40,629 nt of DNA from Parcubacteria group bacterium ADurb.Bin115 (GTDB lineage Bacteria > Patescibacteriota > Patescibacteriia > Patescibacteriales > UBA12465). The stretch lies in the NCBI GenBank assembly GCA_002070735.1, contig MWDX01000028.1, positions 1-40,629 of the forward strand. Direction: 5' to 3'. Under the pieces are notes generated by a model. The model was not told the origin of the DNA and ran no database searches. It was given only the letters and a program-made list of their open reading frames with translations. Within the stretch, counting starts at the first letter, position 1, and each line of letters opens with the position of its first letter. This document shows, piece by piece, positions 1 to 40,629 of the stretch. Both the position numbers and the translations under genes were made by a program.

Positions 1-49
1 AAAAATTAGAAATTAAAGTATATGAGGTCGAAAATTTTAAAGAATAAAT

Positions 50-381
50 ATGAAACCAATAAAATATGAAGATTTTAAAAAATTAGATTTATAAATAGCT
101 GAAATTATTAAAGTAGAAAAAATTGAAAACGCTGATAAATTATTGAAATTAACTATTAATTTAGGTGAAAAAACTCAAGAAATCGTTTCGGGAATTGCTC
201 TTCAATATAATATAGAGGATTTAATAGGCAAACAAATTGTTGTTTTAACCAACTTAGAATCAAAAATATTAAAAGGAGTAGAAAGCAATGACATGCTTTT
301 AGCTGCTATTAATGAAAAGGATAATAAAATTGCTCTACTTATTCCCGATAAAAAATGGAGCCGGGTGATTTAGTTAAATAA
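50..381 (+). pseudogene. Broken tRNA-binding domain gene (MetG C-terminal/Arc1p type)
   Basis: The translation resembles the C-terminal tRNA-binding OB-fold found at the end of methionyl-tRNA synthetase or as a stand-alone protein. It shows the family pattern of an ENADKLL segment, then IVSGIA, then a TNLE segment and MLLAA near the end. Two lesions are visible. A TAA replaces codon 15 (92-94), where the family usually has a residue before the VAEI/IAEII segment. One A also appears to be missing from the A run near 351-356. Restoring it would give a normal PGDLVK-type ending at 379-381. The lesions suggest a recently decayed gene, although assembly errors in A runs cannot be excluded. A shortened product starting at TTG 143 could still be made but would lack the first strand. 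Confidence 0.6.
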
Positions 382-432
382 CTATCGACTTAGAAAAATC
401 AATCAAAATAATTTTAATACTTCTGTCTTTGA

Positions 433-555
433 ATACTAAAAGTACTTTTGGAAAAAGAGTCGGTTTTTATTAATTGGATAATCAATAATAAAAATTACAA
501 ATATCTTGCTGGCACACTTGCGGATATCTGTACTTTTATTGACCAGAACTTATGA
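433..555 (+). pseudogene. C-terminal fragment of an unknown gene
   Basis: An open frame of about 40 codons with plausible coding character (KYLAGTLADICTFIDQNL near its end) finishes with a TGA that overlaps the next ATG as ATGA at 552-555. Such an overlap is typical of translationally coupled genes. No ATG starts the frame and an in-frame TGA precedes it at 430, so only the tail of a gene seems to remain. I do not recognise the family. Confidence 0.25.
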
Positions 556-1076
556 TTCCATATCAAAAATCAAAAGAAATAGAAAAGGCAATTGTGTTTC
601 TGGTCCAAGCAATCAGCACATCAGGAAATAATCCCAAACCCGTTATTCTTCATAGCATTCTCGTCGGCTTGAGTCTTACCAAATTGAATTATCCAATTCA
701 TGTCGCTCAAGCTGGATTTCTGCATGACACGATTGAAGATTCAAAAACCAATATTGAGAACATAAAAAAACAATTCGGCGATAAAGTCGCTAAAATTGTT
801 GCCGCATGCACGTATGATCGCTCTATACAAAACAAAACAGAGCAGTATAAAGACGCGGTGCGACGCGCCGCAGAAGCTGGCAAAGACGCGCTTATCGTTA
901 TGGCAGCCGATTTAATCCAAAATGAACCTTATTATAACCAAGAAGATTTTACGCAATATCCTTGGGATAAAATGACATATTTCCTTGGCTTTGCCGAGTC
1001 GGTTTTGAAAAATGAGCCTATTTGGAAAAATTTGGAAATAATCAAACAAAAAGTTCATGACGCGCACCAAAAATAA
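552..1076 (+). CDS. HD-domain phosphohydrolase, RelA/SpoT hydrolase-like
   Basis: This 174-residue protein has the HD metal-binding layout of (p)ppGpp hydrolases: a histidine at about residue 34 (HSILVG), an HDTIED motif at about 57-62, and a later MAADLIQN segment supplying the distal aspartate. It contains only the hydrolase-type domain. The synthetase, TGS and ACT domains of full RelA/SpoT are absent, as in small Mesh1-like hydrolases. It could act on ppGpp or another nucleotide, and the substrate is not determined by the sequence. It is the only intact gene in the decaying block at the left end. It overlaps the preceding fragment by ATGA and the following glycosyltransferase remnant by 20 bases, so it was probably the middle gene of an operon. 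Confidence 0.65.
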   Translation: MIPYQKSKEIEKAIVFLVQAISTSGNNPKPVILHSILVGLSLTKLNYPIHVAQAGFLHDTIEDSKTNIENIKKQFGDKVAKIVAACTYDRSIQNKTEQYKDAVRRAAEAGKDALIVMAADLIQNEPYYNQEDFTQYPWDKMTYFLGFAESVLKNEPIWKNLEIIKQKVHDAHQK

Positions 1077-1980
1077 AAGGTTTGATATTATTGTGGGCAT
1101 ACCCACATACAATGAAGCTGGCTCCATTACAAATGCGGTTCGGAAAATAGACCGAGGGTTATTTAAGTATTTCCCTGAATATAGCGCACTGATTGTTAAT
1201 ATGGATAGTCAAAGCTCCGACGGGACAAGTCGTGTCTTTTTTTCTATAAAAACTAAAACAGCAAAAACATCAATTACGATTAAAAACAGCTGTGGGGGCA
1301 AGGACGCAAACATTTTTCGTTGTTGAAACTCAGCAAAAAATTGGGTGCAAAATATATAGCGACAATAGATATCGATATAATAACGATTACGAAAAAATGG
1401 CCTAAATTATTTTTTGACCCGATTATTAAAAAATAGATTTTGCCGCGCCTATTTATACTCGCAATAGATACGAAGGCAATACAACCAATCATTTTTGCTT
1501 TCCTTGACTGTATACGTGGTTTAATCGCCGGCTTAGTCAGCCTATCGGTGGGGATTTTGCTTTCAACAGTCGCTTTACAAAATATATATTAAAACAGCAA
1601 AAGCCAATGAACGCTTTTCTTTACGGGATTGATATTTTTCTTTCGACTCATGCTGTAGGCGCCAATTTCAAAATAAAAGAAGTGTACCTTGGAAGAAAGA
1701 TACATAAACCGAGTTTCGACAAATTATTCCTATATTTCAAAAGGTGGCCGCAACAATGCTATTTATCTTGCCAAAATATAAAGATAAACACGATATATCA
1801 AGATTAAATATCGAGATGAGAGAGAAACGGAGAATAGATTCTTTTATTCGGAAACCAGAACCCACCAAGGTTGCGATTTTGAAAAAATACGCGTTTCAGA
1901 ACTTACAACAACTGCCCGTGAAAAACATTCAAAAGTATTTCGATCTAAATTTAGAAGAGATAAAGACAATACAAAAATAA
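1057..1980 (+). pseudogene. Frameshifted glycosyltransferase (GT2/GT81-like)
   Basis: Family signatures are spread over three frames. The first frame has the nucleotide-binding start IIVGIPTYNEAGSI and an NMDSQSSDGT segment. A second frame from about 1330 has an IDIDI (DxD-like) segment. A third from about 1440 has QPIGGDFAFN, resembling the acceptor loop of glucosyl-3-phosphoglycerate or mannosylglycerate synthase-type enzymes. The tail from 1744 returns to the first frame. I count at least three frameshifts, one TAG and one TGA, so no functional enzyme can be made. It starts inside the end of the HD gene, consistent with a former two-gene operon. The exact sugar donor and acceptor cannot be told. 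Confidence 0.7.
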
Positions 1981-2260
1981 AAATCTCTGATATCTAAAAA
2001 CGAATGTCAAGCTAATCGTTTCTACTTCTGAGGCAATTACGACCAACAGGATCCCAATTGCCTCTATGAAGCGATGCGAAAAGACGGTAGTTCAACCATC
2101 TGGGGCAGCGGGACGCATTTCTTACCGCCTCTTTTTCTGAAAAGGAGGAAAAACTATAAAAAAAGATAGAGAGATTTGTTGTTGTGACGCCTCGTGTGAT
2201 CTCTCCAGCTGGAACTCCGCCACATATTCGCGAAACGTAACCAATCAAACATTCTTTGTT
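1981..2260 (+). other. Unidentified coding remnants
   Basis: No intact gene is visible. One frame reads a plausible stretch (CLYEAMRKDGSS, then TIWGSGTHFLP) at about 2060-2130. Another reads RFVVVTPRVISPAGTPPHIR at about 2173-2234. Between them, at about 2142-2150, is an AGGAGGAAAA sequence followed seven bases later by ATA. This looks like a ribosome binding site next to a mutated start codon. I read this as two more decayed genes whose families I do not recognise. From 2260 to 2409 there is only AT-rich sequence upstream of rpsT, with no clear ORF. Confidence 0.3.
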
Positions 2261-2409
2261 TAAAATAAGTTTCGTTCAGTAATTGCGACTAATGTAATAT
2301 TAGTTCAATCTTATCCATACTAAATACTAAAGAAAGTCTTGATTTTTTTTTAGTTTTATGCTAACCTAAGAATACTTTTAATAATTTACCTAACTTATCA
2401 AAATTTCGT

Positions 2410-2670
2410 ATGCCTAATAAGAAATCGGCGAAAAAAGAACTGCGCAAGAGCGTAAAGAGAGAAGCCGCCAATCTCAAAGTCAAAAATGTCATGAAAACCG
2501 CTATTAAAAAAAGTTTAAAAAAAGTCCAGGCGACTGATAAAAGCGTTAAGGAAGACTTGGCTGTCGTTATGAAAAATATCGATAAAGCGGCCAAAAAAGG
2601 AGTAATTAAGAAAAGGACGGCCGCCCGCAAAAAATCACGCTTAGCTAAAAAAATCAATAAGCTCAAATAA
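2410..2670 (+). CDS. rpsT: 30S ribosomal protein S20
   Basis: This 86-residue, very basic protein has the S20 pattern: MPNKKSAKKELRKS at the N-terminus, a central KKVQATDKS helix and a C-terminal helix with GVIKKRTAARKKSRLAKKIN. The length matches the usual 85-90 residues. S20 binds 16S rRNA early in 30S assembly. The ATG at 2410 is preceded by ATCAAAATTTCGT, with no Shine-Dalgarno sequence. It heads a plus-strand translation and RNA-metabolism block, directly followed by rpsO. Confidence 0.95.
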   Translation: MPNKKSAKKELRKSVKREAANLKVKNVMKTAIKKSLKKVQATDKSVKEDLAVVMKNIDKAAKKGVIKKRTAARKKSRLAKKINKLK

Positions 2671-2680
2671 TTGAGCCTTA

Positions 2681-2745
2681 AATATTAATGCACTTTTTCT
2701 CGGAAACGGGTGTAAACCCCTTTTCTGGGAATAAGCGAAGAAATT
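2681..2745 (+). promoter_or_regulatory. Short structured leader of rpsO
   Basis: The 75-base rpsT-rpsO spacer contains a GGGTGTAAACCC hairpin at about 2708-2719, with further possible GGG/CCC pairings on either side. S15 represses its own translation through the rpsO leader in several bacteria, but the folds are not conserved. Regulation here is only a suggestion. Confidence 0.3.
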
Positions 2746-3135
2746 ATGTTAGATAAAAAAAACAAAGAAAAAATCATTAAAAAATTTCGTGTCCATAATA
2801 CCGATACCGGCTCCCCGCAAGTCCAAATTGCTATTTTAACCGAAGAAATCAAGCAATTAACCGAACACTTAAAACAGCATAAACACGATTATTCTTCCCG
2901 CCGCGGTTTATTGAAAAAAGTCGGCGAACGCCGCAAACTCCTTAAATATTTACAGAAGGAAAATGCCGAACAATTTAAGGAATTGGCCGACAAACTTAAA
3001 CTAAAAATCGCCCAGAAACTACAAGCTGAAGAAGAAGAAGAAAAATTGAAGGAAAAGAAATACAATATCGCTTCCGAAGAAGACGAAGAAGAAAATATGA
3101 AAATCAACCCCGATACCGAGGAAGACGGCGAATAA
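2746..3135 (+). CDS. rpsO: 30S ribosomal protein S15 with acidic tail
   Basis: Residues 1-88 are a standard S15. They include [20 protein letters not shown], the [23 protein letters not shown] segment that contacts 16S rRNA, and the following helix. The remaining roughly 40 residues form a highly charged, mostly acidic extension (runs of Glu with Lys, then SEEDEEEN) absent from the usual 88-90 residue protein. S15 is a primary binder of the 16S central domain. The stop is two bases before the ATG of the NYN gene, so the two are probably co-translated. The rpsO to pnp neighbourhood resembles the classical rpsO-pnp operon, with the NYN gene placed between. Confidence 0.93.
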
Positions 3136-3137
3136 AT

Positions 3138-3650
3138 ATGATAAAACATAAAGAACAACGCGTCGGCGTCTTGATAGATGTCGCCAATATGTATCACTCC
3201 GCCAAAAACCTTTATGGCAGACGCGTTAACTTTAAGGAAATCTTGACTAAAGCAGTGGCCGACCGGAAATTAATCCGGGCCACTGCTTATGTTATCCGGG
3301 CAGAAAACGATGAAGAAACGACTTTCTTTGAAGCTCTTAGCCAACAAGGGTTTGAAGTGAAAATGAAAGATTTACAGATTTTTGCCGGTGGCGCTAAAAA
3401 AGCTGATTGGGATGTCGGCATCGCTATTGACGCGATTAAACTCGCCGATAAATTAGACGTCATCGTGCTGGTCTCCGGCGATGGAGATTATCTACCTTTG
3501 GTCTCATACTTACAGAACAATAAAGGCTGTCTGGTAGAGGTTATGGCTTTTAGAAAAACCTGTTCTGCTCGCTTAATTGAAGAAGTGGATGACTTTATTG
3601 ATTTGGGTTCTGATAATAAATTTCTAATTGGTAATAAATATAAAAAATAA
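3138..3650 (+). CDS. NYN-domain protein (LabA/DUF88, PIN-like)
   Basis: This is a single-domain 170-residue protein with the NYN fold signature. VGVLIDVANMYHS at residues 9-21 carries the first acidic residue. A KADWDVGIAIDAI segment lies near 88-100. A VLVSGDGDYLPLV segment near 110-122 supplies the paired aspartates. NYN domains are PIN-like and several are metal-dependent ribonucleases, so an RNA-processing role is likely but unproven. The ATG begins two bases after the rpsO stop and the gene precedes pnp, encoding an exoribonuclease. A second, longer NYN protein is encoded at 39020-39781. Confidence 0.85.
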   Translation: MIKHKEQRVGVLIDVANMYHSAKNLYGRRVNFKEILTKAVADRKLIRATAYVIRAENDEETTFFEALSQQGFEVKMKDLQIFAGGAKKADWDVGIAIDAIKLADKLDVIVLVSGDGDYLPLVSYLQNNKGCLVEVMAFRKTCSARLIEEVDDFIDLGSDNKFLIGNKYKK

Positions 3651-3659
3651 ACTAAAGTT

Positions 3660-3744
3660 TTGGTCTACAAATAGATAGTACTGTAGGCTGCCCGCTTTAA
3701 ATTTGAGCGCGGAAGGATATACAGTTCTGTAATTTGTAGGCCAA
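3660..3744 (+). promoter_or_regulatory. Structured 5' leader of pnp
   Basis: A 13-bp stem (TTGGTCTACAAAT at 3660-3672 with ATTTGTAGGCCAA at 3732-3744, one G-U pair) encloses an ACTGTA/TACAGT stem (3680-3685 with 3720-3725) and a smaller CCGC/GCGG hairpin. It ends 12 bases before the pnp start. In E. coli the pnp leader is cut by RNase III and autoregulated by PNPase. The duplex here would suit the same logic, and the window encodes an RNase III. The stems are read directly from the sequence, while the function is inferred. Confidence 0.55.
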
Positions 3745-3756
3745 GCTCACAAAATT

Positions 3757-6021
3757 ATGGAAAAAATAGTAAGTTGCGACTGGCTTGGCCGCCAGCTCAC
3801 CATTAAAACAGGCAAAATCGCCCTCCAGGCGGATGCCGCCGTTTTAGTACAATATGGAGAAACTGTAGTTATGGCCACAGTTGTCCAAAATAAATCCGCT
3901 CGCGAAGGAACGGATTTTTTCCCATTAATGGTCGAATTTCAAGAAAAACTCTATGCCGTTGGTATTATTAAGGGTTCTCGCTGGATTAAGCGCGAAGGTA
4001 GGCCGACTGATGATTCGGTGCTGACCGGGCGCATGATTGATCGCTCTATCCGCCCTCTTTTTAATCAAGACGACCGTCGCGACGTTCAGGTAATCATCAC
4101 CGTCTTAGCGGTTGACCAAGAAAATGACTATGATGTCGTTTCCTTAGTCGCTTCTTCTGCGGCCCTAGCTATCTCTGGACTGGAATGGCGCGGACCGATT
4201 GGCGGAATTAGGGTCGGCCGCATAGAAGGTAATTTTGTTTTTAACCCCACTTATGCCGAACAAGCCGCCAGCGACTTGGATTTAATTGTTGCCGGTACCA
4301 AGAATAAAACAATCATGATTGAAGCGGGCGCCAATGAGGTCCCCGAGACAGTTATGCTAGAAGCAATCCTGGCTGGACAAAAAAATATGAAACCGGCGAT
4401 TACTTTAATTGAAGAATTACAAAAACAAATAGAGCCCAAGAATAATAAAGTTAAACAAGTTCTAAAAGACGAAGAAGAGTTGAAAAAAGAAGCAGATAAA
4501 CAGAAAAATCTAAATTTAGGCTCGACATGGCTTAAAGAAAGCATCCCCAATATTCTTTTCGATAAAACCTATTACACCAAAGGAGAGCGCAAGGCGGCAG
4601 TGAACGCCATCAAAGAACAACTTAACTCTTATCTTTTTGAAAAAGGAGTCAGTGCCGACCAACGCGACGATGTTGTTAAATCATTGGTAGAGAAAATGAT
4701 TGATGAAGCTATCACCGCTTCTATTTTGGAAAACGGCAAACGGGTTGACGGTCGCGCTCTTAACGAAATCCGTCCGCTTAGTGCGGAAGTAGCGTTACTC
4801 CCTCGCGATCACGGCACTTCCCTATTTTCTCGCGGCGAAACTCAGGTAATGTCTATTGTTACTTTAGGCGCTCCCAGCATGGAACAATCTCTTGAAGGTA
4901 TGGAAGGCCAGAGCAAAAAACGCTACATGCATCATTATAATTTTCCGCCCTATTCTGTTGGTGAAGCCGCTCCTTTACGCGGCACCGGCCGGCGCGAAAT
5001 CGGCCATGGCGCTTTGGCAGAAAAAGCCTTATTACCGATGATACCTAGCCGCGAAGATTTTCCTTATACCATCCGCGTGGTCAGTGAGACTTTGGGCTCT
5101 AACGGCTCCTCCTCGATGGCTTCAACCTGCGCTTCGACTTTAGCCTTAATGGATGCTGGCGTACCAATTAAAAAACCAGTAGTAGGCATTGCCATGGGTC
5201 TCGCCTCTTATCACGACTTAAGTAAATGGCAGGTATTGACTGATATTCAAGATTTGGAAGACGGCGATGGCGGTATGGATTTTAAAATTACCGGCACCGA
5301 CGCCGGCTTAACCGCCATTCAGCTAGATACTAAGACCGAAGGTTTAACTCCGGAAATTATTGCACAAACCTTCAAACAAGGCAGAGAAGCTTTGAATCAA
5401 ATTCTGGAAGTGATAAAAAATACCATCCCCGCACCTCGTCAAGAACTATCTCCCTATGCTCCTCGCATTACCAGTTTCCATGTTGATCCGGAAAAAATTG
5501 GCACTATCATCGGACCGGGCGGCAAGGTTATCAATAAGATTATCGAGGAAACCGGAGTTAGTATTGATATCGATGATGACGGTTTAGTAATGGTCTGCGG
5601 CACTGATGCGGCCATGGTGACTAAAGCGGTCAATCAAATTCAGGACATCGTCCACGTTTTTGCGGTCGGAGAAGTTGTCACCGGTAAAGTAGTGCGCATG
5701 ATGGACTTCGGCGCCTTTGTCCAATTAAACAACAGCCAGGACGGCTTGGTTAGAGCCAGTGAAATCACCCCATATTACCTCGAAAAACCTGGCGATATCT
5801 TAAATATCGGCGATACTGTCACTGTTAAAATAACTGAAATTGATGACCAAGGCAGAATAAACCTGACCATGAAAGGTTTGATAGAAAATGCTGATTTATG
5901 GAAAGATGAAAAAGGCAAGGGCGACCCGGCTAATCGCATGAATAATTTCCGTCGTCCCGGCGGTGATAATCGTGATCGCTTTGCCAGTCGCAATCGCGCT
6001 CCCCGCCGACCCCGCTTTTAA
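3757..6021 (+). CDS. pnp: Polyribonucleotide nucleotidyltransferase (PNPase)
   Basis: This 754-residue protein has the full PNPase architecture: a first RNase PH domain, a helical linker rich in Lys/Glu (about 215-260), and a catalytic second RNase PH domain beginning near VDGRALNEIRPL. The catalytic aspartates lie in EDGDGGMDFKITGT. A KH domain with the IIGPGGKVI loop, an S1 domain (GKVVRMMDFGAFVQ) and an Arg/Gly-rich tail (RRPGGDNRDRF) follow. PNPase degrades RNA 3' to 5' using phosphate. It is slightly longer than the usual roughly 700 residues because of the linker and tail. It sits downstream of rpsO and a NYN gene, behind a folded leader. The rpsP promoter begins two bases after its stop. 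Confidence 0.97.
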   Translation: MEKIVSCDWLGRQLTIKTGKIALQADAAVLVQYGETVVMATVVQNKSAREGTDFFPLMVEFQEKLYAVGIIKGSRWIKREGRPTDDSVLTGRMIDRSIRPLFNQDDRRDVQVIITVLAVDQENDYDVVSLVASSAALAISGLEWRGPIGGIRVGRIEGNFVFNPTYAEQAASDLDLIVAGTKNKTIMIEAGANEVPETVMLEAILAGQKNMKPAITLIEELQKQIEPKNNKVKQVLKDEEELKKEADKQKNLNLGSTWLKESIPNILFDKTYYTKGERKAAVNAIKEQLNSYLFEKGVSADQRDDVVKSLVEKMIDEAITASILENGKRVDGRALNEIRPLSAEVALLPRDHGTSLFSRGETQVMSIVTLGAPSMEQSLEGMEGQSKKRYMHHYNFPPYSVGEAAPLRGTGRREIGHGALAEKALLPMIPSREDFPYTIRVVSETLGSNGSSSMASTCASTLALMDAGVPIKKPVVGIAMGLASYHDLSKWQVLTDIQDLEDGDGGMDFKITGTDAGLTAIQLDTKTEGLTPEIIAQTFKQGREALNQILEVIKNTIPAPRQELSPYAPRITSFHVDPEKIGTIIGPGGKVINKIIEETGVSIDIDDDGLVMVCGTDAAMVTKAVNQIQDIVHVFAVGEVVTGKVVRMMDFGAFVQLNNSQDGLVRASEITPYYLEKPGDILNIGDTVTVKITEIDDQGRINLTMKGLIENADLWKDEKGKGDPANRMNNFRRPGGDNRDRFASRNRAPRRPRF

Positions 6022-6022
6022 C

Positions 6023-6051
6023 TTGACTTTTTTCAAGCCTTAAGCTAATAT
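6023..6051 (+). promoter_or_regulatory. Sigma70-type promoter for rpsP
   Basis: TTGACT at 6023-6028 and TAATAT at 6046-6051 are separated by exactly 17 bases. They start directly after the pnp stop and give a leader of about 65 bases for rpsP. That leader contains a GGAGGCGCCTC palindrome at about 6103-6113. Confidence 0.7.
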
Positions 6052-6124
6052 TTGTCAATAAAGAAAAAGAATCGCGTTATTCGTCTGGATTTTCCACCGC
6101 TCGGAGGCGCCTCTAAAATATTAT

Positions 6125-6553
6125 ATGTTAATGATAAAATTATCCAAAATCGGCAAAACTAACAAAAAAATTTTCCGTCTAATTATCTCTGAAAAAGGAC
6201 GCGACCCTTATGGACGCTCTTTGGAAGTTTTAGGTTCATATAACCCCTATTCTAAAAATTTAGAAGCTAAAACAGACAGGATTAAATACTGGCTGGATAA
6301 AGGCGCCGGCATGACCGCCAGCGTCAACAATCTATTAGTCGGTAAAGGAGTGATAGAAGGCAACAAGGTAACAGCTTCTAAACCGGGCAAAGCTAACGAA
6401 AAGAAAGTTGCTCAGGCTAAAGCTAAGAATGATAAAAAATCAGTGCCAGAACCAGTGAATGCCCCGGCAACTTCTGCCGAGAAAGCCACAACTTCTACTG
6501 ACCCTGAAGTCACCGTTGAAAATCAAGAAGAAAAAGCCGAGGCTAAAGCTTAA
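6125..6553 (+). CDS. rpsP: 30S ribosomal protein S16 with Ala/Lys/Glu-rich tail
   Basis: Residues 3-80 match S16: MIKLSKIGKTNKKIFRLIIS, RDPYGRSLEVLGSYNP and the DRIKYWLDKGA segment. The usual protein is 80-90 residues. This one carries about 60 extra low-complexity residues rich in Ala, Lys and Glu (KKVAQAKAKNDKK, then PEPVNAPATSAEKA). S16 is needed for 16S domain folding in the 30S subunit. Two in-frame ATGs, 6125 and 6131, are both possible starts. It heads the rpsP-khpA-trmD arrangement known from many bacteria. Confidence 0.93.
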   Translation: MLMIKLSKIGKTNKKIFRLIISEKGRDPYGRSLEVLGSYNPYSKNLEAKTDRIKYWLDKGAGMTASVNNLLVGKGVIEGNKVTASKPGKANEKKVAQAKAKNDKKSVPEPVNAPATSAEKATTSTDPEVTVENQEEKAEAKA

Positions 6554-6554
6554 A

Positions 6555-6584
6555 TTGACATCTATAAGCTATAATTGATAAGAT
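6555..6584 (+). promoter_or_regulatory. Probable promoter for khpA
   Basis: TTGACA at 6555-6560 and TAAGAT at 6579-6584 have an 18-base spacer, immediately after the rpsP stop. An alternative TATAAT at 6570-6575 is too close to the -35 to pair with it. Confidence 0.5.
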
Positions 6585-6635
6585 AATATTGATATAAATC
6601 TCGTGCAAATGAGGTAATATAATTAAGTCTAGGAT

Positions 6636-6674
6636 CTTTCAAGTCCAGCGACACTAGTGCGGTTGATTTGAAAG
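6636..6674 (+). promoter_or_regulatory. Hairpin in khpA leader
   Basis: CTTTCAAGTC at 6636-6645 pairs with GATTTGAAAG at 6665-6674 with one G-U pair. The 19-base interior has a weaker stem of its own. The structure ends 16 bases before the khpA ATG, in the same position as the pnp leader stem. No function is known. Confidence 0.4.
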
Positions 6675-6690
6675 CCCAGCAATAACAAAT

Positions 6691-7026
6691 ATGGAAGCAG
6701 ACAAACAGTTTCTCGAAATGATCGTAAAAAGCATCGTCAGCAATCCCAATGACGTCGCTGTCGATCGGACCGTTGATGAAATGGGAGTACTTTTAACTCT
6801 CAAAATCAATCCGGCTGACATGGGTTATGTTATCGGCCGCAAGGGCCAGACCGCGCAAGCGATTCGCACCTTGTTAAAGATTGTCGGCGCTAAAAATAAC
6901 TCCCGCGTCAACCTGAAAATTTATGACCCGGAAGGCGGCGCTCGTCGTTCCAATCGTCCGACTAACGATAGCCGTTCAGACTTGGGTGATGTCGACACTT
7001 CCGCTCTGGATGATCTCAAAATTTAA
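6691..7026 (+). CDS. khpA: KH-domain RNA-binding protein KhpA
   Basis: This 111-residue protein contains one KH domain. The GxxG loop lies in GYVIGRKGQTAQAIRTLL (about residues 48-65), preceded by the LTLKINPADMG strand typical of the YlqC/KhpA family. The last 35 residues are a polar tail. KhpA is a small RNA chaperone that partners with KhpB in Firmicutes. Its position between rpsP and trmD is the conserved place for this gene. An intrinsic terminator follows at once, so rpsP and khpA form their own short unit. Confidence 0.88.
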   Translation: MEADKQFLEMIVKSIVSNPNDVAVDRTVDEMGVLLTLKINPADMGYVIGRKGQTAQAIRTLLKIVGAKNNSRVNLKIYDPEGGARRSNRPTNDSRSDLGDVDTSALDDLKI

Positions 7027-7042
7027 TCATAAAACGAGATAG

Positions 7043-7075
7043 AAAAAGCCGGATTTCCCAATCCGGCTTTTTTGT
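7043..7075 (+). terminator. Intrinsic terminator after khpA
   Basis: A stem AGCCGGAT (7047-7054) with ATCCGGCT (7061-7068) is followed by a T run, 20 bases after the khpA stop. An A run on the other side could also allow weak termination of opposite transcription. Confidence 0.85.
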
Positions 7076-7089
7076 TATAAAATAATTGA

Positions 7090-7416
7090 ATGGATACTAA
7101 AGCTATTTTAGGAATTTTAGCGGCTATTATTTTTATAATCAATGGCATTCCCTATCTGTCAGATATTCATAATAAAAAAATCAGTCTGCATATTTCATCT
7201 TGATTTGGATAATCTTTTATTACCACTTTAAGCGACGCAGCTAGACTAGCAGGGGAAAGCCGCTGGGTGCTAACGCTTCTTTCCACTAATACCAGCCAAA
7301 GTTTTACTATTACATTTTATTCAATTTATTCAATAATTAAGAAAATTGGGTATGGTCAACCTCAATATATAATTTTTTATTTTTTTGACTTAAGTATTTT
7401 AGGATTAATATTATGA
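7090..7416 (+). pseudogene. Small multi-pass membrane protein with two stops
   Basis: From ATG 7090 one frame continues 108 codons to a TGA at 7414-7416, broken only by TGA at 7201-7203 and TAA at 7210-7212. The translation is hydrophobic (AILGILAAIIFIINGIPYLSD at the start, a YIIFYFFDLSILGLIL segment at the end) with a WVLTLLST stretch between. It resembles the small three- to four-helix membrane proteins common in these bacteria. Both stops fall where related proteins would carry Trp in an SWxxW-like motif (recalled, not aligned). The end overlaps the trmD ATG, as in a coupled operon. It occupies the spot where rimM lies in many genomes but shows no similarity to RimM. Confidence 0.5.
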
Positions 7417-8120
7417 AATTTAAAATATTGAGCATCTTCCCGGACATCCTTAACTCCTATCTCGAAGATAGCATTATTAAAAGGGCTGTTGCTAAAAAAA
7501 TTATTAAAATTGAAAAATACGACCTTAGAAATTGGACAAATGATAGACACCGCACTGTTGATGACGCTCCTTACGGAGGAGGAGCGGGGATGTTAATGAA
7601 AATAGAACCTCTCTATCAAGCACTTAAAGAGATAAAGAAGAAGAGCAAGGTTGATGTTAAAAAAAGAAAAATTATACTACTTTCAGCCAGCGGAAAAACT
7701 TGGAATCAAAAACTGGCTAAGCAATATAGTTGTCTTGAAGAAATAATTTTTATCTGCGGGCGCTATGAAGGCGTTGATGCGAGAATAAAAAAATTTATTG
7801 ATGAAGAAATTTCCATCGGCGACTATGTCTTAACCGGGGGCGAGCTCCCCGCCCTAGTAATAATTGATTCTATTACGAGACTGCTACCTGGTGTTTTGGG
7901 TAACAGCGCCAGCATTGAAGAAGAATCACACAACAAAAAAAATGTATTAGAGTACCCGCAATATACCCGGCCGGCTATCTTTGTAGCCGAAGGAAAAAAA
8001 TATGCTGTCCCTAAAGTTCTGCTTAAAGGAAATCATGCCCAAATAAAAGATTGGCGCCACAAAAAACAAAAAACAAAAAAAATAAATAACCATTTTGCTG
8101 ATATAAAGTCGGGTAATTAA
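7413..8120 (+). CDS. trmD: tRNA (guanine37-N1)-methyltransferase
   Basis: This 235-residue SPOUT-class protein starts with MKFKILSIFPDIL and contains DDAPYGGGAGMLMKIEPL. It also has the trefoil-knot SAM site (FICGRYEGVDARIKKF and SIGDYVLTGGELPALVIIDS) and the LGNSASIEEESH segment. TrmD methylates G37 of tRNAs with G36 and prevents frameshifting. Length and motifs are normal. rimM and rplS, its frequent partners, are not next to it. The ATG overlaps the end of the preceding pseudogene. Confidence 0.96.
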   Translation: MKFKILSIFPDILNSYLEDSIIKRAVAKKIIKIEKYDLRNWTNDRHRTVDDAPYGGGAGMLMKIEPLYQALKEIKKKSKVDVKKRKIILLSASGKTWNQKLAKQYSCLEEIIFICGRYEGVDARIKKFIDEEISIGDYVLTGGELPALVIIDSITRLLPGVLGNSASIEEESHNKKNVLEYPQYTRPAIFVAEGKKYAVPKVLLKGNHAQIKDWRHKKQKTKKINNHFADIKSGN

Positions 8121-8254
8121 ATGGTAACTTGACAGCTGAAAAAAGTCAGGTCTGGAAACGTTGCCCGCATCCAGACCGATAATTTTAAAACATCGGATAT
8201 TTTCGTTAATTCCTTAGCGGTGACTTCATTGGTAGCGCCGTTTAACGGCTCCAC
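8117..8254 (-). CDS. Possible 45-residue small protein
   Basis: A GTG-initiated frame on the minus strand reads 45 codons with balanced coding-like composition (EPLNGATNEVTAKELTKISD, then VLKLSVWMRATFPDL) and a TAA overlapping the trmD stop. I do not recognise it. It lies downstream of nrnA in the same direction. The same DNA contains a GGTCTGG/CCAGACC stem (about 8149-8177) and a GCCG/CGGC hairpin (about 8237-8249), so it might instead be a structured RNA or a 3' UTR. It could also be the tail of a decayed gene. Confidence 0.25.
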   Translation of the reverse strand: MEPLNGATNEVTAKELTKISDVLKLSVWMRATFPDLTFFSCQVTI

Positions 8255-8286
8255 AAATTAAAGTGAACCTTATATTTAACTGCTCA

Positions 8287-9321
8287 TTATATCTTATTAT
8301 CAACCAGTACCCACTGATTATCTATCTGCTCTAAGGTGCCAGGCAAAGTAAAACCAGCCGCTCTTTCATGTCCGCCACCACCTAGAGCGCGCGCCAATTT
8401 ACCCACCAGCATACCGTTGGGAGTACTTCTCAGGCTGCCTTTTACCAATCCGCGACGATCTTCATAGAGCAACATCACCGCCTTGGCCCCGGAGAGATTG
8501 CTTAAAAAACCGGCTAAGCCGCTAAAAAAATCACTTTCAGCAGCGCTGTCGAGATTATCTTGACCAAAAATATTTATTATATCGTCACGCGTAATAACAG
8601 CAAAAGCGAGTTGGTAGCGGGGATTCAATTTCAGTCTCTCTAAAGCCAGACCCCACATCTTAATCATAGCCATATCTTTATTACGCCAGACGTAGTTGGC
8701 AATTTTATTATAACGAGCACCGGCCGCCAAGGCGGCGGCAGCCGCTTTCATGGTAGCATCAGAGGCGGAAGGATAAAGAAAATTACCGGTATCGGTTAAA
8801 ATGCCGGTTAAAATACAATCGGCCAAATCTCTATTAAAAGATAGCTTGTTGGCGACAATAAAGTTATAGACTAATTCAGCGGTAGATGATAATTCTGGAT
8901 AACGTATTTCTAAGTCAGCGTAATCATCAATACGCGGATGATGATCAAACTCAATAACCTGGCCGCCTTTATGCTTAAATTCAAGAATATCATCACCTAT
9001 GGCCGTTCTGGCCAAAGAGCCGCAGTCGGCAACAATAATTAAATCAAAATAATCACGCAAAGAATCATTAATGCCTAACCCCTTCTTTAAAGAGCCTAAA
9101 TCACTATAGATAGTATTGACTCCGGGCAGATAATCAAATAACTCTTGATTTTTGTCCTGACAGAAACTACTCACTTCCTTGCCTAAATTAAGACCGAGTA
9201 AACGCAGGGCGGCGATAGAAGACAGGGCGTCGCCATCGGGACGGAGATGAGCAATAATTAAAATACGCTCTGACGAACGCATCATCTCTAAAGCCTTGAT
9301 TAACTTTGCCTGCATTTCCAT
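8287..9321 (-). CDS. nrnA: DHH-family phosphoesterase, NrnA-like
   Basis: This 344-residue protein has DHH/DHHA1 architecture. It has an N-terminal HLRPDGDALSS metal motif (about 24-34), VADCGSLART, an FDHHPR DHH motif near residue 125, and GILTDTGNFLYPSA. The C-terminal substrate motif GGGGHERAAGF lies near 315-325. NrnA enzymes hydrolyse very short oligoribonucleotides, 3'-phosphoadenosine phosphate, or in relatives cyclic dinucleotides. Which of these applies cannot be fixed from the sequence. It lies downstream of infB-rbfA but behind a terminator, and would finish the RNA decay begun by PNPase, RNase J and RNase Y encoded nearby. Confidence 0.9.
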   Translation of the reverse strand: MEMQAKLIKALEMMRSSERILIIAHLRPDGDALSSIAALRLLGLNLGKEVSSFCQDKNQELFDYLPGVNTIYSDLGSLKKGLGINDSLRDYFDLIIVADCGSLARTAIGDDILEFKHKGGQVIEFDHHPRIDDYADLEIRYPELSSTAELVYNFIVANKLSFNRDLADCILTGILTDTGNFLYPSASDATMKAAAAALAAGARYNKIANYVWRNKDMAMIKMWGLALERLKLNPRYQLAFAVITRDDIINIFGQDNLDSAAESDFFSGLAGFLSNLSGAKAVMLLYEDRRGLVKGSLRSTPNGMLVGKLARALGGGGHERAAGFTLPGTLEQIDNQWVLVDNKI

Positions 9322-9362
9322 AACTGGCTATTTTATCGATAAATTGCCTAAATGTCAAAACT

Positions 9363-9394
9363 AAAAAACCGCCCTAACGAAAGGCGGCCTTTTT
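9363..9394 (-). terminator. Intrinsic terminator after rbfA
   Basis: A CCGCC/GGCGG stem has an A run on one side and a T run on the other. On the minus strand it lies 20 bases past the rbfA stop. It separates infB-rbfA from nrnA. Confidence 0.75.
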
Positions 9395-9414
9395 ATATAA
9401 CTAATAACAATAAA

Positions 9415-9771
9415 TTAGAAAACATGGCCATTATTATCTCCCTCACTGTCAATCTTCAAAAAAACCTCCTCCAAATCAGCCGCTTTCTTTTCGGTGGAAT
9501 CAAACTCCCATAATAAACGTGGCACCTTGCGCAAACGCGTCTTTTTGATAATACCTGACACGATTCTTCCTGAAGAAGCTTTTAGTTTTTTCAAAGCAGT
9601 TCCCGCCATCTTATCCGGCCACACAGACACAGCCACCTTCGCCTGCTGTAAATCAGGAGTACAGGAAACATAAGAAATAGTCAGAAATACCTCCGGTAGT
9701 TCCAGCTCTCTATTAATGGCGACTGCTAATTCGCGATGTAAAAGCTCATTAAACTGTTCAACTTTAGACAT
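9415..9771 (-). CDS. rbfA: Ribosome-binding factor A
   Basis: With the ATG at 9771 the protein has 118 residues, the usual RbfA size. It reads MSKVEQFNELLHRELAVAIN at the start, then a KH-like core with VFLTISYVSCTPDLQQAKVAVSV and a RKVPRLLWEFDST segment. RbfA matures the 30S subunit and acts in cold adaptation. I prefer 9771 over an upstream TTG at 9822 because it begins one base after the infB stop, whereas the longer form would overlap infB by 50 bases. The infB-rbfA order is widely conserved. Confidence 0.9.
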   Translation of the reverse strand: MSKVEQFNELLHRELAVAINRELELPEVFLTISYVSCTPDLQQAKVAVSVWPDKMAGTALKKLKASSGRIVSGIIKKTRLRKVPRLLWEFDSTEKKAADLEEVFLKIDSEGDNNGHVF

Positions 9772-9772
9772 A

Positions 9773-11758
9773 TTATATCTTCTCAATGTTATGGTCTTCA
9801 CGATAAAATTCCAAAATGTCACCCTCTAAAATTACAGGCTGACCTTCAAATTTCAATCCGCACTCCTCACCCTCTTCCACAAATTTAACTTCTTGCTTAG
9901 CCGACTGCAAGCCAGTAATTTTACCGGTGGTAATAAAATCCTCTCCCCGCCAAACATTAACGATAGCCTCATTTTCCGGGCGGCCAGATAAAACTTTGCC
10001 GCCAATAATTTGCTGTTGTTTTTCGGTACGGAAAATGGCTAAAACTTTAAGTTTACCTAATTCAATCCTAATTATTTCTTCCGGTACCAACTTCTGCATT
10101 TCCTCTTTAACATACTTAATTAAATCATAAATAATGGAAAAAAAGTGGACATCGATATTTTTACTCCTGGCTAAATTTTCCACATTAGGCGCCATTTTCG
10201 TATTAAAGCAGATAATCTGAGAATTTGAATCCTCGGCCCGCTTAACGTCGCCCTCGGTAACATTACCTAAACCCTTAGCGACTATTTTTACCTTTACTTT
10301 TTCCGTATTAATCTTCATTAGAGACTCTTCAATCGCCTCTGCCGAACCCAAAAAATCACTTTTAATTACCAGATTAACTTTAGCCGTAGCATCGTCAGCG
10401 TTTTCTGGTTGAGCAATAGACATTATTTTTTCCTTTTTAACATCGGTGCTCTTTATTTTACGCATCTTTAATTTTTTGCCAGCGCCGACATAAAGAATAT
10501 CACCCACCGAAGGAGAAATCTTTAATCCTAAAATTTTTACCGGCACCGACGGTCCAGCCTCTTTAATTTCTTCGCCTTTATAATTCTTTAAAGATTTAAC
10601 TCTACCATAAACTACATCCTCAAAACAAAGCTGGTCGCCTACACGCAAAGTTCCATTCTGCACCAACAAAGTAGCTACCGGACCGGCCGCTTTATCAACA
10701 TTAGATTCAACCACTGTACCAGCAGCTTCCGCTTCGGGGTTAGCCCTTAGAGAATCACCTAATTCCGCATCTGCCGTTAAAATAACCATATCAAGCAATT
10801 CTTCTACTCCTGTGCCCTCCTTGGCTGAAATGGGCACGCAGATAGTCTTGCCGCCCCAATCTTCCGGAGTAATATTTAACTGATTAGCTAAATCTTGTTT
10901 GGTTTTCATCACATCAGCTTCTGGTTTATCGATTTTATTAATAGCCACTAAAAATGGCAATTTTGCCGCTTCAATAATACGGAAAGCTTCAACTGTTTGT
11001 GGTTTAACGCCGTCATCAGCAGCCACTACCAAAATAGCGATATCCGCCACCTTGGCGCCACGACTACGCATCGCCGTAAAAGCTTCATGACCAGGAGTGT
11101 CTATAAAAGTAAGTTTCCGGTCTTTGCGCGCTACTTGATAGGCACCAATGTGCTGAGTTATACCCCCCGTCTCTCCTGCGATAACATTAGTTAAACGAAT
11201 GGAGTCAAGCAATTTGGTTTTCCCATGGTCAACGTGCCCCATAACAACAATGACGGGCGGGCGTGATTGTAAATCTTCTGGCTTCTCTGAATCTAAAATG
11301 TCTTTTAATTTTTTTTCTTCTTTAGTTTTCTCATCCGCGTCGGTTTCTGCTAAAAGCTGGATATCTAAATTAAGATCGGCACCGATAATAACGGCCGTAT
11401 CAAAATCAATCTTTTCGTTAATAGAAGTAAAAACGCCATTCTTAATAAGCTCTTGTAATAAGCGATTAACTGGAATTTGTGATATTTCAGCTAAAGCGCG
11501 GACAGTAATGACGGGCGGAATCAAAATTGTTTTTTTTTCTTTTGGCAAAATAGCCTCATCTTGCTTCTTGGCACGTTCAACCGCCTTTCTTTGCTCCCAC
11601 TGACGTCTAAAAATTGGCCAATCTTTAATAATTTTTTTGGCGGTATTATTATCTACTTTAATCGCCTTTTGACCGATGGCAAAACCAAGTTCAGGCAATA
11701 AATCGCGCAATTCTTGAGGAGAAATGCGCAAAATTCTAGCTAATTCTGTAATATTCAT
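9773..11758 (-). CDS. infB: Translation initiation factor IF-2
   Basis: This 661-residue protein starts with two small IF2-N helical modules (about 1-47 and 82-130). The GTPase domain has GHVDHGKT at 174-181, a GGITQHIG switch near 198-205, DTPGHE at 220-225 and NKID at 274-277. Domains II to IV follow. It loads fMet-tRNA onto the 30S subunit and promotes subunit joining. The long repetitive N-terminal region of enterobacterial IF-2 is absent. A 17-base-spaced promoter lies about 50 bases upstream, divergent from rny. Confidence 0.97.
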   Translation of the reverse strand: MNITELARILRISPQELRDLLPELGFAIGQKAIKVDNNTAKKIIKDWPIFRRQWEQRKAVERAKKQDEAILPKEKKTILIPPVITVRALAEISQIPVNRLLQELIKNGVFTSINEKIDFDTAVIIGADLNLDIQLLAETDADEKTKEEKKLKDILDSEKPEDLQSRPPVIVVMGHVDHGKTKLLDSIRLTNVIAGETGGITQHIGAYQVARKDRKLTFIDTPGHEAFTAMRSRGAKVADIAILVVAADDGVKPQTVEAFRIIEAAKLPFLVAINKIDKPEADVMKTKQDLANQLNITPEDWGGKTICVPISAKEGTGVEELLDMVILTADAELGDSLRANPEAEAAGTVVESNVDKAAGPVATLLVQNGTLRVGDQLCFEDVVYGRVKSLKNYKGEEIKEAGPSVPVKILGLKISPSVGDILYVGAGKKLKMRKIKSTDVKKEKIMSIAQPENADDATAKVNLVIKSDFLGSAEAIEESLMKINTEKVKVKIVAKGLGNVTEGDVKRAEDSNSQIICFNTKMAPNVENLARSKNIDVHFFSIIYDLIKYVKEEMQKLVPEEIIRIELGKLKVLAIFRTEKQQQIIGGKVLSGRPENEAIVNVWRGEDFITTGKITGLQSAKQEVKFVEEGEECGLKFEGQPVILEGDILEFYREDHNIEKI

Positions 11759-11810
11759 AAAAATTTAACAAATGACTTATTTAGAGACTGATTTTATTAA
11801 TTATTTTTAA

Positions 11811-11839
11811 ATATTACTTTATTTTTTAAATTTAGTCAA
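11811..11839 (-). promoter_or_regulatory. Promoter for infB
   Basis: On the minus strand, TTGACT (11839-11834) and TAATAT (11816-11811) have a 17-base spacer. They give a leader of about 45 bases. Its -35 is 22 bases from the -35 of the divergent rny promoter. Confidence 0.7.
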
Positions 11840-11861
11840 TGAAAAACTAGCAAAAAATGCC

Positions 11862-11890
11862 TTTACAAAGACAAAAATAATTGCTAAGAT
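11862..11890 (+). promoter_or_regulatory. Promoter for rny
   Basis: TTTACA at 11862-11867 and TAAGAT at 11885-11890 have a 17-base spacer, in the 361-base gap between infB and rny. The predicted start gives an unusually long leader of about 240 bases. Confidence 0.6.
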
Positions 11891-11981
11891 AATTACTAAT
11901 ATTACTTAGCAATTAATAATTAGCCGAAATTCAAGATAAGCCCGATTTTAGCTGATAATAAGAAATCCTCACTAAAACCGG
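11879..11981 (+). promoter_or_regulatory. Inverted repeats at the rny promoter and leader
   Basis: AATTGCTAAG (11879-11888) and CTTAGCAATT (11905-11914) are perfect inverted arms separated by 16 bases. The left arm covers the promoter -10. It could be an operator, or a hairpin if transcription starts upstream. Further on, CCGATTTTAG (11942-11951) faces CTAAAACCGG (11972-11981) with one mismatch. This is followed by ACGTTTTTATT, a terminator-like layout. The rest of the gap up to 12140 shows no further convincing feature. Confidence 0.45.
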
Positions 11982-12140
11982 ACGTTTTTATTCCCATTAT
12001 TATCTTATATTTACCTAAACACTGAAATGATTACTCATGTTGTTATCAATTTTTACCCATATTACACAAAAACCTTAATATAAGAGGAAATTTTATTTTT
12101 TACAGATTCAGATGCTTTCTTGTTTTCGGTCTTTACTTTT

Positions 12141-13655
12141 ATGGAATATGTAATCGCTGCTATCGCTGTTGTGGGTGGTTTTTTTATTGGTACTTGGTTT
12201 CAACAGAAAAAAACGAGCCGCCGTATCAAGGGCGCTGAAAAAAAAGCAGATAACATCATTAGTGAAGCCAAGGTTAAAGAAAAAGAGCTATTACTTAAAG
12301 CCCAAGACAAAGCCCTTAAAATCATTGAAGAAGCCAAACGAGAAGAAGCTCAGCGACGCAAAGAAATTAACGGACTCCAGAATCGCCTTGAACAAAGAGA
12401 AAGCGCCTTCTCCCAAAAACTGTTAGATCTCCAGGAAAAACAACAAAAATTATACGACAAGGTTAATGAGGTTCAAGAAATTAAAGAGCGCATTAAAACT
12501 ATTAAAGAAGAACAGGCAAAGAAACTGGAAGAAATGGCAAATCTCACTCAGGAAGAAGCCAAAGATTTACTGTTGAAAAATATTGAAGAAAAAGCGGAAG
12601 AGGACTTAATGATTCGCGTCCGCAAGTTAGAAGAAGATAATAACGACAAGCTACAAGAAAAAGCCAAGGATATCATGGCTCTAGCGATGCAGAGAATGGT
12701 GTCATCATACACGGTTGAATTAACTACCACCACGATTGACTTACCTAATGACGAAATGAAAGGGCGCATCATTGGTCGCGAAGGAAGGAACATTAAAGCC
12801 ATTGAACAAATGACCGGCGTCGAAATAATTGTTGACGACACTCCCAATGCTATTACTGTTTCTGGCTTTTCCTTAATTAGACGCCATATCGCCAAAAAAA
12901 CCCTAGATTATTTGATAAAAGACGGGCGCATTCATCCTACTAAAATTGAAGAGGCGGTAGAGATGGCTAAAAAAGAGCTGGCGGTTGACATTAAGAAGGC
13001 CGGCGAAGAAGCGATGTACGAAGTTGGCATTACCGGCTTTGACCCTAAATTAGTACAGATTCTTGGACGTTTAAAATACCGCACGAGTTATGGCCAGAAC
13101 ACTTTAAGTCATTCAATTGAAGTTGCCCATTTGGCGGCGATGCTAGCTGAAGAATTGGGTTCAGATGTCACTTTAGCTAAAAAGGGTGGTCTGCTCCATG
13201 ATATTGGCAAGGCGGTTGATCATGAAGTTCAAGGTAATCATACCGAAATCGGACGCGACATCGCTAAAAAATTCAATTTACCCGAAGAAATTATTGCCCC
13301 TATCGCCACTCATCATGATGACCAGCCCGCCACTCTTACCTCAGTAATAGTCAAGGTCGCCGATGCTATTTCCTCAGCCAGACCAGGGGCCAGAAGCGAT
13401 AGCCACGAAAACTACATTCAACGCCTAGAAGAATTAGAAAAAATTGCCACCAGCTTTGAGGGCATTGAAAAAGCCTACGCCATCCAAGCCGGACGCGAAA
13501 TTAGAGTCTTTGTTAAGCCGGAAGCTATTGATGACTTCAAGGCTCACAATCTAGCTAGAGATATTGCTAAAAAAATAGAAACTGAATTAAAATACCCTGG
13601 AGAAATCAAAATCAACGTCATCAGAGAAACTAGGGTAATAGAATACGCCAGATAA
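12141..13655 (+). CDS. rny: Ribonuclease Y
   Basis: From ATG 12141 the product has 504 residues. It has an N-terminal membrane anchor (about 3-18, YVIAAIAVVGGFFIG), a long Lys/Glu/Gln coiled coil (about 25-175), a KH domain with GRIIGREGRN (about 208-217), and an HD domain with HSIEVAHLA and LLHDIGKAVDHE (HD pair near 353-354). RNase Y is a membrane-bound endoribonuclease that starts mRNA decay. A TTG at 12120 is in frame, but the ATG leaves the anchor at the usual distance from the N-terminus. It lies behind a long leader with inverted repeats, which may allow autoregulation. Confidence 0.96.
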   Translation: MEYVIAAIAVVGGFFIGTWFQQKKTSRRIKGAEKKADNIISEAKVKEKELLLKAQDKALKIIEEAKREEAQRRKEINGLQNRLEQRESAFSQKLLDLQEKQQKLYDKVNEVQEIKERIKTIKEEQAKKLEEMANLTQEEAKDLLLKNIEEKAEEDLMIRVRKLEEDNNDKLQEKAKDIMALAMQRMVSSYTVELTTTTIDLPNDEMKGRIIGREGRNIKAIEQMTGVEIIVDDTPNAITVSGFSLIRRHIAKKTLDYLIKDGRIHPTKIEEAVEMAKKELAVDIKKAGEEAMYEVGITGFDPKLVQILGRLKYRTSYGQNTLSHSIEVAHLAAMLAEELGSDVTLAKKGGLLHDIGKAVDHEVQGNHTEIGRDIAKKFNLPEEIIAPIATHHDDQPATLTSVIVKVADAISSARPGARSDSHENYIQRLEELEKIATSFEGIEKAYAIQAGREIRVFVKPEAIDDFKAHNLARDIAKKIETELKYPGEIKINVIRETRVIEYAR

Positions 13656-13666
13656 ATTATAATTAA

Positions 13667-13695
13667 CGCCACCTCCCCAACTGGGGTTAGGCGCC
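13667..13695 (+). promoter_or_regulatory. Hairpin just before the HU gene
   Basis: CGCC (13667-13670) pairs with GGCG (13690-13693) around an inner CCCC/GGGG stem, ending 8 bases before the ATG. It lies where a ribosome binding site would be, and none is visible. It could be a translational control element or a processing site. Confidence 0.35.
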
Positions 13696-13701
13696 AAATA
13701 T

Positions 13702-13989
13702 ATGAATAAAGCGCAATTAATCGACAAACTCTACCACGAAGTAGAGGGCCTGAACAAGAAACAAACGGAAAAAATGCTTGATGTCTTAACCGACACCATC
13801 ATTGAGGAGCTAAAAAATGACCGCGAGGTTACCATCACCGGTTTTGGCACCTTTCTTTCCCGAGTTCGCTACTCTCGTGGAGGTGTCAATCCTCAAAACC
13901 CCAAAGAAAGAATTACCATTCCGGCGGTTAAAGTGGCCAAATTCAAAACTGGCTACAACCTCAAACAAGCGCTGAAAGGTAAGCGCTAA
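13702..13989 (+). CDS. hup: HU-family DNA-binding protein
   Basis: This 95-residue protein has the complete HU/IHF fold: MNKAQLIDKLYHEVEGLNKK, the EVTITGFGTFLSRVR core, the DNA-contacting arm with GGVNPQNPKERITIPAVKVAKFK, and the GYNLKQALKG end. Such proteins bend and compact DNA. Whether it is HU or IHF-like cannot be told. It lies 46 bases after rny and is followed by a 13-bp hairpin, then three tRNA genes in the same direction. Confidence 0.93.
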   Translation: MNKAQLIDKLYHEVEGLNKKQTEKMLDVLTDTIIEELKNDREVTITGFGTFLSRVRYSRGGVNPQNPKERITIPAVKVAKFKTGYNLKQALKGKR

Positions 13990-14009
13990 AATAAATATTA
14001 TTTGCTTTA

Positions 14010-14043
14010 AAAGCTTGCCCGGGGCTCTCTCCGGGCAAGCTTT
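14010..14043 (+). terminator. Strong hairpin after the HU gene
   Basis: A perfect 13-bp stem (14010-14022 with 14031-14043, core GCTTGCCCGG) encloses an 8-base loop. The T run is only three bases, so it may act as a terminator, an mRNA 3' end stabiliser, or a processing site ahead of the tRNA genes. Confidence 0.55.
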
Positions 14044-14057
14044 ATGCCGATAATAAA

Positions 14058-14131
14058 GCTCCGGTAGCTCAATTGGATAGAGCGTGTGGCTTCGGACCAC
14101 AAGGTTAGAGGTTCGAGTCCTCTCCGGAGCA
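14058..14131 (+). tRNA. tRNA-Arg (anticodon TCG)
   Basis: The acceptor stem GCTCCGG/CCGGAGC, D arm GCTC/GAGC, anticodon stem TGTGG/CCACA with loop CTTCGGA and T arm GAGG-TTCGAGT-CCTC all fold. The anticodon TCG reads CGA and CGG. The discriminator is A and CCA is not encoded. Confidence 0.93.
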
Positions 14132-14153
14132 CTAAACCTGTCCTTTTCAGGTA

Positions 14154-14182
14154 TTGACTCTTAGGCTGATGATAAATATAAT
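14154..14182 (+). promoter_or_regulatory. Consensus promoter before tRNA-Met/tRNA-Lys
   Basis: TTGACT (14154-14159) and a perfect TATAAT (14177-14182) have a 17-base spacer, about 90 bases before tRNA-Met. Confidence 0.75.
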
Positions 14183-14269
14183 AGTCCCATACATGCACGG
14201 TTAAATTGACTTGATCACTACCCATTAAGTCATCAGATGCGTAGCAGCACTTAATAATATAGAATTTTA

Positions 14270-14343
14270 GGCTGGGTAGCTCAGCTGGTTAGAGCGTAGC
14301 ACTCATAACGCTAAGGTCGAGGGTTCGAGCCCCTCCCCAGCCA
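14270..14343 (+). tRNA. tRNA-Met (anticodon CAT), elongator type
   Basis: The acceptor GGCTGGG/CCCAGCC is fully paired. The anticodon loop is CTCATAA and the T arm GAGGG-TTCGAGC-CCCTC. The paired first acceptor position and absence of three G-C pairs in the anticodon stem argue against an initiator. An Ile tRNA modified at C34 is not excluded. CCA is not encoded. Confidence 0.9.
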
Positions 14344-14414
14344 CAGAAATTAATTACAAACAAAGTTCAAAAATTATTAACCATAACAATTAGATTGAAC
14401 ATAATAATGATAAT

Positions 14415-14487
14415 GCGCCTATAGCTCAGCTGGTAGAGCAACTCCCTCTTAAGGAGATGGTCGTGGGTTCGAATCCCTCTGGGCGCA
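14415..14487 (+). tRNA. tRNA-Lys (anticodon CTT)
   Basis: The acceptor GCGCCTA pairs with TGGGCGC (one G-T pair). The anticodon stem CTCC/GGAG holds the loop CTCTTAA, and the T arm with GTTCGAATC is normal. The discriminator is A followed by CCG, so CCA is not encoded. It is 31 bases upstream of adk. Confidence 0.92.
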
Positions 14488-14518
14488 CCGATAAATATAG
14501 TTCATTTAGCTAATATTT

Positions 14519-15076
14519 ATGCGAAATTTTATTATATTTGGACCGCCAGGAGCTGGCAAGGGGACACAGGCACAAAAGATAGCCAATGAATTCAATTTAC
14601 ACCACCTCTCTACAGGAGCGCTATTGCGGGAAGAAATTTCCCGTCAAACTGAAATCGGACAAAAAGTGCAAAAAATAATGGACCAAGGGGGATTAGTAGA
14701 CGACAGCATCGTCAATGCTATTGTTAAAGATAAAATCACACAAAACAGCCAAGGAGACGGTTTTATTTTTGACGGATATCCCAGAACAATGGCTCAGGCA
14801 AAAAATCTAGACGCACTCCTTACCGCAAAGGCTCTCCCGTTAGTTTTAAACTTGGAGGTAGAAGAAAAAGAATTAATGGAAAGACTAAAATTGCGCGGAC
14901 AAGAATCTGGCCGCAGCGATGATAATGAAAAGACCGTTAAAAATCGTCTCCGCCTCTATAGCGAACAGACTCGCCCTTTACTTGATTTCTATGCTCGCCA
15001 AAAACGCCTAATTAGTGTTAATGGCCAGGGCACAATTGAAGAAGTCTTCCAATTACTACGAAACCAAATAAAATAA
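14519..15076 (+). CDS. adk: Adenylate kinase, short form
   Basis: This 185-residue P-loop kinase has IIFGPPGAGKGTQ at residues 4-16, the AMP site LSTGALLREEI, FDGYPRTMAQA and the short LID RLKLRGQESGRSDDN followed by KTVKNRLRLY. The short LID lacks the zinc or 30-residue insertion of long adenylate kinases. It interconverts ATP, AMP and ADP. It follows the tRNA-Lys gene by 31 bases and probably shares its transcript, ending at a strong terminator. Confidence 0.95.
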   Translation: MRNFIIFGPPGAGKGTQAQKIANEFNLHHLSTGALLREEISRQTEIGQKVQKIMDQGGLVDDSIVNAIVKDKITQNSQGDGFIFDGYPRTMAQAKNLDALLTAKALPLVLNLEVEEKELMERLKLRGQESGRSDDNEKTVKNRLRLYSEQTRPLLDFYARQKRLISVNGQGTIEEVFQLLRNQIK

Positions 15077-15091
15077 AAAAAGCGATAAAAA

Positions 15092-15120
15092 AAGAACCAT
15101 TTGTTGGTTCTTTTTTATTT
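15092..15120 (+). terminator. Intrinsic terminator after adk
   Basis: AAGAACCA (15092-15099) pairs with TGGTTCTT (15105-15112) over a short loop, followed by a long T run. It is 16 bases after the adk stop and also faces the convergent UMP kinase gene. Confidence 0.85.
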
Positions 15121-15141
15121 TTTGTTTAAGCCCTAATCAGC

Positions 15142-15819
15142 TCACTGGATAATTGTGCCTTTAAAAACTTTATTATCAAAAAATTTATTTAAATTAACAA
15201 AATTACGACCATTGAGAATCACTACCCGCAATCGAGAAGATTGCGCCAAACGCGCCGCTATCGGGTCAAAGGGGGCATTTAAGCCCGGGTGCCACTCATT
15301 GCCAACAATCTGACGAAAATCATCCCAATTTATCTTTTTTATAATTTTGGCATCTGGATAACGGCGAGGATCCTGATTATAAACATAATCAATATTGGAA
15401 AGATTAATTACCGTTTTAGCTTTATATTTATTAGCTAATAAAACCGCAACGTAATCGGTCGACCAGCCGGGACGATAACCACCGGCCACAATAACCCGGG
15501 AACGGGTGTGTAAAGCTTTATCAGGATTAGTGATTATTTCTGGATAGGCGACATCTTTCAATAAAATTCTCAGTAAATGAGCATTAAGGCGGGTAGCATG
15601 TATTCCCAACCAATCCTGGTCATCTTCAGGAACCGTCTCTACGGCGGCAGCCGCTTGAACATATTGTCTGGCGGTGACCCCGCCACCAGCGACAATAATC
15701 AAACGATCGGAAGCGTCATAACGTTTAAGCACAAAACGACGGAAAGATTTTAAAAAATTAATATCGATCCCGGTGGCGGGAACAATCAGGGAACCACCGA
15801 CAGATAAAATATAAGTCAT
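15142..15819 (-). CDS. pyrH: Uridylate (UMP) kinase, amino acid kinase family
   Basis: With ATG 15819 the product has 225 residues. It shows MTYILSVGGSLIVP, LIIVAGGGVTARQY, a GGYRPGWSTDYVAVLLAN segment and LSNIDYVYNQDPRRYPDAKII. The form of these motifs is nearer to archaeal-type UMP kinases than to E. coli PyrH, a judgement from memory. It converts UMP to UDP. The stop is TGA, the only TGA stop among the recognised genes here, and TAG follows three codons later. It is downstream of recA on the same strand, 49 bases from its stop. Confidence 0.88.
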   Translation of the reverse strand: MTYILSVGGSLIVPATGIDINFLKSFRRFVLKRYDASDRLIIVAGGGVTARQYVQAAAAVETVPEDDQDWLGIHATRLNAHLLRILLKDVAYPEIITNPDKALHTRSRVIVAGGYRPGWSTDYVAVLLANKYKAKTVINLSNIDYVYNQDPRRYPDAKIIKKINWDDFRQIVGNEWHPGLNAPFDPIAARLAQSSRLRVVILNGRNFVNLNKFFDNKVFKGTIIQ

Positions 15820-15868
15820 AGCGTACAAAAATGGACGCCCGCTGCCAAGACATCCGTAATGATAAAAA

Positions 15869-16942
15869 TTATTTCTTAGTAGTGCTGGTTGATTCTATTT
15901 CTTTGCTTTTAACCTCAGCTAATATGGCCTTGCGCAAAGAAGCCTGTAGCTTATCGTCTTCCTTAATTGTTTTTTTAGCATTTTCGCGTCCGACTCCTAA
16001 TTTTATATCCCCAAAAGTATAGGAATTTCCGGTCTTTTTAATGACTCCATACTCAACACCAGCGTCAACCAAATCACCGGCCATGGAAATGCCCTCATTA
16101 TACATGATGTCAAATTCACAAGTTTTAAAAGGAGCGGCCACTTTATTTTTTACAATCTTCACTTTAACCCGATTACCAATAATATTCTCTCCCTGCTTAA
16201 TTTGAGCAGCGCGACGGACTTCCACCCTGACGGAAGAGTAGAATTTCAAAGCATTACCGCCAGTTGTAGTCTCGGGATTACCAAAAAAGACACCAATTTT
16301 ATTACGTATTTGATTAATAAAAATAACACTAGTTTTAGTCTTGGCAATTATCCCGGTTAGTTTGCGCAGAGCTTGGCTCATCAAACGCGCTTGCAGGCCC
16401 ATGTGCTGATCGCCCATCTCGCCTTCAATTTCCTTTTGCGGCACTAAGGCGGCGACACTATCTACAACAATAATGTCAACAGCATTAGAGCGAACTAGTG
16501 TTTCGACAATATCCAAAGCCTGCTCGCCGGAATCTGGCTGAGAAATAAGCAGCTCATTAATATTGACTCCGATTCTAGCCGCGTAATCTGGATCCAAAGC
16601 ATGTTCAGCGTCCACAAAAGCGGCAATTCCCCCTAATTTCTGCACCTCTGCCACAATATGCTGAGCCAATGTGGTCTTCCCAGATGATTCTGGACCAAAA
16701 ATTTCAATAACACGACCACGGGGGACACCACCGATACCGAAAGCAATATCTAAAGACAAACAACCGGTAGAGATGGCGTCTACATTAGTTTTTCTAACCT
16801 CGCCAAATTTCATAATCGCCCCTTCGCCAAATTTTGTCTTAATCTGTTCCATCGCATTGGCCGCCGCCTCCGCTTTCTTATCATTAACCATATAGTTAGC
16901 GGTTTCTTCTTTGACAATCACCGCCTTTTTTTCTTTAGGCAT
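15869..16942 (-). CDS. recA: Recombinase A
   Basis: From ATG 16942 the product has 357 residues. It has Walker A GPESSGKT at 83-90, [10 protein letters not shown], the loop L1 region with [29 protein letters not shown] and the L2 region [18 protein letters not shown]. RecA forms filaments on single-stranded DNA for homologous recombination. An in-frame extension upstream to 17023 is unlikely because it runs through a hairpin-rich leader and has no RecA similarity. The C-terminal tail is short and Lys/Ser/Thr-rich. No lexA or recX gene is adjacent. Confidence 0.96.
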
Positions 16943-16949
16943 AAATATA

Positions 16950-16989
16950 GCGTCATAACGGCAGCCGCCGGCTATCCGCCCGTAGACGC
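16950..16989 (-). promoter_or_regulatory. GC-rich hairpin in the recA leader
   Basis: GCGTC (16950-16954) pairs with GACGC (16985-16989) around a GC-rich interior with ACGG/CCGT pairing. It ends 8 bases before the recA ATG. The rest of the 166-base leader has a possible -10 (TATAAT on the minus strand near 17073-17078) but no good -35. Confidence 0.35.
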
Positions 16990-17108
16990 AAATTACTTTA
17001 TTAATAAATGAATGATAACACACCGCCGCTAAACCCTTCCTAAAATATCGATAAACACTCAGTGTGGCTCAATTATTATACTATAAAAAATACTTTTTTA
17101 ATAGCTAC

Positions 17109-17582
17109 TTAAGGTTGTTCCGGCCTCAAATTATTGTATTCTAGCCAATATAAAGACCAGAAATTACGCCAACCATTGCTATAGACCTTTGTATCAAAAT
17201 ATAAAGAAGGGGCTTTGCTAAAAAAATTGGCTAAAAATTGCCTAAAATTACTATCAGAATTAAAGCTATCAAGAGTCGAAGCGCTTGCCATTGAACCTAA
17301 ATCTTGAGTAAACTCTTCTAAGTTTGAAACGGCTTCAGCAGCGACGACGCTATCTCTCTTATTTTCTTTTACGGTTTCCGAAGCCGAAGGAACGGCGATA
17401 TCGGCTAAACCGTTAATCATCTGCCGAGTCTTTTGCGCCGCCTTACTAAACCATAAAATTGATTGCGATCTGGTTGTCTCGGTGTTTTCATAACCACCGG
17501 TATCTTCAAACCAGACAGAAGCAAAAACCGTGAGAAAAAGGAATAATACGAGAATGATAATTTGCGAAATAATTCTTCTCAT
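17109..17582 (-). CDS. Membrane-anchored hypothetical protein
   Basis: This 157-residue protein begins with one hydrophobic segment (about residues 4-22, IISQIIILVLFLFLTVFA) after two Arg. The rest is predicted to lie outside the membrane. It has a Ser/Ala-rich middle and an aromatic C-terminus (WRNFWSLYWLEYN). I do not recognise the family, and there is no lipobox or catalytic motif. It starts just after the EndoQ-like gene and precedes recA in the same direction, so it probably shares their transcript. The C-terminal Trp/Tyr cluster is its most distinctive feature. Confidence 0.6.
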   Translation of the reverse strand: MRRIISQIIILVLFLFLTVFASVWFEDTGGYENTETTRSQSILWFSKAAQKTRQMINGLADIAVPSASETVKENKRDSVVAAEAVSNLEEFTQDLGSMASASTLDSFNSDSNFRQFLANFFSKAPSLYFDTKVYSNGWRNFWSLYWLEYNNLRPEQP

Positions 17583-17588
17583 ATATTT

Positions 17589-18848
17589 TTAAAATAAAGT
17601 TTTCAACTTGAAAAAATTATCAGGAAAAACTTGTATTAATCCATACTGCCCATCAAATCCGGGGATAATAGTAAGCTGCCCTTGGCGGACGCGCTCAATA
17701 CCAGCAGCCACTACAGGGTAATCGCTTTTTAAAATTGTTAAGTCTAAATCCATTAAAATCGAAAGCTCTGAATAGAATTTTTTAATCAACTCTTGATAGA
17801 CGATGTTAACTTTTATTGATTTACGATTCTTGACTTGTAAAGATTCAGCGATGATTTTATCTAATTCAACCAGACGTCGAAAAGGTACTGCCTTATCAGG
17901 CTTAAATCCTAAAGGGCGATCAGCTAATTCCGCCACACGGCTAGAAACGCCGATAATCAATGGTCGGCCACAGTGTGGGCAAAGATTATGTAGGCGCCGG
18001 CTTTCTTCTGGATTGCAGCTAAAATGACAATCACGATGGCCATCAAGATGATACATACCCTCCTCCGGATAAAATTCAATAGTCTCAATCATGCCTTCAA
18101 CATCGCCAGCCACTAGGCGCTTGTTCCCTTTAATTATTTGATAAATATTCTCATAACTAGCGCTTGTCAGTTCCATGACATTGGCTTCGCGACCAATATT
18201 TTCCAGACTGTGGGCATCGGAGTTGGACAAACATGTTAATTTATCAAGAGCGCTTAGGCGCCAATTCATTTCCGGGTCACTAGACAGACCCGTCTCATAA
18301 GCATAGATAAACTCCGTCTGTTCATGAAAACACTCTTCTAAAGAATCAAAACCGGACTTGGAACCGAACACGGCATACCAAGGCGTCCAAATATGAGCAG
18401 GGTAAACTAAAAATTGTGGATGGATATGTAAACAGAGCTTAACAAAATCTGGAGCGCTTATGCCTAAAATGGGCCGACCGTCTGAACGGATATTATAGGA
18501 AGCGCCAAGTTTTTCCTTTAATTCTTTAACCGCCTCTAAATTTGGAGCGTGGACGACCAGGTGCAGCCTCCTGACCTTGCCGCCGTCTTTATACACCAAG
18601 GACACTTCTGTGCTTAATAAAAAAAGAGTTTTGCTAGAACCATCTTTCAAATGATAAAGACCGGTGTTACCAATTTCTTCTAGTTCTTTGGAAATTGCCT
18701 CAAACCAAGCGGGATGGGTAAAATCTCCGGTGGCAATAATATCAACTCCTTTTGTTTGCGCTGTTTGGGCAATATTAACCAACGTCAAACGCGGCGAACA
18801 GGCGCGAGAATAACGAGAATGAAGATGTAAATCTAAAATCCGGCGCAT
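17589..18848 (-). CDS. PHP-domain endonuclease Q-like DNA repair protein
   Basis: This 419-residue protein has an N-terminal PHP metallo-domain: DLHLHSRYSRACSP at 6-19, GVDIIATGDFTHPAW, a STEVSLVY segment, YPAHIWTPWY and NSDAHSLENIGRE. A cysteine cluster near residues 277-300 (DCHFSC and LCPHCGRPL) follows, then RVAELADRPLG. This layout matches endonuclease Q, which cuts 5' of deaminated bases (uracil, hypoxanthine) and abasic sites in Archaea and some Bacteria. Relatives are often mis-annotated as UvrD helicases, but no helicase motif is present. The start follows the glmU stop by two bases, so they are co-transcribed. A role in repair of deaminated DNA is inferred from the family. Confidence 0.8.
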   Translation of the reverse strand: MRRILDLHLHSRYSRACSPRLTLVNIAQTAQTKGVDIIATGDFTHPAWFEAISKELEEIGNTGLYHLKDGSSKTLFLLSTEVSLVYKDGGKVRRLHLVVHAPNLEAVKELKEKLGASYNIRSDGRPILGISAPDFVKLCLHIHPQFLVYPAHIWTPWYAVFGSKSGFDSLEECFHEQTEFIYAYETGLSSDPEMNWRLSALDKLTCLSNSDAHSLENIGREANVMELTSASYENIYQIIKGNKRLVAGDVEGMIETIEFYPEEGMYHLDGHRDCHFSCNPEESRRLHNLCPHCGRPLIIGVSSRVAELADRPLGFKPDKAVPFRRLVELDKIIAESLQVKNRKSIKVNIVYQELIKKFYSELSILMDLDLTILKSDYPVVAAGIERVRQGQLTIIPGFDGQYGLIQVFPDNFFKLKTLF

Positions 18849-18850
18849 AT

Positions 18851-19591
18851 TTAAGAGACTAAACTCTCGGCAATTGCCAGCTCTTCCTGGCTGTTAATAC
18901 CCATCGCCTCACGAGGCTCAATATTTATTGTTCCAATTTTGCGTCCCTGCTTAAAAGCCATTGCTACTAGTGAGGTTAAATAATATTCTTTTGATCCGTT
19001 GTTATTATCAAGAAAATCAATATTATCCCACAGCCATTTATTATTAAAACACATAAAGCCGGGGTTAACTTCCGTAATTTTAATCTCTTCAGGCGAAGCG
19101 TCTTTAAATTCGATAATTTTTTCAATCTCATTTTTATTGTCCCTAACGATTCTTCCCCAGTGAAAAAAAATCTGATGCCAATCATCATAATCGCCTAATT
19201 CGGTCGGCATTATCGTCACGGCGTCAGTAATAAATTCTCCAAAATTTTTAATTGACTTGGCCGTTATAAAAGGATGATCGCAATACAAGACGATTACATT
19301 ATCTGTATTTGCTGGAATTTTTTGACGGGCACAAGCGACCGCATGGCCGCTCCCTAACGGTTGTTCTTGGATAACATAATCACAGTTATACTCCGCTAGC
19401 GCCTTACTAATTATTTCTCTATTATCCGGAGAAACCACGACAATGGGTAAATCATCAATATTAGAAGCAACAACCGATTCAATTAAATGAATAATCATCG
19501 GCCGACCATCAAGCTGAACCAATGCTTTTGGCAAATCTGAGCCCATACGCGTGCCCTTACCGGCCGCTAAAATAATGATTTTTGTCTTCAT
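18851..19591 (-). CDS. NTP-transferase, GlmU N-terminal domain only
   Basis: This 246-residue nucleotidyltransferase has LAAGKGTRMGSDLPKALV at 8-25, the QPLGSGHAVACA uridine-binding loop, LYCDHPFI metal site residues, IIEFKDA, EVNPGFMCF and GSKEYYLTSL. These match the uridyltransferase half of GlmU, which makes UDP-GlcNAc from GlcNAc-1-P. The left-handed beta-helix acetyltransferase half is absent, so acetylation must be done elsewhere, or the sugar may differ. Proximity to GlmM supports amino-sugar synthesis for cell wall precursors. Confidence 0.85.
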   Translation of the reverse strand: MKTKIIILAAGKGTRMGSDLPKALVQLDGRPMIIHLIESVVASNIDDLPIVVVSPDNREIISKALAEYNCDYVIQEQPLGSGHAVACARQKIPANTDNVIVLYCDHPFITAKSIKNFGEFITDAVTIMPTELGDYDDWHQIFFHWGRIVRDNKNEIEKIIEFKDASPEEIKITEVNPGFMCFNNKWLWDNIDFLDNNNGSKEYYLTSLVAMAFKQGRKIGTINIEPREAMGINSQEELAIAESLVS

Positions 19592-19648
19592 AACAACAAT
19601 TTTTCTTACTTTATATATTAATATTTTAGCATTACCGACCCAAAATTA

Positions 19649-19813
19649 CTACCCTGAAAAATTAGAGAATATTAACAAATTTATTTTAATATTATACAAA
19701 AATATGAAATCTAAAAACCATAGTACCATGAAAACAAAGAATAATTTGGCAAAAACCGCTAATTCTACCAACCATTTTTCCGGCCTGAATCTATTATGCA
19801 GCTGAAACACCAT
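19649..19813 (-). CDS. Possible 54-residue membrane protein
   Basis: In the 367-base gap between glmM and glmU, a minus-strand ATG frame of 54 codons encodes a basic start (QLHNRFRPEKW) and then one long hydrophobic segment (AVFAKLFFVFMVLWFLDFIF). It ends with TAG. A charged start followed by a single helix is typical of small membrane proteins. I do not recognise it. The remaining gap sequence near 19854-19958 encodes only a short tail in another frame. Confidence 0.45.
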   Translation of the reverse strand: MVFQLHNRFRPEKWLVELAVFAKLFFVFMVLWFLDFIFLYNIKINLLIFSNFSG

Positions 19814-19958
19814 AAAAATGGTTATTACCTTAATTTTTAATTACTTTCATCTTTAAGGCTTCAACTTCTTTTTTCTGCTCACATCAATAGAATTGAGCGT
19901 AAAAATATGGGCACAAACATTTCTTGGCTTTTCTCCTTTGGGAATCCGGCTTTTTATT

Positions 19959-21353
19959 TTAAGCAATAATTTCTTTAATCTTTTGAACTCGCCGAGAAGC
20001 TTCTTCATAAGTATTCGCCTCCGCATAAATTCTGATAATTGGTTCCGTGTTAGAAGCGCGTAAATGCACCCAGGAATCGGGCCAATCAATCTTCAGCCCA
20101 TCCATATCATTGATTTGTTCTCCCTGATAATGCTCTTTAATTTTTATCAATAAAGCCTTAACATCTGTTTCCTGGTTAAGATCAATTCTGTCTTTAATCA
20201 TCTGATATTGTGGATACCGCCTTTTCAACTCTGAAACACTAACTCCTTCTTGGGCTAAGAAACTTAAAAATAAAGCGGTGCCAACCAAGGCATCTCGACC
20301 GTAATGTAATTCCGGATAAATCACGCCGCCATTACCCTCACCGCCGATAACCGCTCCCGTTTCCTTCATCTTGTTCACCACATTCACCTCGCCGACAGCG
20401 GCGGCATAATAGGCGCCACCCCTCTTTTCAGTGATATCTTTAAGAGCTCGCGAAGAAGATAAATTAGAGACAGAAATTTTTTGGTAAAAACACGGGCAAT
20501 AATCATGCATAACATAATCTGCCACCGCCACTAGAGTATATTCTTCACCAAACATCTTCCCTTTTTCATCAATAAAAGCTAGGCGATCGACGTCGGGATC
20601 GACCACGATACCTAAATCAGCGCCGATATTTACGACTCTTTGCTTAATTTCTTCCAGAAATTGATCTAATGGCTCAGGATTATGAGCAAACTCACCATTA
20701 ATATCACCATTAATTATTTCGATATCTTTCACGCCTAAACTTTCTAACAGTGTGGGAATCGCTAAAGCACCAACCGAATTAATGCCGTCGACGACAATTT
20801 TAAAATTACGTTTGGCAATATCCTGAGTCCTCACCAACTTTAACGCCGTAATCGCCGCTATGTGGCTTTCCAGGGCATCATTAACTTTTATCTCTCTACC
20901 CAGAGAATCAATATCGGCATAAATAAAAGCGGAATTCTTAGCTAAGGTCAAAATAGCTTCTCCGTCTTCAGCGTTTAGAAACTCACCTTTTTCATTTAAT
21001 AATTTGAGCGCGTTCCACTGGCGAAGATTATGGGAGGCGCTAAGAATAATACCGCCTTGAGCTTTTTCCCTGATAACAGCCATCTCTACAGTAGGTGTTG
21101 TCGCTAAACCAACATCTAGTACGGATATGCCGTTAAAACGTAAAACCGAGCTGGCTAATTGATGTAATAAGGGGCCGCTGATACGGCCATCACGACCCAA
21201 AACCACAGATAAATCTCCAAATTTAGGGAATTTTTGCTTTAATTGCTGAGCATAAGCGGAAAGAAAAGCTACTAAATCCAAAGGGGTTAAATTTTCTTCA
21301 GGTCGACCGCCGATAGTTCCGCGAATTCCGGAGATTGATTTTATTAAGGTCAT
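19959..21353 (-). CDS. glmM: Phosphoglucosamine mutase-type phosphohexomutase
   Basis: This 464-residue alpha-D-phosphohexomutase starts SISGIRGTIGG. It has the phosphoserine loop GIILSASHNLRQWNALKLLN (about 99-118), the metal loop DPDVDRLAF, the sugar-binding loop GGEGNGGVI and the phosphate loop RASNTEPIIRIY. The variant around the catalytic serine, with SHN followed by RQWNALK, resembles GlmM of Bacteroidetes more than the usual SHNPxxDNGIK form (from memory). It converts GlcN-6-P to GlcN-1-P, feeding GlmU. Some relatives act on glucose or mannose phosphates. A TATAAT-type promoter lies 34 bases upstream. Confidence 0.9.
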   Translation of the reverse strand: MTLIKSISGIRGTIGGRPEENLTPLDLVAFLSAYAQQLKQKFPKFGDLSVVLGRDGRISGPLLHQLASSVLRFNGISVLDVGLATTPTVEMAVIREKAQGGIILSASHNLRQWNALKLLNEKGEFLNAEDGEAILTLAKNSAFIYADIDSLGREIKVNDALESHIAAITALKLVRTQDIAKRNFKIVVDGINSVGALAIPTLLESLGVKDIEIINGDINGEFAHNPEPLDQFLEEIKQRVVNIGADLGIVVDPDVDRLAFIDEKGKMFGEEYTLVAVADYVMHDYCPCFYQKISVSNLSSSRALKDITEKRGGAYYAAAVGEVNVVNKMKETGAVIGGEGNGGVIYPELHYGRDALVGTALFLSFLAQEGVSVSELKRRYPQYQMIKDRIDLNQETDVKALLIKIKEHYQGEQINDMDGLKIDWPDSWVHLRASNTEPIIRIYAEANTYEEASRRVQKIKEIIA

Positions 21354-21386
21354 ATTAATTTACTTTTAAAAATTGATATTATTAAC

Positions 21387-21415
21387 ATTATACGAATAAA
21401 TGAAAATAAAGCCAA
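21387..21415 (-). promoter_or_regulatory. Promoter for glmM
   Basis: On the minus strand, TTGGCT (21415-21410) and TATAAT (21392-21387) have a 17-base spacer. They start directly after the rRNA terminator. Confidence 0.65.
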
Positions 21416-21416
21416 G

Positions 21417-21446
21417 AAAAAAACACCGGATTTACCGGCGTTTTTT
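21417..21446 (-). terminator. Intrinsic terminator of the 23S-5S unit
   Basis: A GCCGG/CCGGT-type stem with a TAAA loop is flanked by A and T runs, 36 bases past the end of the 5S rRNA on the minus strand. Confidence 0.8.
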
Positions 21447-21476
21447 AAATAGCTTCTAAGTTTCCCATAAAAAACA

Positions 21477-21604
21477 CCATTGTTCTGGCGGCGACCTACT
21501 TTCCCAGGGCTCAGGCCCAAGTATCATCGGCGCTGGAGGGCTTAACTTCTGAGTTCGGGAAGGGATCAGGTGTGACCCCTCCGCTTTAACCACCAGAACA
21601 ATGG
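21477..21604 (-). rRNA. rrf: 5S ribosomal RNA with processing stem
   Basis: The minus strand carries the standard 5S sequence, recognisable from the CTGGTGGTTAAAGCGG start, the helix with CCGAACTCAGAAGTTAAG and the closing CCGCCAGAAC end. The RNA body is about 21483-21599. The flanks extend the terminal helix outside the mature RNA: CCATTGTTCTGG at one end pairs with CCAGAACAATGG at the other. The pairing continues imperfectly to CCCATAAAA on one side and TTTTATGGG on the other, roughly 25 bp in total. It follows 23S by about 60 bases and has its own terminator. Confidence 0.95.
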
Positions 21605-21767
21605 CGTCTTTTTATGGGTTTTCGAAGAGTTTTATTTGAAAAACAAAAGTGTGGGAAAATCTGACGACTTATTAGTACTGCTTTGCTCAATCCATTACTG
21701 GACTTACACATACAGCCTATCAAGGTCATATTCTTTAACCAGTCTGTGAAACCTAATCTTAGAGACA

Positions 21768-21798
<31 letters not shown>

Positions 21799-21941
21799 TT
21801 AACCGAAGGTAGCCACCCTGCAATGCCCTTGGTAGAACAACAGGTACACTAGAGCTTCGTCCTTCCTGGTCCTCTCGTACTAAGGAAGGGCCTCTTCAAG
21901 TTTCCACGACCACAGTGGATAGGAGACCGACCTGTCTTACG

Positions 21942-22576
21942 CATGTTTTCACTTATTACTAAGTGCATGGACTATGCTTTCATCCTGAAACGCTTTCAGG
22001 AGGCCGACGTTTAGTCTCTACGGGGTCAACTTATGTTTGCTGCGTTTTTTAGAATAATTTATCTTTACAAACTTATTGATTAAATCCATTAATTTAGAAA
22101 AATCTTTGATATTTTTTACTAAATCTTTTTTTCTAAAAATTTCTTCTAATTTGCGATTGATAATATATTCTAATATTCCGTCTTTTCTCTTACGCAAATA
22201 GCCACAACTTAACAAGTTACAAATTTTTGGAAATTTTTTTCATCTTTGGCTGATTGAAAGAGAGCTATGTAAGAAGCAATCTGAAAGCCATAATGATAAA
22301 CGATAAGTATCATTCGGTTTCAATCTTACATAAATACTACTATCACCATCGATAAATCCTGCTAAGTAAGCTAATTGAGTTTGCATTAATTTTAACATAA
22401 GCGACTTCCCTCGATATTATCCTAACATATGACAGGTTAATTTTCTATTGCCTGTTAGGATTCCATCGATATGAGTCAGCTTTTTATGCCAATATCAATT
22501 ACTCGATATTGCCGCCGTATATGATGTCTTACCTCTGGATTCAGAGCGTTTAATAGCCAATATTATTAGCTGCTAA
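21942..22576 (-). mobile_element. Group I intron at 23S position 2593
   Basis: Joining TTCAGACCGT (ending at 22577) to CGTAAGACAGG (starting at 21941) restores the peptidyl-transferase loop sequence of E. coli around U2593. The exon ends in U and the intron ends in G, as group I introns require. Core elements are visible: AGAGACTAAAC (R, GACTA at 22012-22016) and AAAGCATAGTCC (S, 21969-21980) form P7. The intron is 635 bases and carries a LAGLIDADG reading frame upstream of R. Site 2593 is the site of the Chlamydomonas reinhardtii chloroplast intron that encodes I-CreI. Confidence 0.88.
22018..22398 (-). pseudogene. I-CreI-like LAGLIDADG endonuclease with in-frame TGA
   Basis: From ATG 22398 a 126-codon frame reads YLAGFIDGDSSIYVRLKPND at residues 11-30. 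This aligns closely with the LAGLIDADG helix and first strand of I-CreI, with the catalytic Asp kept (D19). The segment GYLRKRKDGILEYII aligns with a later I-CreI strand. The frame is broken once, by TGA at 22240-22242 (codon 53), near the I-CreI Arg52/Trp53 pair, and then continues to TAG at 22018-22020. About 30 residues fewer than I-CreI remain at the C-terminus. The single stop suggests recent inactivation of the homing enzyme. Reading TGA as an amino acid is possible but not supported by the core genes. Confidence 0.75.
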
Positions 22577-22580
22577 ACGG

Positions 22581-22633
<53 letters not shown>

Positions 22634-22643
22634 GCTTTTCCAC

Positions 22644-22676
<33 letters not shown>

Positions 22677-23163
22677 GAACCAGGTCGTCGATGTGGACTC
22701 TTGGACCTGACTAGCCTGTTATCCCCGGAGTAGCTTTTATCCGATGAGCTTCCACCATTCTATATTGAATGGTCGGATCACTAAGTTCCGCTTTCGCGAC
22801 TGCTTGACCGGTAAGTCTCGCAGTAAAGCTGGCTTATGCCTTTACACTATCTCCCGGGTTTCCATTCCGGGATAGCCAACCTTTGTAAACGCCTCCGTTA
22901 CATTTTGGGAGGCATCCGCCCCAGACAAACTACCCGCCAGAAACTGTCCCCCGCTATGCGGGGTAAGAATTAAAAATAGGCAAGGGTGGTATCTCACTGT
23001 TGCCCGAAGGCTCCCACCTATTCTGAACATACATATTCCTAATTCAATATCAAGTTGTAGTAAAGCTTCACGGGGTCTTTTCGTCCAACTGTGGTTAACG
23101 AGCATCTTTACTCGTCTTGCAATTTCACCGAGTCCTTCGCTGAGACAGTGCTCAAGTGGTTAA

Positions 23164-23206
<43 letters not shown>

Positions 23207-23944
23207 CTTCACTTACTTAATATTTCTATTAAGAATGGACTTTATCTTACTCGTGATATGAGTTTAATGCTTCTAAGATAAACGGCGCTGATTCTTTATT
23301 CTGCCTGTTCATTCTTGAAGCGATAGTGATGATATGTTTGATGCCTTCAATGGTCAAATGTTGACCGGAATTCATCAACTTTATAATCTCCTTAAACTTG
23401 AAATAATCAAATTTCTTTTGAGTTAGGAGCGGATATTTATCGAAGTGGGGGATGACATATCTGTTTATATGGTCTAACGATCTTATTCGAAGTTCCTGAC
23501 GCGTGTCATGATTTACTCTGACGACGCCAGCTCCGAAATAAGTCTTAAGCGCATATAACACTTTGATATCTTTCTCATGTTGGACAACTCTGAATTCCGG
23601 TAATACTTGAAAACCAGATTTCATCGAATCGTTATGATTAATGCCAACATAAAATGTACCCTCACCATCAACAAATCCGCTAACCCAATAGGGATTCACC
23701 TTCATATTTTAGAGTCTCAGTTTTTAAGTCTCTGAGGATTATTAATCCTGCGCGTTTGCCCCGTGTATCAAGAGATTTTTACTGGAGTAGACACCCCGAG
23801 TACTTTTGATCTTTTGAGGATTTTCACGCATTTTACTGAGTATTTTAGACAACCATGGCTTTCGCCATAGCTAGGCAACGAACTTTGTTATTTATCAATT
23901 TATAATCGTCCCAGTCTTTTGCGGTCTATATGATAAACCGCAAA
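23207..23944 (-). mobile_element. Group I intron at 23S position 1931
   Basis: The exon sequence CTATAATCGTCCTAAGGT (ending at 23945) joins AGCGAAATTCCTTGTC (starting at 23206). This recreates the universally conserved E. coli 1910-1945 region with insertion after U1931. The exon ends in U and the intron ends in G. AGAGACTTAAA (R, GACTT at 23726-23730) and AAGATAAAGTCC (S, 23237-23248) pair as P7. The 738-base intron holds a LAGLIDADG gene between R and S. Group I introns at 1931 are known from Thermotoga 23S rRNA, and the overlapping I-CeuI site at 1923 is a homing hotspot. Confidence 0.9.
23247..23705 (-). CDS. LAGLIDADG homing endonuclease
   Basis: This intact 152-residue single-motif LAGLIDADG protein has WVSGFVDGEGTFYVGIN at residues 8-24 and the ALKTYFGAGVVRV and YPLLTQKKFDYFKFKEII segments usual in this family. 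Single-motif members work as homodimers that cut the intronless 23S gene at the insertion site. The ATG begins 21 bases after the intron R element. The TAA stop overlaps the S element by two bases, so the coding sequence fills the P8 region of the intron. It may also help splicing as a maturase, which cannot be read from sequence. Confidence 0.92.
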   Translation of the reverse strand: MKVNPYWVSGFVDGEGTFYVGINHNDSMKSGFQVLPEFRVVQHEKDIKVLYALKTYFGAGVVRVNHDTRQELRIRSLDHINRYVIPHFDKYPLLTQKKFDYFKFKEIIKLMNSGQHLTIEGIKHIITIASRMNRQNKESAPFILEALNSYHE

Positions 23945-26164
23945 ACCTTAGGACGATTATAGTTATCGCCGGCGTTCATCCGCGCTTGGATTCAAAGCTT
24001 TGCCCCGAAGGGCTAACCTCTCCTCTTAACGTTCGGACACTGGCCAGGCCTCACCCTCTATACATCCTCTTGCGAGTTAGCAGAGAGCTGTGTTTTTGAT
24101 AAACAGTCCCTTGAGCTCTTTAGCTGCGGCCCTGCTTGCGCAGGGCAGGCCTTATCTCGAAATTACGGCCGCTGTTTTGCCGAGTTCCTTAGCGAAGGTT
24201 CTCTCGTACACCTTAGGCTTCTCGCCTCATCTACCTGTGTCGGTTTACGGTACGGATACTGTGCCCTTAGCCCTAGAAGTTTTTCTCGTCGGCTCTGCCA
24301 CTTGAATTGACTCCATCTTGCGACTTCATCTTCTGGCTGTTTCTTGAAGCTGTTGGCCCGGATTTGCCTAGGCCGCCTCTTGAAACCCCCAACGGACATA
24401 CCAGTGCCCGCTCAAACTTTAGAACCGCGTCCCTCCTTCGGAAAAACACAGTAGTGCTGGAATATTAACCAGCTCTTCCATCGGTTATTCTAACACTACA
24501 TTAGATACACCTTAGGATCGACTAACCCTGGGTCGATTCTCGTTGCCCAGGAAACCTTAGATTTTCGGTGGGCGGGATTTTAACCCGCCTTTCTGCTACT
24601 CATGCCAACATTCTCACTTCTCTCCGCTCCACCATGCCTCACGACACGACTTCAACGCTGAAGAGAATGCTCCTCTACCACTCTACGATAAATCATAGAG
24701 TCCACATCTTCGGTAATATGCTTAGCCCCGGTAAATTTTCGGCGCGAAACAACTTGATTAGTGAGCTATTACGCTATCTTTAAAGGATGGCTGCTTCTAA
24801 GCCAACCTCCTAATTGTCGCGGTCACAACACCACCTTTTACACTTAGCTTATATTTAGGGACCTTAGATTGTGGTCTGGGCTGTTTCCCTTTTGACCGAT
24901 GAACCTTAGCGCCCATGGTCTGACTCCCGAGCTGCACCTACGGGTATTCGGAGTTTGATTGAAGACGGTATCTTGCGACCCGCCCTCATCCAGTGCTCTA
25001 CCCCCCGCAGTCAGCACTCGAGGCTAGTCCAAAAACTATTTCGAGGAGAACCAGCTATTGCCGAGTTCGATTACAATTTCTGCGCTAACCACCTCTCATC
25101 CCCGAGTGTTGCACGGCTCGTGGGTTCGGTCCTTCCTCTGCCTTTCGACAGAGTTCAACCTGGACATGGTTAGATCACCCGGCTTCGGGTCTTGTCCATG
25201 CGACGTGTACTTCACTTTAACGCACTAATTGCTTAATGCGTAAAAGTGAAGTGCAATGCGGGCTATTAACCCTCGCTTTCACTACACATACTCTCCGGAG
25301 GAGATTATGTAAGCCACATAGAACAAACTCGTTGGCTCATTCTTCAATAGGCACGCCGTCACCGCGCAAGCGCGGCTCCGACTCTTTGTAAGTATATGGT
25401 TTCAGGTACTATTTCACCTCCCTCTCGGGATGCTTTTCACCTTTCCCTCACGGTACTGGTTCACTATCGATCATAAGAAATATTTAGCCTTGGGTCATAG
25501 TCGACCCGGATTCATACGGGATTTCACGAGTCCCGCACTACTTAAGAATAAGCACGACAGAGAAATAATCCTTTTCGCTTACGGGGCTATCACCCACTCT
25601 GGCTGAGTTTTCCAACTCGCTTCTGCTAAAGATTATTTTTTATGACTCTGCTCTGTTCAATCTAGAGAACAGACATGCTGTCTTGCAACCCCTGCGGAAC
25701 ATATAGTTCTAGAACCTTCTGATTTCTCCCCAGCAAGCTGGATCAAAACCGCAGTTCGGCAGGTTTAGGCTCCTCCCCGTTCGCTCGCCACTACTAAGGG
25801 AATGACTTTTGTTTTCTTTTCCTCCGGCTACTAAGATGTTTCAGTTTGCCGGGTCTTCCAGCGCCACCAAACGGCAGCGCTTACTCCGTCAACAACGGAG
25901 TGGGTTTCCCCATTCGGAGATCTGCGGGTCAAAGGTTGCTTGCCACCTCACCGCAGCTTATCGCAGGCTGCTACGTCCTTCTTCGTTTTCTTATGTCTAG
26001 GCATCCGCCATACACTCTTTACGAGATTTTCCCACACTTTTGTTTTCAAAAGTGGACGCGTTCCTTCGCGAACGCGATTTTTTAATTTACCGCCCGGAAA
26101 TTGCAAATAAACCGACGGTAAACGGTTCGCTTTTTTGTTAAAAAACGACAAAAAAATATTTAAC

Positions 26165-26176
26165 TGTTAAAGGGCA
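26165..26176 (-). promoter_or_regulatory. boxA-like rRNA antitermination element
   Basis: The minus strand reads TGCCCTTTAACA, one base from the bacterial boxA consensus TGCTCTTTAACA. It lies about 120 bases before the 23S processing stem. boxA in nascent rRNA binds NusB-S10 and protects the transcript from termination. A nusB gene is encoded at 28398-28922. Confidence 0.65.
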
Positions 26177-26227
26177 ATTAAATATTCGTTGCCATTACCA
26201 GCGAACTGATAAGGGCAAGTAAATATT
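26169..26227 (-). repeat. Two 18-base direct repeats in the 23S leader
   Basis: Positions 26169-26186 and 26210-26227 agree at 16 of 18 positions (AAGGGCAA, then TAAATATT). The minus-strand version of the second copy reads TTGCCCTTATC, a weaker boxA-like sequence, so the repeat may represent duplicated antitermination sites. Confidence 0.5.
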
Positions 26228-26228
26228 T

Positions 26229-26256
26229 AATTTAGAAATTTATTTTAGAGGTTCAA
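26229..26256 (-). promoter_or_regulatory. Possible second rRNA promoter
   Basis: On the minus strand, TTGAAC (26256-26251) and TAAATT (26234-26229) have a 16-base spacer, just after the terminator-like hairpin and before boxA. It is weaker than the upstream consensus promoter. It would still make a transcript free of that hairpin. Confidence 0.35.
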
Positions 26257-26366
26257 AAAACCGCGGCTGGCGCGGTTTAAAATAATCGCAAAAAAAGCAA
26301 ATATTTATAACCGCTTAAATTTATTGACTTTAAAATAAATACTCATAGGCTGTTTATGAAAACTGC
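26255..26366 (-). ncRNA. Candidate small RNA or attenuated rRNA leader
   Basis: A consensus promoter at 26372-26399 is followed after about 110 bases by an AACCGCG/CGCGGTT hairpin and a T run (26255-26278), an intrinsic terminator by shape. Between them there is no ORF. The unit could encode a free-standing small RNA, or act as an attenuator through which polymerase must pass to make 23S. It resembles no RNA family I can name. The only other visible structure is a weak CATA/TATG hairpin near 26344-26358. Confidence 0.35.
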
Positions 26367-26371
26367 TACTA

Positions 26372-26399
26372 ATTATAGAACTTTTAAAAATATTGTCAA
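26372..26399 (-). promoter_or_regulatory. Consensus promoter upstream of 23S
   Basis: On the minus strand, a perfect TTGACA (26399-26394) and a perfect TATAAT (26377-26372) have a 16-base spacer, the best promoter in the window. It follows the pilT terminator and precedes 23S by about 340 bases. Confidence 0.85.
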
Positions 26400-26404
26400 G
26401 CCCT

Positions 26405-26433
26405 ATAAAAAGGCTTATTTTCAACCTTTTTAT
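26405..26433 (-). terminator. Intrinsic terminator after pilT
   Basis: AAAAAGG and CCTTTTT (26407-26413 with 26425-26431) form a stem around an 11-base loop, about 45 bases past the pilT stop and directly before the rRNA promoter. Confidence 0.55.
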
Positions 26434-26474
26434 CAATATTTATAACCCCCAAAATAGAGACAGTGCTTCAATTC

Positions 26475-27530
26475 TTAAGCATCAAGAAAACCACTTTCTT
26501 CCATATAATTTAAAGCCGTCTCCCGATCAATCTCTCCGGCCTGATAAAGCTGCTTTAGATGTCTGTCCATAGTCGTCATACCCTGCTGTATATTTGTTTC
26601 TATCACTGATTTTATCTGAGGAATCTTATTTTCCCTAATTAAGTTGGCGATCGCGCTATTTCTCAACATTATTTCTCTGGCCGCCACGCGCCCCCCGGAA
26701 ATTCTAGGAAGCAATCTTTGAGAAATAACCGCCGATAAAATCGTAGAAAGCTGAGAACGTATCTGCGCCTGCTGATGAGGAGGAAAAACATCTATAATAC
26801 GATCAATGGTCTGGGCGGCACTATAAGTATGAAGAGTGGCTAAAACTAAGTGCCCGGTTTCTGCCAAGGTAACGGTGGCAGCGATTGTTTCTAAATCCCT
26901 CATTTCACCGACCATGATAACATTCGGGTCTTGGCGTAAGGCGTGTTTCAATCCAGCAGCGAAAGACAGCATGTCTTCACCCAACTGACGTTGGGAAATC
27001 AAGCTCTTGTCGGAAGTAAAAATATATTCTATCGGATCCTCAAGAGTTAAAATATGGACGTTTCTCTGGCTATTAATATGATTAATCATGGCAGCAAGCG
27101 TTGTTGACTTGCCACAACCGGTCGGACCGGTAACTAATATTAGTCCTTGGGGTGAATTCAAAAGATCGGCAATCGAAGCAGGCATGCCTAAATCATCTAA
27201 AGTGGGCCGGCTTTCACTAATAACCCTTGCCACCACTTTTAAATGACCACGATCAAAAGCAAAATTAAGCCTAAAACGAGCATTTCCGACAGAAACCGCC
27301 GCATCCAAATCTTTCTTTTCTTTAAGTTTCTGCCGCTGCTCTTGACTAAGTAAATCAGCCGCTACCTGTTCCAATTCTAAATCAGAAAGAGGGGTATAAA
27401 CCACTCCGTTACTATCGGAAAAAGGCACAAGCTGCCCATCTTTACGCGCTATCGGCGGCATTCCAAAAACTAAATGCAAATCAGAATTTTGACAACGAGC
27501 AACTTCTTCTAAAATTTGTCTTATCTCCAT
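26475..27530 (-). CDS. pilT: Type IV pilus retraction ATPase PilT
   Basis: This 351-residue protein has an N-terminal PAS-like domain (SDLHLVFGMPPIARKDG), Walker A GPTGCGKST at 135-143, the Asp box LTLEDPIEYIF, and Walker B with VIMVGEMRD near 204-212. The His box LVLATLHTYSAAQTIDR and the PilT-specific AIANLIRENKIPQI near the end complete the picture. PilT depolymerises type IV pili for twitching, attachment or DNA uptake. No other pilus gene lies in this window. Length and motifs are complete. It lies downstream of rnc with a 59-base gap. Confidence 0.94.
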   Translation of the reverse strand: MEIRQILEEVARCQNSDLHLVFGMPPIARKDGQLVPFSDSNGVVYTPLSDLELEQVAADLLSQEQRQKLKEKKDLDAAVSVGNARFRLNFAFDRGHLKVVARVISESRPTLDDLGMPASIADLLNSPQGLILVTGPTGCGKSTTLAAMINHINSQRNVHILTLEDPIEYIFTSDKSLISQRQLGEDMLSFAAGLKHALRQDPNVIMVGEMRDLETIAATVTLAETGHLVLATLHTYSAAQTIDRIIDVFPPHQQAQIRSQLSTILSAVISQRLLPRISGGRVAAREIMLRNSAIANLIRENKIPQIKSVIETNIQQGMTTMDRHLKQLYQAGEIDRETALNYMEESGFLDA

Positions 27531-27589
27531 AAAATTAATTTAAAATTAAAAATTATTAATCACCCCGCACCGGTTTTTAAAATCTAAAA

Positions 27590-28282
27590 CTACCAATTAA
27601 AAATTTTTAAGCCTTTGGCGGCGGCGTCAACTTGCGCTTCTTGCTTAGAGGAACCACTACCGCTTGTTATAAATTCATTGTCCAAATACAAGCCGACGGT
27701 GAATATTTTAGCATGGTCAGGCCCTTCCTCGCTGATAATTTCATAGCGAGGAGTAATACCGCGTTTGTCCTGAGCTTGTTCTTGAAAACGAGATTTTGGG
27801 TCAAGATAGGCTTGAGTTTTTAAAATTTCAGGAAGCTTTACCACGATTTTGTCTAAAATGAACGCTTTAGCTATTGCCAAACCCTGATCAATATAAATAG
27901 CGCCAATTAAAGCCTCGACAGCATTAGCTAAAATATAGTGGCGTGATTTTTTATTCTTATCCTTAGCTTCACCGCGAGAAAGATAGAGATATTCTTCAAG
28001 CCCAAGTTCCATCGCAATAAGATAAAGCATTTTAGCGTTAACTAAAGAGGCGCGCCAATTAGTTAAATCCCCCTCAGGCGTATCGGGATAATTAAGAAAT
28101 AAATACTCCGTGACTACTATTTCTAAAACCGCATCACCCAAGAATTCTAAACGCTCGTTGTGCTGGCCGGCAAACTCAGGGTGTTCATTTAAATATGAGC
28201 GGTGAACCATCGCCTGGCGCAGAATTTCTTGATTTTTAAATTTACAACCTAAAGTCTTTTCTAAATTAGATAATTCGGGCAT
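27590..28282 (-). CDS. rnc: Ribonuclease III
   Basis: From ATG 28282 the protein has 230 residues. The catalytic domain has the signature ERLEFLGDAVLE and a second acidic site in NAVEALIGAIYIDQG. A double-stranded RNA-binding domain follows (RFQEQAQDKRGITPRYEI and GSGSSKQEAQVDAAAKGL). It cuts long RNA duplexes, such as the 23S and 5S processing stems and perhaps the pnp leader in this window. A GTG start at 28315 would add 11 residues that overlap a hairpin, so I prefer the ATG. The stop is TAG. Confidence 0.94.
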   Translation of the reverse strand: MPELSNLEKTLGCKFKNQEILRQAMVHRSYLNEHPEFAGQHNERLEFLGDAVLEIVVTEYLFLNYPDTPEGDLTNWRASLVNAKMLYLIAMELGLEEYLYLSRGEAKDKNKKSRHYILANAVEALIGAIYIDQGLAIAKAFILDKIVVKLPEILKTQAYLDPKSRFQEQAQDKRGITPRYEIISEEGPDHAKIFTVGLYLDNEFITSGSGSSKQEAQVDAAAKGLKIFNW

Positions 28283-28305
28283 AAATTTCTCGGTTACGAG
28301 GCAGA

Positions 28306-28345
28306 ATCGAGGCACCTTTTTAAACTAGGCGCCGCCATACTGCTT
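28306..28345 (-). promoter_or_regulatory. Hairpin leader of rnc
   Basis: On the minus strand, GGCGCC (28334-28329) can pair with GGTGCC (28317-28312, G-U allowed), upstream of the rnc ATG. RNase III often regulates its own mRNA by cutting a leader stem. This one is short, so the idea is tentative. Confidence 0.25.
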
Positions 28346-28358
28346 CATAACTATTAAA

Positions 28359-28383
28359 TAAAAGCCCGCTTATGCGGACTTTA
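28359..28383 (-). terminator. Intrinsic terminator after nusB
   Basis: The minus strand reads AAAGTCCGC-ATAA-GCGGGCTTT followed by T residues, 15 bases past the nusB stop. Confidence 0.7.
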
Positions 28384-28397
28384 AAAGTGTAGACAAA

Positions 28398-28922
28398 TTA
28401 CTCCGTCGCCACCTCAAGTGGTTCTGGATTGGAGGCGTCTATTCCGTCAGATGAACCATTGCTTGCTGTCTCCGCTTTACCCCAATGGTTATCACGCTTC
28501 TTCTTTTCTTCCTCAGGCCAATCATTATAAATCGCTCCCAACACACCATTAATAAATTTACCGGAAGCGTCCCCGCCAAAACTCTTAGCAACTTCAATCG
28601 CCTCATTAATAGCCACTCGCGGAGGAATAGCCGTATAAACTAATTCGAAAATACCTAAACGCAAAACATTGCGGTCAATTGTTGTAATTTGGTCTAAAGG
28701 CCATTCAGTCGCATACTTAACAATTAAAGAATCAATCTCGGGCAAATTATCAATAACGCCATTGACTAATTCATTAACAAAACCGCCATCATCAAAATTA
28801 GGCGCAAAATTAACAAAATTATCGCGCATCAAAGAAGCGGTATTCTGGCCATTTTTACCATTGAAATCCCAAGCAAATAAAGTCTGCAAGGCGATAGTAC
28901 GTGCTAAATGGCGATTAGACAT
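28398..28922 (-). CDS. nusB: Transcription antitermination factor NusB
   Basis: This 174-residue protein has the all-helical NusB core: RHLARTIALQTLFAWDF, TIDRNVLRLGIFELVY, IPPRVAINEAIEVAKSFGG and KFINGVLGAIY. A polar acidic tail of about 35 residues goes beyond the usual 135-140. NusB with S10 binds boxA in rRNA transcripts, and a boxA-like element lies 2.2 kb downstream in front of 23S. The start is three bases after the rpmF stop, so the two genes are co-transcribed. Confidence 0.93.
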   Translation of the reverse strand: MSNRHLARTIALQTLFAWDFNGKNGQNTASLMRDNFVNFAPNFDDGGFVNELVNGVIDNLPEIDSLIVKYATEWPLDQITTIDRNVLRLGIFELVYTAIPPRVAINEAIEVAKSFGGDASGKFINGVLGAIYNDWPEEEKKKRDNHWGKAETASNGSSDGIDASNPEPLEVATE

Positions 28923-28925
28923 AGA

Positions 28926-29126
28926 CTATTTCTTATTTTTAACAGCTTTGGCTTCAATTTTTAACACTTGACGACCGCGGTAAGTTCCGCAAAAATTGCA
29001 AACAGTATGAGGTTTTTTAGCTTTTCCACATTTCGGACATTTATTTAAGCTTGTTTTTTTTAAAGCCAGATGAGCCCGATTGGTCCGAACAGCGCTTCTT
29101 GCTTTTCTTTTTTTAGGATTAGCCAT
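28926..29126 (-). CDS. rpmF: 50S ribosomal protein L32
   Basis: This 66-residue basic protein has MANPKKRKARSAVRTNRAHL and a four-cysteine zinc ribbon (CPKCGKAKKPHTVCNFCG), the zinc-binding form of L32. The stop is TAG. It has its own promoter just upstream, between ftsH and rpmF, and leads into nusB. Confidence 0.95.
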   Translation of the reverse strand: MANPKKRKARSAVRTNRAHLALKKTSLNKCPKCGKAKKPHTVCNFCGTYRGRQVLKIEAKAVKNKK

Positions 29127-29180
29127 ATATTTTAAAATTCAAAAAATATAAAGAAATAGACTTATTTAATCTCTATTTTT

Positions 29181-29208
29181 AGTATAACTAAAAAAGAATA
29201 TTAGTCAA
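29181..29208 (-). promoter_or_regulatory. Promoter for rpmF-nusB
   Basis: On the minus strand, TTGACT (29208-29203) and TATACT (29186-29181) have a 16-base spacer, beginning 9 bases past the ftsH stop. Confidence 0.65.
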
Positions 29209-29216
29209 ATTTCAGC

Positions 29217-31055
29217 CTATGCCTCCTTATTTTCCAAAGAAGCTGCTGGGCCAACTAAAGCCTCAAAGGCTTCCTTTTCTAAAGTCTCTTGGGTGAGCAA
29301 AGCTTGAGCGACTTTTTCCAACTTATCCCGATGGCGCGCCAGTACCTCCTTTGCCTTAACTGAAGCTTGATTGATAAAATTTAGTATTTCAATATCAATT
29401 TGCTCGGCTATTTTTTCGCTATAATCTCTCTGCTCATGAATCTCCCGTCCTAAGAAAATTAATTCTTCTTTCTGGCCAAAAGTGCGAGGACCAAGGAGAT
29501 CACTCATGCCGTAATCAGTAATCAGACTCCTGGCAACTAAAGTAGCCTGACGTAAATCTGAAGTCGCACCGGTAGTAACCTCTCCGAAAATTTCTTTTTC
29601 AACCAGATGACCGGCTAAAAGTACGGCGATTTCATCGATGAAATCAGTGCGTGAGTGGAAATAACGGTCTTCAACCGGAACTTTTAAAGTGTAGCCCCCG
29701 GCTTGACCGCGAGCAATAATAGACACCTTCTGGACGGGGTCGCTGTTAACCAAAAAATGAGCCACCAAAGCATGACCGGCTTCATGATAGGCGGTTATCT
29801 TTTTTTCCTTGTCACTAATAATCCGACTCTTACGCTCTGGGCCAATCATAACTTTCTCAATCGCAGAAAACAGTTCTTCCATCTCAACTACTTTTTTGTT
29901 CTTTCTGGCACTTAATATAGAAGCCTCATTTAAAAGATTCGCCAAATCGGCACCGGAAAAACCGGGGGTACGTTCAGCGATTCTTTTTAAATCAACTTCT
30001 TTAGCTAAAGGTTTCTTTTGGGAATGCACCTTTAAAATTTCTTCTCTATCTTTCAGGTCGGGACGATCTATAACCACTTGGCGATCAAAACGCCCCGGAC
30101 GCAACAAGGCCGGGTCTAAAACATCGGGACGATTAGTGGCGGCAATCACAATAATATTTTGAGTAGCCTCAAAGCCGTCCATCTCCACTAAAATTTGATT
30201 CAATGTCTGCTCTCTTTCATCATGGGAACCCCCTAAACCAGAGCCACGGCGACGGCCAACGGCATCGATTTCATCAATAAAAACAATGCAGGGAGAATGC
30301 TTCTTCGCTTTCTGGAAAAGTGAGCGCACGCGGGAAGCGCCAACCCCGACAAACATCTCCACAAACTCGGAACCGGACATATGAAAGAAAGGAACTTTAG
30401 CCTCACCGGCAACAGCGCGAGCCAATAAAGTTTTGCCAGTACCGGGACCGCCTAAAAGTAAGACCCCTCTAGGAATACGCGCTCCCAAATCTTGAAATTT
30501 CTTTGGATATTTTAAAAACTCTACCACTTCATATAACTCTTCTTTAGCCTCCTTTACTCCGGCCACGTCTTTAAACGTAACCTGATTTTTATTATTAAGG
30601 TCAAATTCCTTGGCATTAGATTGTCCAAAATTCATCGCCTTATTATTCATGCCTTGAGCGCTGCGCATCATCAAGAAAAAGAAAAGACCCAAAAAGAAAA
30701 GCGGTAAAATAAAAGGTAAAAGTTCCCCCAACCAATATAACCAACCCGACGGCTCCTGAACATTAATGGCAACCTGATTTAGTTTATCCGGTGAAATTTG
30801 AAAATTACTTAAAAGAGAGGAAAGGCTTTCACCGCTTTCCTTGCGAACAGTCTGTCGACTGCCGTCCTTTAGTTCAATTTTTACCGTATCTCCGCTAACA
30901 GACAAAGATTTTATTTGATCCTGATTCAACTCTTGTATCATTGTCTCAATACCAACCTTAACGCTTTCACTATTATTCGAAAAAGTACTAAAAATAGCGG
31001 CCATCGCTAAAAATATTATAAAGAAAACTAAGAAATTTTTTGCTAAATTCTTCAT
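29217..31055 (-). CDS. ftsH: ATP-dependent zinc metalloprotease FtsH
   Basis: This 612-residue protein has two transmembrane helices (about 7-24 and 108-130) around a short periplasmic domain. The AAA+ module has Walker A GGPGTGKT at 202-209, Walker B IVFIDE at 257-262 and the second region of homology with [20 protein letters not shown]. The protease zinc motif is HEAGH at 424-428, and a third zinc ligand is expected in the [10 protein letters not shown] region. It degrades misassembled membrane proteins and regulators. All catalytic residues are present. The gene is preceded by a TATAAT promoter and ends in TAG. Confidence 0.97.
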
Positions 31056-31078
31056 ATTTTTACTAGAATAATATTCCC

Positions 31079-31107
31079 ATTATATAACGGCAAAGTCTTT
31101 TTGACAA
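31079..31107 (-). promoter_or_regulatory. Promoter for ftsH
   Basis: On the minus strand, TTGTCA (31107-31102) and TATAAT (31084-31079) have a 17-base spacer, giving a leader of only about 20 bases. Confidence 0.75.
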
Positions 31108-31118
31108 TCGACATCGAC

Positions 31119-31146
31119 AAAAACGCTCCTCAAAAACGAGGAGCCC
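31119..31146 (-). terminator. Intrinsic terminator after the S1-domain gene
   Basis: GCTCCTC and GAGGAGC (31125-31131 with 31138-31144) form a stem. On the minus strand it is followed by a T run. It separates the S1 gene from ftsH. Confidence 0.8.
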
Positions 31147-31209
31147 CTTCGTAAAAGATTAGTATGTGTGATTCTTTTAATTTTTATCAGTAATAGATTC
31201 TTCATTAGA

Positions 31210-32376
31210 TTATAAATCGTTTTCTTTCTTATCTTTGCTTGTTTTTTTCTCAGTTACCGATTCCTTTTTACCATCATCTTCAGCTAATTTTAAGCCCAAG
31301 CGATGTTCAGATGGAGAAATGCTAACAATCTCAAAATATTTTTCTTCGCCGGCGTTAAACAATTCGCCAATTTTTTCTTTTGGGCCTAACTTTAACTGAC
31401 TAATATGGGCTAAGCCGTGAATTTCCTCATCCAGCTTAACAAATAATCCGAAAGGGTTGACTTTAACAATTACCCCCTTAACCACTTGGCCGACGCTATA
31501 TTTAGCGCTGGCTTCCTGCCAAGGATCTTTCTGTAATTTTTTTGAGCTTAAAAAAATTTTACTGCCGTCAATGCTGACAATTTCTGCCTGAATACGATCG
31601 CCGACTTTAAATAATTCATTGGGAGAATCGATGCGCTGCCAAGCAATTTCTGAAATATGAATTAAACCCTCCATGCCGTCGTCAAAATTTAAGAAAACTC
31701 CAAAATTAGTGATAGCGGTAATGCGTCCATCAACAACCATGCCGACGTGATAACGATCTAAAGCCGGCTTCTGCTTCTTATTCCACACATCTTTTTCGCT
31801 AAAAATAATCTTATTTTCTTCTTCATTTAAAGTAATAACATTAACTTCAAAATCTTGGCCGACAAAAGTCTTTAATTTTTCCAAAATCTTACTCTTATCA
31901 CCACCGCTAATGCGCGGATAATTTTCAGGAGCTAATTGGGAAACCGGTAAAAATCCGTTTATCTGGCAATAGCGAGCTAGAAGTCCGCCTTTATTAGCAT
32001 CAATGATGCGGATTTTAACGGTAGTTTTCTCTTTAAAAGCCTCTCGTAAATTCTGCCAAGCCTTCTCTTGTCCAACCTGACGGAAAGACATCTCCAGATG
32101 CCCCTCTTCGTTTTCCGTCTCTAAAACAGCCGCTTCAACTTGATCGCCCGGCTTAAGGTGAGCATATTCCTCGACTTCAACATAAAGTTCCGGTCCGCGA
32201 ACAATACCCATTAAGACGCCGTCGATATCTAAGACGACTTCGGATTTTGAAGCGGTCACAACCGTACCTTTAACCACATCACCGACTTGTGGCACTTTTA
32301 CTCCGTCTTTTTCTAATAAATCAGCAAACTTACTTGATGCTTGTTTGGTTTCTTTAGTCATAAAGATAATCTTCAT
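31210..32376 (-). CDS. rpsA: S1-domain RNA-binding protein (ribosomal protein S1-like)
   Basis: This 388-residue protein contains four S1 OB-fold repeats, starting near VGDVVKGTVVTASKSEVVLDI, then a divergent second repeat. The two best ones are at VGMVVDGRITAITNFGVFLNF and VGQVVKGVIVKVNPFGLFVKL. A Lys/Glu tail follows. Bacterial S1 has four to six repeats and recruits mRNA to the 30S subunit. In a genome with few Shine-Dalgarno sequences such a protein may be especially important, which is inference. ATGs at 32376 and 32361 are both possible starts. A GC-rich folded leader precedes it. Confidence 0.88.
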   Translation of the reverse strand: MKIIFMTKETKQASSKFADLLEKDGVKVPQVGDVVKGTVVTASKSEVVLDIDGVLMGIVRGPELYVEVEEYAHLKPGDQVEAAVLETENEEGHLEMSFRQVGQEKAWQNLREAFKEKTTVKIRIIDANKGGLLARYCQINGFLPVSQLAPENYPRISGGDKSKILEKLKTFVGQDFEVNVITLNEEENKIIFSEKDVWNKKQKPALDRYHVGMVVDGRITAITNFGVFLNFDDGMEGLIHISEIAWQRIDSPNELFKVGDRIQAEIVSIDGSKIFLSSKKLQKDPWQEASAKYSVGQVVKGVIVKVNPFGLFVKLDEEIHGLAHISQLKLGPKEKIGELFNAGEEKYFEIVSISPSEHRLGLKLAEDDGKKESVTEKKTSKDKKENDL

Positions 32377-32399
32377 TTATTCGGAAGCGGTCTTTCCTC

Positions 32400-32500
32400 T
32401 TCTAAAAACAAAAAAAGATCTTTAACCGCCCCTTACGGGACAGCCCTTCGGCCACCTCAGGCACTGCTTTAGAGATAGCGCCTTAGAACCCGAAAGAATT
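32400..32500 (-). promoter_or_regulatory. Folded leader of the S1-domain gene
   Basis: The 155-base gap contains a CCCGTAAGGG hairpin (about 32431-32440), GGCC/GGCGC-rich pairings near 32445-32485, and an AAAGATCTTT palindrome followed on the minus strand by a T run (about 32406-32424). It could be an attenuator or an autoregulatory leader, as known for rpsA in E. coli. Its fold is unlike anything I can name. Confidence 0.35.
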
Positions 32501-32531
32501 ATAATAGGTGAAATATTTAATTAATAAAAGC

Positions 32532-33245
32532 TTATTTGGCTTCGTTCATTTGCTCCAACTGCTGATTCAAATCGGTAATCGCTCTTTCGTAATAACGATC
32601 GTCATGTTCTCCCCAAATAGCTTGTTTAATATTAGCAACATCCCCTTCGGCTTGAGAATTTTCAGATAAAAACTTATCTAAAGCTTTACGGGCGACTGCC
32701 TCAGCGTTAGGGTTAGTAAATTCCCCCATACCACCGTGAATAAGATAATTTTTAATGGCTTTAATCTCCACGTCTCCCAATTCGGGTTCCTTGTTAAAAT
32801 TTTTCCAAGTTTTTAAATTAAAAAGTTTAAATCCATTATCACCTTTTTTTTCAGCTAATTTAATCATTTCTAAAACTTTACCTATACCGGGAAACTTATT
32901 TTCTAATTCGGCCACACTTTCGGCGCTACCACCAAAAGACCCTAAATCAGTATCAGCGCTAGAAATAGTAGTAAAGCTTTGCCAAGCTTTATTCTTCATT
33001 TCATACTCCGCCTGCAATCTTTTAATTTCCATCTTAATCTCCTCCGGGGATTTAGATTCTTTAATTTCTTCAGAAACGGCCGCTATTTTTTCAGGAGTCC
33101 TACTTTCAGAGAGGTGCGCCTCCGCCAAAGCTTCGTGCAAATCTTTATTTTGCTGACCGAGCTCCTCTTCATTTGATGGCGTAGCCATCGCCTCAGTTTC
33201 ATTTGATAAATTTTCAGGCTGGCCCGTCATGGTTTCCATACTCAT
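32532..33245 (-). CDS. Hypothetical acidic protein with coiled coil
   Basis: This 237-residue cytoplasmic protein has no signal peptide, membrane segment or recognised domain. Residues 1-70 are acidic and low-complexity (Glu, Ser, Thr, Gln). Residues 65-90 are likely coiled coil (PEEIKMEIKRLQAEYEMKNK). The rest is mixed charged and includes a LFNLKTWKNFNKEPEL segment and a final DLNQQLEQMNEAK helix. It has a consensus promoter of its own and may be transcribed together with the S1-domain gene. I cannot assign a function. Confidence 0.7.
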   Translation of the reverse strand: MSMETMTGQPENLSNETEAMATPSNEEELGQQNKDLHEALAEAHLSESRTPEKIAAVSEEIKESKSPEEIKMEIKRLQAEYEMKNKAWQSFTTISSADTDLGSFGGSAESVAELENKFPGIGKVLEMIKLAEKKGDNGFKLFNLKTWKNFNKEPELGDVEIKAIKNYLIHGGMGEFTNPNAEAVARKALDKFLSENSQAEGDVANIKQAIWGEHDDRYYERAITDLNQQLEQMNEAK

Positions 33246-33270
33246 ATGATTTTAAATAATTGTATGACTA

Positions 33271-33299
33271 ATTATATAATAATTAAGCAAAAAAGTCAA
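33271..33299 (-). promoter_or_regulatory. Consensus promoter for the hypothetical at 32532
   Basis: On the minus strand, TTGACT (33299-33294) and TATAAT (33276-33271) have a 17-base spacer, about 30 bases before the start codon. Confidence 0.8.
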
Positions 33300-33332
33300 T
33301 AGTATCGCAAAAACAAAATAAAATTATAGTAA

Positions 33333-35144
33333 TTACACCTTAATCACTACCGGTAAAACCATAGGTCGGCGTTTTGTTTGGGCAAATAAAAATTGACTAA
33401 CATCGTTTCTAATTTTATTTTTAATAAAATCATCATCTGCTGGCGTCATTGGATTTTTGTCTTTAACAATCTTCTTGACCCTCATTCTGGTTTTTTCAAT
33501 TAAATCCCGACTTTCCTTCATATAAATAAAACCGCGCGAAATAATATCAGGATTACCGATAATATTACCGGTCTTAGCGTCAATCGTGGCAATAATCACA
33601 ATCATACCGTCACCGGCCATCATTAGACGATCACGCAAGACAACTTCCGATACATCACCGACACCAAGACCATCAACCATGACATAATCAGACGGAACCC
33701 TTTCTTTGGTCAGCTGACCAACTGAATGTCCGCGGCCGTCTTTTTGAAACAAAACTACTTGACCATTATCAGCCACAAATATTTTATCCGAAGGAATACC
33801 CACCTGTTCTGCTAATTCTGCGTGTGCCCTCAACATATAGTGATTAGCTTCAATGGGCATAAAATATTCAGGTTTAATAAGACGCATTATTAATTTTAAA
33901 TCTTCCGCTTTGGCGTGTCCGCCAGCATGAATATCAAGCATCCGATAATGAATAATGTGCGCGCCTTGACGAACAACCATATCCATCAAGTTCTGGATTG
34001 AGCGTTCATTCCCAGGAATAACCGAAGAAGAAAACAGGACAGTGTCTCCTTGTTTTAAACTAACAACGCGGTGTTCACCATTTACCACCCGGCTTAAAAA
34101 AGCACTGTCCTCCCCTTGGGCACCGGTGCCGATGATTAAAACTTGATTATCCGGCAAACGGTTTAATTCATTGTCATTAATTAAAATTTTCGGATCAAAC
34201 TTTAAATAACCTATTTGATGGGCAATTTCGACATTAGAATTCATGCTTCTCCCCTGCAAACTAACCCGACGACCGTAGCGTTTAGCCAAATCTAATATTT
34301 TCTGCACACGGCTAATTTGAGAAGCAAAAGTGCCGATAATAATACGACCGTTAATTTTTTCAATCAATTTGCCGATTTCTTCACCGATGGCCGATTCAGA
34401 AAGCTGATAACCAGCATGAGTAGCATCGGTCGAGTCAGACATCAACATTAAAATACCGCGATTGCCAATTTGAGCGATGCGCTGTAAATCTGCGGGCTTG
34501 TCATTTACCGGGGTAAAATCAATTTTAAAGTCGCCGGTATGCATAATAGTGCCTAAAGGCGTATTAACAATCACAGCAAAACAATCAGGAATAGAATGGT
34601 TGACGCGGGTAAATTCCAAACGGAAAGAGGCGCCGAGCTGAATCACCGAATTGTCGTCAATTTCTTTAATTTTTAACTGAGGTGCAGTTTTATATTCTTG
34701 ATGGCGCTTACGAATCAAACCGGCCGTCAATTTACCGGTAAACATCGGCGGATTACCAATCTCCCCCATAATATGAGGAATTCCACCAATATGATCATAA
34801 TGGCCATGAGTAATAATTACGCCTTTTATCCAATCAAGTTTATCGCGCAAGTAGGAGACATTGGGAATAATATAATCGATGCCGGGCATATCCTCTTCCG
34901 GAAATTGTAGGCCCATATCGATAATAATAATCTCACGGTTGCATTCAATCAGAGTCATGTTTCGTCCAACCTCTTCCAGTCCGCCCAGAACAATAACTTT
35001 AACATAGTCGCCAGAGTTATTCTGACGAAAAACTTGACGCGAACGAACAGGAAATCGGCGCCTTGGCGACAAATCTGTTTTCAAGGGCGCCTTAGCGACA
35101 TTATCTTTGCCGGTAGTAATTCCGGACTTATAACGAGTAATCAT
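33333..35144 (-). CDS. rnj: Ribonuclease J
   Basis: This 603-residue metallo-beta-lactamase/beta-CASP ribonuclease starts with an approximately 45-residue basic extension. The core follows: VIVLGGLEEVGRNMTLIE, HGHYDH at 113-118, MHTGDFKIDFTPV, the SDSTDATHAGYQLSE segment, beta-CASP motifs (GTFASQISR, GTGAQGEDSAFLSR, HAGGHAKAEDLKL) and the RNase J C-terminal domain. It combines endonuclease and 5'-3' exonuclease activity and acts with RNase Y in mRNA decay and rRNA maturation. Length and motifs are complete. Confidence 0.96.
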   Translation of the reverse strand: MITRYKSGITTGKDNVAKAPLKTDLSPRRRFPVRSRQVFRQNNSGDYVKVIVLGGLEEVGRNMTLIECNREIIIIDMGLQFPEEDMPGIDYIIPNVSYLRDKLDWIKGVIITHGHYDHIGGIPHIMGEIGNPPMFTGKLTAGLIRKRHQEYKTAPQLKIKEIDDNSVIQLGASFRLEFTRVNHSIPDCFAVIVNTPLGTIMHTGDFKIDFTPVNDKPADLQRIAQIGNRGILMLMSDSTDATHAGYQLSESAIGEEIGKLIEKINGRIIIGTFASQISRVQKILDLAKRYGRRVSLQGRSMNSNVEIAHQIGYLKFDPKILINDNELNRLPDNQVLIIGTGAQGEDSAFLSRVVNGEHRVVSLKQGDTVLFSSSVIPGNERSIQNLMDMVVRQGAHIIHYRMLDIHAGGHAKAEDLKLIMRLIKPEYFMPIEANHYMLRAHAELAEQVGIPSDKIFVADNGQVVLFQKDGRGHSVGQLTKERVPSDYVMVDGLGVGDVSEVVLRDRLMMAGDGMIVIIATIDAKTGNIIGNPDIISRGFIYMKESRDLIEKTRMRVKKIVKDKNPMTPADDDFIKNKIRNDVSQFLFAQTKRRPMVLPVVIKV

Positions 35145-35162
35145 GAAAATTTTTCTGGAAAA

Positions 35163-35198
35163 ACAAAAAAATGAAAATCAAAACAATTCTGATTTTTT
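35163..35198 (-). terminator. Weak intrinsic terminator after the solute-binding protein
   Basis: AAAATCA and TGATTTT (35173-35179 with 35189-35195) form an AT-rich stem, followed on the minus strand by a T run. A CCGGC/GTCGG-type stem at about 35228-35247 precedes it. Confidence 0.45.
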
Positions 35199-35266
35199 TG
35201 TTTCCAAATTATGAAGTATAGAGCATCCGACTTTAAAATTAGCCGGAAAAAATAAATAGAAAATAA

Positions 35267-37228
35267 TTACCAAGAAAGATGCTTCTTGGTTTTTAAATAC
35301 CAATGGCTAAAACCAGCAAAACGATCACACGGTTCATTAATAGCCGTTCCGTTAAAACCGTGAACTTTCTTGGACTGAACATAAGTATATCGGGGAGAAT
35401 ATAAGAAAATAACCGGCAAATCCTTACTGATAATTTCTTGAAATTTTTTATACTTAGAAAAACGTAAATTAATATTATCAGCTGTCTGTCTCGCTTCAAT
35501 TAAAAGCGTATCGACTTCGGCATTATTATAACCGGAAAGATTCAAGCCCTGACCGCCAATTTGTGAAGAATGCCAAAAAGGAGCAACATCAGGCTCCGTG
35601 CCGACAACTTGTCCATACAATAAAGCTTCAAAATTATGACCAGCAATTATTTCTGCGTTTAAGCTGGCAAGCGCTACCGGCACAATAATTGTTTTGACGC
35701 CGATTAATTCCCAGTCTTTCTTTAAACTCTCAGCCACATCCATCCTACCATTCTCAGGCACTGATAATTTCAAAGCTAAAACTTGATATTCTTTGTCTTT
35801 AAGGGCGACGCGCCAATAACCGGTGGCAGCAATTTGAGTGGAACTAGCATAGGCAATAATGGCTGATAATTCTGGGCTATGCTCGGGATTGTCAATCATA
35901 TCTTGACTAACATCTACTCGCTTAAATCCGCTTTCATCTAAAAGCTGCTCGGCTTTATCTTTATCTAAATTATAAAAAGAACCGTCCGGAGTATAGGAAA
36001 AATCAGGAGAGATAATAGGGCCGTCGGCACGACTGGCGGATTCGCCCAAAACTTCATTAAATAAGTAATCGCGATCAATAGCAAAAGCCAACGCCTGACG
36101 TATTTTAATATCGCCTAAAAATTTATTCTTCTCTTGATTGAAAAAAATAGAATTTATTTGAGGCAAGCGCAAACTATGCATCACCAAAGAATGCTTAGCT
36201 AATAAATCTTTTTTTAAATCATCAGGAATATAACTGGCGGCATCAACCTCATTACCGTTTAAAGCGCGCACCAATTCCACATAATCAGGAAAAAATTTAA
36301 AGATAATCTCCTTGATATAAGGTTTAGGCCCATAATAGTCATCATTAGCGATCAGATGATATTCTTTAATTTCCCCCCCCTTGCTCTTAATTAAAGATTC
36401 AAATTTATAAGGACCGGAACCAATCGGTTTGAGATTTAATTCTGATAAAGAAGCGGTCTCAGGAGAAATATTTTCCCAAATGTTTGCCGGCATGATGCCG
36501 AAAGTTAAAAGACTTAAGAAATCAGCATAAGGCTCGCTGAGAGAAAATTTGACCGAATGATCGTCAATTCTTTCTATCTCTACGCCATTCAGGCTGGCGC
36601 GCAAGGAAGAACGAAATTCTGGGTTTTTAATCAAGTTAAAAGTAAAGATAACATCGTCAATCTTTAAATCTTCACCGTTATGCCACTTCACTCCTTCACG
36701 TAGAGAAATAATATAAGATTTCCCGCCGTCTTCAATTTTCCAAGTAGACGCTAAATTCGGCATTAAACGGCCATTTTCATCATAATCAAACAAACGAGAA
36801 TATATTAAGCGAGATAAATCGGCATCAACATCACGGCTACTAGAATAAAGGGGATTGATGGATTGAGGATAACCAACTAAGCCTTCAATATAAGTGCCGC
36901 CACTAGCAGGTATTAAAATAAGGTGTTTTTGATAAAAAGAAAAGCCTAAATAGAAAACACTGACTAAAAAAACGAGAAAAGCCAACTTAAGAATAATTTT
37001 TTCTTTGGGGTTTAAAATTTTAAAAAGATGTCTTAACTGTTCACGTCTGGGAATCTTGGTTGGCGCTAAGGAATAAACCAGATTTCTATCACTTTCTGTC
37101 TGCGCTTTTTTTTTCCCTTTAGTTGAAAATTTCTCCTTAATAAAATCTTTAACATTAACAAAAAAATGGGAAAAATTTTTTTTCTTTCTGGAAAAAAAAC
37201 TATTTATTTTTTGAGAAAATTGATCCAC
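35267..37228 (-). CDS. Family 5 solute-binding protein with cytoplasmic extension
   Basis: This 653-residue protein starts with about 78 mostly basic residues (FFSRKKKNF, then KGKKKAQ), then one membrane helix (about 79-99, ILKLAFLVFLVSVFYLGF). The rest is a family 5 extracellular binding domain: GLVGYPQSINPLYSSSRDVD, LREGVKWHNGEDLKIDDVIF, KPIGSGPYKFE and IRQALAFAIDRDYL. Family members capture peptides, nickel or sugars for ABC importers. There is no lipobox and no permease or ATPase gene nearby. The position after rplT-secG is unusual for a transporter part. The start is GTG 37228, with no nearby alternative. The C-terminal lobe is complete by length. Confidence 0.87.
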   Translation of the reverse strand: MDQFSQKINSFFSRKKKNFSHFFVNVKDFIKEKFSTKGKKKAQTESDRNLVYSLAPTKIPRREQLRHLFKILNPKEKIILKLAFLVFLVSVFYLGFSFYQKHLILIPASGGTYIEGLVGYPQSINPLYSSSRDVDADLSRLIYSRLFDYDENGRLMPNLASTWKIEDGGKSYIISLREGVKWHNGEDLKIDDVIFTFNLIKNPEFRSSLRASLNGVEIERIDDHSVKFSLSEPYADFLSLLTFGIMPANIWENISPETASLSELNLKPIGSGPYKFESLIKSKGGEIKEYHLIANDDYYGPKPYIKEIIFKFFPDYVELVRALNGNEVDAASYIPDDLKKDLLAKHSLVMHSLRLPQINSIFFNQEKNKFLGDIKIRQALAFAIDRDYLFNEVLGESASRADGPIISPDFSYTPDGSFYNLDKDKAEQLLDESGFKRVDVSQDMIDNPEHSPELSAIIAYASSTQIAATGYWRVALKDKEYQVLALKLSVPENGRMDVAESLKKDWELIGVKTIIVPVALASLNAEIIAGHNFEALLYGQVVGTEPDVAPFWHSSQIGGQGLNLSGYNNAEVDTLLIEARQTADNINLRFSKYKKFQEIISKDLPVIFLYSPRYTYVQSKKVHGFNGTAINEPCDRFAGFSHWYLKTKKHLSW

Positions 37229-37267
37229 AGGGTGGCAATAGACGAAAGGGGAAGAATAAAAATCGGC

Positions 37268-37480
37268 TTAGAGCAAAACACTAACCAAAGACAAGCCGAA
37301 GAAAAGCACCGCCAAGACAATGGTGGCGATGAATAATTTTTTTTCAAGACCGCGTTTCGTCAAATAAACGCCGCCGGTACCACCAAAAGCACTGCCAAGA
37401 CCAGCGCCGCGGTTTTGAAGGAGAACGACGATGATAAGAAGAATGGAAACAATAATCTGAGCAATTTGAATCAAAGACAT
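37268..37480 (-). CDS. secG: Preprotein translocase subunit SecG
   Basis: This 70-residue protein has two hydrophobic helices (about 4-19 and 52-68) joined by the conserved QNRGAGLGSAFGGTGG loop, the SecG signature. It assists SecYE in protein export. It begins four bases after the rplT stop and is followed at once by the binding protein gene. Confidence 0.92.
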   Translation of the reverse strand: MSLIQIAQIIVSILLIIVVLLQNRGAGLGSAFGGTGGVYLTKRGLEKKLFIATIVLAVLFFGLSLVSVLL

Positions 37481-37484
37481 AAGC

Positions 37485-37832
37485 TTATTTCTTAAGCTGA
37501 GACAACAAGGCCGCTAAAACTTTCTTATTATTAATAGCCAAATCAGCTAAAATTTTCCGATCAACCACAATCTTGGCCGCTTTTAAAGCGCCCATTAATT
37601 TTGAATAAGAAAAATTATACTCGCGCACAAAAGCATTAATTTGCACTTGCCATAAAGCCCGCCGATCGCGTTTTTTCTTGCGACGATCACGGTAAGCGTG
37701 AGCACCGGCTTTAGTACGAGCAGTTTTGGCTAATTTAATTAGATTTTTGCGACCCCACCGATAGCCTTTAACTTGCTTTAACAGTGTGCGGCGTTTTTTA
37801 TTGTGGCCAACTCCTCTTTTTACTCTGGGCAT
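37485..37832 (-). CDS. rplT: 50S ribosomal protein L20
   Basis: This 115-residue protein has the L20 pattern: MPRVKRGVGHNKKRRTLLKQ, KGYRWGRKNLIKLAKTA, YRDRRKKKRDRRALWQVQIN and AFVREYNFSYSKLMGAL. L20 binds 23S rRNA early in 50S assembly and in many bacteria represses the infC-rpmI-rplT operon. The gene order here is the classical one. Confidence 0.96.
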   Translation of the reverse strand: MPRVKRGVGHNKKRRTLLKQVKGYRWGRKNLIKLAKTARTKAGAHAYRDRRKKKRDRRALWQVQINAFVREYNFSYSKLMGALKAAKIVVDRKILADLAINNKKVLAALLSQLKK

Positions 37833-37858
37833 ATACGATTAACTTAAAAATCCGCATC

Positions 37859-38056
37859 CTATCGATACGGGGTTAAGGTTTTAATGATTTTTACTAAAGT
37901 CTTGTCCGCGTTAATATCTAAACGCTTAGCGCGCTTGGTATTGCCTGTTTCGCGAGAATTAAAATGATCCTGACCGGATTTTCTTTTCTTTAATTTATTA
38001 GCGGCAGTTAAGCGAAAACGCTTAGCGGTTGCTCGGTGAGTCTTTATTTTCGGCAT
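37859..38056 (-). CDS. rpmI: 50S ribosomal protein L35
   Basis: This 65-residue basic protein has MPKIKTHRATAKRFRLTAANKLKKRKSG-type sequence and the HFNSRETGNTKRAKR segment of L35. It is second in infC-rpmI-rplT and ends in TAG. The 47-base spacer before it carries a terminator-like hairpin. Confidence 0.95.
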   Translation of the reverse strand: MPKIKTHRATAKRFRLTAANKLKKRKSGQDHFNSRETGNTKRAKRLDINADKTLVKIIKTLTPYR

Positions 38057-38065
38057 AAATTTGAT

Positions 38066-38088
38066 AAAAAAACAGGCGAAATCACCTG
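38066..38088 (-). terminator. Terminator-like hairpin between infC and rpmI
   Basis: The minus strand reads CAGGTG-ATTT-CGCCTG followed by seven T residues, ending 9 bases before the rpmI ATG. It would lower rpmI-rplT transcription relative to infC, or be an attenuator under L20 control. Attenuation of this operon is known in Firmicutes, but there it acts upstream of infC. Confidence 0.55.
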
Positions 38089-38103
38089 GATGATAACAAG
38101 AAA

Positions 38104-38658
38104 TTATTTCTTATTTATTAACACTATAGTAAATCTTCCACCTTGATTTGTCAAGGCTTGTTCTATTTCAATTGATAAATTTTCTTTTTGTCTAAGTTTA
38201 GCCACAAAATTATCCACAATTTCTCTAGCTTTCTGCGGATACTGACGTTCACGACCTCTTAATATCAACTCAACTTTTAATTTATTGTCTTTTTCTAAAA
38301 ATTTTTCTGCTTGCGTGAGACGAAAATTAAAGTCATGTTCACTAATACGGAAAGACAGTCTAATCACCTTGGTGTCTACTTTTTTTTGCATGACCTTCTG
38401 GCGGTGAAGTTTCTTTTCGTGTTCATATTTTAGTTGTCCCAAATCTGCAATCTTAGCCACCGGCGGCTCAGCCTTAGGGTTTACCTCAACTAAATCCAAA
38501 TCCAATTCCTTCGCTCTCGCAATAGCCTCTTGAGTATCAATAACGCCAAAATTTTCACCATTTTCATCAATTAAAAAAACTTGTTCCGAGCGAATCTGGG
38601 AATTGGCTTTAAAAAATTTCTTTTCTTTCTGTTCAACGCGATGAAATTTAATGCGCAT
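38104..38658 (-). CDS. infC: Translation initiation factor IF-3
   Basis: From ATG 38658 the product has 184 residues: FKANSQIRSEQVFLIDENGE, LDLVEVNPKAEPPVAKIADL, the linker, then the C-terminal domain with VIRLSFRISEHDFNFRL and VELILRGRERQYPQKARE. IF-3 prevents early subunit joining and checks initiator tRNA. The start is fixed by the promoter, whose -10 is at 38687-38692. A longer frame from 38715 would begin at the -35. The start codon is ATG, not the rare AUU of enterobacterial infC. Confidence 0.95.
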   Translation of the reverse strand: MRIKFHRVEQKEKKFFKANSQIRSEQVFLIDENGENFGVIDTQEAIARAKELDLDLVEVNPKAEPPVAKIADLGQLKYEHEKKLHRQKVMQKKVDTKVIRLSFRISEHDFNFRLTQAEKFLEKDNKLKVELILRGRERQYPQKAREIVDNFVAKLRQKENLSIEIEQALTNQGGRFTIVLINKK

Positions 38659-38686
38659 GGTAATATAAGTATTATTTATATAGCTA

Positions 38687-38715
38687 TTTATAGCGGAAAA
38701 ATTAAAAAAAGTCAA
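38687..38715 (-). promoter_or_regulatory. Promoter for infC-rpmI-rplT
   Basis: On the minus strand, TTGACT (38715-38710) and TATAAA (38692-38687) have a 17-base spacer, giving a leader of about 22 bases. Confidence 0.75.
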
Positions 38716-38760
38716 CTAAATAATCAAGTTGACCAAATTTTTAACAATTAAAAATTTCAT

Positions 38761-38856
38761 TTAATAAAAAGCTAAAACTAAAAATAGAAGACTAGCTATA
38801 ATCGCTAACCATATAAAAGTAAAAAGAATAATTTTGAAACTCCCCTTTTTGTCCAT
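38761..38856 (-). CDS. Possible 31-residue single-helix protein
   Basis: In the 300-base gap before infC, an ATG frame of 31 codons encodes MDKKGSFKII followed by LFTFIWLAIIASLLFLVLAF, a short basic start and one membrane helix. The TAA stop is 46 bases before the infC -35. It starts one base after the stop of a second hydrophobic frame, which suggests coupled translation. It is unrecognised and has no visible ribosome binding site. Confidence 0.4.
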   Translation of the reverse strand: MDKKGSFKIILFTFIWLAIIASLLFLVLAFY

Positions 38857-38857
38857 C

Positions 38858-38956
38858 TTAATTCATTATCACCGGCCTTTCTAAAATAATAGCGCCGATA
38901 GCAGCTGTCGATATAACCAATAGAAGTAAAATAAGGTTTATATTTATATAGACCAA
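38858..38956 (-). CDS. Possible 32-residue hydrophobic peptide
   Basis: A TTG-initiated frame encodes VYININLILLLLVISTAAIG, a single likely membrane helix, then AIILERPVIMN. Its TAA is one base before the next small ORF. It lies just after the terminator of the NYN gene at 39020, with no separate promoter seen, so expression is doubtful. Confidence 0.25.
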   Translation of the reverse strand: MVYININLILLLLVISTAAIGAIILERPVIMN

Positions 38957-38966
38957 AGAATATAAA

Positions 38967-38995
38967 GAAAAAACAGCCCCTTTTTAGGCTGTTTT
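38967..38995 (-). terminator. Intrinsic terminator after the second NYN gene
   Basis: AACAGCC and GGCTGTT (38972-38978 with 38987-38993) form a stem. On the minus strand it is followed by a T run, about 25 bases past the stop codon. Confidence 0.8.
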
Positions 38996-39019
38996 GTTGG
39001 AGCTCCTTTTGCGGTTTAG

Positions 39020-39781
39020 TTATAAATTTAAATATTTCTTTGAGTCTTCATACTTAATCTCTAGACTCCAGTCGGTGGCTTGATTTAATCTTTTTGCGCC
39101 GCCAGGCAATAATCTCCCAGTATTTGTCAAAAAGGATACATTAACAGTTCGTTTTCCTAAATCTTTCACCGCATCAACCGCCGGAGAATAGTCTTGGTCG
39201 CCGGAAACGATGATTGCAATGTCATAAATATCTTTTAATTTAACTAAATCTGTAGCGAGTTTTACGTCCACGGCCTTCTCGGAACCAAGCTTTTTCTCAA
39301 ATAAATCATACCGAATAGCGCCAGCACGTCTAAATTCTACTGAATTATTCTCCCTAGCTATAATATTCTGCACATTAGTCCAGCCGTCGAAACGTCGTTG
39401 CATTTCGTCCTGTCTTTCCAGAAGTTTTTCTGTAAGTTTAATTATGATATCATCCCTATCTGCGGGAACAGTTTTTTCATCAATTTGTTTTTTACAAGTA
39501 TCACATCTTGATAAAATATTTTTTAGGTAATTAAAATTATTTTTCTTTTTTGCAGAGTTTAATTGAAAGGGGTAAAAATCAATATTTTGAACTGTATACC
39601 AATAAGTACGGATACGGTCAACGTCGGGCCCCACTACCTCAGCCGCAATCCAATCAAAAAAAGATGCCCAATTTGTTTCTGGTAAATATTTACTTTTTTG
39701 AAATAATGGGAACAAGTCGCCAATAGAATGCCGCAGGTTTTCCCCATCAACGAAGATACAAACCCTTTTTCCACTTAACAT
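39020..39781 (-). CDS. NYN-domain protein, longer LabA-like form
   Basis: From ATG 39781 the product has 253 residues. The NYN core begins VCIFVDGENLRHSI (about 7-20). It ends with VDVKLATDLVKLKDIYDIAIIVSG, and DQDYSPAVDAV carries the conserved acidic residues (about 185-205). Between them is an insert of about 100 residues with a CDTC pair, possibly half of a metal site. This layout resembles DUF88 proteins such as LabA, which are predicted ribonucleases. A strong hairpin sits 12 bases upstream of the ATG. It is next to the recombinase remnant and tRNA-Gly, and may have arrived with that element, though it looks intact. Confidence 0.82.
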   Translation of the reverse strand: MLSGKRVCIFVDGENLRHSIGDLFPLFQKSKYLPETNWASFFDWIAAEVVGPDVDRIRTYWYTVQNIDFYPFQLNSAKKKNNFNYLKNILSRCDTCKKQIDEKTVPADRDDIIIKLTEKLLERQDEMQRRFDGWTNVQNIIARENNSVEFRRAGAIRYDLFEKKLGSEKAVDVKLATDLVKLKDIYDIAIIVSGDQDYSPAVDAVKDLGKRTVNVSFLTNTGRLLPGGAKRLNQATDWSLEIKYEDSKKYLNL

Positions 39782-39793
39782 ATAATTAACAAA

Positions 39794-39855
39794 CAAGAGC
39801 GGACAAAAGCCCGCCCTTGTACTATAAATACGTTATACTCTCGGACAATTCCGAG
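39794..39855 (-). promoter_or_regulatory. Two hairpins in front of the second NYN gene
   Basis: CAAGAGCGGAC (39794-39804) pairs with GCCCGCCCTTG (39809-39819) over an AAAA loop, allowing G-U pairs in the RNA. CTCGGA/TCCGAG (39840-39845 with 39850-39855) forms a second hairpin. The first ends 12 bases before the ATG and may hide the start region or be an RNA-binding target. Confidence 0.4.
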
Positions 39856-39886
39856 GTCTATTACATTATATGATAATACATAAATA

Positions 39887-40566
39887 ATGTCAATGGCGGA
39901 GATCACTGCCGAACATCACGCCAAAAATACCAACGGAAAAACTTATTCCTATTACCATTACACGAAAGACAAAAAATATACCTCCAGCGTTAATATTTCT
40001 CTGCCCGATCTAGAAAAACAAGTTGAGGAGTGCTTTAAAGCAATTAATTTCTCCGACGAATTCTACAACAAATTAATAGCAGAGTTAAAAAATACTTTTG
40101 ATAAATATCAGAAAGGCATAGGTCAGGACATGCTCGTCCTACAAGAAAGACAAGGAGCAGTAAAACAACAATTAAGCCGAATTGAAAATTTATTAAGCCA
40201 AGGCACTATTACCCCAGAAGTCTACAAAAAGAAAGCGGCTGAGTTCGAAATCGAACTAAACAAAATAGAACTAAACATAGCTAAGTTGAAAAATAAAAAA
40301 ACCGTTAATCTTGAAGAATTTTCTAAAGTGGTGGTTATGGCCAAAACATATATCAGAACTATAAGAACGGCAAATTTGAGGTTAAAAGACGGTATCTAGG
40401 CTTCTTCTGGGAAAAGTTCATAGTCAAGGATAAAACCATCATAGAGGCCATTCCTACGCCCCTATTCAAGGCCCTTCAGAAATTACAAAAGCCCTCCCAA
40501 AATGGAAAGGCTCTTGTAAACACTGGGGATAATGAATTTATAAATCCCCCCTTATGGAGCGGGTAA
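39887..40566 (+). pseudogene. C-terminal remnant of a serine recombinase
   Basis: Only the zinc-ribbon and coiled-coil tail of a large serine recombinase remains. It starts at EITAEHHAKNTNGKTYSYYH, then a LSLPDLEKQVEE-like helix, and continues to 40399. A missing A in the run near 40384 shifts the frame. The tail then continues as RYLGFFWEKFIVKDK and IPTPLFKALQKLQ to TAA at 40564-40566. The N-terminal catalytic domain with the active serine is absent. The zinc cysteines appear replaced (YYHY and YTSS where YYHC and CSQ are usual). The last codons lie inside tRNA-Gly on the opposite strand, as in elements integrated at tRNA 3' ends. Confidence 0.75.
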
Positions 40567-40629
40567 CGAGAATCGAACTCGTCTCTCAACCATGGCAAGG
40601 TTGCATAATAGCCACTATACGATACCCGC
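40558..40629 (-). tRNA. tRNA-Gly (anticodon GCC)
   Basis: The minus strand from the window end reads GCGGGTA, D arm with AGTGGCTATT, anticodon stem CAACC/GGTTG with loop TTGCCAT, T arm GACGA-GTTCGATTC-TCGT-type and TACCCGC with discriminator T. CCA is encoded (40557-40555), unlike in the three tRNAs at 14058-14487. Its 3' end overlaps the recombinase remnant, so the CCA may come from the integrated element's attachment site. Confidence 0.92.

Follow-up and report, generated by a model that had tools for sequence, protein, structure and literature searches.

The 23S rRNA gene in the 40,629-nt stretch of Parcubacteria group bacterium ADurb.Bin115 DNA analysed here (the window) is split by an insert that holds a damaged frame resembling I-CreI, which raises the question of whether this insert is a genuine intron and what has become of its gene. 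Very probably it is a formerly mobile L2593 intron, expected to self-splice, in which the I-CreI-type gene is dead and the ribozyme has been kept, a reading that draws on its structure, its site, its lesions, and intact and empty relatives.

The L2593 insert and its ribozyme

The minus strand of 21942-22576 separates GAGCTGGGTTCAGACCGT from CGTAAGACAGG in the 23S gene. In G004, of the same genus, the exons are uninterrupted, with 99% identity over 142 joined flank bases, and an exact empty site was found in 46 of 98 relatives, G004 among them; the site is also empty, with a CGCGAGACAG variant, in G053. Counting back from A2602 in CGURAGACA places the insert after U2593, that is, at L2593, the site of the I-CreI intron. 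The empty-site relatives and this count bear out the original prediction of an insert spanning exactly 21942-22576 on the minus strand after U2593. Both splice joints, defined jointly by P1 and P10, fall exactly at the predicted positions: P1 (CCGU/GCGG) is paired in all 27 homologues and has its U·G pair at the 5′ splice site, P10 is UACG/CGUA and the last intron base is G.

The insert has the features of group I introns, with a P3-P7-P8 core and a P4-P6 domain, and all helices pair in the window copy, including P7 as originally proposed. Over the 27 introns 93.5% of cells pair across P1-P10, in a structure hand-read from one sequence of the same set, and compensatory changes occur in P2, P3, P4, P5, P6a, P8, P9 and P10; some of the 27 sequences lack P10, P2 or the last P7 pair. 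Judged by sequence and pairing, the segment is thus a real group I intron in the 23S gene of an uncultured Patescibacteria (CPR) bacterium. Its ribozyme part carries 16 private differences in 257 sites. In J8/7, where AAGGUA has become AAAGCA, two bases differ from the nearest relatives and one of them is unique among the 27, which may leave the ribozyme slightly impaired; the first change (G to A) is also present in G067, whose endonuclease gene is intact.

Features of the L2593 intron and its flanks (window coordinates)
Feature	Position	Strand	Details
Group I intron, 23S position L2593	21942-22576	minus	635 nt; empty sites in relatives and P1-P10 covariation, 27 homologues
5′ exon end GAGCTGGGTTCAGACCGT	22577-22594	minus	exon side of P1 is CCGU; P1 invariant
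3′ exon start CGTAAGACAGGTCGGTCT	21924-21941	minus	CGUA pairs in P10; read from sequence
Internal guide sequence UACG|GCGG	22512-22519	minus	P10 strand 22519-22516, P1 strand 22515-22512
P2 hairpin CAAUAUC/GAUAUUG	22490-22511	minus	compensatory changes
P3 5′ strand GCUGAC	22475-22480	minus	3′ strand 22003-22008; compensatory changes in four pairs
P4-P5 domain	22411-22469	minus	P4 paired in 27/27; compensatory changes in two pairs
LAGLIDADG_1 (I-CreI-type) homing endonuclease ORF, broken, in L6	22018-22398	minus	126 codons + TAG; ends form P6a
Lesion 1, 7-bp insertion TTTATCA, frame +1	22294-22300	minus	alignment with G002, G006, G082, G021, G035
TGA, codon 53	22240-22242	minus	out-of-frame triplet, no mutation; same GATGAA in G002, G006, G035, G032
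Lesion 2, 1-bp loss in A-run near codon 56, frame restored	22223-22225	minus	position approximate within run
Lesion 3, in-frame 69-bp deletion point	22151-22152	minus	about codons 82-104 of intact gene gone
P7 5′ strand GACUA	22012-22016	minus	3′ strand UAGUC 21970-21974
P8 hairpin	21983-22001	minus	compensatory changes
J8/7 UGAAAGCA	21975-21982	minus	nearest relatives UGAAGGUA; U to C found in no other of 27
P9 hairpin CACUUA GUAA UAAGUG	21950-21965	minus	compensatory changes in five pairs

The search with the Rfam group I model (RF00028) proposed for 21942-22576 did match, in two pieces (21.0 bits at 21949-22093 and 15.3 bits at 22368-22469), but both fall under the gathering score of 50 bits, a detection threshold rather than a biological definition. 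The shortfall arises because the match is interrupted by the L6 ORF, as it is in intact relatives, whose 3′ halves score 22.9-33.1 bits (32.3 bits in the closest, G002). The ORF-less 237-nt intron of G063, at the same site, reaches 56.5 bits, above gathering.

The endonuclease gene in L6 and its lesions

The L6 frame matches Pfam LAGLIDADG_1 (PF00961) with 35.3 bits against a cut-off of 23.1, and its nearest solved relatives are I-MsoI, I-CreI and I-CvuI (phmmer: I-MsoI and I-CreI), in agreement with the I-CreI homology claimed at the outset. Intact relatives of the ORF align with all three along nearly their whole length, and in G002 and G006, of the same genus, 698-nt introns carry intact 147-codon genes. 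Both termini of the ORF lie within the P6a helix, so that the RNA also constrains its conserved ends.

As described earlier, the frame contains the LAGLIDADG motif, the catalytic Asp and 'KPN', and its codon 53 (22242-22240) is TGA. The description of a single lesion, one TGA in an otherwise open frame, does not survive comparison with the intact same-genus copies, which reveals three indels (+7, -1 and -69). The 7-bp insertion follows codon 33 and is an imperfect tandem copy (TTATCGT TTATCAT), one base off its source. GATGAA is read in frame as Asp-Glu (GAT GAA) by G002, G006, G035 and G032, and its TGA became a stop only because of this insertion. The lengths balance, with 441 + 7 - 1 - 69 = 378 bases corresponding to the 126 codons observed. 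The alignment to I-CreI that had been suggested confirmed the homologue and exposed the loss of the Lys98-equivalent strand: the deletion takes out 23 codons including KPYLILKRRQA, and the lost segment EEILSLIKVIKPYLILKRRQADL corresponds in the alignment to QPFLKLKQKQAN of I-CreI, the strand that carries the active-site Lys98. With two frameshifts and a 23-codon deletion, a complete frame with the active-site strand is absent, and several conserved residues have changed (codons 20 G to S, 40 P to S, 77 T to I and 133 D to K). A search for a second copy of the gene elsewhere in the genome found none. The L6 ORF is, to judge from these comparisons, a pseudogene of the I-CreI-type family.

Private substitutions, counted where G002 and G006 agree, place 7, 8 and 19 window differences at codon positions 1, 2 and 3, and the changed codons comprise 15 synonymous and 13 non-synonymous ones. 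With a third-position excess still visible, most of the divergence must have accumulated while the gene was under selection, and its loss is recent. The indels relative to intact copies and this third-position bias uphold the view of a degraded, recently lost gene.

Alternative readings and the proposed history

Readthrough or recoding of the TGA, giving a working endonuclease or maturase, had been raised as an alternative, and it could appeal to a frame free of stops on either side of the TGA and to an intact LAGLIDADG helix. It fails on several counts and we regard it as extremely unlikely: no homologue reads the stretch preceding the TGA in this frame and, if the frameshifts were bridged, the 23-codon gap that includes the Lys98-equivalent strand would remain, so the product would lack that strand owing to the 69-bp deletion, which refutes readthrough as a source of an I-CreI-like active site. 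An altered code was likewise rejected, with RF2 present in the genome (prfB) and TGA serving as the stop of pyrH in the window, the one gene of the 29 checked there that has this stop. A second prfB-family match (G000:C22:14376-15398; 298.5 bits, short of the cut-off for prfB, and containing one TAA) is possibly prfA. That the indels are instead assembly or sequencing errors in a gene that is really intact is very unlikely. The draft assembly, in 37 contigs and probably metagenome-derived, and the position of one indel within an A-run lend this some weight, but a 7-bp duplication one base off its source together with a 69-bp deletion would be atypical of short-read errors, as would the changes at several conserved residues.

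The ribozyme itself might be splicing-dead, with 23S fragmented or retaining the insert as in IVS-type rRNA fragmentation, a possibility suggested by the J8/7 changes, in particular the unique U to C, and by the 3′ half scoring about 10 bits less than G002 with RF00028. We consider it very unlikely, given that the P1-P10 helices all pair, that the first J8/7 change is shared with G067 and its intact endonuclease, and that a 635-nt insert left next to A2602 should be lethal where, as here, the genome yielded a single copy of the 23S gene.

In the history that we favour, that of a once mobile intron with a dead gene and a retained ribozyme, guanosine would bind at P7, CCGU/GCGG with its U-G pair would set the 5′ splice site, the terminal G together with P10 would mark the 3′ site, and the transcript would self-splice, presumably also in vivo, and so make the peptidyl-transferase region whole again. 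The gene in L6 would once have encoded an I-CreI-type endonuclease, homodimeric by analogy, which may have cleaved L2593 sites that were still empty and carried the intron from host to host. Here the gene has been killed by the 7-bp duplication, the compensating 1-bp loss and the 69-bp deletion. The ribozyme would have been retained because unspliced 23S should be lethal.

L2593 introns in relatives and in known systems

Among the 98 relatives of the census, this genome included, the 5′ exon pattern was present in 67; G001, G003 and G007 were left out, their contigs being broken close to the site or without the exon pattern. At these 67 sites, 47 are empty, 13 hold an intact endonuclease gene and the window copy is freshly broken; two introns have ORF remnants (G023, 327 nt; G048, 315 nt), two are ORF-less (G010, 260 nt; G063, 237 nt), one (G057, 585 nt) contains an unrelated 68-codon ORF in its L6 and one (G016) is cut by a contig end. 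Intron and host are in conflict. G035, of the same family, is 96.0% identical to the window in the exons and 72.9% in the intron, whereas G082, of another family, is 81.3% identical in the exons and 78.6% in the intron. The endonuclease tree contradicts the host families, with G082 grouping with the window's genus (support 100/99), and descent as one clade within the family is rejected by the AU test, in which one very long branch (G017) was included (p-AU 1.1e-7). Homing between hosts would be the natural reading of this conflict. It seems rather likely that in this Patescibacteria order a single position, L2593, displays the homing cycle in all its stages (empty sites, intact and freshly broken genes, remnants, ORF-less introns and an unrelated ORF), and that invasion and decay rates would be directly measurable there in bacteria.

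A bacterial intron at L2593 is already known from cyanobacteria (PMC1995217) and CPR (PMC11270868). LAGLIDADG_1 genes are abundant at L2593 (23IS12) across CPR, where many ORF-less 23S group I introns have been reported too (Tsurumaki et al. 2024, PMC11270868). These CPR introns share with ours the clade, site, group I type and single-domain LAGLIDADG_1 ORF; the main text of that report contains no decaying ORFs at the site, whereas the window copy has three indels. The cyanobacterial introns of Synechococcus C9, S. lividus C1 and Thermosynechococcus elongatus (Haugen et al. 2007, PMC1995217) lie at the same site, with a single-motif LAGLIDADG gene and a similar length (744-748 nt), but their ORFs are of full length and P7.1 forms a large extension, at a place where the window, G002, G006 and G082 have no insert. 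The algal organelle introns encoding I-CreI, I-MsoI and I-CvuI have the homing site and the endonuclease family in common with the window intron and differ in that the host here is bacterial and the endonuclease dead.

Endonuclease decay after fixation belongs to the standard homing cycle (PMC3229294; PMC1995217), and the window copy is an early stage of this expected, textbook cycle of gain and loss. The stage is recognisable from a third-position bias still visible in the dead gene and a ribozyme that has been kept. With its intact, remnant, ORF-less and empty relatives, it forms a compact natural series for tests of the cycle in a clade of bacteria where rRNA introns abound.

The same 23S gene holds a second group I intron, at L1931 (23207-23944, minus strand, 738 nt; RF00028 29.3 bits), with an intact 152-aa LAGLIDADG_1 gene at 23247-23705. 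Both introns are thus of group I with a LAGLIDADG_1 ORF, but the L1931 intron differs in its site, its intact ORF and an enzyme only distantly related to that at L2593. Elsewhere in the genome, an 86.8-bit group I intron with an HNH-like broken ORF lies in a His-like tRNA gene missed by ARAGORN (L001 1501-1770, G000:C32:46311-46580), and another of 76.9 bits interrupts a tRNA gene in a tRNA cluster (L002 1501-1746, G000:C36:5801-6046). In the G057 intron at L2593 (L070, G057:C41:12000-13900), similar GCGCAGGCGGGAAT-like hairpin repeats occur in the L1 and P8 loops. In the window itself, a glycosyltransferase-like gene at 1057-1980 also appears split over several frames.

Follow-up and report, generated by a model that had tools for sequence, protein, structure and literature searches.

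What does a peptide-binding type of solute-binding protein do in a genome in which no peptide importer is detected, and why does its gene follow secG? The question is raised by a 40,629-nucleotide contig (MWDX01000028.1) of Parcubacteria group bacterium ADurb.Bin115, a member of the Patescibacteriota, which we analyzed at full length and call the window. The source genome is 758 kb, with an estimated completeness of 97.5%. A first-pass annotation of the window had described a solitary, peptide-type family 5 solute-binding protein (SBP5) held behind an uncleaved helix, with a basic cytoplasmic extension and no permease nearby, encoded after rplT and secG. It had proposed that the protein could serve a shared ABC importer or could have a new role near the translocon, with the basic tail contacting ribosomes or nucleic acid. 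The locus contains the following features.

33333..35144 (-): RNase J, downstream neighbor, partly conserved in the phylum (TIGR00649, above cut-off)
35267..37228 (-): anchored, importer-less family 5 solute-binding protein (open reading frame call, Pfam, AlphaFold2 model)
35270..36910 (-): predicted extracytoplasmic SBP5 domain, codons 107-653 (PDB matches over model residues 108-647)
36923..37009 (-): predicted single membrane-spanning helix, codons 74-102, without lipobox (AlphaFold2 and lipobox scan)
36998..37096 (-): conserved juxtamembrane motif, codons 45-77 (column entropy 1.58 in 58 sequences)
37097..37228 (-): variable basic cytoplasmic stretch, codons 1-44 (column entropy 2.87 in 58 sequences; low pLDDT)
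37268..37480 (-): secG, 70 amino acids, conserved partner gene (TIGR00810, E 2.4e-15, above cut-off)
37485..37832 (-): rplT (TIGR01032, above cut-off)
37859..38056 (-): rpmI (TIGR00001, 45.4 bits, slightly under the cut-off of 51.2)
38104..38715 (-): infC (TIGR00168, above cut-off)

The gene order is infC-rpmI-rplT-secG-SBP-RNase J, with 39 nucleotides between the secG stop and the SBP start, and these NCBIfam gene calls agree with the placement after rplT and secG given by the first-pass annotation. An NYN-domain protein is encoded upstream of infC (39020..39796 (-), PF01936, E 6.7e-14), and a second frame looks NYN-like (3138..3650 (+)). The window also contains a 23S rRNA gene of 3546 bases (22486..26031 (-)), which very probably bears an intron because a LAGLIDADG endonuclease frame lies inside it (23247..23705 (-), PF00961, E 6.1e-28). 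Two window proteins (32532..33245 (-) and 17109..17582 (-)) have no Pfam match at E<=0.01.

The SBP open reading frame has a GTG start that lines up with the start codons of relatives and encodes 653 amino acids. Pfam places an SBP_bac_5 domain (PF00496) at residues 155-553 (E 1.5e-67); its score of 228.8 bits, against a curated cut-off of 32.4, and the SBP5 fold assign the protein to the SBP_bac_5 family. At E<=1, SBP_bac_5 is the only Pfam match along the protein, with no PPIase (rotamase) or signaling domain, and none of the NCBIfam SBP equivalogs (Opp4A, NikA, DppA and others) scores above its cut-off (best 168.5 bits versus 650). An AlphaFold2 model built from 58 sequences (mean pLDDT 89.2) has the full SBP5 fold from about residue 107 and one long helix at residues 74-102, preceded by shorter, lower-confidence helices. 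As modeled, the protein is a complete AppA/NikZ-like family 5 binding domain behind an uncleaved, non-lipoprotein N-terminal helix, which bears out the domain and helix of the first-pass annotation.

The closest structural match to the model is Campylobacter jejuni NikZ (4oet; Z 35.6, rmsd 2.8, 482 aligned residues, 29% identity). CtaP (5isu; Z 34.0, rmsd 2.8, 474 aligned), AppA (1xoc; Z 32.5, rmsd 5.5, 495 aligned) and MppA are also among the structural matches. By sequence, the top PDB entry is AppA, the Bacillus subtilis oligopeptide-binding protein (1xoc, E 2.8e-72), which shares the fold and a PDxY..(F/W)HSSQ...GLN segment with the window protein. NikZ is a nickel/histidine binder that belongs to an importer, and AppA is the receptor of an ABC importer, whereas the window protein has a predicted helix anchor and cytoplasmic segment and is without permease or ATPase. 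A loose regular expression for a PDxY..WHS[ST]Q signature (PDQYDIFHSSQ in AppA) matched in 51 of 77 gene regions sampled across the phylum, including most compact forms of the protein. Because a few of these matches look like chance (e.g., L188 and L213) and 26 of the 77 regions are unmatched, the signature is widespread without being universal.

Homologues of the SBP were found in 58 of 60 relatives (search with the window protein) and, using a 30-sequence profile, in 359 of 379 sampled Patescibacteriota genomes. The latter count is a lower bound, since one genome scored as a miss (G412) encodes an anchored 487-residue frame directly behind secG that matches PF00496 (E 2.9e-11). The window's own genome encodes a single SBP_bac_5 protein. 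Second SBP5 paralogues that are apparently helix-anchored and do not adjoin secG occur in two genomes (L252 in G123 and L253 in G063).

Peptide importers do not share this distribution. The type I ABC permease family PF00528 has no match at E<=1 in the window's own genome, near the SBP or elsewhere, so the claim that no permease lies nearby can be extended to the whole genome. PF00528 was identified in 10 of the 60 relatives, 54 of the 379 phylum genomes and 14 of 14 control genomes. The matching frames in the 54 phylum genomes are mostly 250-300 amino acids long. In one of the 10 positive relatives (G016), we read the permeases as sugar-type, with glycosidase-like genes on the same contig. 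The oligo_HPY signature of peptide-importer ATPases (PF08352) has no match in the window's own genome; it was identified in 11 of the 14 control genomes and in only one of the 379 phylum genomes, where the match is below cut-off. This sole match (G157) belongs to what reads as a Dpp-like operon, which encodes a lipoprotein-like SBP together with a permease and two ATPases. TolC- and RND-like genes share the contig, and the operon is therefore probably foreign or contamination; a second SBP_bac_5 gene in this genome is on another contig. The arrangement that would have refuted the earlier proposal, a separate permease operon that includes an SBP, combined with an unconserved extension, is approached only in this genome.

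A Dpp/Opp/Nik-type receptor would be expected to come with a cognate BPD_transp_1 permease and an oligo_HPY ATPase, and neither was found in the window's own genome. Such a receptor would also be a lipoprotein or a cleaved, secreted protein, whereas the window protein has no lipobox and a predicted helix (residues 74-102) that follows about 73 cytoplasmic residues. A lipobox scan of the first 130 residues of 187 homologous frames gave seven chance matches, all of them falling within the hydrophobic segment or where it begins. With the importer missing, the SBP does not serve a Dpp/Opp-type importer as its receptor, despite such a reading in published work. We thus rejected the shared Dpp/Opp importer of the first-pass annotation on the PF00528 searches (own genome, 60 relatives and 379 phylum genomes) and the PF08352 search (379 genomes), while its term 'solitary' holds phylum-wide (PF08352 in 1 and PF00528 in 54, versus the SBP in 359, of 379 genomes).

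The SBP is instead associated with secG. We compared 77 regions, one per genome, which were hand-picked for diversity among genomes with profile matches and represent 71 families (hand count). Three loci were left out before counting (L251, which has no SBP, and the second, non-secG paralogues L252 and L253). The secG gene is directly upstream of the SBP, on the same strand, in 75 of the 77 regions. Both exceptions belong to one family (f73, two of two looked at), in which secG is followed by a frame that by eye resembles MurA and the SBP is elsewhere. Two further locus sets, which partly overlap each other and the first, gave similar counts: secG is upstream in 74 of 76 usable named loci (four of the 80 lie at contig edges and were left out; in one of the misses, L143, secG is masked by N) and in 27 of 28 further loci, partly from the same genomes (in the miss, G042, secG is on the same contig, about 33 kb from the SBP). 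Compact forms of the SBP (L237-L244, 448-476 residues) also lie directly behind secG.

Other neighbors are kept less often. Clustering of neighbors across the 77 regions gave uvrC in 40, a PF04020-type small membrane protein in 39 and RNase J in 23; in 18 of 75 regions, RNase J lies no more than 1.5 kb downstream. The PF04020-type gene is located just upstream of secG (L177-L256), and the ancestral order was probably uvrC-PF04020-secG-SBP. The rplT gene is upstream in 63 of 75 named loci, which have the infC-rpmI-rplT context of the window's order, and within 1.5 kb in none of 76 phylum-wide regions. The ribosomal operon of the first-pass annotation is thus a feature of the window's lineage and not of the family: what is conserved is the linkage to secG rather than that to rplT, and the secG-SBP pair stays together across different operons (uvrC-PF04020 and infC-rpmI-rplT). 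Although neighbors are partly conserved in general, the secG pair is well above that level (75 versus at most 40 of 77), which makes pure gene-order inertia a weaker explanation of the pairing. Across the phylum, an SBP5 with a predicted membrane anchor and no importer is thus conserved and paired with secG, a pattern wider than the single locus first noted.

SecG was identified in 11 of the 20 genomes without an SBP match (10 above cut-off), and SecDF in 163 of 192 genomes. Since SecDF is common, there is no absent translocon part that needs replacement, and we rejected the SBP as a substitute for a missing SecDF.

The N-terminal extension was aligned for 58 sequences (the window protein and 57 of the 80 named loci). 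The segment that precedes the helix spans 42-107 residues with a net charge of +4 to +23, and in the window protein it contains 20 K/R and 7 D/E residues (counted by hand). The basic extension of the first-pass annotation is present and can be refined into two parts. Residues 45-77 are as conserved as the binding domain (column entropy 1.58 versus 1.69) and follow the pattern D-K-x-LVYSL...KIP...Q-L-K...L...E, with P60, Q64 and E76 invariant in 58 of 58 sequences. Residues 1-44 are variable. Conservation thus holds across the order for the juxtamembrane part and fails for the first 44 residues; in the wider phylum the specific motif fades and only the basic stretch and single helix are kept, in most homologues, some of which have very short cytoplasmic segments. 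Membrane topology alone (the positive-inside rule) would account for a positive charge of variable extent. The conserved juxtamembrane motif, as judged from the alignment, is the part of the extension that suggests a protein partner.

We found no paper in the open PMC literature that describes the secG-SBP pair. In the available main texts, the protein is not named in the S. epibionticum Tn-seq study (PMC10633639) or in Meheust 2019 (PMC6744442). Traces of it are nonetheless present. According to the available text on Nanosynbacter lyticus TM7x (PMC10768705), secG (TM7x_02710) and a 'peptide transporter' (TM7x_02705) are both higher in the initial encounter; the neighboring locus numbers suggest that the two genes are adjacent. 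A lone SBP of Patescibacterium danicum has been interpreted as peptide uptake (PMC11809585, available text). Likened by description, these two proteins very probably belong to the same family. Both papers call their SBPs transport components, and neither the missing importer nor secG is commented on in the available portions.

Location beside the gene of an export channel suggests that the SBP works at that channel. We infer, tentatively and at somewhat less than even probability, that the protein is best explained as a factor of PpiD-like layout that docks at the Sec translocon and binds peptides or chains on the extracytoplasmic side. PpiD and PrsA are membrane-attached foldases at the translocon side, close to SecYEG. 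The window protein would share their layout of a membrane-attached extracytoplasmic client binder; it differs in having SBP_bac_5 alone where they have a PPIase domain, and its Sec contact is proposed by analogy. It would represent a family of anchored SBP5 proteins that is near-universal in Patescibacteria, has ceased to serve an ABC importer and is made together with SecG. The helix and conserved cytoplasmic juxtamembrane segment would keep it beside SecYEG, with the two-lobed peptide cleft facing the trans side. There the cleft may bind unfolded chains as they emerge, signal peptides after cleavage or peptides in the vicinity, so that the protein would serve as a capture factor or holdase in which the SBP5 cleft replaces the PPIase of PpiD.

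Several lines of evidence favor docking at the translocon. The SBP is in 359 of 379 genomes, no native-looking peptide importer accompanies it, and secG is upstream in 75 of 77 regions versus 40 for uvrC, so the translocon link proposed in the first-pass annotation appears strongly supported by gene order. The conserved cytoplasmic motif beside the helix and the AppA-like signature in 51 regions may point the same way, as may the joint rise of the two TM7x genes (PMC10768705, available text) and the chaperone activity reported for OppA, DppA and other SBPs (reviewed in PMC8144458, available text). On the other side, adjacency to secG can reflect shared expression only, and partner loss is not strict, given the SBP-less genomes that retain SecG and the family (f73) that keeps the genes apart. 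SecDF is common, and gene order around secG is partly kept in any case (uvrC 40 and PF04020-like 39 of 77).

The main rival is a nutritional receptor that passes environmental or host-cell peptides to an importer unseen by PF00528 and PF08352. The nearest sequence relatives bind peptides and nickel, many homologues keep the peptide-binding signature, and published descriptions credit such cells with peptidases and no amino acid synthesis, in keeping with the uptake reading of the danicum paper (PMC11809585, available text). We nevertheless consider this unlikely, as the importer ATPase is limited to one sub-cut-off match in 379 genomes, the window's own genome has no permease match, and the SBP is linked to secG and not to any transporter. 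An anchored peptide sensor or MppA-like binder of cell-wall peptides, with the secG adjacency a relic of an old operon, would fit the single-pass layout, the conserved cytoplasmic motif, the MppA match and the partial conservation of neighbor order in general. No other neighbor is retained nearly as often as the secG pair, and Pfam found no signaling domain, which makes this reading improbable, too. The earlier proposal, in which the basic tail would hold ribosomes or nucleic acid at the membrane close to the translocon, draws on the net charge and on the ribosomal-gene linkage in the window's order. It is very improbable and finds no support here: residues 1-44 vary, as the positive-inside rule alone predicts, the rplT linkage is absent elsewhere (0 of 76), and in some homologues the cytoplasmic segment is very short.

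Returning to the translocon-docked factor, it is possible, though somewhat less likely than not, that the phylum recruited a peptide-importer receptor as a fixed Sec accessory, an anchored SBP5 made together with SecG that binds signal peptides after cleavage, or chains as they emerge, on the exit side. Few envelope genes are as widespread as that of the anchored SBP5 in the genomes sampled from this very large, barely cultured phylum. The gene feeds the published idea of ABC peptide import in Patescibacteria, and with the importer missing that idea needs another basis. If the proposed role is true, anchored SBP5 proteins would represent a new class of translocon partner, and the secG link opens a direct and testable route to the study of secretion in these reduced epibionts.
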